Shown: positions 1 through 64,000 of the stretch, piece after piece | How the letters are laid out: each line of letters begins with the position of its first letter | Numbering within the stretch: the first letter of the stretch is position 1 | Source of the DNA: Candidatus Kryptonium sp. | GTDB lineage: Bacteria; Bacteroidota; Ignavibacteria; Kryptoniales; Kryptoniaceae | Length of the DNA: 64,000 bases | Assembly: GCA_025060635.1 (NCBI GenBank) | Contig: JANXBN010000001.1 | Coordinates: 124,001 to 188,000 of the forward strand | Direction of reading: 5' to 3' | Notes under the pieces: model-generated | Databases searched by the model: none | Told to the model about the DNA's origin: nothing | The model's input: the letters and a program-made list of their open reading frames with translations, nothing else | Translations under genes and position numbers: made by a program

Positions 1-2906
1 ACTTTTCTTGTAGAAATGTTATAGCTAAACATTGAGCCAGTGCTTAAAAATCTATATCTTAAGGAAAATTTTCTGCTGTTTTCAAATAAATGAAGATCTT
101 GCCTGAATGTGAGCGTTCCGCTTATCGTTTTATTCTCACGCTGGAAGTATCTCAATTTAAGAAGATAAATTTTTTCTTGTGATTCCGTGCTGTTTTCTGA
201 AATTTGGAAATATGTATCGCTTGAGAAGGGGGATAAAAATTTTGTTAATCTCTCTGGATAAAATTTCAAATTAAAACTTGCCTCAACATTTGCAGTTGGT
301 ATAAGTTGATCTCCAGGCAATGTGAGCATGATATAATCACCATCAAACTTAGTTTGCTCAAACTCGCTTGCATCTTGTATCCCATTGCCGTTTAAATCCC
401 CAAGGTATCTATAGTTTCCCGCTCCTTTTTGAACTTTTATAAAAACTGGTTCAAGGCGTGAAATCATCCTCGTCATTGCACGATAGATTAAATTTATTCT
501 CACCGCTCTTTTTAAAATCTCAGCTCTGCTTTGAGTTCTTATCAAAACATTGTTAGTAGATTTAATAGAATCAATAAGATAGTTTTTCCTGTTTAGCGTT
601 AGATCTCCGCTAAACTCAAATCGCTCGGCATTAATGTTTATTTTATAATTTTGATTTCTCATCACACTTAGGCGAGTGTAAGCTCCATTTCTCACGATGT
701 CATCAAATCTTATTTCATAAGAGAACGAACTTTTAATTTTTTTGAAGTTTATTTCAACCCCCGGGATCAATCTCAAAAATCTAAAACTTCCAATGTTTTG
801 TAAGTTGTCATTTATCAAATTCTCTCTCAATTCAGTTTCATAGTTTACGAATGGAGTTAAGATCCAAACTTTATACTTTCCAAGACCTTTGCTTCTTATC
901 CATTTTGATTTTGAAGTATCAAATTTTGAGAACAAAATTTCGGTGATGCTTTCAATTTCAGGCAAGATGTTTTCATTAGATCTAAAGCTAATCACACCTC
1001 TATCGGTTTTGAATTTGTTTTCGTTTTTGAGAAATCCGTATCCAAGTCCAAGTGAGCTCTTTTCGGAAATTTCAATTTGAAGATTTGATTCAAAAATTGA
1101 CTCGTCAAGTTGAGAAGTTTTATCTGTGATGTTCCATTTGCGGTTGAATTCAACGACATCAAATCTATCAAGAGCGGTGAAATTTTTATTTTTGTATCTT
1201 TGATAAAGGTTTAACTCAATTTTTCTCAATCCTTTTTCAAAAATTTTACCGCTTGAATAACCGAGACCGTATTTTAACGCAACTCCCTTGTTATCGCGAT
1301 CATCTATTGTGGAGAACTGATTTTTATCAAAACTGCTCATTGCTGACTCAACGAAAAATTTTAAGTTTTGTGTTTCATATTTTGTCCTTATGTCAAGAAT
1401 TTGTGAGGATTGTGGCATTGGAAGAAAAATTAAAGGTAGGTAATCTCCTTTGCCCTTGCCAACGAATTCGTATTTACCAATCCCGCGACGCACATAATCT
1501 CCTTTTCCAATCCCAACATATGAAAAACTTATTGAATAAAAAGCGTTTTTATCTCCTGGGGCGTAGACAAAAAATTCATATCTTTGAGAATCAATTATTG
1601 TATCTTTCTTGACATATTGTCCTTTCCCAATTCCCTTTGCTGAATCAAAGCCGACATAGATTATTCCGCTTTTTGTTGCTTTTAATCGGTCATCGCCACT
1701 GGTACGCAAGATTTCAATATCAGATTGTGAAAGAATAACATCAATTGGTGCTCTTTTGTTATCGGAATCGTAGAAGTAAGAGATTGATAAATTCAACTTA
1801 TCTTGAAAAAAAAGGTTATCGGAGACAAGAGCCAGAAAGTTTCTCGTGAATTTTCTGTCAGTGTATTGAAAATCAACTGTTATTCTTGAAGCGGAGGTTA
1901 TCAGGCGGTTTGGTGTAAATGTGATTTCGGCGGTTGAATAATCAATGATGTAATCGTTGCTTTCTCCTCTTAACATCAATTCTCCATCAATGTAAACTCT
2001 TTCTGTCCCGGCAATTACAATTATGTCTCTTTCACCATTTTGTCCAACCAATCTATACGGACCTTGAACCCCGTCAATCCCATTGAAATAATTTGTTGCA
2101 AATTTCCCTCTTGATGATGCAACTGCAAATGTGTTTTTGGTTTTTAGAAAGTCAAGTTGATAGTTTGCTTGAAATTTTCCGCCTTGTAATCTTCTTCTCA
2201 CATTTGAAAATTCTGGATCTTCTGAAAAGTATAATCTTTGTTCATCGCTTAGTTGATAGCCTATATCGTAATCTCCGAATGTAGCGAAAAGATTTTTAGT
2301 TTTCACCTGAATGAAAATTTTATCAATTTCCTGTAATGTCTGTGTATTTCCCTCTGGTTGAATTGGAATATTTTCATCTGTAAGTGAAGCAATTATTTCA
2401 ACATCTTTTGTCAAATTTCCAGATAGTTGAAGATTAAATCCTGATTGAAGCGTAAGGTCCCGATTGCTTCCGAATGTGAAACCACGAACTATGCTTCCAT
2501 TTCTTTGTATGTTTCCCGAAAAAGAAGGTATTTCTTTATGCTTTTCAATTCTAAGAGTTTTTTCCTCTTGGTGGTTTGATTCTAAAAATTCAATTCCTCT
2601 ATATTTGAAAAATAAAGTGTCAATTGGGATTGTTTTGTAGATCGCCTTAAGTTTGAACTTCGGGGAATCAATTTTTGAGATGATTGAGTTTTTTAGGTGA
2701 ACTTTGCCGATTTGGTAATAAATCTGGTAATGTATTCCTTGGAGAAGAGCAAGCGTATCAATGATTAAAATCTCGGTGCGAGGGACGATAAAACGGTGAG
2801 GTAGGTGAACTATTGAATCTCCTTTTGAAATTTCAATTTCAACTTTTTGAACCTGTGCAAAGCATAGAGCTGGCAGTAAGGCTAAAACATAAATTATGCG
2901 TTGCAT
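1..2906 (-). CDS. Large exported outer-membrane-type beta-barrel protein, 3' end cut by window edge
   Basis: The minus frame is open from an ATG at 2906 to the left edge, about 968 codons, and the C-terminus lies outside. It opens with a signal peptide (MQRIIYVLALLPALCFAQ). Next comes a segment containing EGNTQTLQEIDKIFIQ, which recalls a family of uncharacterised surface proteins of the FCB group. Then come alternating polar and aromatic strands typical of outer-membrane barrels. Four GxGKGxY-like motifs lie in the middle (coded at about 1430-1650), such as GIGKGDYVRRG and GKGKGDY. A calcium-loop-like motif GDLNGNGIQDASEF is coded near 370-420. The upstream flank is divergent to the polysaccharide genes. 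The frame, signal peptide and motifs are seen; the outer-membrane location is inferred. I do not recognise a specific function. Confidence 0.75.
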   Translation of the reverse strand, partial: MQRIIYVLALLPALCFAQVQKVEIEISKGDSIVHLPHRFIVPRTEILIIDTLALLQGIHYQIYYQIGKVHLKNSIISKIDSPKFKLKAIYKTIPIDTLFFKYRGIEFLESNHQEEKTLRIEKHKEIPSFSGNIQRNGSIVRGFTFGSNRDLTLQSGFNLQLSGNLTKDVEIIASLTDENIPIQPEGNTQTLQEIDKIFIQVKTKNLFATFGDYDIGYQLSDEQRLYFSEDPEFSNVRRRLQGGKFQANYQLDFLKTKNTFAVASSRGKFATNYFNGIDGVQGPYRLVGQNGERDIIVIAGTERVYIDGELMLRGESNDYIIDYSTAEITFTPNRLITSASRITVDFQYTDRKFTRNFLALVSDNLFFQDKLNLSISYFYDSDNKRAPIDVILSQSDIEILRTSGDDRLKATKSGIIYVGFDSAKGIGKGQYVKKDTIIDSQRYEFFVYAPGDKNAFYSISFSYVGIGKGDYVRRGIGKYEFVGKGKGDYLPLIFLPMPQSSQILDIRTKYETQNLKFFVESAMSSFDKNQFSTIDDRDNKGVALKYGLGYSSGKIFEKGLRKIELNLYQRYKNKNFTALDRFDVVEFNRKWNITDKTSQLDESIFESNLQIEISEKSSLGLGYGFLKNENKFKTDRGVISFRSNENILPEIESITEILFSKFDTSKSKWIRSKGLGKYKVWILTPFVNYETELRENLINDNLQNIGSFRFLRLIPGVEINFKKIKSSFSYEIRFDDIVRNGAYTRLSVMRNQNYKININAERFEFSGDLTLNRKNYLIDSIKSTNNVLIRTQSRAEILKRAVRINLIYRAMTRMISRLEPVFIKVQKGAGNYRYLGDLNGNGIQDASEFEQTKFDGDYIMLTLPGDQLIPTANVEASFNLKFYPERLTKFLSPFSSDTYFQISENSTESQEKIYLLKLRYFQRENKTISGTLTFRQDLHLFENSRKFSLRYRFLSTGSMFSYNISTRK

Positions 2907-2987
2907 AATAAAGGCATTTTCGGGATTGATTGATTTTTTTAGCGTATTTTCATAGATTTAATTTAGCTTTTGATGAATTTTTACTTG

Positions 2988-3040
2988 CCCCCACCTTGAT
3001 CCTCTCCCATAAAATGGGAGAGGTAAATTCTGGTGAGGGG
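2988..3040. repeat. Nested palindromic intergenic element
   Basis: A perfect 10-bp inverted repeat (cctctcccat, 3001-3010, and atgggagagg, 3014-3023) sits inside a second imperfect one (ccccacc, 2989-2995, and ggtgagggg, 3032-3040). The element is strikingly G/C-rich against its AT-rich surroundings. It lies in the gap between two divergent genes, so it is not a simple terminator for either. Its form matches the REP-like palindromes dispersed in many genomes. Only one copy is visible here, so the repeat nature is inferred. Confidence 0.55.
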
Positions 3041-3087
3041 ATTTTGTAATTCTGAATCAATTTCAAATTAAAAAGGGAATTTTTCAA

Positions 3088-4110
3088 ATGCAAAGTGTTT
3101 TAATAACCGGAGGTGCGGGATTTATCGGGAGCAATTTCGTAAGGTATATGATTCATAATCATCCTGAGGTTAAAGTCGTAAACCTTGATAAACTTACCTA
3201 TGCAGGTAATCTTGAAAATTTAAAAGATGTTGAGGGAAATCCAAATTATCACTTCATAAAAGGTGATATTTGCAATCAAGAGCTTGTTGAGTATGTCGTT
3301 AGGGAATTTGAAATTGATATAATTGTAAATTTTGCTGCTGAGTCGCATGTTGATAGAAGCATACTTGGACCTGAAATTTTTATAAGGACTAATGTCTTTG
3401 GGACACAGGTTTTACTTGAAGTAGCAAAAAAGTTTGAGATAGAGAAGTTCATTCAAATTTCAACTGATGAAGTATATGGTTCGCTTGGTCCTGTCGGAAA
3501 ATTCACAGAAGATATGCCACTTTTACCTAATTCACCTTATGCAGCAAGCAAAGCAAGCGCAGATCTTTTATGTAGAGCTTACTTTAAGACATTTGGGGTT
3601 CCTGTTGTGATAACGAGATGTTCAAATAATTTCGGACCATATCAATTTCCAGAGAAACTTATTCCTTTGATGATAATAAATGCATTGAATGATAAACCTT
3701 TGCCTGTTTATGGAGATGGTAAAAATGTGCGCGATTGGATTTATGTAATTGATCATTGTCGTGCGATAGATTTTACAATTCAAAAGGGGAAACCAGGCGA
3801 AATATACAATATAGGCGCAAGCAATGAGTGGCAGAACATTGATATTGTTAAATTAATTTTGAAAAAACTTGGAAAGCCAGAAACGCTTATAAAGTTCGTA
3901 AAGGATAGACCAGGACACGACAGAAGATATGCAATGGATTGGTCAAAGATCAAAAATGAACTTGGTTGGGAGCCGATATATTCGTTTGAAGAAGCAATTG
4001 ATGAGACCATAAACTGGTATATTCAAAACGAAAACTGGTGGAAGAGGATAATTTCAGGTGAATATCAAAACTACTATCAAATTTGGTATGGTGAAAGGTT
4101 GAAAAGTTAA
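3088..4110 (+). CDS. rfbB: dTDP-glucose 4,6-dehydratase
   Basis: This enzyme converts dTDP-glucose to dTDP-4-keto-6-deoxyglucose, the entry step to dTDP-rhamnose and related deoxysugars for surface polysaccharide. It is an extended short-chain dehydrogenase/reductase. The NAD motif GGAGFIGSNF is at residues 8-17, the TDEVYG segment carries the active-site Thr-Asp-Glu, and YAASK holds the catalytic Tyr and Lys. ESHVDRSI and the C-terminal RPGHDRRYAMD are signature stretches of RfbB. At 340 residues it has the normal family length. It heads a short run of polysaccharide genes with the damaged sugar dehydrogenase and the export protein downstream. The other rhamnose genes (rfbA, C, D) are not in the window. 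Confidence 0.95.
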   Translation: MQSVLITGGAGFIGSNFVRYMIHNHPEVKVVNLDKLTYAGNLENLKDVEGNPNYHFIKGDICNQELVEYVVREFEIDIIVNFAAESHVDRSILGPEIFIRTNVFGTQVLLEVAKKFEIEKFIQISTDEVYGSLGPVGKFTEDMPLLPNSPYAASKASADLLCRAYFKTFGVPVVITRCSNNFGPYQFPEKLIPLMIINALNDKPLPVYGDGKNVRDWIYVIDHCRAIDFTIQKGKPGEIYNIGASNEWQNIDIVKLILKKLGKPETLIKFVKDRPGHDRRYAMDWSKIKNELGWEPIYSFEEAIDETINWYIQNENWWKRIISGEYQNYYQIWYGERLKS

Positions 4111-4137
4111 AGTCGTAATAAAAAATCTCGCGATCGC

Positions 4138-4737
4138 TTGGATTTGAAGAACAAAATAGTTAAAAAGAAAGCAAAAGTCGGAGTTATTGGGCTTGGCTAT
4201 GTGGGTCTTCGTATTTTAGTTGATCCATATTATCTTGCGTGGTTTGCTAGAGCGTATGATTTTCATACGAACTTTATTGAGCTCGCAGCGGAGACAAATG
4301 AAGCAATGCCATTTTATGTAGTGAATTTAATCCTTCGTGAAATAAGCAAAATTCCGAAAAAATTGGAAGATGTAAAAATACTTTTTCTTGGCGTCGCTTT
4401 TAAGAAAAATGTTGATGACACACGACTTTCGCCAGCTCTTAAAATTATGGAGATACTTATTAGAGAAGGGGTAAGAAACATTTTTTACAATGATCCCTTC
4501 ATTCCTGAAGTTTCATTAAATGGAGCAAAATTTAAATCTATTGAATTAACGGATGAAAATTTGCGAAGTTTTGATCTCGTTGTGATAACAACAGATCACA
4601 GCGCTTATGATTTTGATTTTATTGCTCGGAATTCAAGAATTATAATTGACACTAAAAATGCAACGGGGAAAGTAAAGAATAGCGTTGCTAAAATCGTCAA
4701 ACTTGGTGGTGGAAATTATAATCAAAAACAAATTTAA
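4138..4737 (+). CDS. Nucleotide-sugar dehydrogenase (WbpA/UDP-glucose dehydrogenase family), internally deleted
   Basis: Family members are about 420-440 residues; this one is 199. Residues 14-25 (AKVGVIGLGYVG) are the start of the NAD-binding domain. The protein then jumps straight to VDPYYLAWFARAYDFHT, which normally follows the catalytic Cys about 230 residues later. The rest is an intact UDP-binding C-terminal domain, including LFLGVAFKKNVDDTRLSPAL. Most of the NAD-binding domain and the GGHC catalytic motif are therefore gone, yet the frame is kept. The start is a TTG with no clear Shine-Dalgarno. The product should lack dehydrogenase activity. A genuine deletion is the likeliest reading; an assembly collapse is the alternative. 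Confidence 0.8.
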   Translation: MDLKNKIVKKKAKVGVIGLGYVGLRILVDPYYLAWFARAYDFHTNFIELAAETNEAMPFYVVNLILREISKIPKKLEDVKILFLGVAFKKNVDDTRLSPALKIMEILIREGVRNIFYNDPFIPEVSLNGAKFKSIELTDENLRSFDLVVITTDHSAYDFDFIARNSRIIIDTKNATGKVKNSVAKIVKLGGGNYNQKQI

Positions 4738-4749
4738 ATATTTATAATT

Positions 4750-6420
4750 ATGCGAGCGATTTTGGTTTTTTTAATGTCTATGTGCTTTTTAAGTTTGAGC
4801 TTTGCTCAACTTCCCGAGGTTAAACCTGAAACGAAGGGGCTTGGGTTAAAGTTTGATGAATTTTTCAAACAAGCACAGACATTTCAATATCCATTGCTTG
4901 ATCCAACGATCTTTTCACTGGATAAGCCAGTGGATCCTGAAGTTTACATTGTTGGGCCTGGCGATGTTTTAAGTGTAAATATATGGACATCGCCACCGCT
5001 TAGTTTTACGGTTCAAGTGACCCTTGAAGGAACTGTCATAATTCCAACGGTCGGTGAAGCAAAGGTTTCTGGATTGACGCTTTCGGAGGCGAAAAGGATT
5101 ATGATTCAAAAGATAAAGGCAAAATATATCGCAAGCGAGATAACAATTACACTTATAGCACCTCGCTCATTTAATGTAACCGTGAGTGGTTATGTTTTAA
5201 ATGAGGGTAAATATAAAGTTCGTTCAATTGATAGAGTTTCAACTGCGGTCATGCTTGCTCTCTCGCCGACCGATTCTTTTCAAATTCAAGCGATGCGGGA
5301 AATTATTAATAAAGTTAGTTTCAGAAAGATTTTATTGAAAAGAAATGGGGAATCGTTAAACATTGACCTTAGGAAATATCTGGCAACCGGTGATGATAGA
5401 TATAATCCTTATCTTCTTGAGGGAGATTGGATTATGGTTCAAAGACAAGATCAATCTTCATTTGTTGCGGTATATGGTGCAGTAAATAAGCCAGGTGTCT
5501 ACGAGTTTGTTCAAGGAGATAAACTTACAGACATTATACGGATAGCAGGTGGAATTATTGAAAGTGCTGAGCTTGACAATGTTGAAATCGTTCGCCTTGA
5601 TGAGGAAGGAAAATTAAAAGAAAAAATAAAAGTAAATTTAGGGAAAATTTTAAACGGCGAGGAGCCTGATTTAGTTCTTGAGAACAACGATAAAATTTTT
5701 ATTCCTGGAAAAAGAACATTGAAACAAAATTATGTGGTCACAGTATCAGGTGAGGTTAAATATCCTGGCACTTATCCGATCTCGCGCAATGGAACAATGT
5801 TAAGTGACATACTTGATAGAGTTGGTCTGCTTGATTTTTCTGACAAAGAAAATGCTTATGTAATAAGAGGAATGACTCAGTTTGATCCACAGAGGGAGTT
5901 CATTTTGGAATATCTGCTTCTTAAAAACTTTGCGTTTTCACGAGAGGATTCTTTGAACTTCAATCAAGAAATACAAATTCTGCGTTCAGCAAAATTTATC
6001 GCCGTTGATATTGGTAAAGTAATTGCTGGCATAGAAGATGTTGAATTACAAGATGGTGATTTTATTTACATACCGAGAAAGCAGATACCGATGATCTATG
6101 TCTTTGGACAGGTGAATAGTCCTGGTTTTGTTCTTTATGAATCTGGCAAGGATTATAGACATTATATCTCTAAAGCTGGGGGATTTGCCCAACTTGCACG
6201 CAGAGGTGATGTTAAAATCATAAAAAGAAAAACTTATGTTTGGTATGATCCCGAAGACACAAAAATTGAACCTGGCGATTTCATATTTGTTCCAAAGAAG
6301 GTTGTCAGAGAACCGATTTATTATTGGAATATATTTAAAGATGTAATTTTAACCGTTGGTTCGGTTGCCACAACGGTTGCCACGATAATTTTAATTTATA
6401 ACCAAACAAAAGCGAAATAA
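4750..6420 (+). CDS. Polysaccharide export protein with SLBB domains (Wza-like)
   Basis: This is a periplasmic/outer-membrane channel component for capsule or exopolysaccharide export. A signal peptide (MRAILVFLMSMCFLSLSFAQ) is followed by a Poly_export domain at about residues 63-150 (YIVGPGDVLSVNIW, then VGEAKVSGLTLSEAKR). At least three SLBB beta-grasp repeats follow, seen as VYGAVNKPGVYEF, VSGEVKYPGTYPI and VFGQVNSPGFVLY. A hydrophobic segment near residues 530-550 may be a membrane anchor. No lipobox Cys is evident, unlike E. coli Wza. The gene starts 12 bases after the deleted dehydrogenase, supporting one polysaccharide operon. No Wzc-type kinase or glycosyltransferase is adjacent. Confidence 0.88.
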   Translation: MRAILVFLMSMCFLSLSFAQLPEVKPETKGLGLKFDEFFKQAQTFQYPLLDPTIFSLDKPVDPEVYIVGPGDVLSVNIWTSPPLSFTVQVTLEGTVIIPTVGEAKVSGLTLSEAKRIMIQKIKAKYIASEITITLIAPRSFNVTVSGYVLNEGKYKVRSIDRVSTAVMLALSPTDSFQIQAMREIINKVSFRKILLKRNGESLNIDLRKYLATGDDRYNPYLLEGDWIMVQRQDQSSFVAVYGAVNKPGVYEFVQGDKLTDIIRIAGGIIESAELDNVEIVRLDEEGKLKEKIKVNLGKILNGEEPDLVLENNDKIFIPGKRTLKQNYVVTVSGEVKYPGTYPISRNGTMLSDILDRVGLLDFSDKENAYVIRGMTQFDPQREFILEYLLLKNFAFSREDSLNFNQEIQILRSAKFIAVDIGKVIAGIEDVELQDGDFIYIPRKQIPMIYVFGQVNSPGFVLYESGKDYRHYISKAGGFAQLARRGDVKIIKRKTYVWYDPEDTKIEPGDFIFVPKKVVREPIYYWNIFKDVILTVGSVATTVATIILIYNQTKAK

Positions 6421-6434
6421 CCTACTGAAAATAG

Positions 6435-7355
6435 ATGAAGCAGCAATATAAAGCCGAACTCTTGCTTTTATTTATAACTTTCATCTGGGGTGGAACTTTT
6501 AGCATCGTTAAGACAGCGCTTGAAAGCGTCTCGCCATTGATTTTTCTCGGTATAAGATTTGGAATTTCTATGGTGTTGTATCTTTTATTTTTTCCAGGTT
6601 CTTTGAAACATTTGAATTACACTTCTTTAAAGCATGGCTTGATCATTGCTTTCTTTTTATTCGCTGGATTTGCATTTCAAACGGTCGGATTAAAATATAC
6701 AACTGCTTCAAAATCTGGTTTTATAACAGGTATGCTTGTGATCTTCACTCCCATCGCTCAAGTAATAATTGAGCGAAAAACACCGAAATTAGGTAATTTA
6801 GTTGGAATTGTTCTTGTAACTATAGGTCTTTTGTTTCTTACTTCAAAGGAAAGCTCAATTGAAAATTTTATCTTTTCTCTCGGTCGCGATTTTACAATTG
6901 GTGATTTTCTTACGCTCCTTTGTGCAGTTATGTTTGCTCTTTACATCGTTTATCTTGATATATATTCAAGATTGCATCCGACTTCAATTCTTGTTCTTAT
7001 TCAACTTGCGACGACATCTATCGCTTCATTTTTAATTGCACCTTTTTTTGAGGATATAAAATTAAATTTTACATTTCAACTATTTTTTGCTCTTGTATAC
7101 ACTTCGCTTCTTGCGACAATACTTGCGACTTATATTCAAACTGAATATCAAAAATTTACAACTCCAACGCGTGCTGCTGTAATTTTTACGATGGAACCAG
7201 TTTTTGCTGGAGCCATTGCTTGGGTATTTTTAAACGAACATCTTTCTTCTTTCGCTTTGTTGGGTTCTGCGTTGATGCTTGGAGGGCTTCTAATTTCGGA
7301 ACTATCGGATCTTATTTTTAAAAATTCATCTGGAAATCTTTTCCGCAAAAAGTGA
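6435..7355 (+). CDS. EamA/DMT-family transporter
   Basis: This is a 306-residue integral membrane protein with about ten hydrophobic helices in two repeated EamA halves. The first half begins with LLLFITFIWGGTFSIVKTAL and the second with LTLLCAVMFALYIVYLD. TPTRAAVIFTMEPVFAGAIAW near the C-terminus is the typical EamA signature. Members of the drug/metabolite transporter superfamily export amino acids, nucleosides or other metabolites. The substrate cannot be told from sequence. It lies 14 bases after the export gene and 35 bases before mnmA on the same strand, so it may be cotranscribed by position only. Confidence 0.85.
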   Translation: MKQQYKAELLLLFITFIWGGTFSIVKTALESVSPLIFLGIRFGISMVLYLLFFPGSLKHLNYTSLKHGLIIAFFLFAGFAFQTVGLKYTTASKSGFITGMLVIFTPIAQVIIERKTPKLGNLVGIVLVTIGLLFLTSKESSIENFIFSLGRDFTIGDFLTLLCAVMFALYIVYLDIYSRLHPTSILVLIQLATTSIASFLIAPFFEDIKLNFTFQLFFALVYTSLLATILATYIQTEYQKFTTPTRAAVIFTMEPVFAGAIAWVFLNEHLSSFALLGSALMLGGLLISELSDLIFKNSSGNLFRKK

Positions 7356-7390
7356 GTTTTAATTTGAAAAAGTAAAAATTTGCTCAGAGG

Positions 7391-8497
7391 ATGAGAAGAC
7401 CTGAGGACATAACTGTTGTCGTTGCGATGAGCGGTGGAGTTGATTCGTCTGTTGCAGCTGCGGTTCTGAAAGAACAGGGTTACAATTTAATTGGAATAAC
7501 CATAAAAACATACAATTACGAGGATATAGGAATACAAAACGAACATAGCTGCTGTTCGCTTGAAGGGATAAATGATGCAAGAACTGTTGCGACGAAGCTT
7601 GGATTCCCGCACTATGTGGTTGATCTTACTAAGGAGTTCCATCGCGAGGTGATAGATTATTTCATAAAAGATTATCTTGATGGAAGAACTCCAAATCCTT
7701 GTGTTATTTGTAATAGAAAAATAAAGTGGGAAGCACTTATTAAAAAGGCGATGTCGCTTGGGGCTGATTACATCGCAACAGGTCACTATGCACGAGTTAA
7801 ATTTGATGAAGTAAGGAAAAGATATATCTTGATGCGCGGGGTAGATTCATCAAAGGATCAATCGTATGCTCTATGGGGATTAAGTCAGGAAAGTTTAAGT
7901 AGGACGATTTTTCCACTTGGTGAATTTACTAAACAGGAAGTTAGAGAACTTGCAAAGAAATACGGTTTGAAGATCGCAAATAAACCTGAAAGCTTTGAGA
8001 TTTGTTTTGTTCCAGAGAATGATTATACGAAATTTCTTGAGAAGAATGTCAAAGGTCTTGCCGAAAAAGTTAAAGGTGGAGATATAGTTATGGATGGGAA
8101 AGTTATTGGGAAGCATCGTGGTTATCCATTTTATACAATCGGTCAAAGGAAAGGGCTTGGAATTGCGCTTGGATATCCTGTGTATGTAATCGGAATTGAT
8201 CCGGAGAAAAATGTCGTAGAAGTTGGAAAGGAGGAGAAACTTTATCATAATGCACTAATAGCCGGAAGTGTTAATTTAATTTCAGTTGAAAGAATTGAAA
8301 ACGGAATGAGGGTCACCGCCAAGATAAGATATTCTGATGAGGGAGATAGCGCAATTCTTGAAAATTGTTCGGATGGGAAGGTACTTGTAAAGTTTGAGAA
8401 GCCAAAGCGTGCAATCACACCAGGACAGTCGGTTGTGTTCTACGATGGTGATATTGTCATCGGCGGTGGTATAATTGAAAAAGCATTTGATGTTTAA
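7391..8497 (+). CDS. mnmA: tRNA-specific 2-thiouridylase MnmA
   Basis: The enzyme adds sulfur at position 2 of the wobble uridine 34 of Lys, Glu and Gln tRNAs, using ATP and a persulfide relay. The PP-loop [20 protein letters not shown] is at residues 13-32. The first catalytic Cys lies in [15 protein letters not shown], the second in [20 protein letters not shown] and [10 protein letters not shown] are family signatures. At 368 residues it has the normal length. It ends with a 4-base convergent overlap with lptB, so no terminator fits between them. Confidence 0.96.
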
Positions 8498-9285
8498 TAT
8501 CTGTCAAGTTTAAATTTTTCACCAAGATATAACTTCCTTGCCTCTGGATCGTTGGCGAGAAATTCGGCTGTTCCTTCTTTTAAAATTTGTCCTTCAAACA
8601 AAAGATATGCTCTGTCTGTAATTGAAAGTGTCTCGTGGACATTATGATCAGTTATTAAAACTCCGATGTTTCTATTTTTCAAATTTGCGACGATATTCAT
8701 TAAGTCCTCAACAGCAATCGGATCAATTCCAGCGAACGGTTCATCAAGAAGTATAAATTTGGGGTCTGTTGCAAGCGCGCGAGCGATTTCAGTTCTTCTT
8801 CTTTCTCCACCGCTTAACATATATCCTTTGCTTTTTCTAATGTGAGCTATACCGAAATCCTCAAGAAGTTTTTCAAGTTTTTCTTTCCTTTGTTCCGGTG
8901 TTAAATTCATAACTTGTAAAACAGCCATGATGTTTTCCTCAACCGTTAACTTCCTAAATATGCTTGCCTCTTGCGGTAAGTAACTTATACCTAATCTTGC
9001 TCTTTTATACATCGGTAATTTGGTTATCTCAATATCGTCAAGGAAAACCTTTCCAGCATTTGGTTTGATCATTCCAACGATCATGTAAAATGTCGTTGTC
9101 TTGCCAGCTCCATTTGGTCCAAGAAGCCCAACAACCTCACCTTGCCTTACTTCTATGCTGACATTTCGGACGACATATCTTTTCTTATATCTTTTGTAAA
9201 GTGACTCCGCTCGCAAGATGCTATTATTTGAGGTTTTTGAAATTTCGTCTTTTTTATTTGAGCCAAACAATTTCAAGCTTAGCAT
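8494..9285 (-). CDS. lptB: LPS export ABC transporter ATP-binding protein LptB
   Basis: This is the cytoplasmic ATPase that powers extraction of lipopolysaccharide from the inner membrane with LptF/LptG. Walker A is [16 protein letters not shown], the ABC signature is [15 protein letters not shown], Walker B is [13 protein letters not shown] and the switch His is in LITDHNVHE. The body matches LptB closely at about 240 residues, plus a 20-residue N-terminal extension that overlaps the upstream OstA-like gene by 32 bases. That overlap suggests translational coupling. TTG codons at residues 4 and 6 are alternative starts. Together the two genes indicate a Gram-negative envelope with LPS. Confidence 0.95.
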
Positions 9286-10558
9286 TTTTCTCTGGTTTTC
9301 TTTTCATATAGTTGAAACCTTCAAGATTAAAATTTGATTCCTTTCCAGCAACAAGTTCCTCTGGATAGTAAACGCCTTCAATCCCACCGACAATCTTTAT
9401 CCGGTGCATTTTACCATCCTTGAATTTAATCCACACGCTATCTCCACTTACGAAATTGACACCATTTGGCTTTCGTTCGTTTGCTTCATTCGTTTCAAAA
9501 ATATAATATAAACTCATCGCATTTTTTTCAACATAGAGCTCGTCAATTTCACCATCTCGGAATTTAATTCTCATCGTTTTTCCTTTTAATTGATTGAATC
9601 TTTCTGGATAAGCTGAGTCAGCTGGATCAATTGCGAATGCTGAACCGTAGATTAAAACTTCATCAAGTTTTCTGTCTTTTAACATAACAACTATTGAATC
9701 GCCAGAGATTTGACTGTTTTCATACCAAATAATTGGATTTCGCCACAAAATTATCAAATCCTTTTTATCGTAATAAAAAACATCCCCGCAAACCGCCGAT
9801 AGATTCCCGCGAACTATCATAACGCTATCGGTTGCGGAAAACATACTTACATTCGTATCTCTAAATGCTTCCATAAACTTGCCAACAACTATCAAAGTAT
9901 CAATTTCTCCATCGGAAGATGTGTCAATTTGGACAAGTTTCGGATTCGTTTTTATGACGCTGTATTTTGCACTATCGTAATTTTCAAAATAACCACCATA
10001 TATCGTTATGTTGTTTTCAAGATTTTTGATTACGACATTTCCAATTGCGATTGATTTTTTATCTGTTCTGTAGTGGAAAAGTTCATCAGCTGTTATGATT
10101 GTTGTGGAATCTATGAGTTTGACATTTGATTTGAAAATTGCAAGTTTCTTCTGGACATCATAATTGCCGTATTTAGCTTCAAGCATTGTCCTTCCATCTG
10201 TTAATTTCACATTGCCTTCGCAAATTGCGATCTTTTTATCCCCAAGATAAATCCCTTGATCCGCTTGGAGTTGGAGTGTGTCTTGTCTTACTCGGAGGTT
10301 TCCGTATGCCTCAACTCTGTTTTCGTCAACATATTGAATTGCTCTATCGCACCAAACATAGATGTTTTCATGTTTGAGTTGAACATTACCGATCAATTCT
10401 CTAACGGTTTTTGAGTCATATCGTCTGCCAATTAAGCTATCGGCGTGGATTAGCTGGATAAGTTTTTGCTGTGAAAAGATTTGGGTCGCTATCGTTAGAT
10501 TTATAAAAATTATCGCCGTATTTTTTAGAATTTTCAAAAACATCGCGGAAATAAACAT
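9254..10558 (-). CDS. OstA/LptA-like periplasmic LPS-transport protein
   Basis: I chose the ATG at 10558 because an AAGG lies about six bases upstream and it gives a good signal peptide ending near [13 protein letters not shown] at 10600 is the longest alternative. The mature part is a chain of short beta-strand repeats of the OstA fold, recognisable in [38 protein letters not shown] and [19 protein letters not shown]. LptA-type proteins bridge the periplasm for LPS; at about 430 residues this is the longer FCB-type version rather than the 180-residue proteobacterial one. Position directly upstream of lptB supports the role. LptC-like function is an alternative. Confidence 0.82.
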
Positions 10559-10657
10559 TGATTGCCTTATAAATTTGATCAAAAATTTCACAAATCGCAA
10601 AATTAAATTGCTTGCGAATAAAAGATATCAAAGTAGAACTCTAAATAAAAAACTTCC

Positions 10658-11830
10658 GTGCAGGAACTTGAGATTTTGATTGATGTTATAAGCTATCAGA
10701 GATTCAAAAATTTGTTTGAAGTAAATATGGCGGAGAAAAAGTCAATAGATAAAATTGAATCGGAACTGCAAAAGGGGGTAAACCTTGCTAAATGCAGAAA
10801 ATGTGGATGTATGAAGGAAACGCTTGAGTTGTTGTCAAATTCCCCTCAAATCGCAGGTTATGCCGATTTATTTAAGTGCGTTGAAAATTGGCTTTCTGAA
10901 ATGCAAGATATAGAATATCAGTGCCTTGGGTGCAAGTATTGTTATCCAGCGATAGCTATGAATATCTTTTATGAAACTTTTCCTGAAACGATATTACGCT
11001 CACCTGATCACATTGTTAATGTTCAAAATCAAACTTGGCCACCGATTCCTGGGGAATATTTTGCTTTTTGTGAAGGTCAAAATTGTCCCGTTGCAGTTTC
11101 AACGCTTTCTAATGCTGAACTTGCGGAAAAGATTGCCAGGATAAAACCATATGGACTTTGCATTGTTGGTAAAACGGAGACGGAAAATATAGGGATGGAG
11201 AAAGTCATCAAGAATATAATAACTAATACAACCATTCGGTTTCTTCTCTTGGTAGGTAAAGATTCGGCAGGACATTTTAGCGGGGAAACATTTATTGCGC
11301 TATGGAAAAATGGCGTTGATGAAAATATGAAAATAATAGGCTCTCCTGGAAAACATCCAGTATTAAGGAATGTAACTAAACACGAAGTTGAATCTTTTCG
11401 TAAACAAATCAAAATTGTAAATATGATCGGATGTGAGGATGAAAATAAAATTGTTGGGGAAATTGAGAAACTTTCCCGAGAAGTTAAAACTTGCGCTTGT
11501 AAATTTGGTTCTTGGAAAATAAATCGTGAAGAAATTTCCGCTGTTGAAGTTATCCAAGCTGAGGAACCTGAAAAAATTGAGATGGATAAAGCAGGATACT
11601 TCGTTATTATACCACAACTACACAGAAATATCATAGTGGTTGAGCACTACTCCTATAACAATGAACTTTTGCATGTAATTGAGGGAAAAGACGCAAGAAG
11701 TATTTATTGGACTATAATCAAAAATGGTTGGGTTACTCAACTTTCACATTCCGCATACCTTGGCAAGGAGCTTGCAAGAGCTGAACTTTCGCTTAAACTT
11801 GGTTTCAAATATATCCAAGATAAAGCTTGA
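10658..11830 (+). CDS. MtrA-like corrinoid-type protein with C-terminal DUF4346
   Basis: Residues about 140-260 resemble subunit A of archaeal tetrahydromethanopterin S-methyltransferase: CPVAVSTLSNAELAEKIA, then TETENIGMEKVIKNII, then LVGKDSAGHFSGETF. The His at 206 in this last motif sits where MtrA carries its cobalt-ligating His. In front lies a cysteine-rich segment (Cys 46, 49, 51, 74, 89, 92, 95) able to hold an Fe-S cluster or zinc. Residues about 290-390 fit DUF4346. No other Mtr subunit is nearby, and the function in bacteria is unknown to me. The start is GTG at 10658; an ATG at 10727 (residue 24) is an alternative. It ends directly against the convergent heptosyltransferase gene. 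Confidence 0.72.
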   Translation: MQELEILIDVISYQRFKNLFEVNMAEKKSIDKIESELQKGVNLAKCRKCGCMKETLELLSNSPQIAGYADLFKCVENWLSEMQDIEYQCLGCKYCYPAIAMNIFYETFPETILRSPDHIVNVQNQTWPPIPGEYFAFCEGQNCPVAVSTLSNAELAEKIARIKPYGLCIVGKTETENIGMEKVIKNIITNTTIRFLLLVGKDSAGHFSGETFIALWKNGVDENMKIIGSPGKHPVLRNVTKHEVESFRKQIKIVNMIGCEDENKIVGEIEKLSREVKTCACKFGSWKINREEISAVEVIQAEEPEKIEMDKAGYFVIIPQLHRNIIVVEHYSYNNELLHVIEGKDARSIYWTIIKNGWVTQLSHSAYLGKELARAELSLKLGFKYIQDKA

Positions 11831-12874
11831 TCAGGAACTAATTTTGTTTGCTTTTTTATTCTTTTCAATAAGTTTGAGAAATGCCTCGTAAACTGTTTCA
11901 ACGCTCAAATCCCTCATGCAAACATTTCCAATTGGACATTTTGTTAAGTTACAAGCGATGCATTCAAGGGATTCTTTTCTTATCCATAGATGTTTTTCGC
12001 CATATGGACCTTGTGCGTAAGGATTTGTTGGTCCGTAAATTCCAAGCGTTGGGGTTCCAACAGCAGTTGAAATATGCATTGGACCTGAATCATTGCTTAT
12101 TGTAAATGAGCACCTTTTTAAAATTGAAGCAAGCTGTTTCAAGCTTGTTTTTGGTGGGATTATGGGTTTTAAATTCATCATTGAATCTATTTTTTTAGCG
12201 TCTTCAAGTTCTTCAGCGTTGCCCCATAAAATCAAGATTTTCGCATTTAAATTTTTAGCTATCATATCACCGAGTTTTGCGAATTTTTCAAGCCCCCATC
12301 TTTTTGTTTCCCATGTCCCGCTTGGATTTATAGCAACGACCATTTCATTATTCAAATTATTTTCTTCCCAGAAATTTTTCGCAAAATTTTCAGATTCTTC
12401 GGAAAGTGGCATGTAAATTTTCTTATCAATGATCTCAAGACCTATAGATCTCAAGGCGTCAAGGTTGAACTCAACATTATGATGTACTTCTTTTCGTGGT
12501 TTAAGTTTGATATTATATGCATAGCCTCTGCCGCGAAATGCATAGCCGACTCGGTATTTCGCTCTAGTTATAAATGTCAGCAGGGCCGATCTCGGATTGC
12601 AGAAAAGGTCTATTACAAGGTCGTATTTTCTATTACTTAATTCCCAAAACTTTTTTAAGTCGTTTTTATGTCGTTCAAAGATTATAAGCTCGTCAACGAA
12701 TGGATTACCTTCAATAATTTCTCTTGATGGGGGTTCGGTTAAAAAGTCAATTTTTGCGTTCGGGAAATTGTGTCTCAGGTTTTTTAGGACAACTGTTGAT
12801 AAGAGAACATCGCCAATTGCGCGAAGTTTTATGACGAGAATTTTGTTAATTTTTTCCTTTTGAATTTGGAACAA
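11831..12874 (-). CDS. waaF: ADP-heptose:LPS heptosyltransferase family (GT9) glycosyltransferase
   Basis: The protein belongs to glycosyltransferase family 9, which transfers heptose from ADP-heptose to the LPS core. Visible signatures are ILVIKLRAIGDVLLSTVVL at the N-terminus, AINPSGTWETKRW in the middle, and FTISNDSGPMHISTAVGTPT followed by IYGPTNP near the C-terminus. A Cys cluster (CIACNLTKCPIGNVCM) near the end is common in this family. At 347 residues it has normal length. The start is a TTG at 12874; no ATG or GTG lies before the conserved region. An AAGGA just downstream precedes an in-frame ATT, so the true start is uncertain. The exact acceptor is inferred. Confidence 0.87.
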   Translation of the reverse strand: MFQIQKEKINKILVIKLRAIGDVLLSTVVLKNLRHNFPNAKIDFLTEPPSREIIEGNPFVDELIIFERHKNDLKKFWELSNRKYDLVIDLFCNPRSALLTFITRAKYRVGYAFRGRGYAYNIKLKPRKEVHHNVEFNLDALRSIGLEIIDKKIYMPLSEESENFAKNFWEENNLNNEMVVAINPSGTWETKRWGLEKFAKLGDMIAKNLNAKILILWGNAEELEDAKKIDSMMNLKPIIPPKTSLKQLASILKRCSFTISNDSGPMHISTAVGTPTLGIYGPTNPYAQGPYGEKHLWIRKESLECIACNLTKCPIGNVCMRDLSVETVYEAFLKLIEKNKKANKISS

Positions 12875-13026
12875 TTTTTATTTTTGCAAATTTGTTTTGA
12901 AATTTCAATTGTAAAAATCTTGCTTTGGCATAGTATTTTAAAAAAAGCGAGAAACTAATCCAAAGGAAGTTGCGTCAAAAAATTTTGAACAATTAATCTC
13001 ACATCAAAAACAAAAATAACGAAGCC

Positions 13027-16000
13027 ATGCTCAAGCGCGCACTTTTGTCAGTCCTTCTCATTTTATTCTTCACAACAGCAATTTTAGCTCAAGAAGAGGG
13101 TCGTCTCTTCAGATTTCCAGCAATTTATGATTCACAAATCGTTTTTAGCTATGCTGGGGACCTTTACATCGTATCTGCAAATGGCGGGATAGCCAGAAAG
13201 CTTACAAGCCATAAGGGTTATGAGATGTTTCCAAGATTTTCACCTGATGGGAAGTATATTGCATTTACAGCGCAATATGACGGAAACACGGAAGTTTATG
13301 TTATGCCGGCGGAAGGTGGGGTGCCAAGAAGATTAACCTATACCGCAACGCTTGAGCGTGACGATGTTTCAGACAGGATGGGTCCAAATAACATCGTTAT
13401 GTGCTGGACGCCCGATGGTAAGTATATCGTTTTCCGTTCAAGGATGAAAAACTGGAATGCTTTTCATGGAAAACTTTACAAAGTTTCGCTTGATGGTGAT
13501 ATACCTGAAGAATTACCGTTGCCAAGAGGTGGTTTCTGTTCATTTTCACCAGATGGCAAAAAACTTGCCTACAATCGCATATTCCGTGAATTCCGCACTT
13601 GGAAAAGATACCGAGGTGGGATGGCTGATGATATTTGGATTTATGATTTTGAGACAAAGAAAATAGAGAACATAACCAACAATCCTGCGCAAGATATCAT
13701 TCCGATGTGGTACGGTGATAAAATTTATTTTCTTTCGGAAAGAGATGGGAGAATGAATCTTTATGTTTACGATTTAAAAACGAAGCAAACGAGAAAGCTT
13801 ACGAACTTTAAGGACTATGATATCAAATTCCCATCCATCGGTAAAAACGCTATCGTTTTTGAATATGCCGGATACATTTACAAGTTTGATTTGAAAACGG
13901 AGAAAATTGAAAAAGTGCCGATCATCATAGCTGACGATATGGCGAATGGTCGTGGTGGAATAGTTAAAGTTGCAGAATTTATAAATGATTATGATATCTC
14001 GCCTGATGGGAAGAGGGCTTTATTTGTTGCGCGAGGAGATATTTTCACCGTTCCAGCGAAGGAAGGACAAACGAGAAACTTAACAAATACATCTGGAGTT
14101 CATGAGCGCGACGCTGTATGGTCGCCCGATGGAAAATACATTGCTTATATTTCTGACGCGTCTGGAGAGGATGAAATTTATATAATCCCACAGGATGGAA
14201 GCGGGAAACCAATTCAGTTAACTTCCGGAAGCGATACATATAAATATCGCATCGTTTGGTCGCCAGATGGTAAGAAAATAATGTGGTCTGATAGAAAATT
14301 GAGGTTAAGATATGTTGATGTTCAAACAAAGAGAATAAAAGATGTCGCCAAGGCAACCGCCGGAGAGATAAGACAATATTCATGGTCTCCGGACGGCAAA
14401 TGGATTGCATATGTAAAACCAGAAGAGGAAGGTCTTTCAAAGATTTATTTGTATTCGGTTGAAAAAGATGAATCGTATGAGGTTACCGATGGTTGGTATT
14501 CTTCATATAATCCTGTTTTCAGCTCTGATGGAAAGTATCTGATTTTTGTCTCCGATAGAGATTTCAATCCAATTTACGGTAGGACGGAGTTTAATCATGT
14601 TTATCAAGATATGGCACGAATTTATCTTATAACTCTTTCAAAAGCTGTTGAAAATCCATTTAAACCAACAAGCGATGAGGTTAAAGTAGCCGATGAAGCA
14701 AAGCCATCTGGTGGAGAGCAGCCGAAAAGAGAAACAGCACAAGAGAAGAAACCTGTTAATGTCGTTGTTGATCTTGATGGTATAAAAGATAGGATAATCG
14801 CTTTGCCAATTACACCTTCAAACTACACAAGGGTTGATTATGTTTCTGATAAAATTTATTACCTCAGAAGAGGGCTGAAAGATGAAAAAACATTGCTTTT
14901 TATGTATGATCTAAACGAGAAGAAAGAGACAGAAATAGGGCAGTTTGATAATTTCATAATTTCGTTTGATGGCAAGAAAATGCTTGTTGCTCGTGAGAGA
15001 ACATATGCAATTATTGATCTTCCAAAGTCAAGGGTTGATCTGAAAGATAGACTTGATCTCTCAGGGCTTGAGGTAAATCTTGATAGGCGTGCTGAATGGA
15101 CACAAATTTTCAATGAATGTTGGAGACAAATGCGTGACTTTTTCTATGATCCAAATCTTCATGGCGTTGATTGGGAAGGAGTTAAGAAGAAATATGAAGT
15201 TCTTTTACCATATGTTAATCATCGCGCTGATTTAACTTACATAATTGGTGAAATGATAGGTGAGCTTAACGCAGGGCATACTTATGTTGGCGGTGGTGAT
15301 TTACCGAAGATTGAAAAAACACAGGTTGGTTTGCTTGGAGCTGAACTTGAAAGGGATAAGAAATCGGGATATTATAGGATAAAGAAAATTTTGAAAGGTC
15401 AAAATTGGGATAAAAGTCTTCGCTCTCCATTGACAGAAGTTGGAGTGAATGTAAAAGAAGGTTATTATATCCTTGCCGTAAATGGAAAATCCGTTAAGGA
15501 AATGAAAAACATCTATGAATCTCTCGTCAACACTGTTGGGAAGCAGGTTAAGCTTCGTGTTAACTCACAACCAAAGGAAGAAGGAAGCTGGGAAATTACA
15601 GTTGTCCCAACTGGTGATGAGACGCGACTTTATTATTATAATTGGGTTCAAAGCAACATTGAAAAGGTTGATAAGGCAACAAATGGCAGAGTTGGTTATA
15701 TTCACATTCCAGACATGGGCGTGATGGGACTTAATGAGTTCGTGAAACATTTCTATCCACAGCTTAGAAAGAAAGCTTTGATAATTGATGTCAGGGGCAA
15801 TGGCGGAGGTAATGTCTCGCCGATGATAATTGAAAGGTTGAGAAGGGAAATTGCAATGGTGAGTGTTTCAAGATATATGAGTCCAACACCGAATCCGAGA
15901 GATATGCACTACGGACCGAAAATCTGCATAATTGACGAATATTCTGCTTCGGATGGAGATATATTCCCATACAGATTTAAAAAATATGGTCTTGGAAAAC

Positions 16001-16287
16001 TTGTTGGGAAGAGAACTTGGGGTGGTGTTATAGGGATAAGAGGAACATTGCCATTAGTTGATGGTGGATATTTGAATAAGCCAGAATTTGCGGTTTACGG
16101 TGCTGAAGGCGAAGGTTGGATAATTGAGGGATATGGGGTTGATCCAGATGTTTATGTTGATAACGATCCAGCGAAAGAATATGAAGGTATAGATGAACAG
16201 TTGAACAAAGCGATTGAGTTAATACTTGAAGAGTTAAAGACAAAAGAGAAAAAACTCCCACCAGTTCCACCATACCCGAAGAAGTAA
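13027..16287 (+). CDS. Exported Tricorn-type protease (peptidase S41 family)
   Basis: This is a 1086-residue Tricorn homologue. A signal peptide (ends near FFTTAILAQE) leads into beta-propeller repeats marked by SPDGKYIAFTAQYDGNTEVY, WSPDGKYIAYISDASGEDE and similar TolB/WD-like blades to about residue 550. The Tricorn C1 domain follows; the catalytic His is in GELNAGHTYVGGGD. Next come a PDZ domain and the S41 core domain, with the nucleophile in DEYSASDGDIFPYRF. Archaeal Tricorn is cytosolic and trims proteasome peptides; the signal peptide here points to a periplasmic or surface role in peptide breakdown. The gene is followed by a clear hairpin terminator. It opens a block whose other genes are unrelated in function. 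Confidence 0.93.
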   Translation: MLKRALLSVLLILFFTTAILAQEEGRLFRFPAIYDSQIVFSYAGDLYIVSANGGIARKLTSHKGYEMFPRFSPDGKYIAFTAQYDGNTEVYVMPAEGGVPRRLTYTATLERDDVSDRMGPNNIVMCWTPDGKYIVFRSRMKNWNAFHGKLYKVSLDGDIPEELPLPRGGFCSFSPDGKKLAYNRIFREFRTWKRYRGGMADDIWIYDFETKKIENITNNPAQDIIPMWYGDKIYFLSERDGRMNLYVYDLKTKQTRKLTNFKDYDIKFPSIGKNAIVFEYAGYIYKFDLKTEKIEKVPIIIADDMANGRGGIVKVAEFINDYDISPDGKRALFVARGDIFTVPAKEGQTRNLTNTSGVHERDAVWSPDGKYIAYISDASGEDEIYIIPQDGSGKPIQLTSGSDTYKYRIVWSPDGKKIMWSDRKLRLRYVDVQTKRIKDVAKATAGEIRQYSWSPDGKWIAYVKPEEEGLSKIYLYSVEKDESYEVTDGWYSSYNPVFSSDGKYLIFVSDRDFNPIYGRTEFNHVYQDMARIYLITLSKAVENPFKPTSDEVKVADEAKPSGGEQPKRETAQEKKPVNVVVDLDGIKDRIIALPITPSNYTRVDYVSDKIYYLRRGLKDEKTLLFMYDLNEKKETEIGQFDNFIISFDGKKMLVARERTYAIIDLPKSRVDLKDRLDLSGLEVNLDRRAEWTQIFNECWRQMRDFFYDPNLHGVDWEGVKKKYEVLLPYVNHRADLTYIIGEMIGELNAGHTYVGGGDLPKIEKTQVGLLGAELERDKKSGYYRIKKILKGQNWDKSLRSPLTEVGVNVKEGYYILAVNGKSVKEMKNIYESLVNTVGKQVKLRVNSQPKEEGSWEITVVPTGDETRLYYYNWVQSNIEKVDKATNGRVGYIHIPDMGVMGLNEFVKHFYPQLRKKALIIDVRGNGGGNVSPMIIERLRREIAMVSVSRYMSPTPNPRDMHYGPKICIIDEYSASDGDIFPYRFKKYGLGKLVGKRTWGGVIGIRGTLPLVDGGYLNKPEFAVYGAEGEGWIIEGYGVDPDVYVDNDPAKEYEGIDEQLNKAIELILEELKTKEKKLPPVPPYPKK

Positions 16288-16295
16288 AGCAAGAA

Positions 16296-16322
16296 GGGGC
16301 GAGCAAATCTCGCCCCTTTTTT
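16296..16322 (+). terminator. Rho-independent terminator after the Tricorn gene
   Basis: A perfect 8-bp stem (ggggcgag, 16296-16303, with ctcgcccc, 16309-16316) has a 5-base loop and is followed by six T residues. It lies 9 bases after the Tricorn stop codon and separates that gene from rtcA. Confidence 0.9.
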
Positions 16323-16395
16323 GTTTCAAATTTCGTAAAGAGCATTTTTTTGTTTATCTTTAATTAAGAACGAAAAAATTTTCCCATGCCCTAAA

Positions 16396-17469
16396 ATGGA
16401 GGAAGCGAAAGTTAGGACAAGCCAGCAAATAATTCAGATTGATGGTTCATATGGCGAGGGAGGTGGACAAGTGTTAAGAACATCACTTGCTCTTTCTGTT
16501 CTTTTTTTGAAGCCATTTGAAATAGTAAATATCAGAGCAAATAGACCAAACCCTGGAATACAGGCACAGCATCTTAAAGCAATTGAAGCATCAGCAGTTA
16601 TATCTGATGCGATCGTTGAAGGAGCTCAACTAAAATCAAGCTGGATAAGGTTTATCCCGAATAAAATTAAAAGTGGAAACTTCAGATTTGATATTGGCAC
16701 AGCTGGGGCAACATCGCTTGTTTTACAAACGCTTTATCTTCCTCTTTCATTTGCAAATGGAACATCAAGTTTAACAATCACTGGCGGAACCCATGTTTTA
16801 TGGAGTCCGACTTTTGATTACATTAAAAATTGCTGGATTTATTTTATGGAAGTTCTCGGTTTTAAAATCAAAGTTGAGTTAAAAAGGGCTGGTTTTTATC
16901 CTCATGGTGGAGGAGAAATAAGAGCATTGATAAATCCTATTGCTGAAATCAAACCATTAAATCTCATTGACAGGGGTAAATTACTCAAAATTCAAATCTA
17001 TTCCGCACACACTAACCTATCGGACGAAGTTGCGAAAAGACAGGCGAAAGCGGCAGAGAAAATTTTAAAAAGTTATGGCGAAGTAGAAACGATAATTGAC
17101 GAACTCGTGTCTTATTCAAAAAACACTACAATTGCGATAACAGGAATTTTTGAAAATTCAGTTTGCTGTTATACGAACCTTGGTGAGAAAGGTAAAAGGG
17201 CAGAGATAGTTGCTGAAGAGGCGTGTGAAAATTTTTTAAAATTTATCAATTCAGATTCAACTATTGATGAACATATGGCTGATCAAATTTTGCTTCCGCT
17301 TTCAATAGCAAATGGTGTTTCTGAGTTCACAACCCCGAAGATCACAGAACATCTCAAAACGAACATGGAAATAATCAAGAAGTTCGTTGATGTTGATTTC
17401 AAAATCAGCGAATATAAAAATTCATACAAAATTGAAGTAAAACCAAGCAAATTTAGCCGTGAAAGTTAG
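16396..17469 (+). CDS. rtcA: RNA 3'-terminal phosphate cyclase
   Basis: RtcA converts an RNA 3'-phosphate to a 2',3'-cyclic phosphate through AMP transfer to an active-site His. The N-terminal signature GSYGEGGGQVLRTSLALS is at about residues 17-34 and the family motif FDIGTAGATSLVLQTL near 97. FYPHGGGEIRA follows. The nucleophile His is in DEHMADQILLPLSIANG near residue 296. At 357 residues it has the usual length. Its stop overlaps the next gene by 11 bases, suggesting cotranscription with folP. Archease, usually linked to the RtcB ligase, is also in this window (62685-63101), but RtcB is not. Confidence 0.94.
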   Translation: MEEAKVRTSQQIIQIDGSYGEGGGQVLRTSLALSVLFLKPFEIVNIRANRPNPGIQAQHLKAIEASAVISDAIVEGAQLKSSWIRFIPNKIKSGNFRFDIGTAGATSLVLQTLYLPLSFANGTSSLTITGGTHVLWSPTFDYIKNCWIYFMEVLGFKIKVELKRAGFYPHGGGEIRALINPIAEIKPLNLIDRGKLLKIQIYSAHTNLSDEVAKRQAKAAEKILKSYGEVETIIDELVSYSKNTTIAITGIFENSVCCYTNLGEKGKRAEIVAEEACENFLKFINSDSTIDEHMADQILLPLSIANGVSEFTTPKITEHLKTNMEIIKKFVDVDFKISEYKNSYKIEVKPSKFSRES

Positions 17470-18670
17470 GGTTCTTAAGATGAATAGCGTTGATGAAGTG
17501 CTTGAGGAGATCTCAAGATTTGGTGAAGTTGAGTCTTTTCTTTCTTCTGAACCTAAACCTGAAAAATTTGTTTGTGTAAACCTGAAGATTGAAGAAATTG
17601 ATGAGGAAATTTCATCTCTCATCTCGCGCGAGGTGGCAAGATATCTTAACAGCGATGTCCTTGTTTCAAAACCTGATGAAAGCGGGAAAAGGAATTTGCT
17701 TGTTTCAATAAAACTTGAAAATCTTGAATATTTGAAGAACATCCTTGAAAACTTTTCCAGTGAAGGGCGGTTGCTTGCGGAGAAATTAACAAAAGCACTT
17801 AATTGTTTCTACTCTGATTTCGCTGTTTACAAATTTGGCGATAAAGAGTTTGATTTTTCAAAAAGAACTTACATAATGGGAGTTTTAAATGTCACGCCAG
17901 ATTCGTTTTCGGATGGAGGAAAGTATTTCACGGTTGATTCAGCCTTAGCACACGCAATGAAAATGATTGAAGATGGCGCTGATATAATTGATATTGGTGG
18001 AGAATCCACGCGTCCTGGTTCAGAACCAGTCTCAGTTGAAGAAGAATTAAGAAGAGTTATACCTGTAATCAAGGAAATAGTCAAAAGAAGCGATATTCCA
18101 ATTTCAATAGATACTTACAAAGCCGAGGTCGCAAGGCAAGCACTTGATAATGGAGCTGTGATCGTAAACGATATAAGCGGTTTAAAATTTGATGAAAAAA
18201 TGGCTGAAGTCGTCTCAAGTTATAAAGCAAGCGTTATAGTTATGCACATAAAAGGGACACCGAAAACAATGCAACAAAATCCATATTATGACGATGTTAT
18301 TTCGGAAATTTACGATTATCTAAATGAAAGTGTTAAGATAGCAAAAAGCGCAGGGATTGAACAAATAATTGTTGATCCAGGAATTGGCTTTGGGAAAAGA
18401 TTAGTTGATAACCTTGAGATAATAAGACGGCTTAGGGAATTTAAATCACTTGGTTATCCAGTTTTGATTGGTGTTTCAAGAAAATCCTTCATCGGACACA
18501 TTCTTAATCTGCCAGTTGATGAACGGCTTGAGGGAACCGCTGGAGCTGTTGCAATTTCAGTGTGGAATGGGGCAAACATTGTAAGAGTACATGATGTCAA
18601 AGAAATGGCAAGAGTTGTGAAAATTGTTGATGCGATAAAGCAAGTTATAATCAAACAAGGTCAGATTTGA
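17459..18670 (+). CDS. folP: Dihydropteroate synthase with N-terminal extension
   Basis: The enzyme joins p-aminobenzoate to dihydropterin pyrophosphate in folate synthesis. The catalytic TIM barrel starts near residue 137 with the first signature (MGVLNVTPDSFSDGGKY) and continues with IDIGGESTRPGSEPV, then VIVNDISGL and LIGVSRKSF. About 135 residues precede the barrel, more than in the minimal 270-residue enzyme, and I cannot assign them a function; similar extensions occur in other thermophiles. The start is a GTG at 17459 inside the end of rtcA. The TGATG overlap with cdaA indicates tight translational coupling. Confidence 0.93.
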   Translation: MKVRVLKMNSVDEVLEEISRFGEVESFLSSEPKPEKFVCVNLKIEEIDEEISSLISREVARYLNSDVLVSKPDESGKRNLLVSIKLENLEYLKNILENFSSEGRLLAEKLTKALNCFYSDFAVYKFGDKEFDFSKRTYIMGVLNVTPDSFSDGGKYFTVDSALAHAMKMIEDGADIIDIGGESTRPGSEPVSVEEELRRVIPVIKEIVKRSDIPISIDTYKAEVARQALDNGAVIVNDISGLKFDEKMAEVVSSYKASVIVMHIKGTPKTMQQNPYYDDVISEIYDYLNESVKIAKSAGIEQIIVDPGIGFGKRLVDNLEIIRRLREFKSLGYPVLIGVSRKSFIGHILNLPVDERLEGTAGAVAISVWNGANIVRVHDVKEMARVVKIVDAIKQVIIKQGQI

Positions 18671-19485
18671 TGCTGGAAATTTTAAAAATAGGGTTTTTGC
18701 GTATCACATTTGTTGATGTGATTGATATTTTGATTGTGAGTTTGATAATTCGTCAACTTTACATTTGGATGAGAGGGACGATCGCTGCGCAGATTTTCCT
18801 TGGCTTGTTGTTTCTTGTTTTGCTATCATTCGTTTCTGAACTTGTAAATTTGAAACTACTTAATTGGTTATTGAAGTTCGTCAGCGATGTCTGGGTCCTT
18901 GCTTTTATAATTCTTTTTCAACCTGAATTGCGTCGTCTTCTTATGCTTGTTGGGAATAATCCCTTGTTTCGTCTTATCTTTAAGCCGAGCGTTACCGCCG
19001 TGATTGATGAGATAATTGAAGCAGTCAGCGAGATGTCACAAAAACAAATCGGCGCGTTGATCGTAATACCGAGGCAGGCTGGTATAAGGTCAATAGTTGA
19101 AACTGGTGTAACGATTCAAGCTAAAGTTACGAAAGAACTCCTTTTATCAATTTTTTCTCCTAAATCTCCGCTTCACGATGGCGCAGTTGTTATATCTGGT
19201 GATAGAATTGAAGCAGCAGCATGCACGCTTCCGTTAAGTGCTCAATCCAGAATTGGCAATTTTCTTCTTGGAACAAGACATAGAGCAGCTCTTGGTTTGA
19301 GCGAAATTTCAGATGCGATCGTCATAGTCGTAAGTGAGGAAACCGGGACTATTTCAATTGCAGAAGCTGGGAAATTAACTCGTGGATTATCCCCAGAAGG
19401 ATTAAGGAAGCGACTTCTTATGGAACTTCAAGAAGAAACCAAATCTCCAAAAGAAATTTTTGAAGAGGTTTCACAAAGTGAATAA
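18670..19485 (+). CDS. cdaA: Diadenylate cyclase CdaA
   Basis: CdaA makes cyclic di-AMP from two ATP and is the membrane-bound class of diadenylate cyclase. Three hydrophobic segments fill about residues 10-90, followed by the DAC domain. Its two catalytic motifs are visible: DGA in SPLHDGAVVISGD and RHR in GTRHRAALGLSE. I start at the ATG (18670) that overlaps the folP stop as TGATG rather than the TTG one codon earlier. Bacillota usually pair cdaA with cdaR and glmM; here it follows folP, an arrangement known in FCB bacteria. C-di-AMP commonly controls potassium and osmotic or wall balance; the targets are not visible here. Confidence 0.94.
   Translation: MLEILKIGFLRITFVDVIDILIVSLIIRQLYIWMRGTIAAQIFLGLLFLVLLSFVSELVNLKLLNWLLKFVSDVWVLAFIILFQPELRRLLMLVGNNPLFRLIFKPSVTAVIDEIIEAVSEMSQKQIGALIVIPRQAGIRSIVETGVTIQAKVTKELLLSIFSPKSPLHDGAVVISGDRIEAAACTLPLSAQSRIGNFLLGTRHRAALGLSEISDAIVIVVSEETGTISIAEAGKLTRGLSPEGLRKRLLMELQEETKSPKEIFEEVSQSE
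19462..19468 (+). promoter_or_regulatory. Ribosome binding site that decides the glycosyltransferase start
   Basis: GAAGAGG lies nine bases before the GTG at 19478, inside the end of cdaA. It favours GTG 19478 over the upstream TTG at 19460. Confidence 0.6.
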
Positions 19486-20176
19486 TGTTTGTGCTGTAAT
19501 ACCTGCATATAACGCTGAAAAAAGTGTTGGAGTTTTGATTGAGAAGCTGAAAGAACATATTCCACTTGAGAATATAGTCGTTGTTGACGATGGCTCAACC
19601 GATGCGACTTATGAAGCTGCGGTGGATTCTGGAGTTAATGTTTTAAAACTTGATAAAAATTACGGCAAAGGGAGAGCATTAAAAGTTGGATTTGAATTTG
19701 CGAAAATCAATAATTATAACGCTGTTTTAACGCTTGACGCTGATCTTCAACATGATCCTGGCGAGATCCCGAAATTTTTTGATAAGTTTAAAGAAGGTTT
19801 TGATATGGTAGTTGGAAACAGGATGAAAAATTTGAAACCGATGCCTATTGAAAGGATTTTTTCAAACAAGACGACATCTTTTTTGATATCTTTGAGAACT
19901 AAGCAAAGAATTCCCGATAGCCAATGTGGATTTAGATTAATTGATATGAAGGTGATTCAAGAGATCAATGCGAAAAGCGATGGTTTTGAATTTGAGAGTG
20001 AATTTTTGATAAAGGCTTTGCTCGCTGGGTTTAAAGTTGGATTCGTTGATATTAAGACAATTTACAATAGCGAGAGAAGTTATATAAAACATCTTGACGA
20101 CACATTTAGGTTTGTTGCGATTTATTTGAGAAGTTTTTGGGGAAAAGATTTTATTAACTTAAAAAACAAAAGGTGA
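19478..20176 (+). CDS. Family 2 glycosyltransferase (dolichol-phosphate-mannose-synthase-like)
   Basis: This is a 232-residue GT-A fold enzyme. The sugar-nucleotide site starts with AVIPAYNAEKSVGVLIEKL, followed by VVDDGSTDATYEAA and the metal-binding TLDADLQHDPGEIP. These match the DPM1-like branch of GT2, which transfers a sugar to a lipid phosphate. No C-terminal membrane segment is seen, so it is probably peripheral. It overlaps cdaA by 8 bases and pcm by GTGA, so it lies within the folP-cdaA-GT2-pcm-miaA string. The acceptor is unknown. Confidence 0.88.
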   Translation: MNNVCAVIPAYNAEKSVGVLIEKLKEHIPLENIVVVDDGSTDATYEAAVDSGVNVLKLDKNYGKGRALKVGFEFAKINNYNAVLTLDADLQHDPGEIPKFFDKFKEGFDMVVGNRMKNLKPMPIERIFSNKTTSFLISLRTKQRIPDSQCGFRLIDMKVIQEINAKSDGFEFESEFLIKALLAGFKVGFVDIKTIYNSERSYIKHLDDTFRFVAIYLRSFWGKDFINLKNKR

Positions 20177-20853
20177 AAGTTTTCAAATTGGGAAGGTTTG
20201 AAGATGAAAGAAAGGCGATGGTTGAATTATTGCGTAAGAGAGGGATAAGAGATGAAAATGTCTTACGCGCAATGGAAAAAGTGCCACGGCATCTTTTTGT
20301 CCCTGAAGCTTTTATTCATTATGCTTATGAAGATTCAGCTCTTCCGATAGGATGTTCCCAAACGATTTCACAGCCCTATACAGTTGCTATAATGACTGAG
20401 GCGCTTGAGGTTAAACCTGGTGATAAGATTTTAGAAGTTGGGACTGGCTCCGGCTATCAAGCTGCCATCCTTGCTGAAATGGGAGCACAAGTTTTTACAA
20501 TTGAAAGATTTGAAGAGCTTTTAAAAAATGCTCTTGACACTCTTTCAAAACTTGGCTATAATGTCATCGGCATCGTGGGTGATGGCTCTATCGGTTGGAG
20601 CGAATTTGCTCCCTATGATGGAATAATCGTCACAGCAGCTGCGCCGAAGATCCCTAAGTCACTTGTTAAGCAATTAAAGATCAATGGGCGTCTCGTTATA
20701 CCGATTGGTGATCTTGAAGTTCAGGAACTTTACATCGTAAAGAAAATTGATGAGCATAAACTTGATATAAAGAAGAAATTTGGTTTTAAGTTTGTTCCCT
20801 TGATTGGTAAGGAGGGATGGGCTGAAGAAAAGTTTAAAAATAACGGCAGATGA
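20173..20853 (+). CDS. pcm: Protein-L-isoaspartate O-methyltransferase
   Basis: Pcm methylates isoaspartyl residues formed by ageing or heat and so starts protein repair with S-adenosylmethionine. Visible family motifs are VPRHLFVPEAF, the substrate loop CSQTISQPYTVAIM, motif I LEVGTGSGYQAAILAEMG and ITAAAP-like IIVTAAAPKIPKSL. At 226 residues it is normal length. The GTG start overlaps the upstream stop as GTGA, and the stop overlaps miaA as ATGA, both signs of translational coupling. Confidence 0.95.
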   Translation: MKVFKLGRFEDERKAMVELLRKRGIRDENVLRAMEKVPRHLFVPEAFIHYAYEDSALPIGCSQTISQPYTVAIMTEALEVKPGDKILEVGTGSGYQAAILAEMGAQVFTIERFEELLKNALDTLSKLGYNVIGIVGDGSIGWSEFAPYDGIIVTAAAPKIPKSLVKQLKINGRLVIPIGDLEVQELYIVKKIDEHKLDIKKKFGFKFVPLIGKEGWAEEKFKNNGR

Positions 20854-21785
20854 AGGAAAAGAAAGTTCTCGCAATTGTCGGTCCAACTGCCTCGGGGAAG
20901 ACGAAGTTATCGCTTATCGTTGCGGATAAAATAAATGGCGAAATAATCTCCGCAGATTCTCGGCAGGTTTACAAATATATGGACATCGGAACCGCTAAAC
21001 CTACAAAAGAAGAAAGGGAAAGGATAAAGCATTATTTCATAGATGAGTTAACTCCCGATCAAGAATTTAACGCTGGGATATTTGGGGAAAGGGGAAGGGA
21101 AATAATTGAAGATATTTTTTCAAGAGGGAAAATTCCAATTATCGTTGGTGGCTCTGGGTTGTATGTTAAATCTTTAATTGATGGATTTTTTCAAGGACCG
21201 AGCGCAAATTGGGAACTTCGTGAAATACTTTACAATAAAGCAAAGGAGCTCGGGAGTGAAGCACTCTACGAAGAACTTAAAAAAGTTGATCCAGAATCCG
21301 CTCAAAAAATTCATCCAAACAATCTGAAAAGGATTGTAAGAGCACTTGAAGTTTATTATTTAACTGGCAAGCCAATCTCTCAACTTCAAAAAGAAGAAAA
21401 ACCTGAAATAAATTTCAAAACAATTCAAGTTGGGCTTAATTGGAACAGAAAAAAATTATATCAGCAAATTGAAAAAAGAGTTGACGAGATGATAAAACAA
21501 GGATTGATAGACGAGGTCAAAAATCTAAGAGCACTTGGATACGATAGAAACTTGAACTCGCTTCAGACAGTCGGATATAAGGAAGTTTTTGATTACCTTG
21601 ATGGCTTGATAAGCTATGATCAGATGATATATTTGATAAAGCGAAATTCAAGACGATACGCGAAACGACAACTTACATGGTTCAAACAAGATAAAAGAAT
21701 AATCTGGATCAATGTTGATGAAAACACCGATTTTGATAAGCTCGCCGATCAAGTTATAGAAATCTTCAGAAAATCATCCGAATAA
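20850..21785 (+). CDS. miaA: tRNA dimethylallyltransferase MiaA
   Basis: MiaA adds an isopentenyl group to N6 of adenosine 37 in tRNAs that read codons starting with U. The P-loop is AIVGPTASGKTKLS at residues 8-21, followed by SADSRQVYKYMDIGTAKP and VGGSGLYVKSLIDG. QTVGYKEVFDYL and RRYAKRQLTWFK are C-terminal signatures. At 311 residues it has normal length. It ends the (+) block and faces the prolyl oligopeptidase gene with only about 20 bases between stops. Confidence 0.96.
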   Translation: MKEKKVLAIVGPTASGKTKLSLIVADKINGEIISADSRQVYKYMDIGTAKPTKEERERIKHYFIDELTPDQEFNAGIFGERGREIIEDIFSRGKIPIIVGGSGLYVKSLIDGFFQGPSANWELREILYNKAKELGSEALYEELKKVDPESAQKIHPNNLKRIVRALEVYYLTGKPISQLQKEEKPEINFKTIQVGLNWNRKKLYQQIEKRVDEMIKQGLIDEVKNLRALGYDRNLNSLQTVGYKEVFDYLDGLISYDQMIYLIKRNSRRYAKRQLTWFKQDKRIIWINVDENTDFDKLADQVIEIFRKSSE

Positions 21786-21808
21786 ACAAGTTCTGCGATC
21801 TTACCTTT

Positions 21809-23926
21809 TCAATAATTTATCCCGAGGACTTTAAACAGAAACGCATAAATGTCAGTTTGTTCTTCTATAACTTTCGTCGTTGGCTTTCCTGCACCATGAC
21901 CTGCTTTTGTTTCAACTCTTAAGAGTATCGGTGTATCACCGCCATTTGCAGATTGCAATGTCGCTGTGAACTTATATGCGTGCGATGGGACAACTCTATC
22001 GTCGTGATCGGCTGTTGTAATTAAAGTTGGTGGATAAATGGTTCCTTTTTTAACATTATGGAGAGGTGAATAAGCATAGAGAAATCTAAAATGCTCTGGG
22101 TTTGCCTCAGCGTTTCCATATTCAGGTATCCAGTATCTTCCAACGGTGAACTTGTGATATCTTAACATATCAATTACAGGGACTTCGCATACGACAGCGC
22201 CGTAAAGATCGGGACGCTGAACCATACACGCAGCAACAAGTAATCCGCCGTTGCTTCTGCCATTTATTACGAGTTTCTTGGAATTAGTATATCCGTTTTT
22301 TATCAACCATTCACCAGCTGAGATGAAGTCATTGAAAACATTTTGTTTCTTATCCAACATTCCTGCCTGGTGCCATTCCTCACCATATTCGCTTCCACCT
22401 CTTAAATTTGCAACTGCATAAACTCCACCAATTTCAAGCCATAACAATCTAACTGCAGAAAACGAGGGCATGATGCTTATATTGAAACCACCATAACCAT
22501 AAAGTAGGGCTGGATTATTTCCATCAAGTTTTAAACCTCGCTTATGAACTATATACATCGGTACACGAGTGCCATCTTTTGATTCATAGAAAATTTGCTT
22601 TACTTCATAATCGTTCGGGTTGAAACCAGTTAATTTCGTCTCAAAGAATAGCTCAAGTTTTCCAGTTCTGAAATCGTATCTGTAAACATTCAAAGGATAC
22701 AAAAACGAAGTAAATCCAAAGAACATCTCTTTATCCTTTTGTCTGCCCGAAAGCCCTGAAACGGTTCCACTTCCAGGGAGTTTAATTTCTTTAATGAATT
22801 TACCATCAAGTGAGTAAATCTCAATTCTATGTTTCACATCTTCGTTGTAAACCACGACAAAGTGATTGTTGATAATCCTTGCATCTGAGATAACTGCTTT
22901 TTTATGTTCTGGAATTACATCCTTCCAGTTCCTTCTATCTGGTTTTTTCACATCAATTGCGATGATTTTATATCTTGGTGCGTTCAAGTCGGTAACGAAG
23001 TAGAAAATGCTACCATTATTTCCGATGAAATCGTAGCTTGCGTCGGCTTCGTCAAGTAAACGAACGAAATCCCCTGTGCTATTGAGCTCGCGGTAGTAAA
23101 TTCTATTTTTGGGGCTTGTTCCGTGAGTGACAGTTAAGATCAGATATTTGCCATCTTCAGTTATACTTGGATAAAAGTTAAGTTCTTTAGCATCGGGTCT
23201 TTCATAGACAAGTTTATCTTCAGATTGAGGAGTTCCAAGTTTATGGAAATAAACTCTATTGTAATTGTTTTCATCTTCTTTGGGGACTGTGCCTGGCTCT
23301 GGAAAACGGTTATAATAAAATCCAGAGTTGTCTGGAAGCCAAGCGATGCTTGAGAATTTGCACCACTTTAAAACCTCGTCAAAATCTTTTCCAGTTGCGA
23401 TATCTCTTATCCTGATCTCTTGCCAATCACTTCCGCTCACAGAGATCCCATATGCAAGAAATCTTCCATCTCTGCTATATGAAAGGTTCATTAATGCGAT
23501 TGTTCCATCTTCGCTAAATTTGTTCGGATCAATTACAAGTTTATCTTTTCCTTTTAGGCCCTCTCGCATATATAGAACCGACTGGTTTTGAAGCCCATCG
23601 TTCTTGAAAAAGAAATATCTATTCTCCACTTTTGTTGGAACTGAAAACCTTGGATAATTCATCAGCTCCGTCAATCTCTTCTTTATTTTATCGTAGAAAG
23701 CAACGGAGCGAATATATTCAAATGTAAGTTTGTTTTGAGCATCAACCCATCGCTTAACTTCATCCGAATTAAAATCCTCAAGCCAGCGATATGGATCGGC
23801 AACTTTAACGCCGTGATAATTTTCAACAACATCAACGGTTTTCGTTTGAGGATAATTTAATTTTTGCGAAAGGGAGATTGAGATACTTAAAAGAATTGAC
23901 AAAATCAAAATGAAATTTTTCCTCAT
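21809..23926 (-). CDS. Exported prolyl oligopeptidase (peptidase S9A)
   Basis: This serine peptidase cleaves short peptides after proline. A signal peptide (ISLSQ boundary near residue 20) precedes the opening NYPQTKTVDVVENYHGVKV and DPYRWLED, standard for the family. The beta-propeller fills roughly residues 80-430. The alpha/beta hydrolase domain carries the nucleophile in INGRSNGGLLVAA, the Asp in TTADHDDRVVPSHAYKF and the His in VETKAGHGAGKPT. At 705 residues it has normal length. With the Tricorn and C-terminal processing proteases it gives three exported peptidases in this window. Confidence 0.95.
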   Translation of the reverse strand: MRKNFILILSILLSISISLSQKLNYPQTKTVDVVENYHGVKVADPYRWLEDFNSDEVKRWVDAQNKLTFEYIRSVAFYDKIKKRLTELMNYPRFSVPTKVENRYFFFKNDGLQNQSVLYMREGLKGKDKLVIDPNKFSEDGTIALMNLSYSRDGRFLAYGISVSGSDWQEIRIRDIATGKDFDEVLKWCKFSSIAWLPDNSGFYYNRFPEPGTVPKEDENNYNRVYFHKLGTPQSEDKLVYERPDAKELNFYPSITEDGKYLILTVTHGTSPKNRIYYRELNSTGDFVRLLDEADASYDFIGNNGSIFYFVTDLNAPRYKIIAIDVKKPDRRNWKDVIPEHKKAVISDARIINNHFVVVYNEDVKHRIEIYSLDGKFIKEIKLPGSGTVSGLSGRQKDKEMFFGFTSFLYPLNVYRYDFRTGKLELFFETKLTGFNPNDYEVKQIFYESKDGTRVPMYIVHKRGLKLDGNNPALLYGYGGFNISIMPSFSAVRLLWLEIGGVYAVANLRGGSEYGEEWHQAGMLDKKQNVFNDFISAGEWLIKNGYTNSKKLVINGRSNGGLLVAACMVQRPDLYGAVVCEVPVIDMLRYHKFTVGRYWIPEYGNAEANPEHFRFLYAYSPLHNVKKGTIYPPTLITTADHDDRVVPSHAYKFTATLQSANGGDTPILLRVETKAGHGAGKPTTKVIEEQTDIYAFLFKVLGINY

Positions 23927-23971
23927 GGCGCGTGAGCGATTTTATTTTAATTTTAGAGTGAGATTCATTTG

Positions 23972-25396
23972 CTAACGAACCAATTTCAACACTGCTATAT
24001 TTTCAATGTGATAGGTATGTGGAAACATATCAATTGGTTGAACGAGCTCAATTTCATAGTTCGGATTATATTCAATCAACATCTTTATATCTCTTGCCTG
24101 TGTCGTCGGATTGCAACTTACATAAATAATTTTTTGCGGTTGAATTCTCGCAACCGCTTTCACTACATCTGGGTGCATACCTGACCTCGGTGGATCAATT
24201 ATGATTACATTTGGTTTCCCAATTTCTTTTATCCAGTCTTTATCTTTGTAAAGTTTCCTTCTCAAGTCTCCAGCGATGAATTTGCAATTTTCAACGCCAT
24301 TTATTTGTGCATTTCGCCAGGCGTCTTCAACTGCGCTTTCAACTATCTCAAGTCCAACGACGCTTTTTACATAAGACGAGATAAAAATAGAAATCGTTCC
24401 AGTTCCAGAATAGAAATCATAAACCACATCATCTGGATTGAATTCTGCAAATTCAACTATTTTTCTATATAGTTTTTCCGCTTGTCTTGTGTTCGTCTGG
24501 AAGAAAGAATTTGAGGATATTTGGAAGGTGAAATCGCCAAGTTTTTCAAATATGGTTCCATTGCCGTGATAAACTTTTTCGTATTCCCCAACCGCAACTT
24601 GTGCTTTTCTGGTGTTGATGTTGTTAATAACGGTCGTTATGTTCGGAAACTTTGAAAGAAGAGCGTCTGTAAAATCGCGCATCGTTTGAAAATTATCTTC
24701 AAATGTGACGAGATTAACCATCACATCTCCCGTATTCTTTCCTTCTCTTATTACGAGAAAGCGCAAGTAGCCCTCATTTTTTTCTGTTGAATAAATTTCA
24801 ACCTTTCTTGATTTGAAATAATTTCTCGTGAAGTTCAAAATTTCGTTGCTTAATTCCGATTGAAGAAAACATTCGTCAATATCAAGCACTTTGTCATATC
24901 TATCAGGAAGGTGAAATCCGAGAGCAAAATTTGAATCAATCTCGTTTAGATTGTTTAACTCTTCATCAAGTAGCCATCGCTCTTTTGAGAATGAAAACTC
25001 AATTTTATTTCTGTAAAAGTAGATTTCATCAGATGGGAGAGTTCGCAGAACTATTTTGTCTATTCCTTTGAAACCACCAATCCTTTCAAAGCTTTCAATT
25101 ACATGGTCTCGCTTGAATTCAATTTGTGCATTGTAATCAAGATTTTGCCATTTACAACCTCCACATATGCCGAAAAATTTACATCTTGGTTTAACTCGTA
25201 GATTTGAACTTTGAATTATTTCAATAGGTTCGGCTTCCGCGTATGACTTTTTTATTTTCGTAATTTTAACTCTGACGACATCGCCAGGGACGACATTTTT
25301 TACAAACAAAACAAATCCGTTTACTCTTGCGATGCTTTTACCTTCAAAAACGGTTTTTTCAATCTTTACCTCAATTTCACTTCCTACTTGAAACAT
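23972..25396 (-). CDS. rlmD: 23S rRNA (uracil-5-)-methyltransferase, RlmD/RumA type
   Basis: The enzyme belongs to the TrmA/RumA group that methylates C5 of uridine in rRNA or tRNA. An N-terminal TRAM domain (about residues 3-60) is followed by the four-Cys Fe-S motif in CKFFGICGGCKWQNL. The SAM domain shows VVYDFYSGTGTISIFISS and IIDPPRSGMHPDVVKA, and the catalytic Cys lies in YVSCNPTTQARDI. At 474 residues it is typical of the RlmD/RlmCD branch. The exact target uridine cannot be read from sequence. Confidence 0.92.
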   Translation of the reverse strand: MFQVGSEIEVKIEKTVFEGKSIARVNGFVLFVKNVVPGDVVRVKITKIKKSYAEAEPIEIIQSSNLRVKPRCKFFGICGGCKWQNLDYNAQIEFKRDHVIESFERIGGFKGIDKIVLRTLPSDEIYFYRNKIEFSFSKERWLLDEELNNLNEIDSNFALGFHLPDRYDKVLDIDECFLQSELSNEILNFTRNYFKSRKVEIYSTEKNEGYLRFLVIREGKNTGDVMVNLVTFEDNFQTMRDFTDALLSKFPNITTVINNINTRKAQVAVGEYEKVYHGNGTIFEKLGDFTFQISSNSFFQTNTRQAEKLYRKIVEFAEFNPDDVVYDFYSGTGTISIFISSYVKSVVGLEIVESAVEDAWRNAQINGVENCKFIAGDLRRKLYKDKDWIKEIGKPNVIIIDPPRSGMHPDVVKAVARIQPQKIIYVSCNPTTQARDIKMLIEYNPNYEIELVQPIDMFPHTYHIENIAVLKLVR

Positions 25397-25557
25397 TGCT
25401 CTTTGCTTGTGTTTTTTACTTACAACTGGCTTAATGTCTTACTTTTTTAAGCTGATTTTCTAAAAATTAAGAGTGGCAAGGTAAAAAATCAATTAGCGTT
25501 GAAACATAGGTTTTTTCGCTTCGCGCCAGGTTAAATCGGGAAGGGAAACGGAATGGA

Positions 25558-26574
25558 TCATTGATGTTCTTTTTTCAAAATTTCAAGAAGTTTTTTCATA
25601 TCTTCGGGCAGTTCCGAATCAAATTTCATAAATTCATTTCTTGCTGGATGGATGAAGCCGAGCGTTTTTGCGTGCAAAGCTTGTCTTTGCATGATTTTTA
25701 AAAGTTCATCCACAAATAATTTCTTTTTCCTATCAATTCCACCCCAAGCGATTCTTCTTCCTCCATATGTCGGATCTCCGAAAACTGGATGTCCTATGTG
25801 TGCAAGATGAACTCTTATTTGATGAGTTCGCCCCGTTTTGAGTTTTAATTTAACCAACGAAAGGAAATCAAATTTTTCAAGCACTTCATATTCGGTTATC
25901 GCTGGTTTACCGCCTTTTACAACTGTAAATTTTGTCCTGTCGCTTTTGCTTCTTCCAAGTTCTGCTTCAATGGTTCCCCTGTTTGAGCTGAAATGTCCCC
26001 AGACGATAGCCCAGTATTCTCTTTCAACTGTTTTGTGAAAAAATTGCCTTGCAAGATGTCTGTGAGTTTCATCATCTTTTGCGACCACAAGAAGTCCACT
26101 TGTATCTTTATCAAGCCGATGGACGATCCCAGGACGAACTTCGTCACCGGAAACATTCACTTTTGAAAGGTTGGAACAATGATACAAAAGGGCGTTTACA
26201 AGCGTCCCTGTGTAATTACCATGTCCGGGATGTGTGACCATTCCAGCGGGTTTATTTACAACAAGAAGATATTCATCCTCGTAAACTATATCAAGTGGGA
26301 TTGGTTCTGCTACAAGTTCAGGTCTTGGTTCTTTGGGGATCTTTACGATTATCTTTTCCCCTGGAGAGATTTTATGACTTGGTTTAACTTTTTGACCGTT
26401 TACAAGGACAAGCCCCGATTCAATCAATTTTTCAATTTTACTTCTGCTTGCGTTTTCAATTTGGTTTGCGAGAAATTTGTCTATTCTTTCTCTTTTTTCA
26501 ACATTGGGCACAACAATTTGAATTTCCTTCAAAATTTTTACCTTTCCCAAAATTTCAATTACTTCATCCTTCAT
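25558..26574 (-). CDS. rluD: Ribosomal large subunit pseudouridine synthase (RluD family)
   Basis: An N-terminal S4 RNA-binding domain (about residues 24-90) precedes the RluA-type catalytic domain. The catalytic Asp is in VHRLDKDTSGLLVVAK, and LKTGRTHQIRVHLAHIGHPV is the conserved second motif. RluD makes pseudouridines in helix 69 of 23S rRNA; the site is assigned by family resemblance. At 338 residues it has normal length. Its start overlaps the lspA stop by 11 bases, and lspA-rluD is a very common gene pair in bacteria. Confidence 0.93.
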   Translation of the reverse strand: MKDEVIEILGKVKILKEIQIVVPNVEKRERIDKFLANQIENASRSKIEKLIESGLVLVNGQKVKPSHKISPGEKIIVKIPKEPRPELVAEPIPLDIVYEDEYLLVVNKPAGMVTHPGHGNYTGTLVNALLYHCSNLSKVNVSGDEVRPGIVHRLDKDTSGLLVVAKDDETHRHLARQFFHKTVEREYWAIVWGHFSSNRGTIEAELGRSKSDRTKFTVVKGGKPAITEYEVLEKFDFLSLVKLKLKTGRTHQIRVHLAHIGHPVFGDPTYGGRRIAWGGIDRKKKLFVDELLKIMQRQALHAKTLGFIHPARNEFMKFDSELPEDMKKLLEILKKEHQ

Positions 26575-27157
26575 TGGTGGTATTTTTCAGGGTATCTGGG
26601 TTTGTTTCTTCAACTGGTTCTTTGGCAGGTTTTTCGTGATGGCTGAAAAGTAAAATCAAGACCCCGATCGTAACAGATGCATCAGCGATGTTGAAAATCG
26701 GCCATCTATCAATGTGATATCCGAAAAGATTTATATCAAAAAAATCAATATCAATAAAATCAATCACTCTGCCGTGAAAAAGTTTTTCATAGTTGAAAAT
26801 AACGCCGTGAAAAATTCTATCGGTCAAATTTCCGATCGCTCCACCGATTATCATCCCAAGCGAAAGGCGAAGCATCAAACTTTCATTTCTTACTTTGTAA
26901 AGGTAAATAAAAACAACGATCACAGCAACGAGGGCAAGAAGTGTAACATATAACTTATTTCCTAAATTTATGCCGAAAGCTATTCCTGGGTTTTCTGTAT
27001 ATGTTATTCTTAGGAAGTCGCCGATGATTTGTTTTGATTCACCTATTCTCATTCCCTTAACTTTAATGCCAAGGGATGGGATTTCAAAGCCCCGTATGAG
27101 TAATTTAGTCAATTGATCGCATATGACTATAAAAAGTGATAGAAAGAGTATCTTCAC
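26564..27157 (-). CDS. lspA: Lipoprotein signal peptidase (signal peptidase II)
   Basis: LspA cleaves the signal peptide of prolipoproteins in the inner membrane. Four hydrophobic segments are present. The catalytic Asp residues are in GAIGNLTDRIF and FNIADASVTIGV. I place the start at GTG 27157, just after the DksA-like stop, which puts DQLTK at the normal depth from the N-terminus. A TTG at 27205 inside the upstream gene is the longer alternative, and neither has a clear ribosome site. The C-terminal tail beyond the last helix is Pro/Glu-rich. The lipoprotein transglycosylase at 61312 is a likely type of substrate. Confidence 0.93.
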   Translation of the reverse strand: MKILFLSLFIVICDQLTKLLIRGFEIPSLGIKVKGMRIGESKQIIGDFLRITYTENPGIAFGINLGNKLYVTLLALVAVIVVFIYLYKVRNESLMLRLSLGMIIGGAIGNLTDRIFHGVIFNYEKLFHGRVIDFIDIDFFDINLFGYHIDRWPIFNIADASVTIGVLILLFSHHEKPAKEPVEETNPDTLKNTTNEG

Positions 27158-27165
27158 GGGTTTTT

Positions 27166-27789
27166 TCAGAATTTTTTCTTTTGTGCAAGCTTGCAGGTAA
27201 TGCAAAGCTGAGTATGTGGCACTGCTTCAAGTCGTCGCTTGTCAATTAACTTTCCACAGCTTATGCAAACGCCATATGTCCCACGCTCTATTCTCATAAG
27301 TGCAGCATCAATATAGTTTAACATCTTTTCTTCCCTTGCTATAAAAAACATCGTTTTCTCTCTTTCTTCAGTTTCAGTTCCATATTCCATATGAATTGAA
27401 TACGGCGTTCCAATTGGTTTATCGTTTTGTGTCGTTGATTCAATCAAAGATTGCTTGTGATATTCAAGCATTTCAAGGATTTCCTCGCGCTTTTTTAAAA
27501 GAATTTGCTTGAAATGTTCAAGATCTTCTTTTGAATAAGCGACTTTCGGAATTTGAGATTCCTTCTTCGGGGTTTGTTGTTCGCTTTGCGTTTGCTCTGG
27601 GGAAGTTTGAGCGATCGTATCTTGAGTTAATTCAATTACTTCACTTTTAACTTTCGGGGTTTTCTTTTTTGTCGTTTTTTTAGCGGTAATTCTCTTTGTC
27701 TTTTTGATCCTTGATTTGGCGGTTGATCTTTTTACCGCTTTTTTCGCGGTGGTTTTCTTCTTTGTTGATTTAACTTTTTTCTTCGCCAT
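27166..27789 (-). CDS. DksA/TraR-type C4 zinc-finger protein with lysine-rich N-terminal tail
   Basis: The C-terminal half is a DksA/TraR zinc finger: CISCGKLIDKRRLEAVPHTQ followed by CITC gives the four Cys ligands. The central coiled-coil part is FKQILLKKREEILEMLEYHK. These proteins bind RNA polymerase in its secondary channel and adjust initiation. The first 50 or so residues are almost only Lys, Ala, Thr and Arg in AKK/TKK-like repeats, as in histone H1-like tails. Tails of this kind are seen on DksA-like proteins of FCB bacteria; nucleic-acid binding by the tail is inferred. A spacer rich in Gln, Thr, Ser and Pro separates the two halves. The gene lies between ileS and lspA. Confidence 0.85.
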   Translation of the reverse strand: MAKKKVKSTKKKTTAKKAVKRSTAKSRIKKTKRITAKKTTKKKTPKVKSEVIELTQDTIAQTSPEQTQSEQQTPKKESQIPKVAYSKEDLEHFKQILLKKREEILEMLEYHKQSLIESTTQNDKPIGTPYSIHMEYGTETEEREKTMFFIAREEKMLNYIDAALMRIERGTYGVCISCGKLIDKRRLEAVPHTQLCITCKLAQKKKF

Positions 27790-27812
27790 GTTAAACCTCG
27801 TTAAATTTTAAA

Positions 27813-30800
27813 TTAATTAAGTCGCACTCTCTCAATTGAAATTTCACACGGCTCATCATTTACCTCCCAAGATTTCACATATTCAGCTTCTCTAAAGTTA
27901 TCAGAAAGTTCAATCGCAAGGGTTTCACTTTTGATGTAATCACTCAAGGCAAAAACAGCTTTTCTCAATTTCTCCGATTCGGTTTTGAAGAAGATACGAA
28001 TTCTATCCGTAACCTCAAAATTGGCTTCTTTTCTCATGTTTTGAACTCTATTTATGAACTCACGGGCGAAGCCTTCGTTTATCAGATCCTCGGTGAGTTC
28101 CGTATCAAGCGCCACAGTTATCACTCCGTCTGATTCAACGACCCAACCTTTTATATTTTCACTGTAAATTTCAACATCCTCTCTGGTAATCTCAATTTTT
28201 TCGTTATCAACTATGATTTCAATCTTCCCGTTTTCTTCAAGTTCTTTTATTTGTTTTCTTTGAAGCTCCTTGATGAATTGTGAAATTTTTTGTGCTTTCT
28301 TCCCAAATTTCGGACCTATTGATTTGAAGTTTGGCTTTGCTTTTTTCTCTACGATTTCCGAATCGTCATCAACATATTCAATCGCCTTTACATTGATTTC
28401 ATCCAGGATGACATCTTTCATTATTTCAATTTTCTCTTTCTCGTTCTCGTCTGATATAGGTATAATTATTTTTCTCAACGGTTGACGAACTTTTAGATTT
28501 GTTTTGGCACGAAGCGATCTAACTATGTAAACAATTCGCTGGGCAAGCTCCATTCTCTTTTCAAGTTCTGGATCTATTTCGTTTTCATTTGGTTCAGGTA
28601 TATAGGCAAGATGCACGGATTCGTAAGGTTCTTTCCTTGTGACGCTGTTGAGATTTCTATAAATTTCATCAGCAAGAAATGGTGCAAATGGAGCCATTAG
28701 TTTTGCTATCGTGATAAGGCATTCGTAAAGTGTTTGAAAGGCTGATATCTTATCTTTCTCAACGCCACTTTTCCAGAACCTTCTCCTGCTTCTGCGAACA
28801 TACCAGTTGGAAAGTTGATCTATAGTAAAGTCGGAAATCAAACGAGCTGCTTTAGTTAAATCATAATCATCCATTGCTTCAATATAGTTTTTAATCAGCG
28901 AGTTTAAAGCCGAAATTATCCATCTGTCAATTTCAGGTCTTTCCTTAACAGGAATCCTTTCTTCTGAATATGTGAAGTTATCTATGTTCGCATAAAGCGT
29001 GAAGAAGGAATAGGTGTTAATAAGTGTGCTGAAGAATTTGCGTTGTATCTCAACTATGTCTTCTTCGTTAAAGAGTTTCGGCTTCCAAGGTGGGCTCACG
29101 GACATGAGGTACCACCTGACGGAATCAGCTCCGTATTTCTCAACGACTTCAAATGGATCAACGACATTTCCGCGTGATTTTGACATTTTTTGTCCTTCTT
29201 TATCAAGTATAAGTTCATTCACAACAACATGTTTATATGCTGGGGAATCAAACAGGAAGCTTGAAATTGCATGTAGAGAGTAAAACCAACCTCGTGTTTG
29301 GTCAATTCCTTCTGCGATGAAATCAGCTGGGAAATTTTCCTTGAAAAGTTCAACATTTTCAAATGGATAATGGAACTGCGCAAATGGCATTGCTCCTGAA
29401 TCAAACCATACATCAATTACCTCAGGTGTCCTTCTCATTATTCCGTTGCACTTTTTGCATTCAAATGTTATCTGATCAACAAAAGGTTTATGAAGGTCAA
29501 GTGGTTCAGGCACATTCTTGCCTTCTTTCATTATTTCCTCAATGCTTCCAACAGATCTCATTTCACCGCAGTTTTCACAAATCCAAATGTTAAGTGGAGC
29601 ACCCCAGAATCTATCTCTTGATAAAGCCCAATCTTTATTTTCCTCAAGCCAATTCCCGAATCTACCAGAGCCAACCTCTGGTGGATGCCATTGAATTTGT
29701 TTATTTAGCTCAATCATCTTATCAACATAGCGAGTGGTGCTTATGTACCAGGACTCACGAGCATAATAAAGTAGCGGTGTTTTACATCTCCAACAATGTG
29801 GATAGCTATGAACGATCGTTTCTTTTTTGTATAACAAGCCACGCGATTTTAGATTTTGAATGATTTCAGGATCAGCATCTTTGACAAATTTCCCTTTGAA
29901 GTCTGTAATCTCATCTGTAAACTCGCCACTTTTGTTAACAGGTTGAAGCGTTGGTAAATCATATTCGCGTCCGACTTGATAATCTTCCTCACCGAAGGCA
30001 GGTGCAATATGAACTATTCCCGTTCCATCCTCGGTGCTGACGAAATCTGCTGTCACGACATAAAAAGCTTTCTTATCAACAGGTATATAGTCAAAAAGTC
30101 GCTCGTATTCTTTGCCTTTTAATTGATGACCTTTATATTCAGCAAGAATTTCATAATCACCATCAATCACAACTAATCTATCTCTTGCGAGAATTAAATT
30201 TTCTCCTTTGTGTGAAATTTTAACATAAGTTACCTCGGGATGAACTGCAAGAGCAACATTTGAAATTAAAGTCCAAGGCGTCGTGGTCCAAACAAGAAAA
30301 TATGTATTTTCTTCGCCTTTTGCTTTTATCTTAACATAAATTGATGGATCTTTGACATCCTCATAACCTTGAGCTACTTCGTGGGAAGAAAGTGGAGTTT
30401 CACATCTTGGGCAATATGGTTGGATTTTGTAGCCTTTATAGATGTAGCCTTTATCAAAGAACTGCTTTAATGCCCACCAAATTGATTCAATATATTCATT
30501 TGTAAAAGTTATGTAGGCATTTTCAAGGTCAATCCAATAGCCTATCCTTTCGGTCATTTCTTCCCAATCGTTGAGATATTCAAAGACCGACTTTTTGCAT
30601 TCTTCATTGAACTTTTCAATTCCGTATTCAATTATTTCGTCTTTGTGTTTTATTCCAAGTTTTTTCTCAATTTCAATTTCAACAGGAAGTCCGTGAGTAT
30701 CCCATCCTGCTTTGCGATAAACTTTGAAACCTCGCATCGTTTTATATCTACACACAAGATCTTTAATGGTTCGGCTCATTACATGGTGAATACCTGGGCG

Positions 30801-30956
30801 ACCATTTGCAGTCGGAGGTCCTTCATAAAAAGTAAAACTTGGTTTCCCCTCCCGTGTTAAAATGCTTTTCTCAAAAATTTTGTTCTCCTTCCAAAATTTC
30901 AAAATTTCACGCTCAAGATCTGAATACTTGATTTTGTCCGTTAATTCCTTATACAT
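27813..30956 (-). CDS. ileS: Isoleucyl-tRNA synthetase, type 2, with GxHH signature
   Basis: The enzyme charges tRNA-Ile. The N-terminal block YEGPPTANGRPGIHHVMSRT and AGWDTHGLPVEIEIE is that of the type 2 (eukaryote-like) branch. The usual HxGH signature reads G-I-H-H here, so the first His and the Gly have swapped places. KMSKS is intact at about residue 590 (GQKMSKSRGNVVDPFE). The editing domain (VWTTTPWTLISNVALAVHP) and the anticodon-binding part are present. I choose the ATG at 30956; a TTG four codons upstream is possible. Type 2 enzymes tolerate mupirocin, and published work links the GxHH swap to hyper-resistance. Confidence 0.95.
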   Translation of the reverse strand: MYKELTDKIKYSDLEREILKFWKENKIFEKSILTREGKPSFTFYEGPPTANGRPGIHHVMSRTIKDLVCRYKTMRGFKVYRKAGWDTHGLPVEIEIEKKLGIKHKDEIIEYGIEKFNEECKKSVFEYLNDWEEMTERIGYWIDLENAYITFTNEYIESIWWALKQFFDKGYIYKGYKIQPYCPRCETPLSSHEVAQGYEDVKDPSIYVKIKAKGEENTYFLVWTTTPWTLISNVALAVHPEVTYVKISHKGENLILARDRLVVIDGDYEILAEYKGHQLKGKEYERLFDYIPVDKKAFYVVTADFVSTEDGTGIVHIAPAFGEEDYQVGREYDLPTLQPVNKSGEFTDEITDFKGKFVKDADPEIIQNLKSRGLLYKKETIVHSYPHCWRCKTPLLYYARESWYISTTRYVDKMIELNKQIQWHPPEVGSGRFGNWLEENKDWALSRDRFWGAPLNIWICENCGEMRSVGSIEEIMKEGKNVPEPLDLHKPFVDQITFECKKCNGIMRRTPEVIDVWFDSGAMPFAQFHYPFENVELFKENFPADFIAEGIDQTRGWFYSLHAISSFLFDSPAYKHVVVNELILDKEGQKMSKSRGNVVDPFEVVEKYGADSVRWYLMSVSPPWKPKLFNEEDIVEIQRKFFSTLINTYSFFTLYANIDNFTYSEERIPVKERPEIDRWIISALNSLIKNYIEAMDDYDLTKAARLISDFTIDQLSNWYVRRSRRRFWKSGVEKDKISAFQTLYECLITIAKLMAPFAPFLADEIYRNLNSVTRKEPYESVHLAYIPEPNENEIDPELEKRMELAQRIVYIVRSLRAKTNLKVRQPLRKIIIPISDENEKEKIEIMKDVILDEINVKAIEYVDDDSEIVEKKAKPNFKSIGPKFGKKAQKISQFIKELQRKQIKELEENGKIEIIVDNEKIEITREDVEIYSENIKGWVVESDGVITVALDTELTEDLINEGFAREFINRVQNMRKEANFEVTDRIRIFFKTESEKLRKAVFALSDYIKSETLAIELSDNFREAEYVKSWEVNDEPCEISIERVRLN

Positions 30957-31057
30957 CTTCGCATGCAATTTATTTTTAAAGTGTTATGCAAAAATTTTTT
31001 TATTGTTCTTTAGCGAACCTTAAACGCTTTCGTTTATTCTCTTCTTAGGTTTTTAGC

Positions 31058-31300
31058 TCAATGCTTCCTAAATATAAACGATAGAATCCATATTATCAGT
31101 GTCAAAATTATGCTAAGCAAAATGCTTGTCGTGATAGGGAAGTAGAAAGTGAAGTTTCTCTTTTGTATTAAGATATCGCCGGGTAATTTACCAATGAATG
31201 GAATTTTACCACCGATTTTATCTGCGATTAAAAGTATAGCACCGAAGATAAAAATCAATGCTCCTATGAGTAGTAAAACTTTCCCAAGCGATTGAAGCAT
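31058..31300 (-). CDS. DUF2905 small membrane protein
   Basis: An 80-residue protein with two hydrophobic helices: VLLLIGALIFIFGAILLIAD near the start and a second at about residues 52-76. Between them is the family hallmark KIPFIGKLPGDILIQK. DUF2905 proteins are widespread and uncharacterised. It lies nine bases after the purine nucleoside phosphorylase gene on the same strand, so it is probably cotranscribed with it. Confidence 0.82.
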   Translation of the reverse strand: MLQSLGKVLLLIGALIFIFGAILLIADKIGGKIPFIGKLPGDILIQKRNFTFYFPITTSILLSIILTLIIWILSFIFRKH

Positions 31301-31308
31301 AGCTGTCT

Positions 31309-32136
31309 TTAAAGGTTAATTTTTTCAACCAAACGCTTCATAAGTAAAGTTAATTTAGGTTCCGCTTCTGATGCAACTCTTATAACATCTTCAAGGCTTA
31401 ATGGTTGAAGCGCATCTGGGAAGCACTCGTCAGTTATAACAGAAATCCCAAATACCTTCATTCCCATATGGTTTGCGACGATGTTCTCTGGGACTGTTGA
31501 CATTCCAACTGCATCAGCTCCGATCAATCTCAAAAACCGGTACTCTGCTCTCGTTTCAAGGCTTGGACCTGTCATTGCAACATAAACACCTTTTTGAACC
31601 CTTATTTTTTCTTCAAGCGCTACTTGCTCCGCAAGTTCAATTAATTCTTTATTATACGGCTCGGACATATCAGGAAATCTTGGTCCAAGCTCATCGTCAT
31701 TTGGTCCTATAAGAGGGTTATCCCCAAGTAGGTTGATATGATCTGTAATTATCATAAGATCGCCTTTTCTGAAGAGTGGGTTCAAACCACCAGCTGCGTT
31801 TGAAATTAAAAGATACTTAACACCCAAGAATTTCATCACCCGCACAGGGAAGGTAATTTGTTTCATCGTATATCCTTCATAGTAGTGAAATCTACCTTGC
31901 ATTGCTACGACATCTTTTCCGCTTAGATTACCAAAAATTAATCTGCCGTGATGAGATTCAACTGTTGAAATTGGGAAGTGAGGTATATCGCTATAGTCAA
32001 TTATTGTTTCAGCTTTGATTTCCTTTGCAAGTCCACCAAGCCCTGTTCCGAGAATTATACCAATTTTAGGTTCAAGCTTTGTTTTAGTTCTTATGAAATT
32101 TAATGCTTCCATTATTTGCTGTTTCAGCTCGCTCAT
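31309..32136 (-). CDS. punA: Purine nucleoside phosphorylase (trimeric, class I)
   Basis: The enzyme splits inosine or guanosine with phosphate for purine salvage. Diagnostic stretches are [14 protein letters not shown] (phosphate loop), [46 protein letters not shown] and [19 protein letters not shown] with the base-binding residues. At 275 residues it matches the trimeric class. It stands between DivIVA-like and DUF2905 genes on the minus strand with short gaps, consistent with one transcript. Confidence 0.94.
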
Positions 32137-32157
32137 ATTTGGGATTCCACTTTTGTT

Positions 32158-32679
32158 TTATTGTTCCAAGTTTTTAATTATGTCGTCAAGTTTAATTTTT
32201 TCTTCTATTTTTTCCTGGGTCTCGGTTTTCGTGGGTGCTTCAAGAAGATTCAGTTTTTCCATCTCGGACATAAGAAAGTTTTTCAGTTCCTTTAAAATTC
32301 GTTCTTTTTCAATTTTCAAAGTTTGGATTTCGTTTTCAATTTTTATGCTTTCAATTTTTGCCTTGTCAATAATTTCCTTTGCTTTAAGTTCAGCTTCTTT
32401 TATTAAAAGCTCGGCTTGTTTTCTTGCGTTTTCAAGTGTTTTGGTTGCTGTTTCTTGGGCTTGTGTTACCGCAAGGTGTAAATTTTTTTCAATTTGTTTG
32501 TAAGTTGAAACCTCGGTTTCAAGCATCGCAATTTTTTCTTTGAGTTCTTTGTTCTCGTGAAGCAGATTTTCATACTCTGTAGCAAGCATTTCAAGGTAAA
32601 CTCTCACTTCTTCAATATTATAACCTCTAAAAGATTTTTTAAACTGTTGCTTTTTTATAGCAAGCGGTGTGAATTTCAT
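32158..32679 (-). CDS. DivIVA-domain coiled-coil protein
   Basis: The first 45 residues match the DivIVA N-terminal domain: FTPLAIKKQQFKKSFRGYN, then EEVRVYLEMLATEYE. The rest is a long coiled coil rich in Glu and Lys. DivIVA-domain proteins sense curved membrane and recruit division or wall-growth factors, mostly in Gram-positives. Short homologues next to yggS also occur in other phyla, as in this layout. A good Shine-Dalgarno (AAGGTGA) precedes the ATG. The role in this organism is inferred only. Confidence 0.83.
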   Translation of the reverse strand: MKFTPLAIKKQQFKKSFRGYNIEEVRVYLEMLATEYENLLHENKELKEKIAMLETEVSTYKQIEKNLHLAVTQAQETATKTLENARKQAELLIKEAELKAKEIIDKAKIESIKIENEIQTLKIEKERILKELKNFLMSEMEKLNLLEAPTKTETQEKIEEKIKLDDIIKNLEQ

Positions 32680-32690
32680 TTTATCACCTT

Positions 32691-33380
32691 TTAATTTCTT
32701 GGTCCGAATATCGCTGTCCCAATTCTTACGATCGTCGCTCCCTCTTCTACGGCGATCCAGTAGTCATTGCTCATTCCCATTGACAAATGTTTCATTTCAA
32801 CATTTTTGAGATCAAGTTTTTTTATCTCGTCGCTTAGTTGTCTTAACAACTTAAACATTGGGCGAACATCTTCTGGGTTCGGCAGATATGCAGCAACAGT
32901 CATAAGTCCCTTTATCCTTACAAATTCACAACTTTCGGAAATCTGTTTGACAAGCTCGGTGGTTTCCTCTGGCTTTACTCCATATTTTGTTTTTTCTCCA
33001 GATGTGTTAACCTCAATCAATACATCAACAATGCGATTTATCCTTTTCGCTCTTTTTTCAATTTCAAGAGCAAGTTTCAAACTGTCAACAGAATGTATCA
33101 AATGAACGAAATCAACTATGTATTTAACCTTGTTTGTCTGTAGATGCCCAACGAAGTGCCACCTTACATTTTGAATATCTATGTAACTCTTTTTTTCAAG
33201 AAGCTCTTGAACCCTATTTTCGCCTATATCGTTGATCCCAGCGTTTATCGCTTCTTTTATTTTGTCAACAGGAACGGTTTTTGTAACTGCTACGATGGTA
33301 ATTTCTTCTGGGTTTCTGCCTACCTTTTGACAGACCTCCCGAATTTTTTGCCTTATTTTATAAATGTTTTCGGCGATCAT
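32691..33380 (-). CDS. yggS: YggS-family PLP-binding protein
   Basis: This is a 229-residue single-domain fold III PLP protein that controls free pyridoxal phosphate levels. The PLP-binding Lys is in ITIVAVTKTVPVDKI, followed by IGENRVQELLEK, WHFVGHLQTNKVKYI and the C-terminal LSMGMSNDYWIAVEEGATIVR. It is the first gene of the minus-strand run (yggS, DivIVA, PNP, DUF2905). Its promoter should lie in the 255-base gap shared with the divergent ARPP-1 gene. Confidence 0.93.
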   Translation of the reverse strand: MIAENIYKIRQKIREVCQKVGRNPEEITIVAVTKTVPVDKIKEAINAGINDIGENRVQELLEKKSYIDIQNVRWHFVGHLQTNKVKYIVDFVHLIHSVDSLKLALEIEKRAKRINRIVDVLIEVNTSGEKTKYGVKPEETTELVKQISESCEFVRIKGLMTVAAYLPNPEDVRPMFKLLRQLSDEIKKLDLKNVEMKHLSMGMSNDYWIAVEEGATIVRIGTAIFGPRN

Positions 33381-33571
33381 TTAGTTCAGAAAAATAAAAG
33401 TGTGCTTTTGGATTTTAAATATAAGTCATAACCTATAAAAAATCAAATTGAGCGTCGCTTAACAAAGAATGCTGTTATGAGGAACTTTTTGAGTGAAATT
33501 TTGCTTAAATCTTTCAGATTAAATAAATTTCCAAAAAAAGGGGATTCAAAATCCGAGAGGCGCATAGAGTT

Positions 33572-33600
33572 TTTTTCATTTTTCAATAAACAATGAAAAA
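33572..33600. repeat. Inverted repeat in the yggS / ARPP-1 divergent gap
   Basis: A perfect 9-base inverted repeat (tttttcatt, 33572-33580, and aatgaaaaa, 33592-33600) with an 11-base centre lies 36 bases before the ARPP-1 ATG. It is AT-rich and has no T-run suited to termination. An operator or 5' UTR hairpin is possible, as is chance in such AT-rich sequence. Confidence 0.35.
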
Positions 33601-33616
33601 CTTTCCTAAAGGAAAC

Positions 33617-33626
33617 AAAAGGAGGT
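33617..33626 (+). promoter_or_regulatory. Strong ribosome binding site of the ARPP-1 gene
   Basis: AAAAGGAGGT ends nine bases before the ATG at 33636. It is one of the few near-consensus Shine-Dalgarno sequences in the window and suggests the gene was well translated when intact. Confidence 0.75.
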
Positions 33627-33635
33627 AAATTAGCC

Positions 33636-34001
33636 ATGTTCAAATCCGATTTATTTAACAGGGTTACAATTGGCGAAGCAAAGCAGTATGAAAATATGGT
33701 GGTTTATCCTTTGTTTTCGGTTGAGGATGGAAAGAACGAGTATTTAACTCTTGACGAAGCATTGAAGCAAAGTTTAATTAAAATAACCGAAGTCGGTGAA
33801 GAGGGGACTGTCAATAAGTTGAAAGTAGAAAATCTTGCCGACCTACCTATTTTAATACTTGAGGGGGAAGAGCTCATAGGAGCAAAGCAGAACAGAACTA
33901 TTAATACGACTATTCTAATCAAAGAAAAAACAACGACTTTCATCCCCGTTAGCTGTGTTGAACAAGGGCGATGGAACTACAAAACAAGCATGATTTTATA
34001 A
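33636..34001 (+). CDS. ARPP-1 family protein, N-terminal part of a frameshifted gene
   Basis: This frame encodes the N-terminal part of an ARPP-1 domain: YLTLDEALKQSLIKITEVGE, ADLPILILEGEELIGAKQNR, then TFIPVSCVEQGRWNYKT. It ends at once after that last motif at 34001. The natural continuation, HDFITPTYMRAKKVASV, lies in the next frame, so a single base appears missing in the A-rich run around 33980-33990. ARPP-1 is a domain of unknown function found beside phosphatase and rhodanese-like genes. The strong ribosome site and normal codon use suggest recent damage or a sequencing error. Confidence 0.75.
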   Translation: MFKSDLFNRVTIGEAKQYENMVVYPLFSVEDGKNEYLTLDEALKQSLIKITEVGEEGTVNKLKVENLADLPILILEGEELIGAKQNRTINTTILIKEKTTTFIPVSCVEQGRWNYKTSMIL

Positions 34002-34573
34002 CTCCCACATATATGCGAGCAAAGAAGGTTGCCTCCGTTACTAAATCAGTTAAAATGAAAAAAGAATTCGATTCAGATCAACACCTTGTCTGGTCGGCAG
34101 TTTCAGAACTGCTAATATCGTTCAATGTTGAAAGTTATAGTAAAGCAGTTGATGATGTTTATGCGGTAATGGAAGACAAACGATACGATTACCTACACAT
34201 CTTTAAATATGAAGATGGACAAAATGGGATAATCGTGTTCATCAATGATAGAGTTTCTGGGGTTGAATATATCTCGTTAAAGCGTGCTTATAAAATTTAT
34301 CACAGTGGATTTATTGCAAGCTACGCTCTTAATTCAATTTTTGAGGCGAAACGGGAGAAGAATGAAAATGGTTATAGAACAATAGATGAATTTATCTCTG
34401 AATTTGACAAATATCAATGGGAGATAACTAAATCCGTTGGGCTTGGTGATGATATAAGGTTTATGAACGACAATTATGTAGCAGCTGGTTTGATCTATCA
34501 AGGCGAGTTAATTCAAATGTCCATTTTAAATAATAATGAAGGAGGAGATAAAGGGTTGGAGCACACTTTTTGA
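33971..34573 (+). CDS. ARPP-1 family protein, C-terminal part of a frameshifted gene
   Basis: This overlapping frame continues the ARPP-1 protein after the frameshift. Its first residues to about 7 are an artefact of the out-of-frame ATG; real homology should begin at HDFITPTYMRAKK. It then reads DQHLVWSAVSELLISFNVES and ends in the usual domain region SLKRAYKIYHSGFIASYAL. Joined, the two parts would give about 310 residues, a plausible full length. No ribosome site precedes the ATG at 33971, so the fragment is unlikely to be made alone. Confidence 0.65.
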   Translation: MELQNKHDFITPTYMRAKKVASVTKSVKMKKEFDSDQHLVWSAVSELLISFNVESYSKAVDDVYAVMEDKRYDYLHIFKYEDGQNGIIVFINDRVSGVEYISLKRAYKIYHSGFIASYALNSIFEAKREKNENGYRTIDEFISEFDKYQWEITKSVGLGDDIRFMNDNYVAAGLIYQGELIQMSILNNNEGGDKGLEHTF

Positions 34574-34690
34574 CATAATAGATGACTTCCTTGTGTAGTT
34601 GCATTTCTGTCCAGATTCAATTTTTTTAAGTTTTCTTTTTTGTTTAAATTTTCAAAAAACAAAATCACCTTCTTTGAAAGTCACGGGCAA

Positions 34691-35923
34691 ATGTATAACT
34701 TCTATCCTTTGATCGCAAAAGAGAAAATTCTGACGGTTTCCGAATTAACTTATAAAATAAAGGAATTTGTTGAGCCAAATTTTCAAGATATATGGCTTCA
34801 GGGTGAGATATCAAATTATAAAGTGCACAGCCCTTCCGGACATGTTTATTTCACGCTTAAGGATCAAAATGCCTCAATAAATGCAGCGATGTGGAAAAGA
34901 TATGCTGATAATTATTTAAGAGATCGTGATTACAAAGACGGGGATAAAGTTTTGGTTCACGGTAAAATTGAGATCTATGAACCACGTGGTGAATATAAGA
35001 TCATAGTTGATTTTATTGAGCCTCTTGGAATTGGTGAACTTCAGATAAAATTTGAGATGTTGAAGCAGAAACTTGCAGCTGAAGGATTGTTTGATAAACG
35101 ATATAAGAAGCCAATTCCGGAATATCCAAATAAGATAGGAATTGTCACAAGCCCAACGGGCGCAGCGATAAGAGATATAATAAACATAATCTCGCGCCGT
35201 TTCCCAGCGGTTGAATTAATTCTTTATCCCGTCAAAGTTCAAGGTGAAGGTGCAGCGGAGGAGATAGCACAAGCGATAAGGGACTTTAATTCTTATGGTG
35301 AAGTTGAAGTGATAATAGTTGGAAGAGGTGGTGGTTCAATTGAAGATCTTTGGGCTTTTAATGAAGAAATCGTTGCAAGAGCTATCTTTGAATCAAAAAT
35401 CCCAATAATAAGCGCAGTTGGTCACGAAATTGATTATAGCATAAGTGACTTCGTTGCGGATTTAAGAGCTCCAACGCCGTCGGCAGCAGCTGAATTAGTC
35501 GTAAAAAATCGTGATGATGTTATTGAAAATGTTCAAAATATTTGGTATAATATCCATCAACTTGTGATTGATAAAATAAAAAATGCGAAAAAGGAGGTTG
35601 AACATCTCGTTAAAAGTTATGCTTTTAACCGACCGCTTGACTGGTTGAGACAATATACGATGAGAATTGACGAATTAACGCGAGCCCTTGATATTGCGAT
35701 GTCCCATAGATTTGAAATTATAAAACAAGATTTCAATCAATGGTTGAAAAGATTTGAATCGGTAAATCCTGAACTTGCTTTGAAGCGGGGTTATGCGATT
35801 GTCTATAAAAACGGAAAGATCGTTCACAGCAAAAATGAACTCAAGATAAACGACGAGTTTAATATAAAATTATCAGATGGAACAATAAAAGGAGTGATGA
35901 AAGGTTATGGCGAAGAAAAATGA
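34691..35923 (+). CDS. xseA: Exodeoxyribonuclease VII large subunit
   Basis: XseA is the catalytic subunit of exonuclease VII, which degrades single-stranded DNA. The OB-fold is at the N-terminus (LTVSELTYKIKEFVE, WLQGEISNYKVHSPSGHVYF). The catalytic domain follows with IGIVTSPTGAAIRDIINII, VIIVGRGGGSIEDLWAFNEE and VADLRAPTPSAAAELVV, and then a coiled coil. I start at the ATG 34691, immediately before the OB-fold, rather than the upstream in-frame TTG at 34640. It overlaps xseB by 17 bases, the usual arrangement for the two subunits. Confidence 0.94.
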   Translation: MYNFYPLIAKEKILTVSELTYKIKEFVEPNFQDIWLQGEISNYKVHSPSGHVYFTLKDQNASINAAMWKRYADNYLRDRDYKDGDKVLVHGKIEIYEPRGEYKIIVDFIEPLGIGELQIKFEMLKQKLAAEGLFDKRYKKPIPEYPNKIGIVTSPTGAAIRDIINIISRRFPAVELILYPVKVQGEGAAEEIAQAIRDFNSYGEVEVIIVGRGGGSIEDLWAFNEEIVARAIFESKIPIISAVGHEIDYSISDFVADLRAPTPSAAAELVVKNRDDVIENVQNIWYNIHQLVIDKIKNAKKEVEHLVKSYAFNRPLDWLRQYTMRIDELTRALDIAMSHRFEIIKQDFNQWLKRFESVNPELALKRGYAIVYKNGKIVHSKNELKINDEFNIKLSDGTIKGVMKGYGEEK

Positions 35924-36173
35924 AATAACAGAAACTTCCATTGAAAATTTAACATTTGAGCAAGCGCTAAGGGAACTTCAAGATATAGTAGATAAACTTG
36001 AAACCGGACAAGTGACGCTTGAAGAGGCAATTGAGATGTATGAGCGTGGGATCAGACTTTCAAAATACTGCATTAGTAAATTAACACAAGCGGAAATCAG
36101 GATAAAAAAGATAATCAAAGATGAATCTCAAGGATTTACACTTATTGATTTTGATTTAAATAACAAAATTTAG
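35907..36173 (+). CDS. xseB: Exodeoxyribonuclease VII small subunit
   Basis: An 88-residue protein with the XseB core: LTFEQALRELQDIVDKLETG, QVTLEEAIEMYERGIRLSKYC. The small subunit binds the coiled coil of XseA in the holoenzyme. The ATG lies within the end of xseA, preceded by GTGATGAAAGG, so translation is likely coupled. The last 20 residues are unremarkable. dxs starts nine bases later; xseB-dxs adjacency is common in bacteria. Confidence 0.93.
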   Translation: MAKKNEITETSIENLTFEQALRELQDIVDKLETGQVTLEEAIEMYERGIRLSKYCISKLTQAEIRIKKIIKDESQGFTLIDFDLNNKI

Positions 36174-36181
36174 AGGTCAAA

Positions 36182-38143
36182 ATGGAGTTGCAAGATCTTT
36201 CCGCAAACTATAAAATTTTACCAAAGATAAATTCCCCTAATGATTTAAAGCAGCTTAGCATTCGTGAGCTTGAGATCCTTGCAAGCGAGATAAGGGAATT
36301 TATAATTGACACGATTTCAAAAGTTGGGGGACATCTTGGTGCAAGTTTAGGTGTTGTTGAGCTGACGCTTGCCGTTCATTATGTATTTGATACTCCCAAA
36401 GATAAAATAATTTGGGACACGGGACATCAGGGTTATGTTCATAAAATAATTACTGGGCGAAGAGATGTTTTTCATACGATAAGACAGTTTAAAGGTATAA
36501 GTGGATTTTTAAAGCGAAGCGAAAGTATCTATGATGTTTTTGGAGCTGGACATGCTTCAACTTCAATTTCAGCAGCTCTTGGAATAGCAACGGCGCGAGA
36601 TTTTGATAAAGCCAACTATAAGGTCATCGCAATAATCGGAGATGGTGCGATGACGGCTGGGCTTGCTTATGAAGCAATGAACAATGCAGGAATGATGAAG
36701 AAAAACTTGATCGTAATCTTAAATGATAACAATATGTCCATTTCACCTAATGTTTGGGCTGTGTCAAAATACTTTACCGATTTGATAGCAAGTGCACAAT
36801 ATAATAAACTTAAATCATTCATTTGGGATCTAACAGGACAACTTGATGGAATAGGCGATAGAATTAGAAAGCTTGCTGCGAAAATTGAAGGTGGCGTTAA
36901 GGCAGTTATAACACCAGGGATGCTTTTTGAGGCTCTTGGATTTAGATATTTCGGTCCGGTGAATGGACATAACATTGCTAAGTTAGTGAAGATTTTAAAT
37001 GAGATAAAAAATCTAAACGGTCCGATACTTCTTCATGTCATAACCCAAAAGGGCAAAGGTTATAAACCAGCTGAAGAAGATGAACAAAAGTATCATGGCG
37101 TGACCCCATTTGATAAAATCACGGGCAAGATGTACAAAAGCGATAAACCAGAACCCCCAAGCTATACAAAGATCTTTGGTCAAACCGTTGTTGAACTTGC
37201 CAAAATGAATAGTAAGATCGTTGGTATTACAGCGGCGATGCCTGAAGGAACGGGGCTTAACATTTTAGCTAAGGAGATTCCTGAAAGATTTTTTGATGTT
37301 GGAATAGCGGAGCAACATGCTGTGACATTTGCAGCTGGGCTTGCAACAGAGGGATATATCCCAATTTGTGCAATTTATTCAACATTTTTACAAAGAGCTT
37401 TTGATCAAATTGTCCACGATGTAGCGCTTCAGCATCTTCATGTGATTTTTGCAATTGACAGAGCTGGACTCGTTGGAGCGGATGGTCCGACTCATCACGG
37501 AGCTTTTGATTTGAGCTATTTGCGACTTATTCCCGGAATAGTGATAATGGCACCAAAAGATGAGAGCGAATTGAGAGATATGTTATATACTGCAACAATT
37601 TATAACAAAGGACCTGTAGCTATAAGATATCCAAGAGGCAGTGGTGTTGGCGTCCCAATTAAAAATAATTTTGATCTGATTGAAATTGGAAAAGCTGAAG
37701 TTTTGAAAGAAGGCAATGACATCGCAATACTTGCAATTGGAAATATGGTATATCCAAGTTTGAAATCCGCCGAGATACTTAAAAGATACGGAATAGATGC
37801 AATGGTGGTAAATATGAGGTTCGTCAAACCGCTTGATGAGGAACTTCTTGATATAATCTTTGATAAATTTGATAAGGTCGTAACCGTTGAAGAAAACACA
37901 ATCCGTGGCGGGTTTGGAAGCGCAGTTCTTGAGTATGCAGCTTCAAAGGGGATTACAAATGTTAAATTCTTAATCCATGGGATACCAGATGAATTTATTG
38001 AGCACGGAACGCAAAAAGAACTTTGGCATATGCTCAAACTTGATCCCGAGGGGATAGCTGAAAAAATTCTTGAAAAATTTGAGTTTGATAAATTTCAAAC
38101 TTCACAAAAAACAGAATTAATTGAAAAACATGGAAAAAGTTAA
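36182..38143 (+). CDS. dxs: 1-deoxy-D-xylulose-5-phosphate synthase
   Basis: Dxs condenses pyruvate and glyceraldehyde 3-phosphate with thiamine diphosphate, the first step of the MEP isoprenoid pathway. Visible are HLGASLGVVELTLAVHYVF, WDTGHQGYVHKIITGR, the ThDP/Mg motif IIGDGAMTAGLAYEAMNNAG, and in the second half FFDVGIAEQHAVTFAAGLAT and GADGPTHHGAFDLSYLR. At 653 residues it has normal length. Together with miaA it implies a dimethylallyl diphosphate supply from the MEP route. Confidence 0.96.
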   Translation: MELQDLSANYKILPKINSPNDLKQLSIRELEILASEIREFIIDTISKVGGHLGASLGVVELTLAVHYVFDTPKDKIIWDTGHQGYVHKIITGRRDVFHTIRQFKGISGFLKRSESIYDVFGAGHASTSISAALGIATARDFDKANYKVIAIIGDGAMTAGLAYEAMNNAGMMKKNLIVILNDNNMSISPNVWAVSKYFTDLIASAQYNKLKSFIWDLTGQLDGIGDRIRKLAAKIEGGVKAVITPGMLFEALGFRYFGPVNGHNIAKLVKILNEIKNLNGPILLHVITQKGKGYKPAEEDEQKYHGVTPFDKITGKMYKSDKPEPPSYTKIFGQTVVELAKMNSKIVGITAAMPEGTGLNILAKEIPERFFDVGIAEQHAVTFAAGLATEGYIPICAIYSTFLQRAFDQIVHDVALQHLHVIFAIDRAGLVGADGPTHHGAFDLSYLRLIPGIVIMAPKDESELRDMLYTATIYNKGPVAIRYPRGSGVGVPIKNNFDLIEIGKAEVLKEGNDIAILAIGNMVYPSLKSAEILKRYGIDAMVVNMRFVKPLDEELLDIIFDKFDKVVTVEENTIRGGFGSAVLEYAASKGITNVKFLIHGIPDEFIEHGTQKELWHMLKLDPEGIAEKILEKFEFDKFQTSQKTELIEKHGKS

Positions 38144-39134
38144 GCTTGGAATAATTGGGCTTGGTGGAATAGCTCAAGCAGTCCATCTTCCGATACTTTC
38201 TAAACTTGAAAATGCACAAATCATTGCTCTTTGTGATACCGACAAAGCTAAAGCGAGGATGCTCGCTGAAAAATATAATGTCCCATACTTTTATACGGAT
38301 TACGAGAAAATGCTGAAGGAAGTTGATGAAATTGAAGCGGTTGAGATCTTAACACCTACCAACCTACACGCTGAGATGACGAAGTCTTGTGTTTCAGCTG
38401 GCAAAGATGTATTTGTAGAAAGACCACTTGCAAGAACATACAAGGAAACTGAGGAAGTTGTGAAAACCATTCAAGAAAGTAATCGCAAAGTCATGGTCGG
38501 GATGAATTTAAGATTTAGACCTGATGCCATGCTCATGAAAGGTTTCATTGAGAAAGGAGAACTTGGTTCAGTTTTCTATGTCAAAGCGGGATGGTTCAAG
38601 AAACCAAACGATAAAAAATGGGTTTTAAGTAAAGATAAATCCGGTGGTGGAGTTATACTTGACCTTGGAATCAGTATACTTGACCTTGCGTTATGGATGG
38701 CTGGATATCCAGAAGTTAAAAGCGTTAGTTCGGTTTGTTATAGACATCAAACTAAATCAGTTGAAGATAGCGCCATAGTCCTTCTTAAGTTCAAAAACGA
38801 AGCAACGCTTTTCATTGATGTAAGTTGGACTTACGAGTTTGAAAAGCCGATTTTTTATTTGCATATATTTGGGACAGAGGGAACTGGAGAATTGAATCCA
38901 TTTAGAATCTATAAAGATATACAGGGCAAGCTTGTCAATCTTGCTCCTGAAAAGATGGACAAGCCAGAGGCGCTTTACTGGAAATCATATGAAAACGAAA
39001 TCAAACATTTCCTTGGCGCTGTGCGAGATCTTCATCCGCTTGTTTCAAGTGCGAAAGATGCTCTTTATAGAATGAAAGTCGTTGACTCAATATACAAATC
39101 AGCCGAGCGAGGCAAGGAAGTTATTTTCAAGTAA
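38130..39134 (+). CDS. Gfo/Idh/MocA family oxidoreductase
   Basis: The NAD(P)-binding N-terminal domain opens with LGIIGLGGIAQAVHLPIL and the C-terminal GFO domain with LGSVFYVKAGWFKK. The family's E-K-P motif, whose Lys is usually catalytic, reads FVERPLART here. Substrates in this family are sugars, inositols or related compounds and cannot be told from sequence. I choose the ATG at 38130, which overlaps dxs by 14 bases, over the TTG at 38121. The Arg may alter or abolish dehydrogenase chemistry. Confidence 0.85.
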   Translation: MEKVKLGIIGLGGIAQAVHLPILSKLENAQIIALCDTDKAKARMLAEKYNVPYFYTDYEKMLKEVDEIEAVEILTPTNLHAEMTKSCVSAGKDVFVERPLARTYKETEEVVKTIQESNRKVMVGMNLRFRPDAMLMKGFIEKGELGSVFYVKAGWFKKPNDKKWVLSKDKSGGGVILDLGISILDLALWMAGYPEVKSVSSVCYRHQTKSVEDSAIVLLKFKNEATLFIDVSWTYEFEKPIFYLHIFGTEGTGELNPFRIYKDIQGKLVNLAPEKMDKPEALYWKSYENEIKHFLGAVRDLHPLVSSAKDALYRMKVVDSIYKSAERGKEVIFK

Positions 39135-39148
39135 AGTTTTAAATAAAA

Positions 39149-39772
39149 ATGTTCATAACCTTTGAAGGGGTTGATCTTTGCGGAAAAACAACGCAGGCTG
39201 AAATTTTAATAGAAAGATTGAAAAACCTCGGATTAGATGTTGTTTTTGTCCGTGAGCCAGGGGGAACGAGAATTTCCGAACATATACGCAAAATTTTGCT
39301 TGACTCTGAAAACAAAGAAATGGATGCAATTACGGAACTATTTCTATTTTCAGCAAGCCGTGCACAACTTGTAAAAGAAGTTATAATTCCATCGCTAAAT
39401 TCAGGCAAAGTCGTCGTGTGCGACAGATTTTATGACTCAACTCTCGCTTATCAAGGCTATGGTAGGGGAATTGAAATAGAAAAGATTAAAACAATAAACG
39501 AACTGGCATCAGCCGGATTGACTCCTGACATTACATTTTTAATTGATATCCCAGTTGATGAAATTTACAAAAGGAAAAAGGCAAAATACAGTGAATTTGA
39601 TAGAATGGAAAATTCAGGGATTGAGTTTTACAATAGAGTCAGATATGGATATCTTGAAATTTCAAAATCAAGTGATAGATTTGTCGTCATAGACGGAACA
39701 AGAGGAATTGAAGAAATAAGCGAGCGAATTTGGGAAATCGTTTTTGAAAAATTAAAAACGAAGGTAAAATGA
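39149..39772 (+). CDS. tmk: Thymidylate kinase
   Basis: Tmk phosphorylates dTMP to dTDP. The P-loop is ITFEGVDLCGKTTQAEIL, with Leu-Cys where many enzymes have Gly or Gly-Ser. The substrate DR(Y/F) motif is VVCDRFYDSTLAYQGYGR and the LID region is near residue 140. VFVREPGGTRISEHIRKILL is highly characteristic. At 207 residues it has normal length. Its stop overlaps the next gene as ATGA. Confidence 0.95.
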   Translation: MFITFEGVDLCGKTTQAEILIERLKNLGLDVVFVREPGGTRISEHIRKILLDSENKEMDAITELFLFSASRAQLVKEVIIPSLNSGKVVVCDRFYDSTLAYQGYGRGIEIEKIKTINELASAGLTPDITFLIDIPVDEIYKRKKAKYSEFDRMENSGIEFYNRVRYGYLEISKSSDRFVVIDGTRGIEEISERIWEIVFEKLKTKVK

Positions 39773-41424
39773 AACGCAAAATTTTCTTTTTCGGCTTTGG
39801 GCTTTTAGCCATTGCTCTGATTGTGCAATTTGAATTCTATCAAGTCAGGAAGGATGATATATTTTTCAAGATAGATAAAAGCATTGACATCTTTGGAAAG
39901 ATTTATAGAGAAGTGATCCTAAACTATGTTGACGAAGTTGATCCCGAAAAATTTATGAGGGCGGGTATAAAGGGAATGTTAAGTGAACTTGATCCATACA
40001 CTGTTTTCATAGACGAGAAACACAGAGAAGATGTTGATGCCCTAACGACAGGAAAATATGGAGGTATCGGAATAACAGTATCAAAGTTTGACGATCAGAT
40101 TGTCGTTGTTAAAGTTTCAAAGGGTCATCCTGCCGATAAAGCTGGGATAAAAGTTGGTGATGTTATTGTTGAAATTGATAGCATAAATCTGAAAAACAAG
40201 CCTCTTGAGGAGGTTAGAACATACTTAGTTGGCAAACCTGGGACGCCGATAAAACTTAAGGTTTTAAGAGAAGGAGTTAAAGGTCCGCTCGTTTTTGAGA
40301 TGACAAGAACTGATATTGAAGTTAAAAGCGTTGTATATTCTGATTTCGTTGAAGATGGAATCGCATATATAAAACTTGATCGTTTTTCAAGAAATGCAGG
40401 TGAAGAGTTAAGACGAGCAATAAAGAATTTGCAAGCGAAAGGTGAAATAAAAGGTTTGATATTGGACCTCCGCGATAATCCTGGGGGACTGCTTGACGCT
40501 GCGGTTGATGTAGTTGAAAAGTTTGTGCCAGAGGGGAGTTTAATCGTCTCAACTCGTGGGCGAAAACCAGATGCTTTGAGGAATTATTATTCTACTGAAA
40601 AACCAATGCTTCCAGATGTTCCGCTGTGTGTTATCGTAAATAGCTCAAGCGCAAGCGCAAGCGAAATAGTTGCTGGGGCCGTCCAAGATTTGGATCGTGG
40701 GGTAATTATCGGCACAAGGACATTTGGAAAAGGTCTCGTTCAAACGATTAGTTATCTCTCTTATAATACTTTTCTCAAGATAACAACTGCGAAGTATTAC
40801 ACTCCAAGCGGTCGCAGTATTCAAGAGATTGATTATTTTCACAAGCCTGGGGGCGTTTTCGTTTCAAAACCAGATTCGGAGCAAAAAATTTTCAAAACCA
40901 AAAACGGTCGGATTGTTTACGCTCAGGGTGGAATAATGCCCGATACAGTTGTCCCTGAGTTGAGACGAAGCGATTTCGTTGAAGCGCTCGTTCAAAAAAG
41001 ATTATTTTTCAAGTTTGCAAATTATTTCTCCGCTGAACATGAGACATTGCCAGAAAATTTTGAAGTAAACGAGCAAATTCTTGAAAGATTTAAAAAATTC
41101 ATTGAGCAAAATAACTTTACATTCAGAGATAGCTTTGAGATAAATCTTGAGAAAGCGGTTGAATACGCAAAAAGGCAAAGATATAAAAATGGCTATCTTG
41201 AAGCGATTGAGACAGCATTAACCAAAATGAAAAGAAACAGAATTGATTTCTTTAATCTTTATCGCGATGAAATCGCAAGAGAACTTATGCGTGAGATACT
41301 TTCAAGGTATAAGTATGAAGACGAGCTCATAGCGTGGGCTCTCCCAAACGATGTTCAAGTTAGAACAGCAATTTCAATTTTAAAAGAGAAAAAAACTTAT
41401 AATTCTATTTTGAGCTTGAAATGA
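39769..41424 (+). CDS. ctpA: C-terminal processing peptidase (S41A)
   Basis: This is a membrane-anchored periplasmic protease of the tail-specific family. One N-terminal hydrophobic helix (FFFGFGLLAIALIVQFEFY) is followed by a PDZ domain (IGITVSKFDDQIVVVKV, GHPADKAGIKVGDVIVEID). The S41 core follows, with the nucleophile Ser in VNSSSASASEIVAGAVQD and the general-base Lys in RTFGKGLVQTI. A 150-residue C-terminal helical region is longer than the minimal enzyme but common in FCB members. The gene is coupled to tmk and to the TauE gene by ATGA overlaps on both sides. Confidence 0.94.
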   Translation: MKRKIFFFGFGLLAIALIVQFEFYQVRKDDIFFKIDKSIDIFGKIYREVILNYVDEVDPEKFMRAGIKGMLSELDPYTVFIDEKHREDVDALTTGKYGGIGITVSKFDDQIVVVKVSKGHPADKAGIKVGDVIVEIDSINLKNKPLEEVRTYLVGKPGTPIKLKVLREGVKGPLVFEMTRTDIEVKSVVYSDFVEDGIAYIKLDRFSRNAGEELRRAIKNLQAKGEIKGLILDLRDNPGGLLDAAVDVVEKFVPEGSLIVSTRGRKPDALRNYYSTEKPMLPDVPLCVIVNSSSASASEIVAGAVQDLDRGVIIGTRTFGKGLVQTISYLSYNTFLKITTAKYYTPSGRSIQEIDYFHKPGGVFVSKPDSEQKIFKTKNGRIVYAQGGIMPDTVVPELRRSDFVEALVQKRLFFKFANYFSAEHETLPENFEVNEQILERFKKFIEQNNFTFRDSFEINLEKAVEYAKRQRYKNGYLEAIETALTKMKRNRIDFFNLYRDEIARELMREILSRYKYEDELIAWALPNDVQVRTAISILKEKKTYNSILSLK

Positions 41425-42242
41425 TCTTATGGAAAGTCTTATTGCTTTTCATATCTGGTCTTTTCGCTGGTTTCCTTGCTGGCTTTTTCGGGATTGGTGG
41501 TGGCGTGATCCTTGTCTTAATTTTGATGTATTATTATTCTGGGACGGGGATTTCACCAGATCTAATTCCTAAAATTGCAGTTGCAACAAGTTTGTTCACG
41601 ATAATTTTCACATCAATTTCAAGTACAGTAAAACAATATGAGAATAAAAACATTGAATGGAATCTGACATTTACAATGGGATTTGCTTCTGTCGTCTCCG
41701 CTTTGGTTGGGAGTAAAATTGCTACCATCGTTTCAGGAGATTTTATTAGAACTTTCATCATTGCAGTTATAATTTTAGCTGGGATCAGAATGCTTATTGA
41801 TAGAAACTCGGGGGTTGATGTTGACGATTTGACAAATTACAAAAGCAATGTAAGTGCGATTTCATCTATTTTTTGGGGTTTGATTACTGGTATAATTTCC
41901 ATATTCGCAGGTGTTGGAGGTGGGATCTTGCTCGTCCCAGTGATGAATAGTATTATGAAAATTCCTATAAAAAGAGCAATTGGGACATCAAGCTCAATTA
42001 TAGTTTTAACCTCAATCTTCGGGACGCTTGGTTATGTGATCAATGGCTTCGGTAAACCTGAACTTGAAAATCTTGGAACACTTGGCTTTGTTGACTACAC
42101 AGCAGGAATTCCAATCTTGATTGGTTCAATTTTAACAAGTCGCCTTGGAGCTCAAGCATCTTATAAAACGAGATCAAAACTTCTTAAAAAACTTTTCGCA
42201 GCCCTTTTAATCACGGTTGCAATTTTAACATTTTTCAAATAA
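41421..42242 (+). CDS. TauE/SafE family membrane transporter
   Basis: A 273-residue integral membrane protein with about eight helices. The first half opens with GLFAGFLAGFFGIGGGVILV and the second with GLITGIISIFAGVGGGILLV, the repeated glycine-rich motif of the family. PIKRAIGTSSSIIVLTSIFG is also typical. Members export sulfite, sulfoacetate or other anions; the substrate is not evident. The ATGA overlap with the preceding protease shows shared translation but no clear functional link. Confidence 0.9.
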   Translation: MILWKVLLLFISGLFAGFLAGFFGIGGGVILVLILMYYYSGTGISPDLIPKIAVATSLFTIIFTSISSTVKQYENKNIEWNLTFTMGFASVVSALVGSKIATIVSGDFIRTFIIAVIILAGIRMLIDRNSGVDVDDLTNYKSNVSAISSIFWGLITGIISIFAGVGGGILLVPVMNSIMKIPIKRAIGTSSSIIVLTSIFGTLGYVINGFGKPELENLGTLGFVDYTAGIPILIGSILTSRLGAQASYKTRSKLLKKLFAALLITVAILTFFK

Positions 42243-42255
42243 AAGATTGGGAAAA

Positions 42256-43272
42256 ATGTTTCTTAGATACCGCACATTTGAACTTAAGCTTAAACATCCT
42301 TTCAAAATCACACGAGGTGTGAGAACATCAAATTGGGTTGTGCTTATTGAAATTGAGCACGATGGAGTAATCGGCTATGGCGAAGCGTCCCCATCTCAAA
42401 GATATGGAGAAAACATTGAAACGGTGCAGAAATTTTTAAGTAAAATTGATCTTTCACAATTTGACGATCCATTTAACATTGAGGAAATTCTAAACTATGT
42501 TGATTCTATTGAACCTGGAAACACAGCTGCTAAAGCCGGAATTGATATAGCACTTCACGATCTCGTTGGAAAACTTCTTAATGTTCCAATTTACAAACTT
42601 TTTGGACTTAACAAAGAAAAGACGCCGATAACATCATTTACAATTGGAATTGATGAACCACAAGTGATTGAGCAAAAGGTCAAAGAAGCGGAAGAATATC
42701 CGATTTTAAAAGTTAAACTTGGACTTGAGAACGATGAGGAGATAATTAAAACGATCCGAAAGATCACCGATAAGCCAATTCGTGTTGATGCAAACGAAGG
42801 ATGGAAAACCAAGGAGATCGCATTTGAGAAAATTAAATGGCTTCAAGATGAAGGCGTTGAATTTGTTGAGCAACCGATGCCTGCCGACGACCTTGACTCC
42901 GTTGCATGGCTTAGAGATAAAGTTGATATCCCAATAATCGCTGACGAGAACTGTGTTCGGCTTTATGATGTTCCAGCTTTAGGAAAGGCATATGATGGAA
43001 TTAATATCAAACTTATGAAATGCACAGGGATAAGAGAAGCAGTGAAAATGATAAACACAGCAAGAGCGATGGGAATGAAAGTGATGATCGGATGTATGAT
43101 TGAGTCATCCGTTGGAATAACCGCTGGAGCTCAAATCTCGCCTCTTGTTGATTTCGCAGATCTTGACGGAAATCTTTTAATAACAAATGATCCATTTGAA
43201 GGAGTTAAAGTTCAGAATGGAAAATTAATTCTCCCGGATGAGCCGGGACTTGGTGTAAAGAAATTAATTTAA
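42256..43272 (+). CDS. Enolase-superfamily dipeptide epimerase (mandelate racemase/MLE-like)
   Basis: The protein has the superfamily layout: a capping domain, then a TIM barrel with the K-x-K acid/base motif LKVKLGLENDEE, metal ligands in RVDANEGWKTKE, VEQPMPADDLD and IIADENCVR, and the second Lys in INIKLMKCTG. The pattern fits L-Ala-D/L-Glu type dipeptide epimerases, which recycle murein peptides. I choose the ATG at 42256 over a TTG at 42247. At 339 residues it has normal length. Other dipeptide epimerase specificities or muconate cycloisomerase-like activity cannot be excluded. Confidence 0.88.
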   Translation: MFLRYRTFELKLKHPFKITRGVRTSNWVVLIEIEHDGVIGYGEASPSQRYGENIETVQKFLSKIDLSQFDDPFNIEEILNYVDSIEPGNTAAKAGIDIALHDLVGKLLNVPIYKLFGLNKEKTPITSFTIGIDEPQVIEQKVKEAEEYPILKVKLGLENDEEIIKTIRKITDKPIRVDANEGWKTKEIAFEKIKWLQDEGVEFVEQPMPADDLDSVAWLRDKVDIPIIADENCVRLYDVPALGKAYDGINIKLMKCTGIREAVKMINTARAMGMKVMIGCMIESSVGITAGAQISPLVDFADLDGNLLITNDPFEGVKVQNGKLILPDEPGLGVKKLI

Positions 43273-43276
43273 AGCT

Positions 43277-43495
43277 ATGTTTTTCAAAAGACCTCAACAT
43301 TTGCGTTTTGAGTATATCCCAAGGTACTACAAACCCGAGAAGGATGAGGAGCTTAAAAGAAAAGAGCGATTGAAGAGAAGTTTAAAATTTCAGAGAGTGG
43401 GGATTTCTGAAAGAAAGCGAAGGTCATTAATTTGGTGGTTGATAGTTGCTGGTATTGTTTTTTATCTTTATCTTGTCTTATCGGGCGCGTTGTGA
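43277..43495 (+). CDS. Small basic membrane protein, unknown
   Basis: A 72-residue protein. The first 45 residues are strongly basic and aromatic (RFEYIPRYYKPEKDEELKRK); the last 25 form one hydrophobic helix (LIWWLIVAGIVFYLYLVLSG). It lies five bases after the epimerase and before mutL on the same strand, which supports it as a real gene. Similar small proteins beside mutL occur in FCB genomes. I do not recognise a function. The topology suggests a cytosolic N-terminus with a C-terminal anchor. Confidence 0.65.
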   Translation: MFFKRPQHLRFEYIPRYYKPEKDEELKRKERLKRSLKFQRVGISERKRRSLIWWLIVAGIVFYLYLVLSGAL

Positions 43496-43581
43496 AATGC
43501 TGAATTTGATTTTGGAGTTAATGACAGCAGTCTTATTTTTAATTTTGAGCGAAAAAAGCAGAAATAATTTTGCTTTTTAAA

Positions 43582-45411
43582 ATGGGAAGGATAAAAATTT
43601 TACCAGACGAAATAGCAAGCAAAATTGCAGCGGGCGAGGTTATACAAAGACCGGAATCTGTGGTCAAAGAATTGATTGAAAATTCAATTGATGCAGGAGC
43701 GAAAAATATAACTGTAATTTTGAAGGAAGCGGGGAAGACACTTATTCAAGTGATAGACGATGGCTGTGGTATGAGCGAAGATGATGCAGTTCTTGCATTT
43801 GAAAGACATGCAACAAGCAAGATTGAAACATACGAGGACCTTGAAAACATACGGACGCTTGGCTTCAGGGGCGAGGCGCTCGCTTCAATCGCAGCCGTTG
43901 CTAAGGTTGAAATGAAAACAAGAACTCAAGAAGATGAACTTGCAACGCTTGTTAAAATAGAAGGTGGGAAGCTAATTGAGGTTTCAAAAACGACGCATCC
44001 AGTTGGGACATCAATCCTGGTCAAAAATCTTTTCTATAACACACCTGCGAGAAGAAATTTTTTGAAAAGCAATCACACAGAATTTAGACATGCATATGAA
44101 GCTTTTGTAAGATTTGCAATCGCCTATCCAGAAATATCATTTGAATTCATCAGCGATGACGAGGTTATATCAAAATTTGAAGCAACGGATCTTGAAACGA
44201 GAATTAAACAAATCTTTGGAGATGATTTTTACGAAAACCTTATCCCCGTAAATGAGAAAACCGAATTCATAAGCATACACGGATTTATAAGCAAACCCGA
44301 ATTTTCAAAGAAGACGAAATCAGATCAGTTCATTTTTCTTAACCGAAGATACATAATAAATCGCTCAATAAATCACGCAGTTTATGGTGCCTACGAACAT
44401 TTACTTGAAAAAGGAAACTTTCCATCGTTTATTTTGATGATTTCAATTAACCCGAGGCATGTTGATGTAAATGTTCATCCGTCAAAGCTTGAGGTTAAAT
44501 TTGATGATGAACAGGGAATTTACAATTTTGTTCGTGCAGTCGTAAAACATTCTCTTTCAAAGTTCAACTTAATTCCAGAGGTTGAGTTTGAGCCATCAGG
44601 TGGAATTAAACTTCGCACATCCACAGAAATTGAGGAAATAAAACAAAGATTGATAAATCTGACTGAACCAATAAAAGAAAAAATTCAAAAAGAACAGCAG
44701 TATTCGCTTGAATTTTTAACTTCTTCTTTTCCAGAAGCTGAAACAGAGCTTAAAGCAAAGGTTGGACTTGAAAGAGTTGAAAGGATGTCGCAAGAAATCC
44801 AATTCACAATTCCTCAAGCTGATGAGGGAAGTGATAGTGAAGGAACTTCATTTATGCAAATTCACGGTAGATATATAATTGCTCAAATTAAAAGTGGGAT
44901 TATGATAATTGATCAACATGTTGCGCACGAAAGGATCCTTTATGAAAAAGCGCTTGATAGGTTAAATTCGGGCTCTCCTTTCACACAGCAGCTTTTGTTT
45001 CCGCAAACTATTGAACTTGCACCGTCAGATATAGCAATCGTGAAAGAAATTAAAGAACACCTTGAAAGTTTAGGTTTTGATTTGCGAATCTTTGGGAAGA
45101 ATACGATTGTCCTTTATGGAGTCCCGCCAGAGGTAAAGCAAGGGGCAGAGCGAAAGATTTTGCAAGAGATAATTGAACTTTACAAAGAAAATTCAAATAC
45201 TGAACCGAATTTAAGTGTTCGTGAAAACCTTGCAAAATCTTTTGCCTGTAAAACAGCAATAAAAGCTGGGGATAGATTAACACCTGAAGAAATTCAGGTT
45301 TTAATTGATCAACTTTTCCTTACCCAAAACCCCTATGTATGCCCCCACGGAAGACCAATAATAATCAAAATTTCAATTGAGGAACTTGATAAAAGATTCG
45401 GAAGAGCTTAG
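43582..45411 (+). CDS. mutL: DNA mismatch repair protein MutL
   Basis: MutL is the ATP-driven matchmaker of mismatch repair. GHKL motifs are clear: IAAGEVIQRPESVVKELIEN, then VIDDGCGMSEDDAVLAF and RGEALASIAAVAKVEM. The C-terminal domain holds DQHVAHERILYE, which fits the endonuclease motif DQHA(x)2E(x)4E, and also ACKTAIKAGDRLTPEE and CPHGRPI. It should thus nick DNA itself, as in bacteria without MutH. I start at ATG 43582, right before the conserved GRIKILPDEIASKIAAGE, not the TTG at 43570. No mutS is in the window. Confidence 0.95.
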   Translation: MGRIKILPDEIASKIAAGEVIQRPESVVKELIENSIDAGAKNITVILKEAGKTLIQVIDDGCGMSEDDAVLAFERHATSKIETYEDLENIRTLGFRGEALASIAAVAKVEMKTRTQEDELATLVKIEGGKLIEVSKTTHPVGTSILVKNLFYNTPARRNFLKSNHTEFRHAYEAFVRFAIAYPEISFEFISDDEVISKFEATDLETRIKQIFGDDFYENLIPVNEKTEFISIHGFISKPEFSKKTKSDQFIFLNRRYIINRSINHAVYGAYEHLLEKGNFPSFILMISINPRHVDVNVHPSKLEVKFDDEQGIYNFVRAVVKHSLSKFNLIPEVEFEPSGGIKLRTSTEIEEIKQRLINLTEPIKEKIQKEQQYSLEFLTSSFPEAETELKAKVGLERVERMSQEIQFTIPQADEGSDSEGTSFMQIHGRYIIAQIKSGIMIIDQHVAHERILYEKALDRLNSGSPFTQQLLFPQTIELAPSDIAIVKEIKEHLESLGFDLRIFGKNTIVLYGVPPEVKQGAERKILQEIIELYKENSNTEPNLSVRENLAKSFACKTAIKAGDRLTPEEIQVLIDQLFLTQNPYVCPHGRPIIIKISIEELDKRFGRA

Positions 45412-45412
45412 C

Positions 45413-46219
45413 TTACTTCCGTGCTGTGACTATTAATCCCGTCCCACTTTTATTTTCAATTTTGGTATCAAGCCACATCATAAAAATACCGGGAACTAAA
45501 ATAACAAGGTAATATAGTGGTAAGAAAAGAGCGAAAGCAAAACTTTTCCCAAGCAAAAGAACAGGAAATTTTATCATCAACCTCCACGACAGATTTCCCC
45601 ATTTACCATAGCTGTATTTCACGGAGATGTTTTTAAATCCTATTTTTTCAAGTTTATCTTTGATTTCATCCGCTCCGTAACCACTTCTTACATGCTCTTC
45701 AATAAAGCTTTCATCTTCTTCGGAGTGAACTTCTGATCCACCGAGGTTTGATGGGGTACTTATTATCAGTAATCCATCTTTTTTCATTGCTTTATAAAAA
45801 TTTCTAAAAACCTCCTCATCGTTTTCAATGTGTTCCATGACATCAATTGCAAGTATTAAGTCAAATTTTTCAGCGAAATTTAATTTGGTAAGATCAGCGA
45901 TTTCAAATTTTAAATTTTCTATCTTTTCCGATCTTGCAAATTTTTCACATTCTCTGATTCTTCTTTCGTTCAGATCAACGCCGAGGACCTCTGAATTTTT
46001 AAATTTTTTGGCTATGAAATACGAATACTGTCCGAAGCCACAGCCAGCGTCAAGGACATTGCATTTTTCATTTTTTGAACGGAAAAATTTTTCCAGTTCG
46101 TTTTTCACATACCATGCGCGCAGAAGAAAGAGGTTCAAGCCAGCGTAAAGAATTTTTCGCAAAATACCTCGCTCGGAGATTATCTCGTCAATTTTTGATT
46201 TTATCTTTTCGTATTTCAT
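45413..46219 (-). CDS. Class I SAM-dependent methyltransferase with C-terminal membrane segment
   Basis: The SAM-binding motif is VLDAGCGFGQYSYFIAKKF, followed by GVDLNERRIRECEKFA and LILAIDVMEHIENDEEVF, typical of Methyltransf_11/UbiE-like folds. Residues about 210-255 are strongly hydrophobic (ALFLPLYYLVILVPGIFMMW), so the protein is probably membrane-attached and may act on a lipid or quinone. The substrate is unknown. It ends two bases after the convergent mutL stop and one base after the kinase gene begins on the same strand, so it is likely cotranscribed with the kinase. Confidence 0.85.
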   Translation of the reverse strand: MKYEKIKSKIDEIISERGILRKILYAGLNLFLLRAWYVKNELEKFFRSKNEKCNVLDAGCGFGQYSYFIAKKFKNSEVLGVDLNERRIRECEKFARSEKIENLKFEIADLTKLNFAEKFDLILAIDVMEHIENDEEVFRNFYKAMKKDGLLIISTPSNLGGSEVHSEEDESFIEEHVRSGYGADEIKDKLEKIGFKNISVKYSYGKWGNLSWRLMIKFPVLLLGKSFAFALFLPLYYLVILVPGIFMMWLDTKIENKSGTGLIVTARK

Positions 46220-46220
46220 T

Positions 46221-47393
46221 TCACTTTTTTAAAACTATTCTGAAAGTTGAACCTTTCCCGAGTTTGCTTTCTTTCAGAAATAATTTTCCGCCGTGATAAA
46301 CTTCAATTATTCTTTTTGATAAGCTCAATCCAAGCCCCCAACCTCGCTTCTTCGTTGTGTAACCAGGTCTGAAAATATCCTTGCGATATTTCATATTTAT
46401 TCCTCGTCCCGTGTCGGATACATCAATTATAACGGATTTTTTCCTCTCCTGAATTTTAAACTCTATCTTTCCTTCGCTGTTTTCAATTGCATCAAGCGAA
46501 TTTTTTATCAAATTTTCAATGACCCATTCAAACAGCTCACGATTTATAAAAGCTTTTGCTTCAAGATCTCCCTTGACTGAAATCGCTATCTTTTTACCGG
46601 TGTGTGGAATTCTTTTCTCAAAATATCTAACGACGGAACTTATAACATCTGAGATTTTTTCTTCAACAAATTCAGGTTTTGAACCAATTTTTGAAAATCT
46701 TTGTGCTGTTTTGTTAAGTTTGTTGAGATCGTTTTCAATTTCATGAATTACATCGCTCACATCTTCGCCGTTATCAACTTTTGTCCTTAAAATTTCAAGC
46801 CATCCATATAAACTTGAAAGCGGTGTTCCAAGTTGGTGTGCGGTTTCTCGGGCAAGCCCAACCCAAATGTTGCTCTGTTCAGTTTTTTTGATGTAACTAA
46901 AACTCAAATATCCAATTAAAATGAAAATCCCCGCAGCGACAAGAATTATATATGGCAAAATTTTAAGCTGTTCTACAAGTTTTGAATTTCCGTAGAAAAC
47001 ATAGTTCAGGATCAATGTGTCGCCGTAAACTATCTTTATAGGTTCAAAAGTTTTCTCCATCTTTGCAATTTCACTTCGCAAAATCCTTTCCTTCTGTTTT
47101 GATGGCAAGTTCGGATCAATGTCAATGTTTCTGTAGTAAAGAGGATTTCTGTCTCTATCGGTCACGATCACAGGGAAATCAATGGTCAAAATTATCTGGT
47201 TAAATATAAATGTGAATTCAGAAGTCCCTGGGGCTGTAGCTATATATTCAATTGATTTTGCGTAGAGGTTTGCAATTTGCCTCTCCCTTTGTTCAAGATT
47301 TTTGACTATGATATTTGTATAGTAAAGAATCCCGAGGGCAATTGCGACCGCAAGAAGGACAAGAAATCTTTTTATGTTTACGGTTTTCAGCAT
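46221..47393 (-). CDS. Membrane sensor histidine kinase
   Basis: An N-terminal membrane helix (FLVLLAVAIALGILYYTNI) precedes an extracytoplasmic domain, with a second helix near residues 145-170. The phospho-acceptor His is in ARETAHQLGTPLSSLYGWLE. The ATPase domain shows NLIKNSLDAIENSEGK, DVSDTGRGI and GWGLGLSLSKRIIEVYHGG. No receiver domain or adjacent response regulator is present, so the partner lies elsewhere. The Q after H (HQLGTPL) is the variant typical of the NtrY-like/FCB type. The signal is unknown. Confidence 0.92.
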   Translation of the reverse strand: MLKTVNIKRFLVLLAVAIALGILYYTNIIVKNLEQRERQIANLYAKSIEYIATAPGTSEFTFIFNQIILTIDFPVIVTDRDRNPLYYRNIDIDPNLPSKQKERILRSEIAKMEKTFEPIKIVYGDTLILNYVFYGNSKLVEQLKILPYIILVAAGIFILIGYLSFSYIKKTEQSNIWVGLARETAHQLGTPLSSLYGWLEILRTKVDNGEDVSDVIHEIENDLNKLNKTAQRFSKIGSKPEFVEEKISDVISSVVRYFEKRIPHTGKKIAISVKGDLEAKAFINRELFEWVIENLIKNSLDAIENSEGKIEFKIQERKKSVIIDVSDTGRGINMKYRKDIFRPGYTTKKRGWGLGLSLSKRIIEVYHGGKLFLKESKLGKGSTFRIVLKK

Positions 47394-47404
47394 GTTTGGG
47401 ATGT

Positions 47405-48694
47405 TTACTTTAAAATTGTTTGATATCTATCTGCTCCAACCGATATGATTGAAATTTCTACCCCAGTTAGTTTTTCTATTGCTTCAATATAATCTCTTGC
47501 TTCAGACGGAAGTTCTAAATATGTTTTGACATTTGAAGTTTTTGTTTTCCATCCTTTAAAGGTTTCGTAAATAGGTTTAACTTTTGAGAGAGTTTCGGAG
47601 TCGGTTGGGAAGTTTTTAAGTTTTTTGCCGTTTAATTCATAGGCGACGCAGATTTTTATTTCGTCAAGTTCATCAAGGACATCAAGTTTAGTCAAGGCGA
47701 GTTTTTCAATCCCGTTTATCATAATTGTGTAGTTCAAGCTCACAATATCAAGCCAACCGCATCTTCTGGGCCTTCCTGTTGTTGCTCCGTATTCATGTCC
47801 TTTCTCTCTTATGTAGTTTCCAATTTCGCTTTTTAATTCCGTTGGAAACGGACCTTCTCCGACTCTTGTTGTATATGCTTTAATAACACCGATCACTCCG
47901 TTTATTTTTGTTGGTGGGATACCTGAACCTGTTGATGCTCCGCCTGCAGTTGGGTTTGAAGATGTCACATAAGGATAGGTTCCGTGGTCAATGTCAAGCA
48001 AAGCGCCTTGTGCACCTTCAAGCAGAATTTTCCTTCCTTCTTTTATTGCTTTATTTAGATATACAGCGGTGTCGGTGACATATTCATCAATTTTTTTATC
48101 AAACTCAATATATTCGTCAATTATTTTTTCAACATCAAACTTCGTTTCGCCGTAAATTTTTTCTATGATTTCGTTTTTTGATTCAATGTTTTTGCGAAGT
48201 TTTTTGCGAAGCGTTTCCCTGTCAAGCAGATCAACTACTTTAATTCCAACTCTTGCATATTTATCAACATAAGCTGGACCGATTCCTTTCCCAGTCGTTC
48301 CGATTTTTCCATCCCCTTGCTCATAAAGTTTATCAAGAAGTTTGTGATATGGCATTATAAGATGAGCGTTGTGGCTTATCAAAAGTCGTCCGGATATGTC
48401 AACACCTGCGGATTTTACCATTTCAATTTCTTCCATCAAAGCAATTGGGTCAAGCACTACACCATTTCCAATTACACAAACGACATTTGGGTGAAAAATT
48501 CCAGATGGCAAAAGATGTAAGACATAAGTTTTACCGCTAAATGAAACTGTATGTCCTGCGTTAGCGCCTCCTTGATATCTAACCACGATGTCAGCGTTTT
48601 CGCTCAAAAGATCAACGATTTTTCCCTTTCCTTCATCGCCCCATTGAGCGCCGAGGATGACCCACACAGCGCCATCAGGAATTTTTATCAACAT
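47405..48694 (-). CDS. purA: Adenylosuccinate synthetase
   Basis: PurA joins aspartate to IMP with GTP on the route to AMP. The GTP-binding start is VILGAQWGDEGKGKIVDLLS, followed by YQGGANAGHTVSF, GIGPAYVDKYARVGIKVVDL, LEGAQGALLDIDHGTYPYVT and TTGRPRRCGWLD. At 429 residues it has normal length. Its ATG overlaps the STAS stop codon as TAATG, which points to reinitiation from the upstream gene. Confidence 0.96.
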   Translation of the reverse strand: MLIKIPDGAVWVILGAQWGDEGKGKIVDLLSENADIVVRYQGGANAGHTVSFSGKTYVLHLLPSGIFHPNVVCVIGNGVVLDPIALMEEIEMVKSAGVDISGRLLISHNAHLIMPYHKLLDKLYEQGDGKIGTTGKGIGPAYVDKYARVGIKVVDLLDRETLRKKLRKNIESKNEIIEKIYGETKFDVEKIIDEYIEFDKKIDEYVTDTAVYLNKAIKEGRKILLEGAQGALLDIDHGTYPYVTSSNPTAGGASTGSGIPPTKINGVIGVIKAYTTRVGEGPFPTELKSEIGNYIREKGHEYGATTGRPRRCGWLDIVSLNYTIMINGIEKLALTKLDVLDELDEIKICVAYELNGKKLKNFPTDSETLSKVKPIYETFKGWKTKTSNVKTYLELPSEARDYIEAIEKLTGVEISIISVGADRYQTILK

Positions 48695-49074
48695 TACACT
48701 TTGATTTTCTTTTTCTTTGACTTCTTTTTATAACTTTCAATCGCTTCTTCAATTGAATTGTAAGTTTCAAAAACTTTTATAAGACGTGTTATCGTTAAAA
48801 GTGATTCAACTTTTTCGTTTAGATTTGCAATTTTAAGATCACCACCACTATTTCGCATCGTCGTCAAACCGCTTATCAATGTCCCAAGTCCTGCGCTGTT
48901 AATCATCTTAACATTCTTAAGATCAACTACTATTTTATTTCTGCCTTCATCAAGAAACTTGCGCAGAAGGTCTCTAAATTTTTGAGAGTCAGGTCCTCCC
49001 ATTAAGTTCCCTTTGATCTCAACAACTACGACATCATCAATTTTTTTCGCTTTCAATCGCATAGAGTTTTTCAT
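48694..49074 (-). CDS. STAS-domain protein (anti-sigma factor antagonist-like)
   Basis: This 126-residue protein is one STAS domain: VVVVEIKGNLMGGPDSQKF, then IVVDLKNVKMINSAGLGTLI with the Ser that is phosphorylated in SpoIIAA-type antagonists, and IANLNEKVESLLTITRLIKVFE. A very lysine-rich tail ends the protein. No anti-sigma kinase (RsbW/SpoIIAB) or PP2C phosphatase is adjacent. It is coupled to purA by TAATG. The regulated factor is unknown. Confidence 0.88.
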   Translation of the reverse strand: MKNSMRLKAKKIDDVVVVEIKGNLMGGPDSQKFRDLLRKFLDEGRNKIVVDLKNVKMINSAGLGTLISGLTTMRNSGGDLKIANLNEKVESLLTITRLIKVFETYNSIEEAIESYKKKSKKKKIKV

Positions 49075-49076
49075 GC

Positions 49077-49769
49077 TTAATTTTCATAATCCACTCTATT
49101 AAAACTAATACTCTTTCCACAATTGACGATGAATTCAAAGTATAATATCGGTTTTGAAATTCCTTTATCGTTATAGCCTTTAAAAGCACTGACAATTTTA
49201 TCCCATTTTTGAGGATTGTATTTGTGAGAAGGCGCAACAATTACAGGTTGGATGTTCCAAGAATATGCTCCATCTAAATGTCTTCCAGAGCTTTGTGAAG
49301 CCCAATTTGCATAGTATTCTATCTGATCAACTATGTCGGGTTTAATAGGTTCATCTTTTAGTTCAATTATTCTGTATTCTCTTTTTTCGTTATCCTGACA
49401 AGTGGTTAATATATCTATCTTTTGCATTCCAACACCGCAAAAAACTTCATTGCCAAACCAAATTATGTTATGACCAACTATTGGATTTAAATTGGGATCA
49501 AGCCCAATGTTTTCTGTAAAATACAGTTCAAGATAAATTTCGTAAGATTTTTTCTCTCGTTGTAGATCACATATATTTGGTAGAACATTATCATTGAAAA
49601 CCCTATGATCAGGGTAAGGTTCGGAATTTGGTTTTAATAATATCCTTCTTTTAATTGGGTCCCAATCAAAACCTCCACTATAACCAGCATTGGCAATTGG
49701 TTTGCCTGAATTATAGCGCAAATGAATTGGGAAAGTGGCGTCGTTTACTATGAAAACATGTGTTTTCAT
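49077..49769 (-). CDS. Probable type II restriction endonuclease
   Basis: I do not recognise the family with certainty. The gene starts eight bases after a DNA methyltransferase gene on the same strand. It contains a PD-(D/E)xK-like pattern: MQKIDIL with the Asp, then EYRIIELKDEPIKPDIVDQI with the E-x-K, about 16 residues apart. It has no signal peptide or membrane segment. At 230 residues it has the usual size of a type II enzyme. The block sits between housekeeping genes (STAS/purA and secF), as expected of an inserted restriction-modification unit. Function is inferred from position and motif. Confidence 0.6.
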   Translation of the reverse strand: MKTHVFIVNDATFPIHLRYNSGKPIANAGYSGGFDWDPIKRRILLKPNSEPYPDHRVFNDNVLPNICDLQREKKSYEIYLELYFTENIGLDPNLNPIVGHNIIWFGNEVFCGVGMQKIDILTTCQDNEKREYRIIELKDEPIKPDIVDQIEYYANWASQSSGRHLDGAYSWNIQPVIVAPSHKYNPQKWDKIVSAFKGYNDKGISKPILYFEFIVNCGKSISFNRVDYEN

Positions 49770-49777
49770 TAAATTGA

Positions 49778-49972
49778 TTATTTTTTCTTCTTGAATATGA
49801 AGATGTATTCGTGTTTAAATACATAAAATCCACCAACGAGCGCTCTATATCTCCAAAGTTCCTTTTGGTTTCTCTTGCCTCTTGTTTCTTCAAAGTTTTT
49901 AACAATTACGCTTTTTAAAGAGTAATCTCTTTTTAACACCTCACTCATGCAATAAAAGCCCAAGGTATCCAC
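49778..49972 (-). pseudogene. C-terminal fragment of the frameshifted DNA methyltransferase
   Basis: This overlapping frame encodes LGFYCMSEVLKRDYSLKSVI and ends KHEYIFIFKKK, a normal methyltransferase C-terminus including the aromatic end motif. It continues the upstream frame, which runs out at KYFKGEWIPWAFIA. Adding one base near 49965 would read GEWIPLGFYCMSEVL without interruption. It has no ribosome site of its own. Confidence 0.75.
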
Positions 49973-50868
49973 TCACCTTTAAAATACTTATCGCCAATCA
50001 CTAAGGCAAGAAAGCGTTCTTTTTCTAAATATGGACTTATATTATCAAGCACTTCTCCAAACATTTTTAAAAATTCGTCAATGCTTTTTGCGTTTGAAAG
50101 GTCCCTTTTATCGTTTGAAAACTTGATAATATCGTGATATGGTGGATGTAAAATCATCAATTGAAAATAATTGATGCCATATTTTTCTAAAATGGATCTA
50201 ATATTTATCGTCCTGCTGTCATCAATGATTATATCGCTGATCACATTGTAAGGGTTCTCTTCTTTTTTAATTAGTTCGTTGGCTTTTTTAGCTACATCAG
50301 GATTTAATTCTATTCCAACCCCATTTCTACCCAACCTTCTGCATTCAATTAAAGTTGTTCCGCTTCCCACAAAGGCATCCAAAACCCAATCGCCTTTCTT
50401 GGTATATCTTAACATTAACTGTCTTGGAATTTGAGGTATGAAATTCCCCCAATACCATCCAAGATGTGCACCAGAGGTGTCTCTTTTATCAAAAATCCAA
50501 AGGCTATCCGTAATAATTTCATCATACTCTTTCCATCTTGAAAGATTTATATCATTAATTTTGTTCGTTTTGATTTCATTAGTTCCTTTTATCAACCTTT
50601 CTAAATAATACTTCGCCCGTTCAAGTGTTTGTGCCTCTAAAATTTGATCTAATTCTGAAAGTAGAACATCCTTGCGTAAGGAAATAGTATCGCCATCGCT
50701 GTCAATATTCAACAAATCAAAACGGTCCTTTTGAAAATTCATAAACAATAATTTTAAAACCGAAATTTTTCGTTTCAGAAAATTCAAATTACTAACATTG
50801 CAAAGTTCGCTTAAAACCTCAACAAATTTCTCCTTATTCAGCGCTATTATCTGTTCAGAATTATTCAT
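49945..50868 (-). CDS. DNA methyltransferase (N4-cytosine or N6-adenine), frameshifted near its C-terminus
   Basis: The SAM site is GDWVLDAFVGSGTTLIECRR, followed by GVGIELNPDV. The catalytic motif IV is LMILHPPYHDIIKFS. HLGWYWGNFIPQIPRQLML just before the SAM site is characteristic of this class. The first 130 residues are helical and may bind DNA. The frame stops at 49945, but the last 60 residues of the protein follow in another frame (49778-49972), so one base is missing around 49965. Whether the enzyme still works depends on whether the change is real. Its partner nuclease is the next gene. Confidence 0.82.
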   Translation of the reverse strand: MNNSEQIIALNKEKFVEVLSELCNVSNLNFLKRKISVLKLLFMNFQKDRFDLLNIDSDGDTISLRKDVLLSELDQILEAQTLERAKYYLERLIKGTNEIKTNKINDINLSRWKEYDEIITDSLWIFDKRDTSGAHLGWYWGNFIPQIPRQLMLRYTKKGDWVLDAFVGSGTTLIECRRLGRNGVGIELNPDVAKKANELIKKEENPYNVISDIIIDDSRTINIRSILEKYGINYFQLMILHPPYHDIIKFSNDKRDLSNAKSIDEFLKMFGEVLDNISPYLEKERFLALVIGDKYFKGEWIPWAFIA

Positions 50869-50892
50869 TTCATAGGTTCATTGTTGCAAATT

Positions 50893-51846
50893 TTACTTTG
50901 CTGGAATAGGTTGTTTCTTCAGGAGTTTTTCCTTTTCTGCTTTCCTTTGCCTTGCAAGCGTGAAATCAACTACAATTGAACTTGCGACATAGATTGATGA
51001 ATAAGTTCCAGTTATCATACCAATTATTAACGCAAACGCAAAGCCACGCGTAACCTCACTTCCAACGACAAGCAAAACAATAAGAACCATTATCGTCGTT
51101 CCGCTCGTTATGATGGTTCTGCTCAAGGTTTCATTAATGCTTTTGTTCACAAGAGCAATGAAATCCATTGCTTTGTGTAGTTTTAAATTCTCCCTGATTC
51201 TATCAAAAACAACGACTGTATCATTTACCGATAAACCGACAAGCGTAAGCAAAGCAGCAAGCAATGTTTGGTTCATTTCTATATTTAAATATGGCACGGC
51301 ACTAAAGATTGAACAAAATCCGAGTGTAACTAAAACATCGTGGAAAAGAGCAACTACAGCGCCAAGCCCATAAATCGGCTTAAATCTTAATCCAATGTAG
51401 ACAAGCATTACGATCAGTGATAAAATGACCGTATACAATGCTTTTTTTCTCAACTCAGCTCCAATTCTTGGTCCAACTTTTTCTTCGTTTAAAATCTCAA
51501 CCTTGTTATCTTTGAACTTAGATATCAAAGTGGATGAGATCATCTCGCTTATTTTGGTTCCTTCAGCTTGTTCGGATGTCCTTATCAAGATTTCGTTGCG
51601 ACTTCCATATGTTTTTATCTCACTTTTAGCAAGTCCAATCTGAGCCATTGCGTTTCTTACTTCTCCAATTGAAACAGGTTTTTCAAATCTCACAATTACT
51701 TCGGTTCCACCGAGGAAGTCAATGCCAAGTGGAATTCCACGAAAAATAAGTGAAATTAAACCAGCAAGTATAACAATTGCTGAAATAGCATACCAAAATT
51801 TTCTTTTCTCTATAAACTTTATATTTGTTTTGCCGATAAATCTCAT
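50893..51846 (-). CDS. secF: Protein translocase subunit SecF
   Basis: SecF works with SecD to drive late steps of Sec export with the proton motive force. The N-terminal helix (WYAISAIVILAGLISLIF) is followed by the family motif GIDFLGGTEVIVRF. VGPRIGAELRKKALYTVILS begins the membrane core, and LSVNDTVVVFDRIREN is the conserved helix-4 motif. I choose ATG 51846, preceded by GAGGG, over the TTG two codons upstream. At 317 residues it has normal length. secD lies 28 bases upstream in the same transcript. Confidence 0.95.
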   Translation of the reverse strand: MRFIGKTNIKFIEKRKFWYAISAIVILAGLISLIFRGIPLGIDFLGGTEVIVRFEKPVSIGEVRNAMAQIGLAKSEIKTYGSRNEILIRTSEQAEGTKISEMISSTLISKFKDNKVEILNEEKVGPRIGAELRKKALYTVILSLIVMLVYIGLRFKPIYGLGAVVALFHDVLVTLGFCSIFSAVPYLNIEMNQTLLAALLTLVGLSVNDTVVVFDRIRENLKLHKAMDFIALVNKSINETLSRTIITSGTTIMVLIVLLVVGSEVTRGFAFALIIGMITGTYSSIYVASSIVVDFTLARQRKAEKEKLLKKQPIPAK

Positions 51847-51874
51847 CTTCAATCCCTCGGAAATTGTTTTTAAA

Positions 51875-53758
51875 TTATCCGAATTTTATAACTGCTTGAT
51901 ACTTTTCTGCTAAAATGTCGTATAGAACTTTGGTTATGAAAATTGCGCTGAAAAGATTAGCTAAAATTCCAATCATTATCGTAAGTGCAAAACCTTGAAT
52001 GGGTCCAGCACCAAAATTATACAGAATCAGTCCCGTTAGAAAAGTTGTTATGTTGGAGTCAAAAATTGCACTAAATGCTTTGGAATAACCTTCGTCTATA
52101 GCGGATCTGAGTGTTCTGCCAACGCTAAGCTCTTCACGAATTCTTTCATATATTAAAACATTCGCGTCAACGGCAACGCCTATAGTAAGTATAATTCCTG
52201 CGATGCCGGGCAAAGTAAGAGTGGCGTTAAAACCAGCAAGAACTGCAAGTATAAAACCAATGTTCAAAATCAACGCTAAATTAGCAACTATTCCAGATGT
52301 AGAATAGTAAACTATCATGAACAATGTTATCAAGGCAAAAGCCAAAAGCGCAGCGTTTAAACCTTTTTGGATAGAATCCTCACCAAGTGATGGCCCGACA
52401 GTTCTTTCTTCAATTATTTCAAGTGGCGCTGGTAATGCACCAGCTTTTAAAACAATCTCAAGAAGTCGTGCTTCTTCAGGTGAATCAAGTCCTTCAATTT
52501 GCGAGCTTCCACCGATTATTTTAGTCCTCACAACTGGCCAGGAGTAAGCAGTTCCATCAAGAATTATAGCAATATGTCTATTTATGTTTGCGCCTGTTAT
52601 TCTTGCCCATTCGCGTGCACCTTCGCTGTTCATTCTCATTATAACGATCGGAAGGTTATTTTCAGGATCAATTGTCGCTCTTGCCTCAGTTATTACTTTT
52701 CCAGTAATTTCTGGATCCTTCTTGACAGCAAGAAGATTATAATACTGATTCCCATCTTGAGCCGTAAAAGGCTTCGCAGACCAAACGAATTCAAAATCTG
52801 GTGGGATTAAATTTTTCACATCTGGGCGCGATAAAATATATTCAACAATTCTTCTATCTCTTGCGTTAACAAAGCCAATACCAGTTTGTTCGTCAACCCT
52901 GACATATGCGAAGAATGGATGTTCTTTTTTAAACTTTTCAAATTCATCTAACCCTGCTGTCGCTGTATCAACGCCGAGCTCAGATGCAATAGTTTTTATA
53001 GTATCTTTCTTGGTTGTGTCCGATTTCAGGGCAACTTGAGAGGTATCGGTGGTATCAGAAATTCCTTTTCCAGCCAAGTAGTTGTCAATGGATTGCATTA
53101 CTTTTATTGTGACATCAACAGGTTTTAGAAGTTTGAACTCAAGAACTGCGGTGCTTTGCAAAAGTTGTCTAACTTCTTCCCGATTTTTTACGCCTGGCAA
53201 TTCAACGATAATGCGATTTGCACCTTGCTTATGAATTGATGGTTCAGCGACGCCATACTTATCAACTCTGTTTCGGATAACTTCAAGAGCTCTATCAACA
53301 GCGTCCTCAGCTTGCTTTTCAAGTTCAGAAATTATCTCAGCATCGCTCTGACGAATATCACCATAATATCTACTTAACCTTATCCCTTTCTCCTGAAATT
53401 TCCTCAAAAGAATTGATGTAGCTGGTTCTTCCGAAACCAACGCTTCTTTTTTAACTTCAGCAAGTATTTGTCTAAATGTTTCGTCTTTGTTCTTTGCGAG
53501 GTTGTCAAGCATTTTAACCACATCTACTTCAAGCGCAACATACATTCCGCCCTGAAGATCAAGCCCAAGCTTTATCCTTTTTTGTTTAACTTTTTGAATA
53601 TCATCAATGTTTTGCTGGACAAATTTCAAACTATCTTCCCCTTTCAATTCACTTAATTTCTTTTGATACTGAATGTCCTTGTAGGTTGGATACAGATACC
53701 ACAAAGCACCGGCGATTGATATTATGATCAAAATAATTTTCCATCTGTTCTTTTTCAC
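51875..53758 (-). CDS. secD: Protein translocase subunit SecD
   Basis: SecD is the partner of SecF. The N-terminal helix precedes KLGLDLQGGMYVALEVDV, followed by the large periplasmic domain. It ends with VGPSLGEDSIQKGLNAALLA and the six-helix core. GVAVDANVLIYERIREEL is the diagnostic helix-4 motif, and FDSNITTFLTGLILYNFGAG follows. At 627 residues it is longer than E. coli SecD; a Ser/Thr/Asp-rich insert near residues 225-260 may explain this. The gene follows gyrA on the minus strand with about 60 bases between. Confidence 0.95.
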   Translation of the reverse strand: MKKNRWKIILIIISIAGALWYLYPTYKDIQYQKKLSELKGEDSLKFVQQNIDDIQKVKQKRIKLGLDLQGGMYVALEVDVVKMLDNLAKNKDETFRQILAEVKKEALVSEEPATSILLRKFQEKGIRLSRYYGDIRQSDAEIISELEKQAEDAVDRALEVIRNRVDKYGVAEPSIHKQGANRIIVELPGVKNREEVRQLLQSTAVLEFKLLKPVDVTIKVMQSIDNYLAGKGISDTTDTSQVALKSDTTKKDTIKTIASELGVDTATAGLDEFEKFKKEHPFFAYVRVDEQTGIGFVNARDRRIVEYILSRPDVKNLIPPDFEFVWSAKPFTAQDGNQYYNLLAVKKDPEITGKVITEARATIDPENNLPIVIMRMNSEGAREWARITGANINRHIAIILDGTAYSWPVVRTKIIGGSSQIEGLDSPEEARLLEIVLKAGALPAPLEIIEERTVGPSLGEDSIQKGLNAALLAFALITLFMIVYYSTSGIVANLALILNIGFILAVLAGFNATLTLPGIAGIILTIGVAVDANVLIYERIREELSVGRTLRSAIDEGYSKAFSAIFDSNITTFLTGLILYNFGAGPIQGFALTIMIGILANLFSAIFITKVLYDILAEKYQAVIKFG

Positions 53759-53819
53759 TTTGACATCACCTTTTTTATTTTCTTTTGCAAGATAAAGTTA
53801 ATTTACGGAGATTTAAAAA

Positions 53820-56252
53820 TCAATCTTCTTCCTCGGTGATAACGCTTGCAACTGATGCGATTGAGTCACCGTGGTTTAATTTTATAAGTTTAACTCCTTG
53901 AGCCTGCCTGCCCATAACTCTTATGTCTTTGACATGATGCCTTATCAGATAACCCTTTGCTGTCACAATCATTATATCATCGTTGTCAAGGACTTCTTTT
54001 ATTGCGATCATGTCTCCTGTTTTTTCATTAACCTTAACTGTGATGATTCCTTTCCCGCCTCTATGAGTAACCCTATAATCATTTAGATCACTTCGTTTTC
54101 CAAATCCATTTTCAGTGACGACGAGGATCGTCGTCCCTTGTCTTTTAACTGCTATCATTCCAATGACTTCGTCATCTTTTTCAAGTTTGATTCCTCTAAC
54201 CCCTGTCGCTTGCCTTCCCATCGGTCTTATGTCTTTTTCATTAAATCTAATAGCCATTCCCTTTCTCGTCCCAATTATTAAATCTTGAGTTCCATCTGTT
54301 AAGCGAGCGTCAACGAGGCGATCGCCGCGATTTAAATTTATAGCAATTATTCCAGTTTTTCTTGGATTTGAAAATTCCGTGAGTGAAACTTTTTTAACAA
54401 ATCCCATCTTTGTGACCATCGTGACGAACAAGTTTTCGTTGAATTCTTTAACAGCGACGAAAGCAGTTATCTTTTCATCTGGTTCTTTGTTGATAAGGTG
54501 TGAAATTGATCTACCTTTTGAAGCCCTGCTACCTTCGGGAATCTCGTGAACTTTTAACCAATAAGCTTTACCCTTATCAGTGAAGAAAATAATATAGTGA
54601 TGCGTTGATGCAACAAACATATGTTCAACAAAGTCATCCTCGCGAGTTGCGGTCGCTGTAATTCCTTTACCTCCGCGATTTTGTCTTCTGTATCCACTTA
54701 CCGGATAACGCTTTATGAATCCATTGTGTGTTATCGTTATGACAACATCTTCTTCTGCTATTAGATCTTCAACACTGAAATCCTCTTCATCTTCAACGAT
54801 TTGTGTTCTTCTTTCATCGCCATATTTTTCCCTGAGCTTGAGCAGTTCTTCCTTTATTAATTCTTTCTGCAGTTCCTTGCTTCTCAAGATGCTCTTCAAT
54901 TTCTCAATTAACTTTATCGTCTCTTTATATTCCGCTTCAATCTTGCTTCTTTCAAGTCCTGTTAATCTTTGCAATCTCATATCAAGAATTGCTTTTGCCT
55001 GGACTTCTGTAAGTTTAAATCTCTTCATCAAACCTATCTTTGCTGCTTCAGGATCTTTTGATTTTTTTATCAGATCAACAATTTCATCAATGTTGTCAAG
55101 TGCGATTTTATATCCCTCAAGTATATGAGCTCTTTTCTCAGCATCTTCAAGTTCAAATTTAGTTCTTCTTACAATCACATCAAGTCGGAAGTTGATAAAC
55201 TCCATCATCATCTCTTTCAAGTTCAAGATCTTAGGCACGCCGTTCACGAGCGCAAGCATTATGACTCCAAAAGTTGACTGAAGATTTGTATGTTTATAAA
55301 GGTTATTTAAAACAACCTCTGGTTGAGCATCACGTTTAAGTTCAATTACTATCCTCATTCCATCTTTATCTGATTCATCTCGTATGTCGGATATATCTTC
55401 AATCTTCTTGTTCTGAACGAGTTCCGCAATTTTCTCAATTAGTGAGGATTTGTTGACTTGATATGGAATTTCTGTTATTACAATTCTTGAGCGACCTTTA
55501 TAATTTTCTATGTTTGCCTTTGCCCGAACGATTATCCTTCCTCTACCTGTTGTGTAGGCTTCTTTGATTCCAGAAAGCCCGACGATTATTCCACCTGTTG
55601 GGAAGTCAGGACCTTTTACATATTTTATCAACTTTTCAACGGGCAAATCTGGATTTTTTAAAAGTGCAATTAATCCATCAACAATTTCATTTAAGTTGTG
55701 CGGTGGGATATTTGTTGCCATTCCTACAGCGATGCCACTTGAACCGTTGACGAGCAAATTCGGAAGGATCGTTGGCAAAACTTCCGGTTCTTTTAGCGTT
55801 TCATCAAAGTTGGGACGAAAATTGACAGTGTTCTTTTCAATGTCTTGAAGCATCTCTTCAGCAATCGCAGATAACCTTGCTTCGGTGTAACGCATCGCAG
55901 CAGGCGAATCACCATCAATTGAGCCGAAGTTACCTTGCCCATCAACAAGTGGATATCTCATTGTGAAGTCCTGAGCAAGACGAACGAGAGTATCGTAAAC
56001 CGCAGCATCACCATGAGGATGATATTTACCAAGCGTTTCTCCAACTATCCTTGCGCATTTTTTGTAAGGTCTATTATGTAAAAGTCCAAGTTCATACATA
56101 GTGTAAAGAACTCTTCTTTGCACAGGTTTTAAACCATCGCGAACATCAGGCAAAGCTCTTGAGACAATTACAGACATCGCATAGTCAAGGTAAGAATACT
56201 TTATTTCCTCTTCAATCTCCACAGGTTGAATTTTCTCTTGAACTGTTGCCAT
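53820..56252 (-). CDS. gyrA: DNA gyrase subunit A
   Basis: GyrA carries out DNA breakage and rejoining. The N-terminal [21 protein letters not shown] is standard. The catalytic Tyr is in [17 protein letters not shown], following [12 protein letters not shown] (the quinolone region). The C-terminal beta-pinwheel starts after residue 490 and the GyrA box reads [11 protein letters not shown]. An acidic tail ends the protein. At 810 residues it has normal length. gyrB lies upstream on the same strand with a 78-base gap. Confidence 0.96.
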
Positions 56253-56330
56253 TTACTTTCTTTTCAAAATTTGTTTTTGTTGCATTAGCAAAATTTTTCA
56301 AAAACAAAGTTAAATTTTCTCTCAAGCATT

Positions 56331-58720
<2,390 letters not shown>

Positions 58721-58728
<8 letters not shown>

Positions 58729-59851
58729 CAAACACTCTTCCTGAATTGACGATAAATTTTTTTACTTTGAATCTCTTTTCAACTTCAACAGGCATATTCA
58801 AATCTGTTGCGGTTATGAAAACCTGTCCTATATTTCCAACAATTGAAAGCAGTTTCTGTGTTCTCTCAACATCAAGTTCAGCGAAGACATCATCAAGCAA
58901 GAGGATCGGCGTTTCGGATTTCTTTTCCTTCAAATAAAAAAATTTCGCTATCGTTAGTGCAACGAGAAATGTTTTCATTTGTCCCTGTGATGCATAGCGC
59001 CTAAGTTCACGCCCGTTAATTTTAAAAACATATTCATCTCTGTGTGGTCCGATTAATGTAATCCCTCGTTTTATTTCCTCGGCTCTCAACTTGATTATTT
59101 CTGCCTTAAATTTTTCCTTGATAGTTTCAAAATTATCTTGTGTGTTTAGTTGAACCTGAGTAGCGTATTCAATTTCTGGATTTTCAACTTCACCAAAATT
59201 TGAATAAGCGTTTTTGAAAAATCCAATAAAATCGTTTATAAATCGCATCCTTTTGAAGGTTAATTTTGCTGAATAATTCAGAAATTCTTCATCCCATACA
59301 TTTAGAAGTTCAATCCCTTGCTCAAATTTTATCTCGTTTTTTGCTATAGCACTTAAAATCTTATTTCTTTGCTTAAGAACTTTTCGGTAGTCAATGATTT
59401 CATCAGCATAAGTGGAGCTTAATTGAGCAATCAAGAGATTAAAAAACTTTCTTCTATCCTCAGGGGAACCATAGATAACTTCTTTAGTTCGGGGGGCGAG
59501 AATGACAATTGGAAGTTTATTCACAACTATTGAAAATTTATCTACGGTTTCTTTATTCAAGTAAACCTTTTTGCCAATTCCACTTTCAAAGTTTACCTTA
59601 ACGATCACTTCATGTCCATTGTCAAGCTCAAACTTTCCAAAAACTTCAAAGAACCTGGCGTTGAAGTTCAAAACATAAGAATCCGAATTTGAGTTAAAGC
59701 TTTTCGTTAAACAAAGATAAGAAATTGCCTCAAGTATGCTTGTCTTTCCTTGGGCATTGCCACCGATGAACAGATTCAAATTGTCAGAGAACTCAATTTG
59801 AGTATGAATGTGATTTCTAAAGTTTCTTATCTCTATTGATTTTAAAATCAT
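58721..59851 (-). CDS. recF: DNA replication and repair protein RecF
   Basis: RecF helps load RecA at gaps with RecO and RecR. The N-terminal Walker A is LFIGGNAQGKTSILEAIS, preceded by the typical IEIRNFRNH. The C-terminal part holds YASQGQMKTFLVALTIAKF (signature) and LLLDDVFAELDVERT (Walker B). At 376 residues it has normal length. It follows dnaN by three bases and overlaps DUF721, the standard order of a replication-initiation cluster. Confidence 0.95.
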
Positions 59852-59854
59852 CTT

Positions 59855-61000
59855 TCAAGCGTTTAATCTCATTGGCATTACAAGCATTAGAATTTCTCTG
59901 TCTTCCATCGTTTCATATGGTTGAACAATTGCAGCTCTTGTTGGGCTTCCAAATTTAAATATAACCTTGTCGGAATCAAGATGTCCGAGAATATCGGTTA
60001 TAAACTTTGCATTGAAACCGATTTCCATCGGATCCCCATTGTATGTGCAATTCAACACCTCTTTAGCCGAGCCACCAAAATCAATATCTTCAGCTGAAAC
60101 CTCTACATAACCTTTGGGATCAAGTGTGAACTTTATTTGATTTGTAGTTGTGTTTGCGAAAATGGAAACTCGCTTCACAGTTGAAAGAAACAAATCTCGC
60201 TCTACGATAAGCTCTTTATTGTTTTCATACGGGATGACGCTTTCATAGTTAGGATACTTTTCATCAATCAATCTTGAGATAATAGTTATATTTTCGGTTG
60301 AAAATTGAATATGTTTTTCATTTATGGAAATTTCACATATGTCTTCGTCTTCAATTGATTTTGCTATAATTTGAAGCGTTTTTGCAGGGACTATGACTCC
60401 CGAGGAATCGGATTTACCTTTTAAATTTGCCACTCCTTTGCGTGACATTTTAACAAGACGATATCCATCCGTCGCAACCGCAATAAATTCATTTTCTCTA
60501 AACTGAAACAAAACTCCCATCGTAGCAGGGCGAAGTTCTTCCTTTGAGGTCGCAAAGACAGTGTTTTCAATTATTTCTTTTAAAACTTCCCCAGAGATCG
60601 TAACTCCAAACCCCGCTGTGCTATCAATTGACTCTGGAATTGCTGGGAATGAATCTGATGGTTCAGCGCTCATCTTGTATTCCCCGCCCTTATTCGTCGT
60701 GATAAGAATTCTATCTGAATCAAGGGATTCAAATTTTAAAAGTAAACCTTCAGGTAGTGCTTTAATTACACTTGTTAACTTATCTTCTGGAATTGCTATT
60801 GCTCCATCTTCCTCTCCATCTACAGGGTTAATTGCCATTCGCACTGAGATTTCAAGATCGGTTGCGGTTAAATAAAGCGTATTACCCTTTAATTCAAACA
60901 ATATGTCCTGAAGTATTGGCAAGGTTGTCTTTGAGGGAACGACGGCACCTACCCTTGATAGTGCTTCCTTTAACCTATCACTTGAGATTAAAAAGCGCAT
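59855..61000 (-). CDS. dnaN: DNA polymerase III beta subunit (sliding clamp)
   Basis: DnaN is the ring clamp that holds replicative polymerases on DNA. The start MRFLISSDRLKEALSRVGAV is typical. Domain transitions are seen at LPILQDILFELKGNTLYLTA, VAASKE-like VFATSKEELRPATMGVLF, and DKVIFKFGSPTRAAIVQPYE before the end LMLVMPMRL, which forms the clamp's C-terminus. At 381 residues it has normal length. It has a strong ribosome site and heads dnaN-recF-DUF721-gyrB-gyrA. The divergent neighbour is a lytic transglycosylase, not dnaA. Confidence 0.96.
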   Translation of the reverse strand: MRFLISSDRLKEALSRVGAVVPSKTTLPILQDILFELKGNTLYLTATDLEISVRMAINPVDGEEDGAIAIPEDKLTSVIKALPEGLLLKFESLDSDRILITTNKGGEYKMSAEPSDSFPAIPESIDSTAGFGVTISGEVLKEIIENTVFATSKEELRPATMGVLFQFRENEFIAVATDGYRLVKMSRKGVANLKGKSDSSGVIVPAKTLQIIAKSIEDEDICEISINEKHIQFSTENITIISRLIDEKYPNYESVIPYENNKELIVERDLFLSTVKRVSIFANTTTNQIKFTLDPKGYVEVSAEDIDFGGSAKEVLNCTYNGDPMEIGFNAKFITDILGHLDSDKVIFKFGSPTRAAIVQPYETMEDREILMLVMPMRLNA

Positions 61001-61003
61001 TTT

Positions 61004-61011
61004 CCACCTCC
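61004..61011 (-). promoter_or_regulatory. Ribosome binding site of dnaN
   Basis: Read on the minus strand, GGAGGTGG ends three bases before the dnaN ATG, followed by AAA. It is close to consensus and unusually strong for this window, and it fixes the start codon. Confidence 0.7.
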
Positions 61012-61221
61012 AATTTTCGTAATTTTCAATTTCAACTGAACTAATTTACCAAAATATACGATAAAATTCAAGTGAAGGCGAACCTGTAGATGAATTTTTT
61101 ACAGCAGAAATCAATTGAAAATCAATAAAATTTTGCCTAAAGTTGTTTAGCATTAAAACTATTCCATCGCTGGGTTGGCTACATCACAGATTTTAAGCGA
61201 TTTATTTTGCATTTTATAATC

Positions 61222-61276
61222 GCAAGGGTTAAATTAATATGCCCCGCTTATAAGTCCCAAAGTTTTTAACCCTTGC
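61222..61276. repeat. 12-bp inverted repeat upstream of the transglycosylase gene
   Basis: gcaagggttaaa (61222-61233) and tttaacccttgc (61265-61276) are perfect inverted copies, separated by 31 bases that include a GC-rich tetrad (gccccgc). This may be an operator or the base of a structured leader of the transglycosylase mRNA. Confidence 0.6.
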
Positions 61277-61298
61277 TTGTTTTTAATTTTAAAAACAA
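61277..61298. repeat. Short AT-rich palindrome before the transglycosylase start
   Basis: ttgtttttaa and ttaaaaacaa flank a two-base centre, directly after the 12-bp inverted repeat and 14 bases before the ATG at 61312. It could form a hairpin over the ribosome-binding region or be a protein site. Palindromes of A and T alone arise easily by chance here. Confidence 0.35.
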
Positions 61299-61311
61299 AG
61301 TTGGATTTTTT

Positions 61312-62145
61312 ATGTTGAAATTTTTTATTTCAAATAAAGGACGGAAACGGACTAACAGAACACGGCGATTCAATAGGAAAGCTCTTGCCGAGGCAGGGCA
61401 TAAAGTTATTGTTTTTCTTTTTAGTATAACATTTGCGATAAGTTGTAGTGGTATACATCCTCATTTTAAGTCCTCCGTTCAAGCCTCAAACCAAGGTGTC
61501 CAGATGCAGGTAAGTGAGCCTTCGTCTGAGGAACAAAGTTCCGACCCGTCGTTAAGTTCCAACAATTCTATAATACCAGAAAATTTAAACGAATACCTTC
61601 CTTTGATAAAAAAGTATTCAAAAGTATACGGTTTTGATTGGAAATTAATCATTGCCGTGATTCAACAGGAGTCAAACTTTAGACATGATGCAGTGAGCCC
61701 CAAAGGTGCTTATGGACTTCTTCAAATAATGCCTGAAACAGGCGAAGAACTTGTTTTAAATGTTTCTCATATTTATGACTATAAAACTCCCGAACAAAAT
61801 ATAGTTGCCGGAATACATTACCTTTGGACCCAGTTTAATAGATTTCATTCAAAAGGATTGGACTCAACCGAATGCTTAAAGCTTGCCCTCGCCGCTTATA
61901 ATGCAGGACCTGGCCGTGTTCTTGATGCTCAACAACTTGCAATTTATTTTGGGGAAGATCCTAATAAGTGGGAAACAATAAAAAATATGCTACCGCTTCT
62001 TTCAAGTGAATACTATACCCTTCACAAATACATCTGGGCAAGTGGGCGACCAAGGAGTGGATATTTCAACAACTATCAAGAAACAGTAAACTATGTTGAT
62101 AAAATAATGGAAAAATACACCAAGTATAAAAAACTGCTAAAATAA
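61312..62145 (+). CDS. Lipoprotein lytic transglycosylase (SLT domain)
   Basis: The C-terminal 165 residues form an SLT/lysozyme-like domain that cleaves murein between MurNAc and GlcNAc. The catalytic Glu is in IAVIQQESNFRHDAVSPKGA, followed by YGLLQIMPETGEEL and LALAAYNAGPGRVLDAQ. A hydrophobic stretch ending ITFAISCSG gives a lipobox Cys, so the protein is probably an LspA-processed lipoprotein. The segment before it is unusually long and basic. I start at the ATG 61312; a TTG at 61273 is the longest alternative. A Ser/Gln-rich linker joins anchor and domain. A strong hairpin follows the stop. Confidence 0.9.
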   Translation: MLKFFISNKGRKRTNRTRRFNRKALAEAGHKVIVFLFSITFAISCSGIHPHFKSSVQASNQGVQMQVSEPSSEEQSSDPSLSSNNSIIPENLNEYLPLIKKYSKVYGFDWKLIIAVIQQESNFRHDAVSPKGAYGLLQIMPETGEELVLNVSHIYDYKTPEQNIVAGIHYLWTQFNRFHSKGLDSTECLKLALAAYNAGPGRVLDAQQLAIYFGEDPNKWETIKNMLPLLSSEYYTLHKYIWASGRPRSGYFNNYQETVNYVDKIMEKYTKYKKLLK

Positions 62146-62170
62146 ATCCCGGGCCAGGATCAATTTAACT

Positions 62171-62206
62171 AAGGGCGAGTAAAGTTAATTTTACTCGCCC
62201 TTGATT
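62171..62206 (+). terminator. Rho-independent-type terminator after the transglycosylase
   Basis: A perfect 13-bp stem (aagggcgagtaaa, 62171-62183, with tttactcgccctt, 62190-62202) has a six-base loop and is followed by a weak gatttt tract. The stem shares its gggcgag/ctcgccc core with the terminator after the Tricorn gene. Confidence 0.75.
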
Positions 62207-62684
62207 TTAAAACAATGTATTTAAACTAAAACAGAACCGTTTCAAAAAATATCTACCACTGCAATACTCTAAAATCATTTCCCGTATCAGGTTCTGCTAA
62301 AGTGCGAATCTTTAAAAAATCATTTACTTTAAACACCCCTCTTATAACTCCAGCGGTCTTTCTTTTTATGTCCAGGATTTCTCTGGGGCTCTTTATACTT
62401 CTCTACAAAATATATCGCTAAAATTTTTGAGCGTCATTGATGGTTTTCAGGTAAAGGTTCAGAAAAGAGGCGTCAATTAAACTGATGCTCATATGTCTTA
62501 AGAAGATAGGGACGGAAAATCTCTCATCGTTGCTAAATCTTCGTTCGGTTGTTTTGTTCCTTTTATATTGCCACCTATATTGAGGGAAGGAATAGGTAGA
62601 AAAGAAAAGTATTAGCAGGATTATAGTTTAAATTTCTCGTGGCAACCCACCACTTAATTTCTTAAACTTTTAGTTGATCATACT
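62207..62684. other. About 480 bases without a recognised gene
   Basis: No long frame is open on either strand. On the minus strand a short frame is open from the stop at 62403-62405 down to the stop at 62253-62255. It reads REILDIKRKTAGVIRGVFK and ends NDFRVLQW, which looks protein-like, but it has no good start and is about 48 codons. A second short frame lies near 62510-62640 and ends MRDFPSLSS. They may be remains of decayed genes or chance. No tRNA, known ncRNA or IS end was seen. Confidence 0.35.
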
Positions 62685-63101
62685 TTAAATATCAAGCACG
62701 AATTCGGCACGCCAAATTCCATTTTCATGCCTTACGCTAAATCTGTATAGTGTCACAGCTTTGACATCAATTCTAAGATTGTGTTTCTCGCGATTGATCG
62801 TTTCACCCCGAAGCTTTGCGTAGATATTTGAATCTTTAATCTTTACATCAAACTTTGAAAAGAGCAATGAATAGGCATCTTTGAAATAAATTATCTCCCC
62901 CAAAAAGTCAAACAAAAGCATCTCAATTGAATCCGAATTCAAAGAAACTTCTTTTTCAATTAACGGCTCAACTGTTTGCGTGTCAACCATGACTTCACTT
63001 ACCGCAAGTCCTGAATCTTCAAAAAGTTTTTCTACTGTATTAGCCCATACTTCAACTGCGACATCAGCGATAGCTATATCTTCGTTGAATCTGAATGGCA
63101 T
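62685..63101 (-). CDS. Archease
   Basis: A 138-residue archease-family protein. The N-terminus (IADVAVEVWANTVEKLFED) corresponds to the family segment that carries the conserved Asp and helix. The middle LLFDFLGEIIYFKDAYSLLF and the C-terminus LRIDVKAVTLYRFSVRHENG match the usual order, and the final Asp-Ile end is typical. Archease activates the RtcB RNA ligase by helping guanylylation and multiple turnover. RtcB is not in the window, but RtcA is (16396-17469). The next gene ends 18 bases upstream on the same strand. Confidence 0.88.
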   Translation of the reverse strand: MPFRFNEDIAIADVAVEVWANTVEKLFEDSGLAVSEVMVDTQTVEPLIEKEVSLNSDSIEMLLFDFLGEIIYFKDAYSLLFSKFDVKIKDSNIYAKLRGETINREKHNLRIDVKAVTLYRFSVRHENGIWRAEFVLDI

Positions 63102-63119
63102 TAGGGATGAGATTTTTGT

Positions 63120-64000
63120 TTAGATTATCATCAACACAAGTCCGGTCAGGGATCCAGAGGTTGTGCACACAAAATTAACGAAATCGTTATTGATCCATTT
63201 TTTACCACGAATTAAATCAGTAACCCCATCACAATGAAAATTTTTTTCCGTCGTCTTTGAGCAAACATTACACTTATACTGTGCTTGAATCGTTGCCCCA
63301 AGAAAACTATCAACGAAACTTCCCACCAACCCGGAGAGAACAACGATCAAAAATTTAAGCAAACCCCATTCAATCCAAAAAGAAGCACTTAAAAATATCA
63401 AGATAGAACCAACCACTCCACCAATTGTCCCTTTAAGCGAAACTCCACCAGATGTGCCCGGTTCAACAGGTTTTAAAGTTGTAATTAAGCGTGGTTTTGA
63501 AAAAAGCAGTGTCCCTATCTCAGTTGCCCATGTGTCAAATGTTGCTGCGGAGATAGAAGCAAGATATGCGTAATAAAAAATTTCATTTGGATAAAAATGG
63601 TAAATTATTGCGATAATCCCAGCAACACCGCCGTTTGCGAAAACTTGGAAAATATCACGCGTGCTTGTCTTTTCAAAAATTAGATCAAACTTCTTTTTTC
63701 TCTCTTTTCCAATTTTTGAGATCAAACTTGATAAAATAAAAAATGTAAGAATTGGCACAGTCCATTTCCATCCGCCAACACCGAAAATTATTACGGCAAG
63801 CAAGAAAGTTGCAACAGAACCATTTAAACTTAAAAATTTCAATTTATACGAGATAAACGAAATTAAAAACGCCAAAGCAAAAGCAAGCGTAAATTGATCT
63901 AATTTTTCTGCGATCACGAGCGTATGAAGCATAAAAGCTGAAGCAAACGGAATGAAAAGATTATCAAACCCATACGACCCAAGCCCTTCAACTACGCTGA
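63120..64000 (-). CDS. DUF92 membrane protein, probably fused to a CTP-dependent lipid-alcohol kinase, 5' end outside window
   Basis: The frame is open up to the right edge, so the ATG at 63932 is internal. The edge reads SVVEGLGSYGFDNLFIPF, which resembles the end of dolichol/phytol kinase domains (VEGLSPFGLDN in that family). It is followed by a DUF92 part with about six membrane helices: GSVATFLLAVIIFGVGGWKW, SAATFDTWATEIGTLLFSKP and KPVEPGTSGGVSLKGTIGG. DUF92 includes VTE6, the phytyl-phosphate kinase of plants, so the fusion suggests phosphorylation of an isoprenoid alcohol. The C-terminal 50 residues include CNVCSK and CDGVTD, cysteines commonly seen in DUF92. Confidence 0.85.
   Translation of the reverse strand, partial: SVVEGLGSYGFDNLFIPFASAFMLHTLVIAEKLDQFTLAFALAFLISFISYKLKFLSLNGSVATFLLAVIIFGVGGWKWTVPILTFFILSSLISKIGKERKKKFDLIFEKTSTRDIFQVFANGGVAGIIAIIYHFYPNEIFYYAYLASISAATFDTWATEIGTLLFSKPRLITTLKPVEPGTSGGVSLKGTIGGVVGSILIFLSASFWIEWGLLKFLIVVLSGLVGSFVDSFLGATIQAQYKCNVCSKTTEKNFHCDGVTDLIRGKKWINNDFVNFVCTTSGSLTGLVLMII

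Follow-up and report, generated by a model that had tools for sequence, protein, structure and literature searches.

MtrA (PF04208, TIGR01111; PDB 5laa, 5l8x) is the corrinoid subunit of methyl-H4MPT:coenzyme M methyltransferase, and the present locus raises the question of what an MtrA-like protein does in a bacterium of the genus Candidatus Kryptonium, away from any other mtr gene. The gene occupies positions 10658-11830 of the forward strand of the window (the whole stretch of DNA analyzed, 64 kb long), and as first listed it encodes 390 amino acids from a GTG start. The ATG at 10727 (Met24) is the more likely start, because alignments with homologues begin at about residues 22-26. Lipopolysaccharide-export-type genes flank it on one side and a glycosyltransferase on the other; no metal gene, functional partner or mtr neighbor was found in the 64-kb window, nor were partners for the gene, if any, found in its own genome. 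At positions 4138-4737 of the same strand, the window also contains a 199-aa UDP-sugar dehydrogenase-like frame with the NAD-binding N-terminal part joined straight to the C-terminal half, probably a remnant gene produced by an internal deletion.

A Pfam search bore out the domain composition proposed in the preliminary description, an MtrA-like core with a DUF4346 tail. The MtrA-type corrinoid-binding domain (residues 124-273, positions 11027-11476) matches PF04208 with an E-value of 2.7e-38 (131.7 bits, compared to the curated cut-off of 25), and sequence matches in PDB (5l8x, 5laa, 8q3v and 9qtq) agree with this assignment. The C-terminal PterinBD-DUF4346 domain (residues 309-388, positions 11582-11821) matches PF14251 far above the curated cut-off (E-value 1.1e-22); its residues E329, H330, Y331, H364 and E371 are invariant in the homologue alignment, and a search of the own genome for a second DUF4346 partner found only this one copy. 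Between the two domains the alignments place a linker cysteine pair, C279 and C281 (positions 11492-11500), in a region that is Cys-rich in relatives. The structural match to MtrA, on which the preliminary description had staked its assignment, was found when the AlphaFold model of the protein (pLDDT 72, pTM 0.49) was compared by Foldseek with cobalamin-bound MtrA (5laa; E-value 5.6e-14, TM-score 0.83 on the target). The N-terminal and DUF4346 parts of the model gave no significant Foldseek match.

According to Wagner and colleagues (PMC4915002), MtrA holds cobalamin by His84 as the cobalt ligand, by Glu54 as the partner of this histidine, and by Thr53, Asn55, Gly57, Val61 and Asn64. With a constant offset of 122 they map to H206, E176, T175, N177, G179, V183 and N186 of the window protein. 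All of these except V183 are identical in 48 of 48 aligned homologues, and the V183 position is filled by Val, Ile or Leu. Thus His206 (positions 11273-11275, motif GHFSG), earlier put forward as a candidate cobalt ligand, is the equivalent of the MtrA ligand and is retained in every homologue aligned. Because the MtrA contact residues are conserved in this way and the AlphaFold model matches 5laa, the protein very likely binds a corrinoid in the base-off/His-on mode. The supply of cobalamin in the own genome, where one weak B12-binding_2 match was the only hit, is uncertain.

The N-terminal segment (positions 10793-10942) has the form C46-x2-C49-x-C51 ... C89-x2-C92-x2-C95. It had been described as a seven-cysteine N-terminus; six of these cysteines are conserved in all 48 homologues, and the seventh, Cys74, lying between the two motifs, is not. 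The invariance holds at position 89 (codon 10922-10924) if 43 cysteines are counted together with five predicted selenocysteines. Each of the five homologue-bearing genomes found among 146 genomes of one order of Desulfobacterota, that of G740, has a single in-frame TGA in the gene, exactly at the C89 equivalent and in the context HxULGCxPC, and SelB scores above cut-off in the two TGA-bearing genomes tested (G740 and G584). Fold energies of a SECIS-like hairpin 3' of the TGA were no better than those of shuffled sequences. We predict that the TGA encodes selenocysteine, and for this reason we prefer soft-metal or redox chemistry, as this position suggests, to ordinary Fe-S ligation by the C89-position thiol. 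No known Fe-S profile matches the protein. Of the initial suggestion of a corrinoid or Fe-S protein the corrinoid half is retained through the MtrA-type domain; the predicted selenocysteine at the C89 position fits an ordinary Fe-S ligand less well than a soft-metal or redox ligand. A probable role in methyl transfer outside methanogenesis, also suggested at the outset, is supported by the same domain and by the conserved histidine and cysteines. In two loci a metF-like gene, possibly the source of methyl-THF, lies in one same-strand run with the selenocysteine form (L133, positions 7816-8706, reverse strand; L134, positions 3-953, forward strand).

Distribution of the family is rare and patchy. 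The homologue search detected carriers in 2 of 396 genomes of the own phylum, in 11 of 395 genomes of one desulfobacterial phylum, and in 10 of 198 genomes in the phylum of a Nitrospiraceae genome; homologues at 45-64% identity reach many phyla, including archaea, and some are located on plasmids. Carriage by phages was rejected, since viral contigs and phages gave no match to the protein. In the phylogenetic tree the window protein belongs to a clade with support 100/99, whose 21 rows represent many phyla. Its congeners are no nearer to it than a Myxococcota protein, which points to horizontal transfer, and we take the isolated copy in the own genome to be an acquired one. The own genome and that of Ca. 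Kryptonium thompsonii (record LDXX01000004) are of one genus. Two relatives carry broken pieces of the gene: a DUF4346-only protein of 120 aa (L012, positions 12046-12408, forward strand), located beside a SHOCT protein and with the full gene about 4-5 kb upstream of it, and another DUF4346 fragment in L017, both remnants of repeated insertion or loss. Unlike all other groups, the Thermodesulfovibrionia-type loci (L046 and L115-L119, in the phylum of G440) have a fixed chromosomal place beside parA/parB and no metal genes.

A survey of 54 loci of homologues, with partners counted within 3.5 kb, gave a lead to function that the window alone could not provide. Of the 54, 12 have an ArsR/SmtB regulator, 14 an OB-fold-like exported cysteine protein and 15 a MerT-like membrane protein; 22 have one or more of these partners, each time with a copy on the same strand. 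From the background frequency of ArsR (about 85 genes above cut-off in 58 Mb from 19 of the carrier genomes, or about 1.45 per Mb) approximately 0.6 ArsR loci would be expected by chance, compared to the 12 observed, an approximately twentyfold enrichment. For 11 of 48 loci the association has p of about 1e-11; the loci are partly non-independent (for example, L098-L100), and the excess stays large after collapsing them. Same-strand linkage to metalloregulators or transporters therefore exceeds chance at the level of the family, but it is absent at the window locus itself, where the gene indeed stands alone, as first described; its homologues are found in metal-resistance operons, accompanied by conserved partner genes. 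No metal gene lies near about half of the loci, the window included, in some cases because the contig is short; in the Thermodesulfovibrionia set the lack is genuine. The 'metal' label is mildly clustered on the tree (12 changes versus 15.9 for shuffles), and partners have therefore been gained and lost often.

Individual loci illustrate this context. In the archaeon BMS3Abin16 (L043) the gene order is ArsR, MerB, the MtrA-like gene, DsbD, MerA (TIGR02053, above cut-off), ArsR and a ZntA-like ATPase; in G852 (L123) it is ArsR, the MtrA-like gene and MerT (50.6 bits, cut-off 32.9). The mobilizable Planococcus plasmid pA26H3 carries ArsR, an HMA protein, a heavy-metal P-type ATPase, the MtrA-like gene, whose product has extra Cys-rich repeats, and an ISL3 transposase. 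ArsR accompanies an ArsP-family permease in L027 and L034, for which the closest NCBIfam models, a Cu/Zn exporter and SaoE, both score below cut-off. Other neighbors are an Acr3-like permease (L028), a heavy-metal ATPase with HMA domains (L040), CusCBA-type efflux genes (L022 and L019), and CcdA/DsbD, thioredoxin and glutaredoxin-like proteins (L027, L043 and L120). L019 belongs to Ca. Kryptonium thompsonii, the only member of the own genus with a metal context. The metal-resistance context of the family is thus well supported.

The membrane partner, of about 150-170 aa, has the invariant core CFLxGCCGSPMLavYL...KPL and, like the MerT of L123, with which it aligns, contains GCC-x-x-P ... KPL (one hhalign comparison: 89%, with 59 columns at 34% identity). 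Pfam does not call it MerT, and we regard its homology to MerT, as judged from these alignments, as moderate. In four loci (L030, L034, L039 and L102) the MerT-like part is fused to the N-terminus of the corrinoid protein; no other observation points as strongly to joint action of the two proteins as this fusion taken with the repeated adjacency of the genes. The OB-fold-like exported protein (L095, L098-L100, L122 and others) has a LGCEDAC-type cysteine pair, is sometimes a predicted lipoprotein and matches no Pfam family; it is an unnamed component of the module, in which its gene and that of the MerT-like protein make up a pair.

We tentatively favor a corrinoid methyl-transfer protein of a metal-resistance module that would methylate a soft metal ion; what we infer here is which reaction takes place, in which direction, and on which metal. 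The protein would be cytoplasmic, in some species membrane-tethered, and would receive a soft metal or metalloid ion from the MerT-like membrane partner on its N-terminal thiols or selenol, Hg(II) being the best candidate and As, Sb or Cu-type ions possible. The adjacent methyl-corrinoid, base-off and His-on through His206, would then give its methyl group to the bound ion, much as in HgcA, and the product could be exported, volatilized or cleaved by co-encoded handlers of organometals such as the ArsP-type permease and MerB. The C-terminal DUF4346 may be where the pterin-side methyl donor docks or is bound. A search for a dedicated methyl donor enzyme found none, MtrH occurring in only 3 of 39 carrier genomes. 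It also counts against methylation that the protective value of a single methylation of Hg(II) is not obvious. The resistance context would be better suited by the reverse direction, in which the cob(I) form removes the methyl group from an organometal such as methylmercury or methylarsenic, bound to the N-terminal thiols or selenol, and passes it to a pterin. The organometal lyase MerB adjoining the gene in L043, the MerT-like import partner, the metF of L133 and L134, and the occurrence of DUF4346 in dihydropteroate-synthase-like proteins (L078 and L080; TIGR00284 match) would all fit this direction. However, between methyl-cobalamin and Hg(II) in free solution the methyl group moves spontaneously to the metal, a partner for reductive reactivation was not found, and the ArsP-type and Cus exporters suit export of a product equally well. 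We consider demethylation somewhat improbable and place it below methylation.

Two further explanations dispense with methyl transfer to or from metals. The invariant Cys/Sec motif, the additional Cys-rich repeats of the Planococcus protein and the thioredoxin-type and CcdA/DsbD neighbors in L027, L043 and L120 could belong to a metal-responsive redox protein or chaperone, buffering or reducing metal by its N-terminal and linker cysteines and using the corrinoid for electron transfer or sensing. Against this, all the cobalamin contacts of a His-on methyl carrier are kept without exception, as is a pterin-linked domain at the C-terminus, and we consider this explanation unlikely. The last explanation, that of a housekeeping one-carbon methyl carrier with coincidental metal neighbors, could draw on MtrA itself, the predicted methyl donor of the core methionine synthase MesA in methanogens (PMC7857596), on the half of the loci without metal genes, and on the stable chromosomal synteny in Thermodesulfovibrionia. 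It disagrees with the twentyfold ArsR enrichment and the patchy distribution described above; moreover, the own genome has a full-length MetE (a frame of 766 aa), and a PF01717 protein is wholly absent from 17 of 28 carrier genomes tested, on which grounds a methyl donor for methionine synthase was rejected. We consider such a housekeeping carrier very improbable. A broader proposal, more doubtful than the favored methylation, leaves the direction open: the family may represent a second, HgcA-independent corrinoid system for methyl transfer on metals or metalloids, spread horizontally in bacterial and archaeal metal-resistance islands, with a MerT-like import domain feeding the Cys/Sec site.

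Should metals be methylated or demethylated by these proteins, the family would be an overlooked, widespread and mobile factor that determines the speciation of mercury or arsenic, and would add to HgcA a second way in which B12 acts on metals; it would escape surveys limited to hgcA, merB and arsM. Anaerobic mer-independent demethylation of methylmercury is recognized, with pathways still to be explored (PMC12997803, PMC10349881), and a demethylating family could be a missing enzyme of this mer-independent (oxidative) demethylation of methylmercury or of organometals. Concrete handles for testing are offered by the fusion with the MerT-like domain and by the form in which selenocysteine is predicted. 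No mention of DUF4346 was found in the literature searched, although work on Sec-assisted organometallic systems may mention the family; searches for MtrA combined with arsenic or mercury returned nothing relevant, and 'MtrA' is absent from a 2026 selenoproteome review.

Comparison with known systems shows partial resemblance to several. TIGR00284 dihydropteroate synthase-like proteins have the C-terminal DUF4346 in common with the window protein (60.5 bits) but carry a dihydropteroate-synthase-like barrel in place of MtrA; none was found in the own genome. Two carriers, an archaeon (G437, L078) and a bacterium (G425, L080), encode dihydropteroate-synthase-like proteins with a C-terminal DUF4346-type domain, and the gene next to the latter resembles a FolB/pterin-type enzyme. 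The mer operon is resembled in those genomes where MerT or the MerT-like partner, MerB and MerA adjoin the MtrA-like gene; we know of no mer operon that includes a corrinoid protein. The mercury methylator HgcA (NF040863), which is partnered with HgcB, would be the functional analogue: there, too, a corrinoid domain goes with a membrane domain, either fused or as a separate partner, and with reactive cysteines, and ArsR control is frequent, hgcAB often being under control of ArsR (PMC10349881); Sec forms are listed for HgcA as well (PMC13188914). In contrast, the corrinoid fold of HgcA is unrelated and of the CFeSP type, and the window family lacks the N(V/I)WC cap helix. The HgcA profile matches nothing in the own genome, the window gene included, and only 1 of 39 carrier genomes has HgcA above cut-off, so that a link to HgcA was rejected. 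In this sole carrier (G435:C27:6186-7100; L135) an ArsR gene (C27:5773-5982) directly adjoins HgcA, as the literature describes for hgcAB.

With MtrA the family has in common the corrinoid-binding Rossmann domain and identical equivalents of the Co-ligand His, the Glu54 relay, Thr53, Asn55, Gly57 and Asn64. Unlike MtrA, it adds the N-terminal Cys/Sec segment and DUF4346 and lacks the C-terminal membrane helix and an mtr operon; the score against the TIGR01111 equivalog (119 bits) is below the cut-off of 249. The observation in the preliminary description that no other Mtr gene is around extends, for MtrH, to the whole genome, which has none, as is the case in 36 of 39 carriers, and membership in an Mtr complex or in methanogenesis was rejected for lack of MtrH and mtr genes. 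The same full-length architecture is found in NCBIfam NF002128 (PRK00964.1-6, 'tetrahydromethanopterin S-methyltransferase subunit A'), which the window protein matches with 415 bits over residues 25-390 (profile positions 8-370 of 390), below the curated cut-off of 568; other family members score 255-462 bits. Therefore the three-part architecture has been modeled before and is previously seen, if uncharacterized. The name of the model implies a function without support in the carrier genomes, and the methanogenesis-subunit label on these proteins is very probably wrong. As judged from sequence, this is a genuine, uncharacterized family of predicted corrinoid proteins mislabeled as a methanogenesis subunit, and what appears to be new in it is its occurrence in metal-resistance operons, the MerT-like partner with its fusions, and the predicted selenocysteine form.
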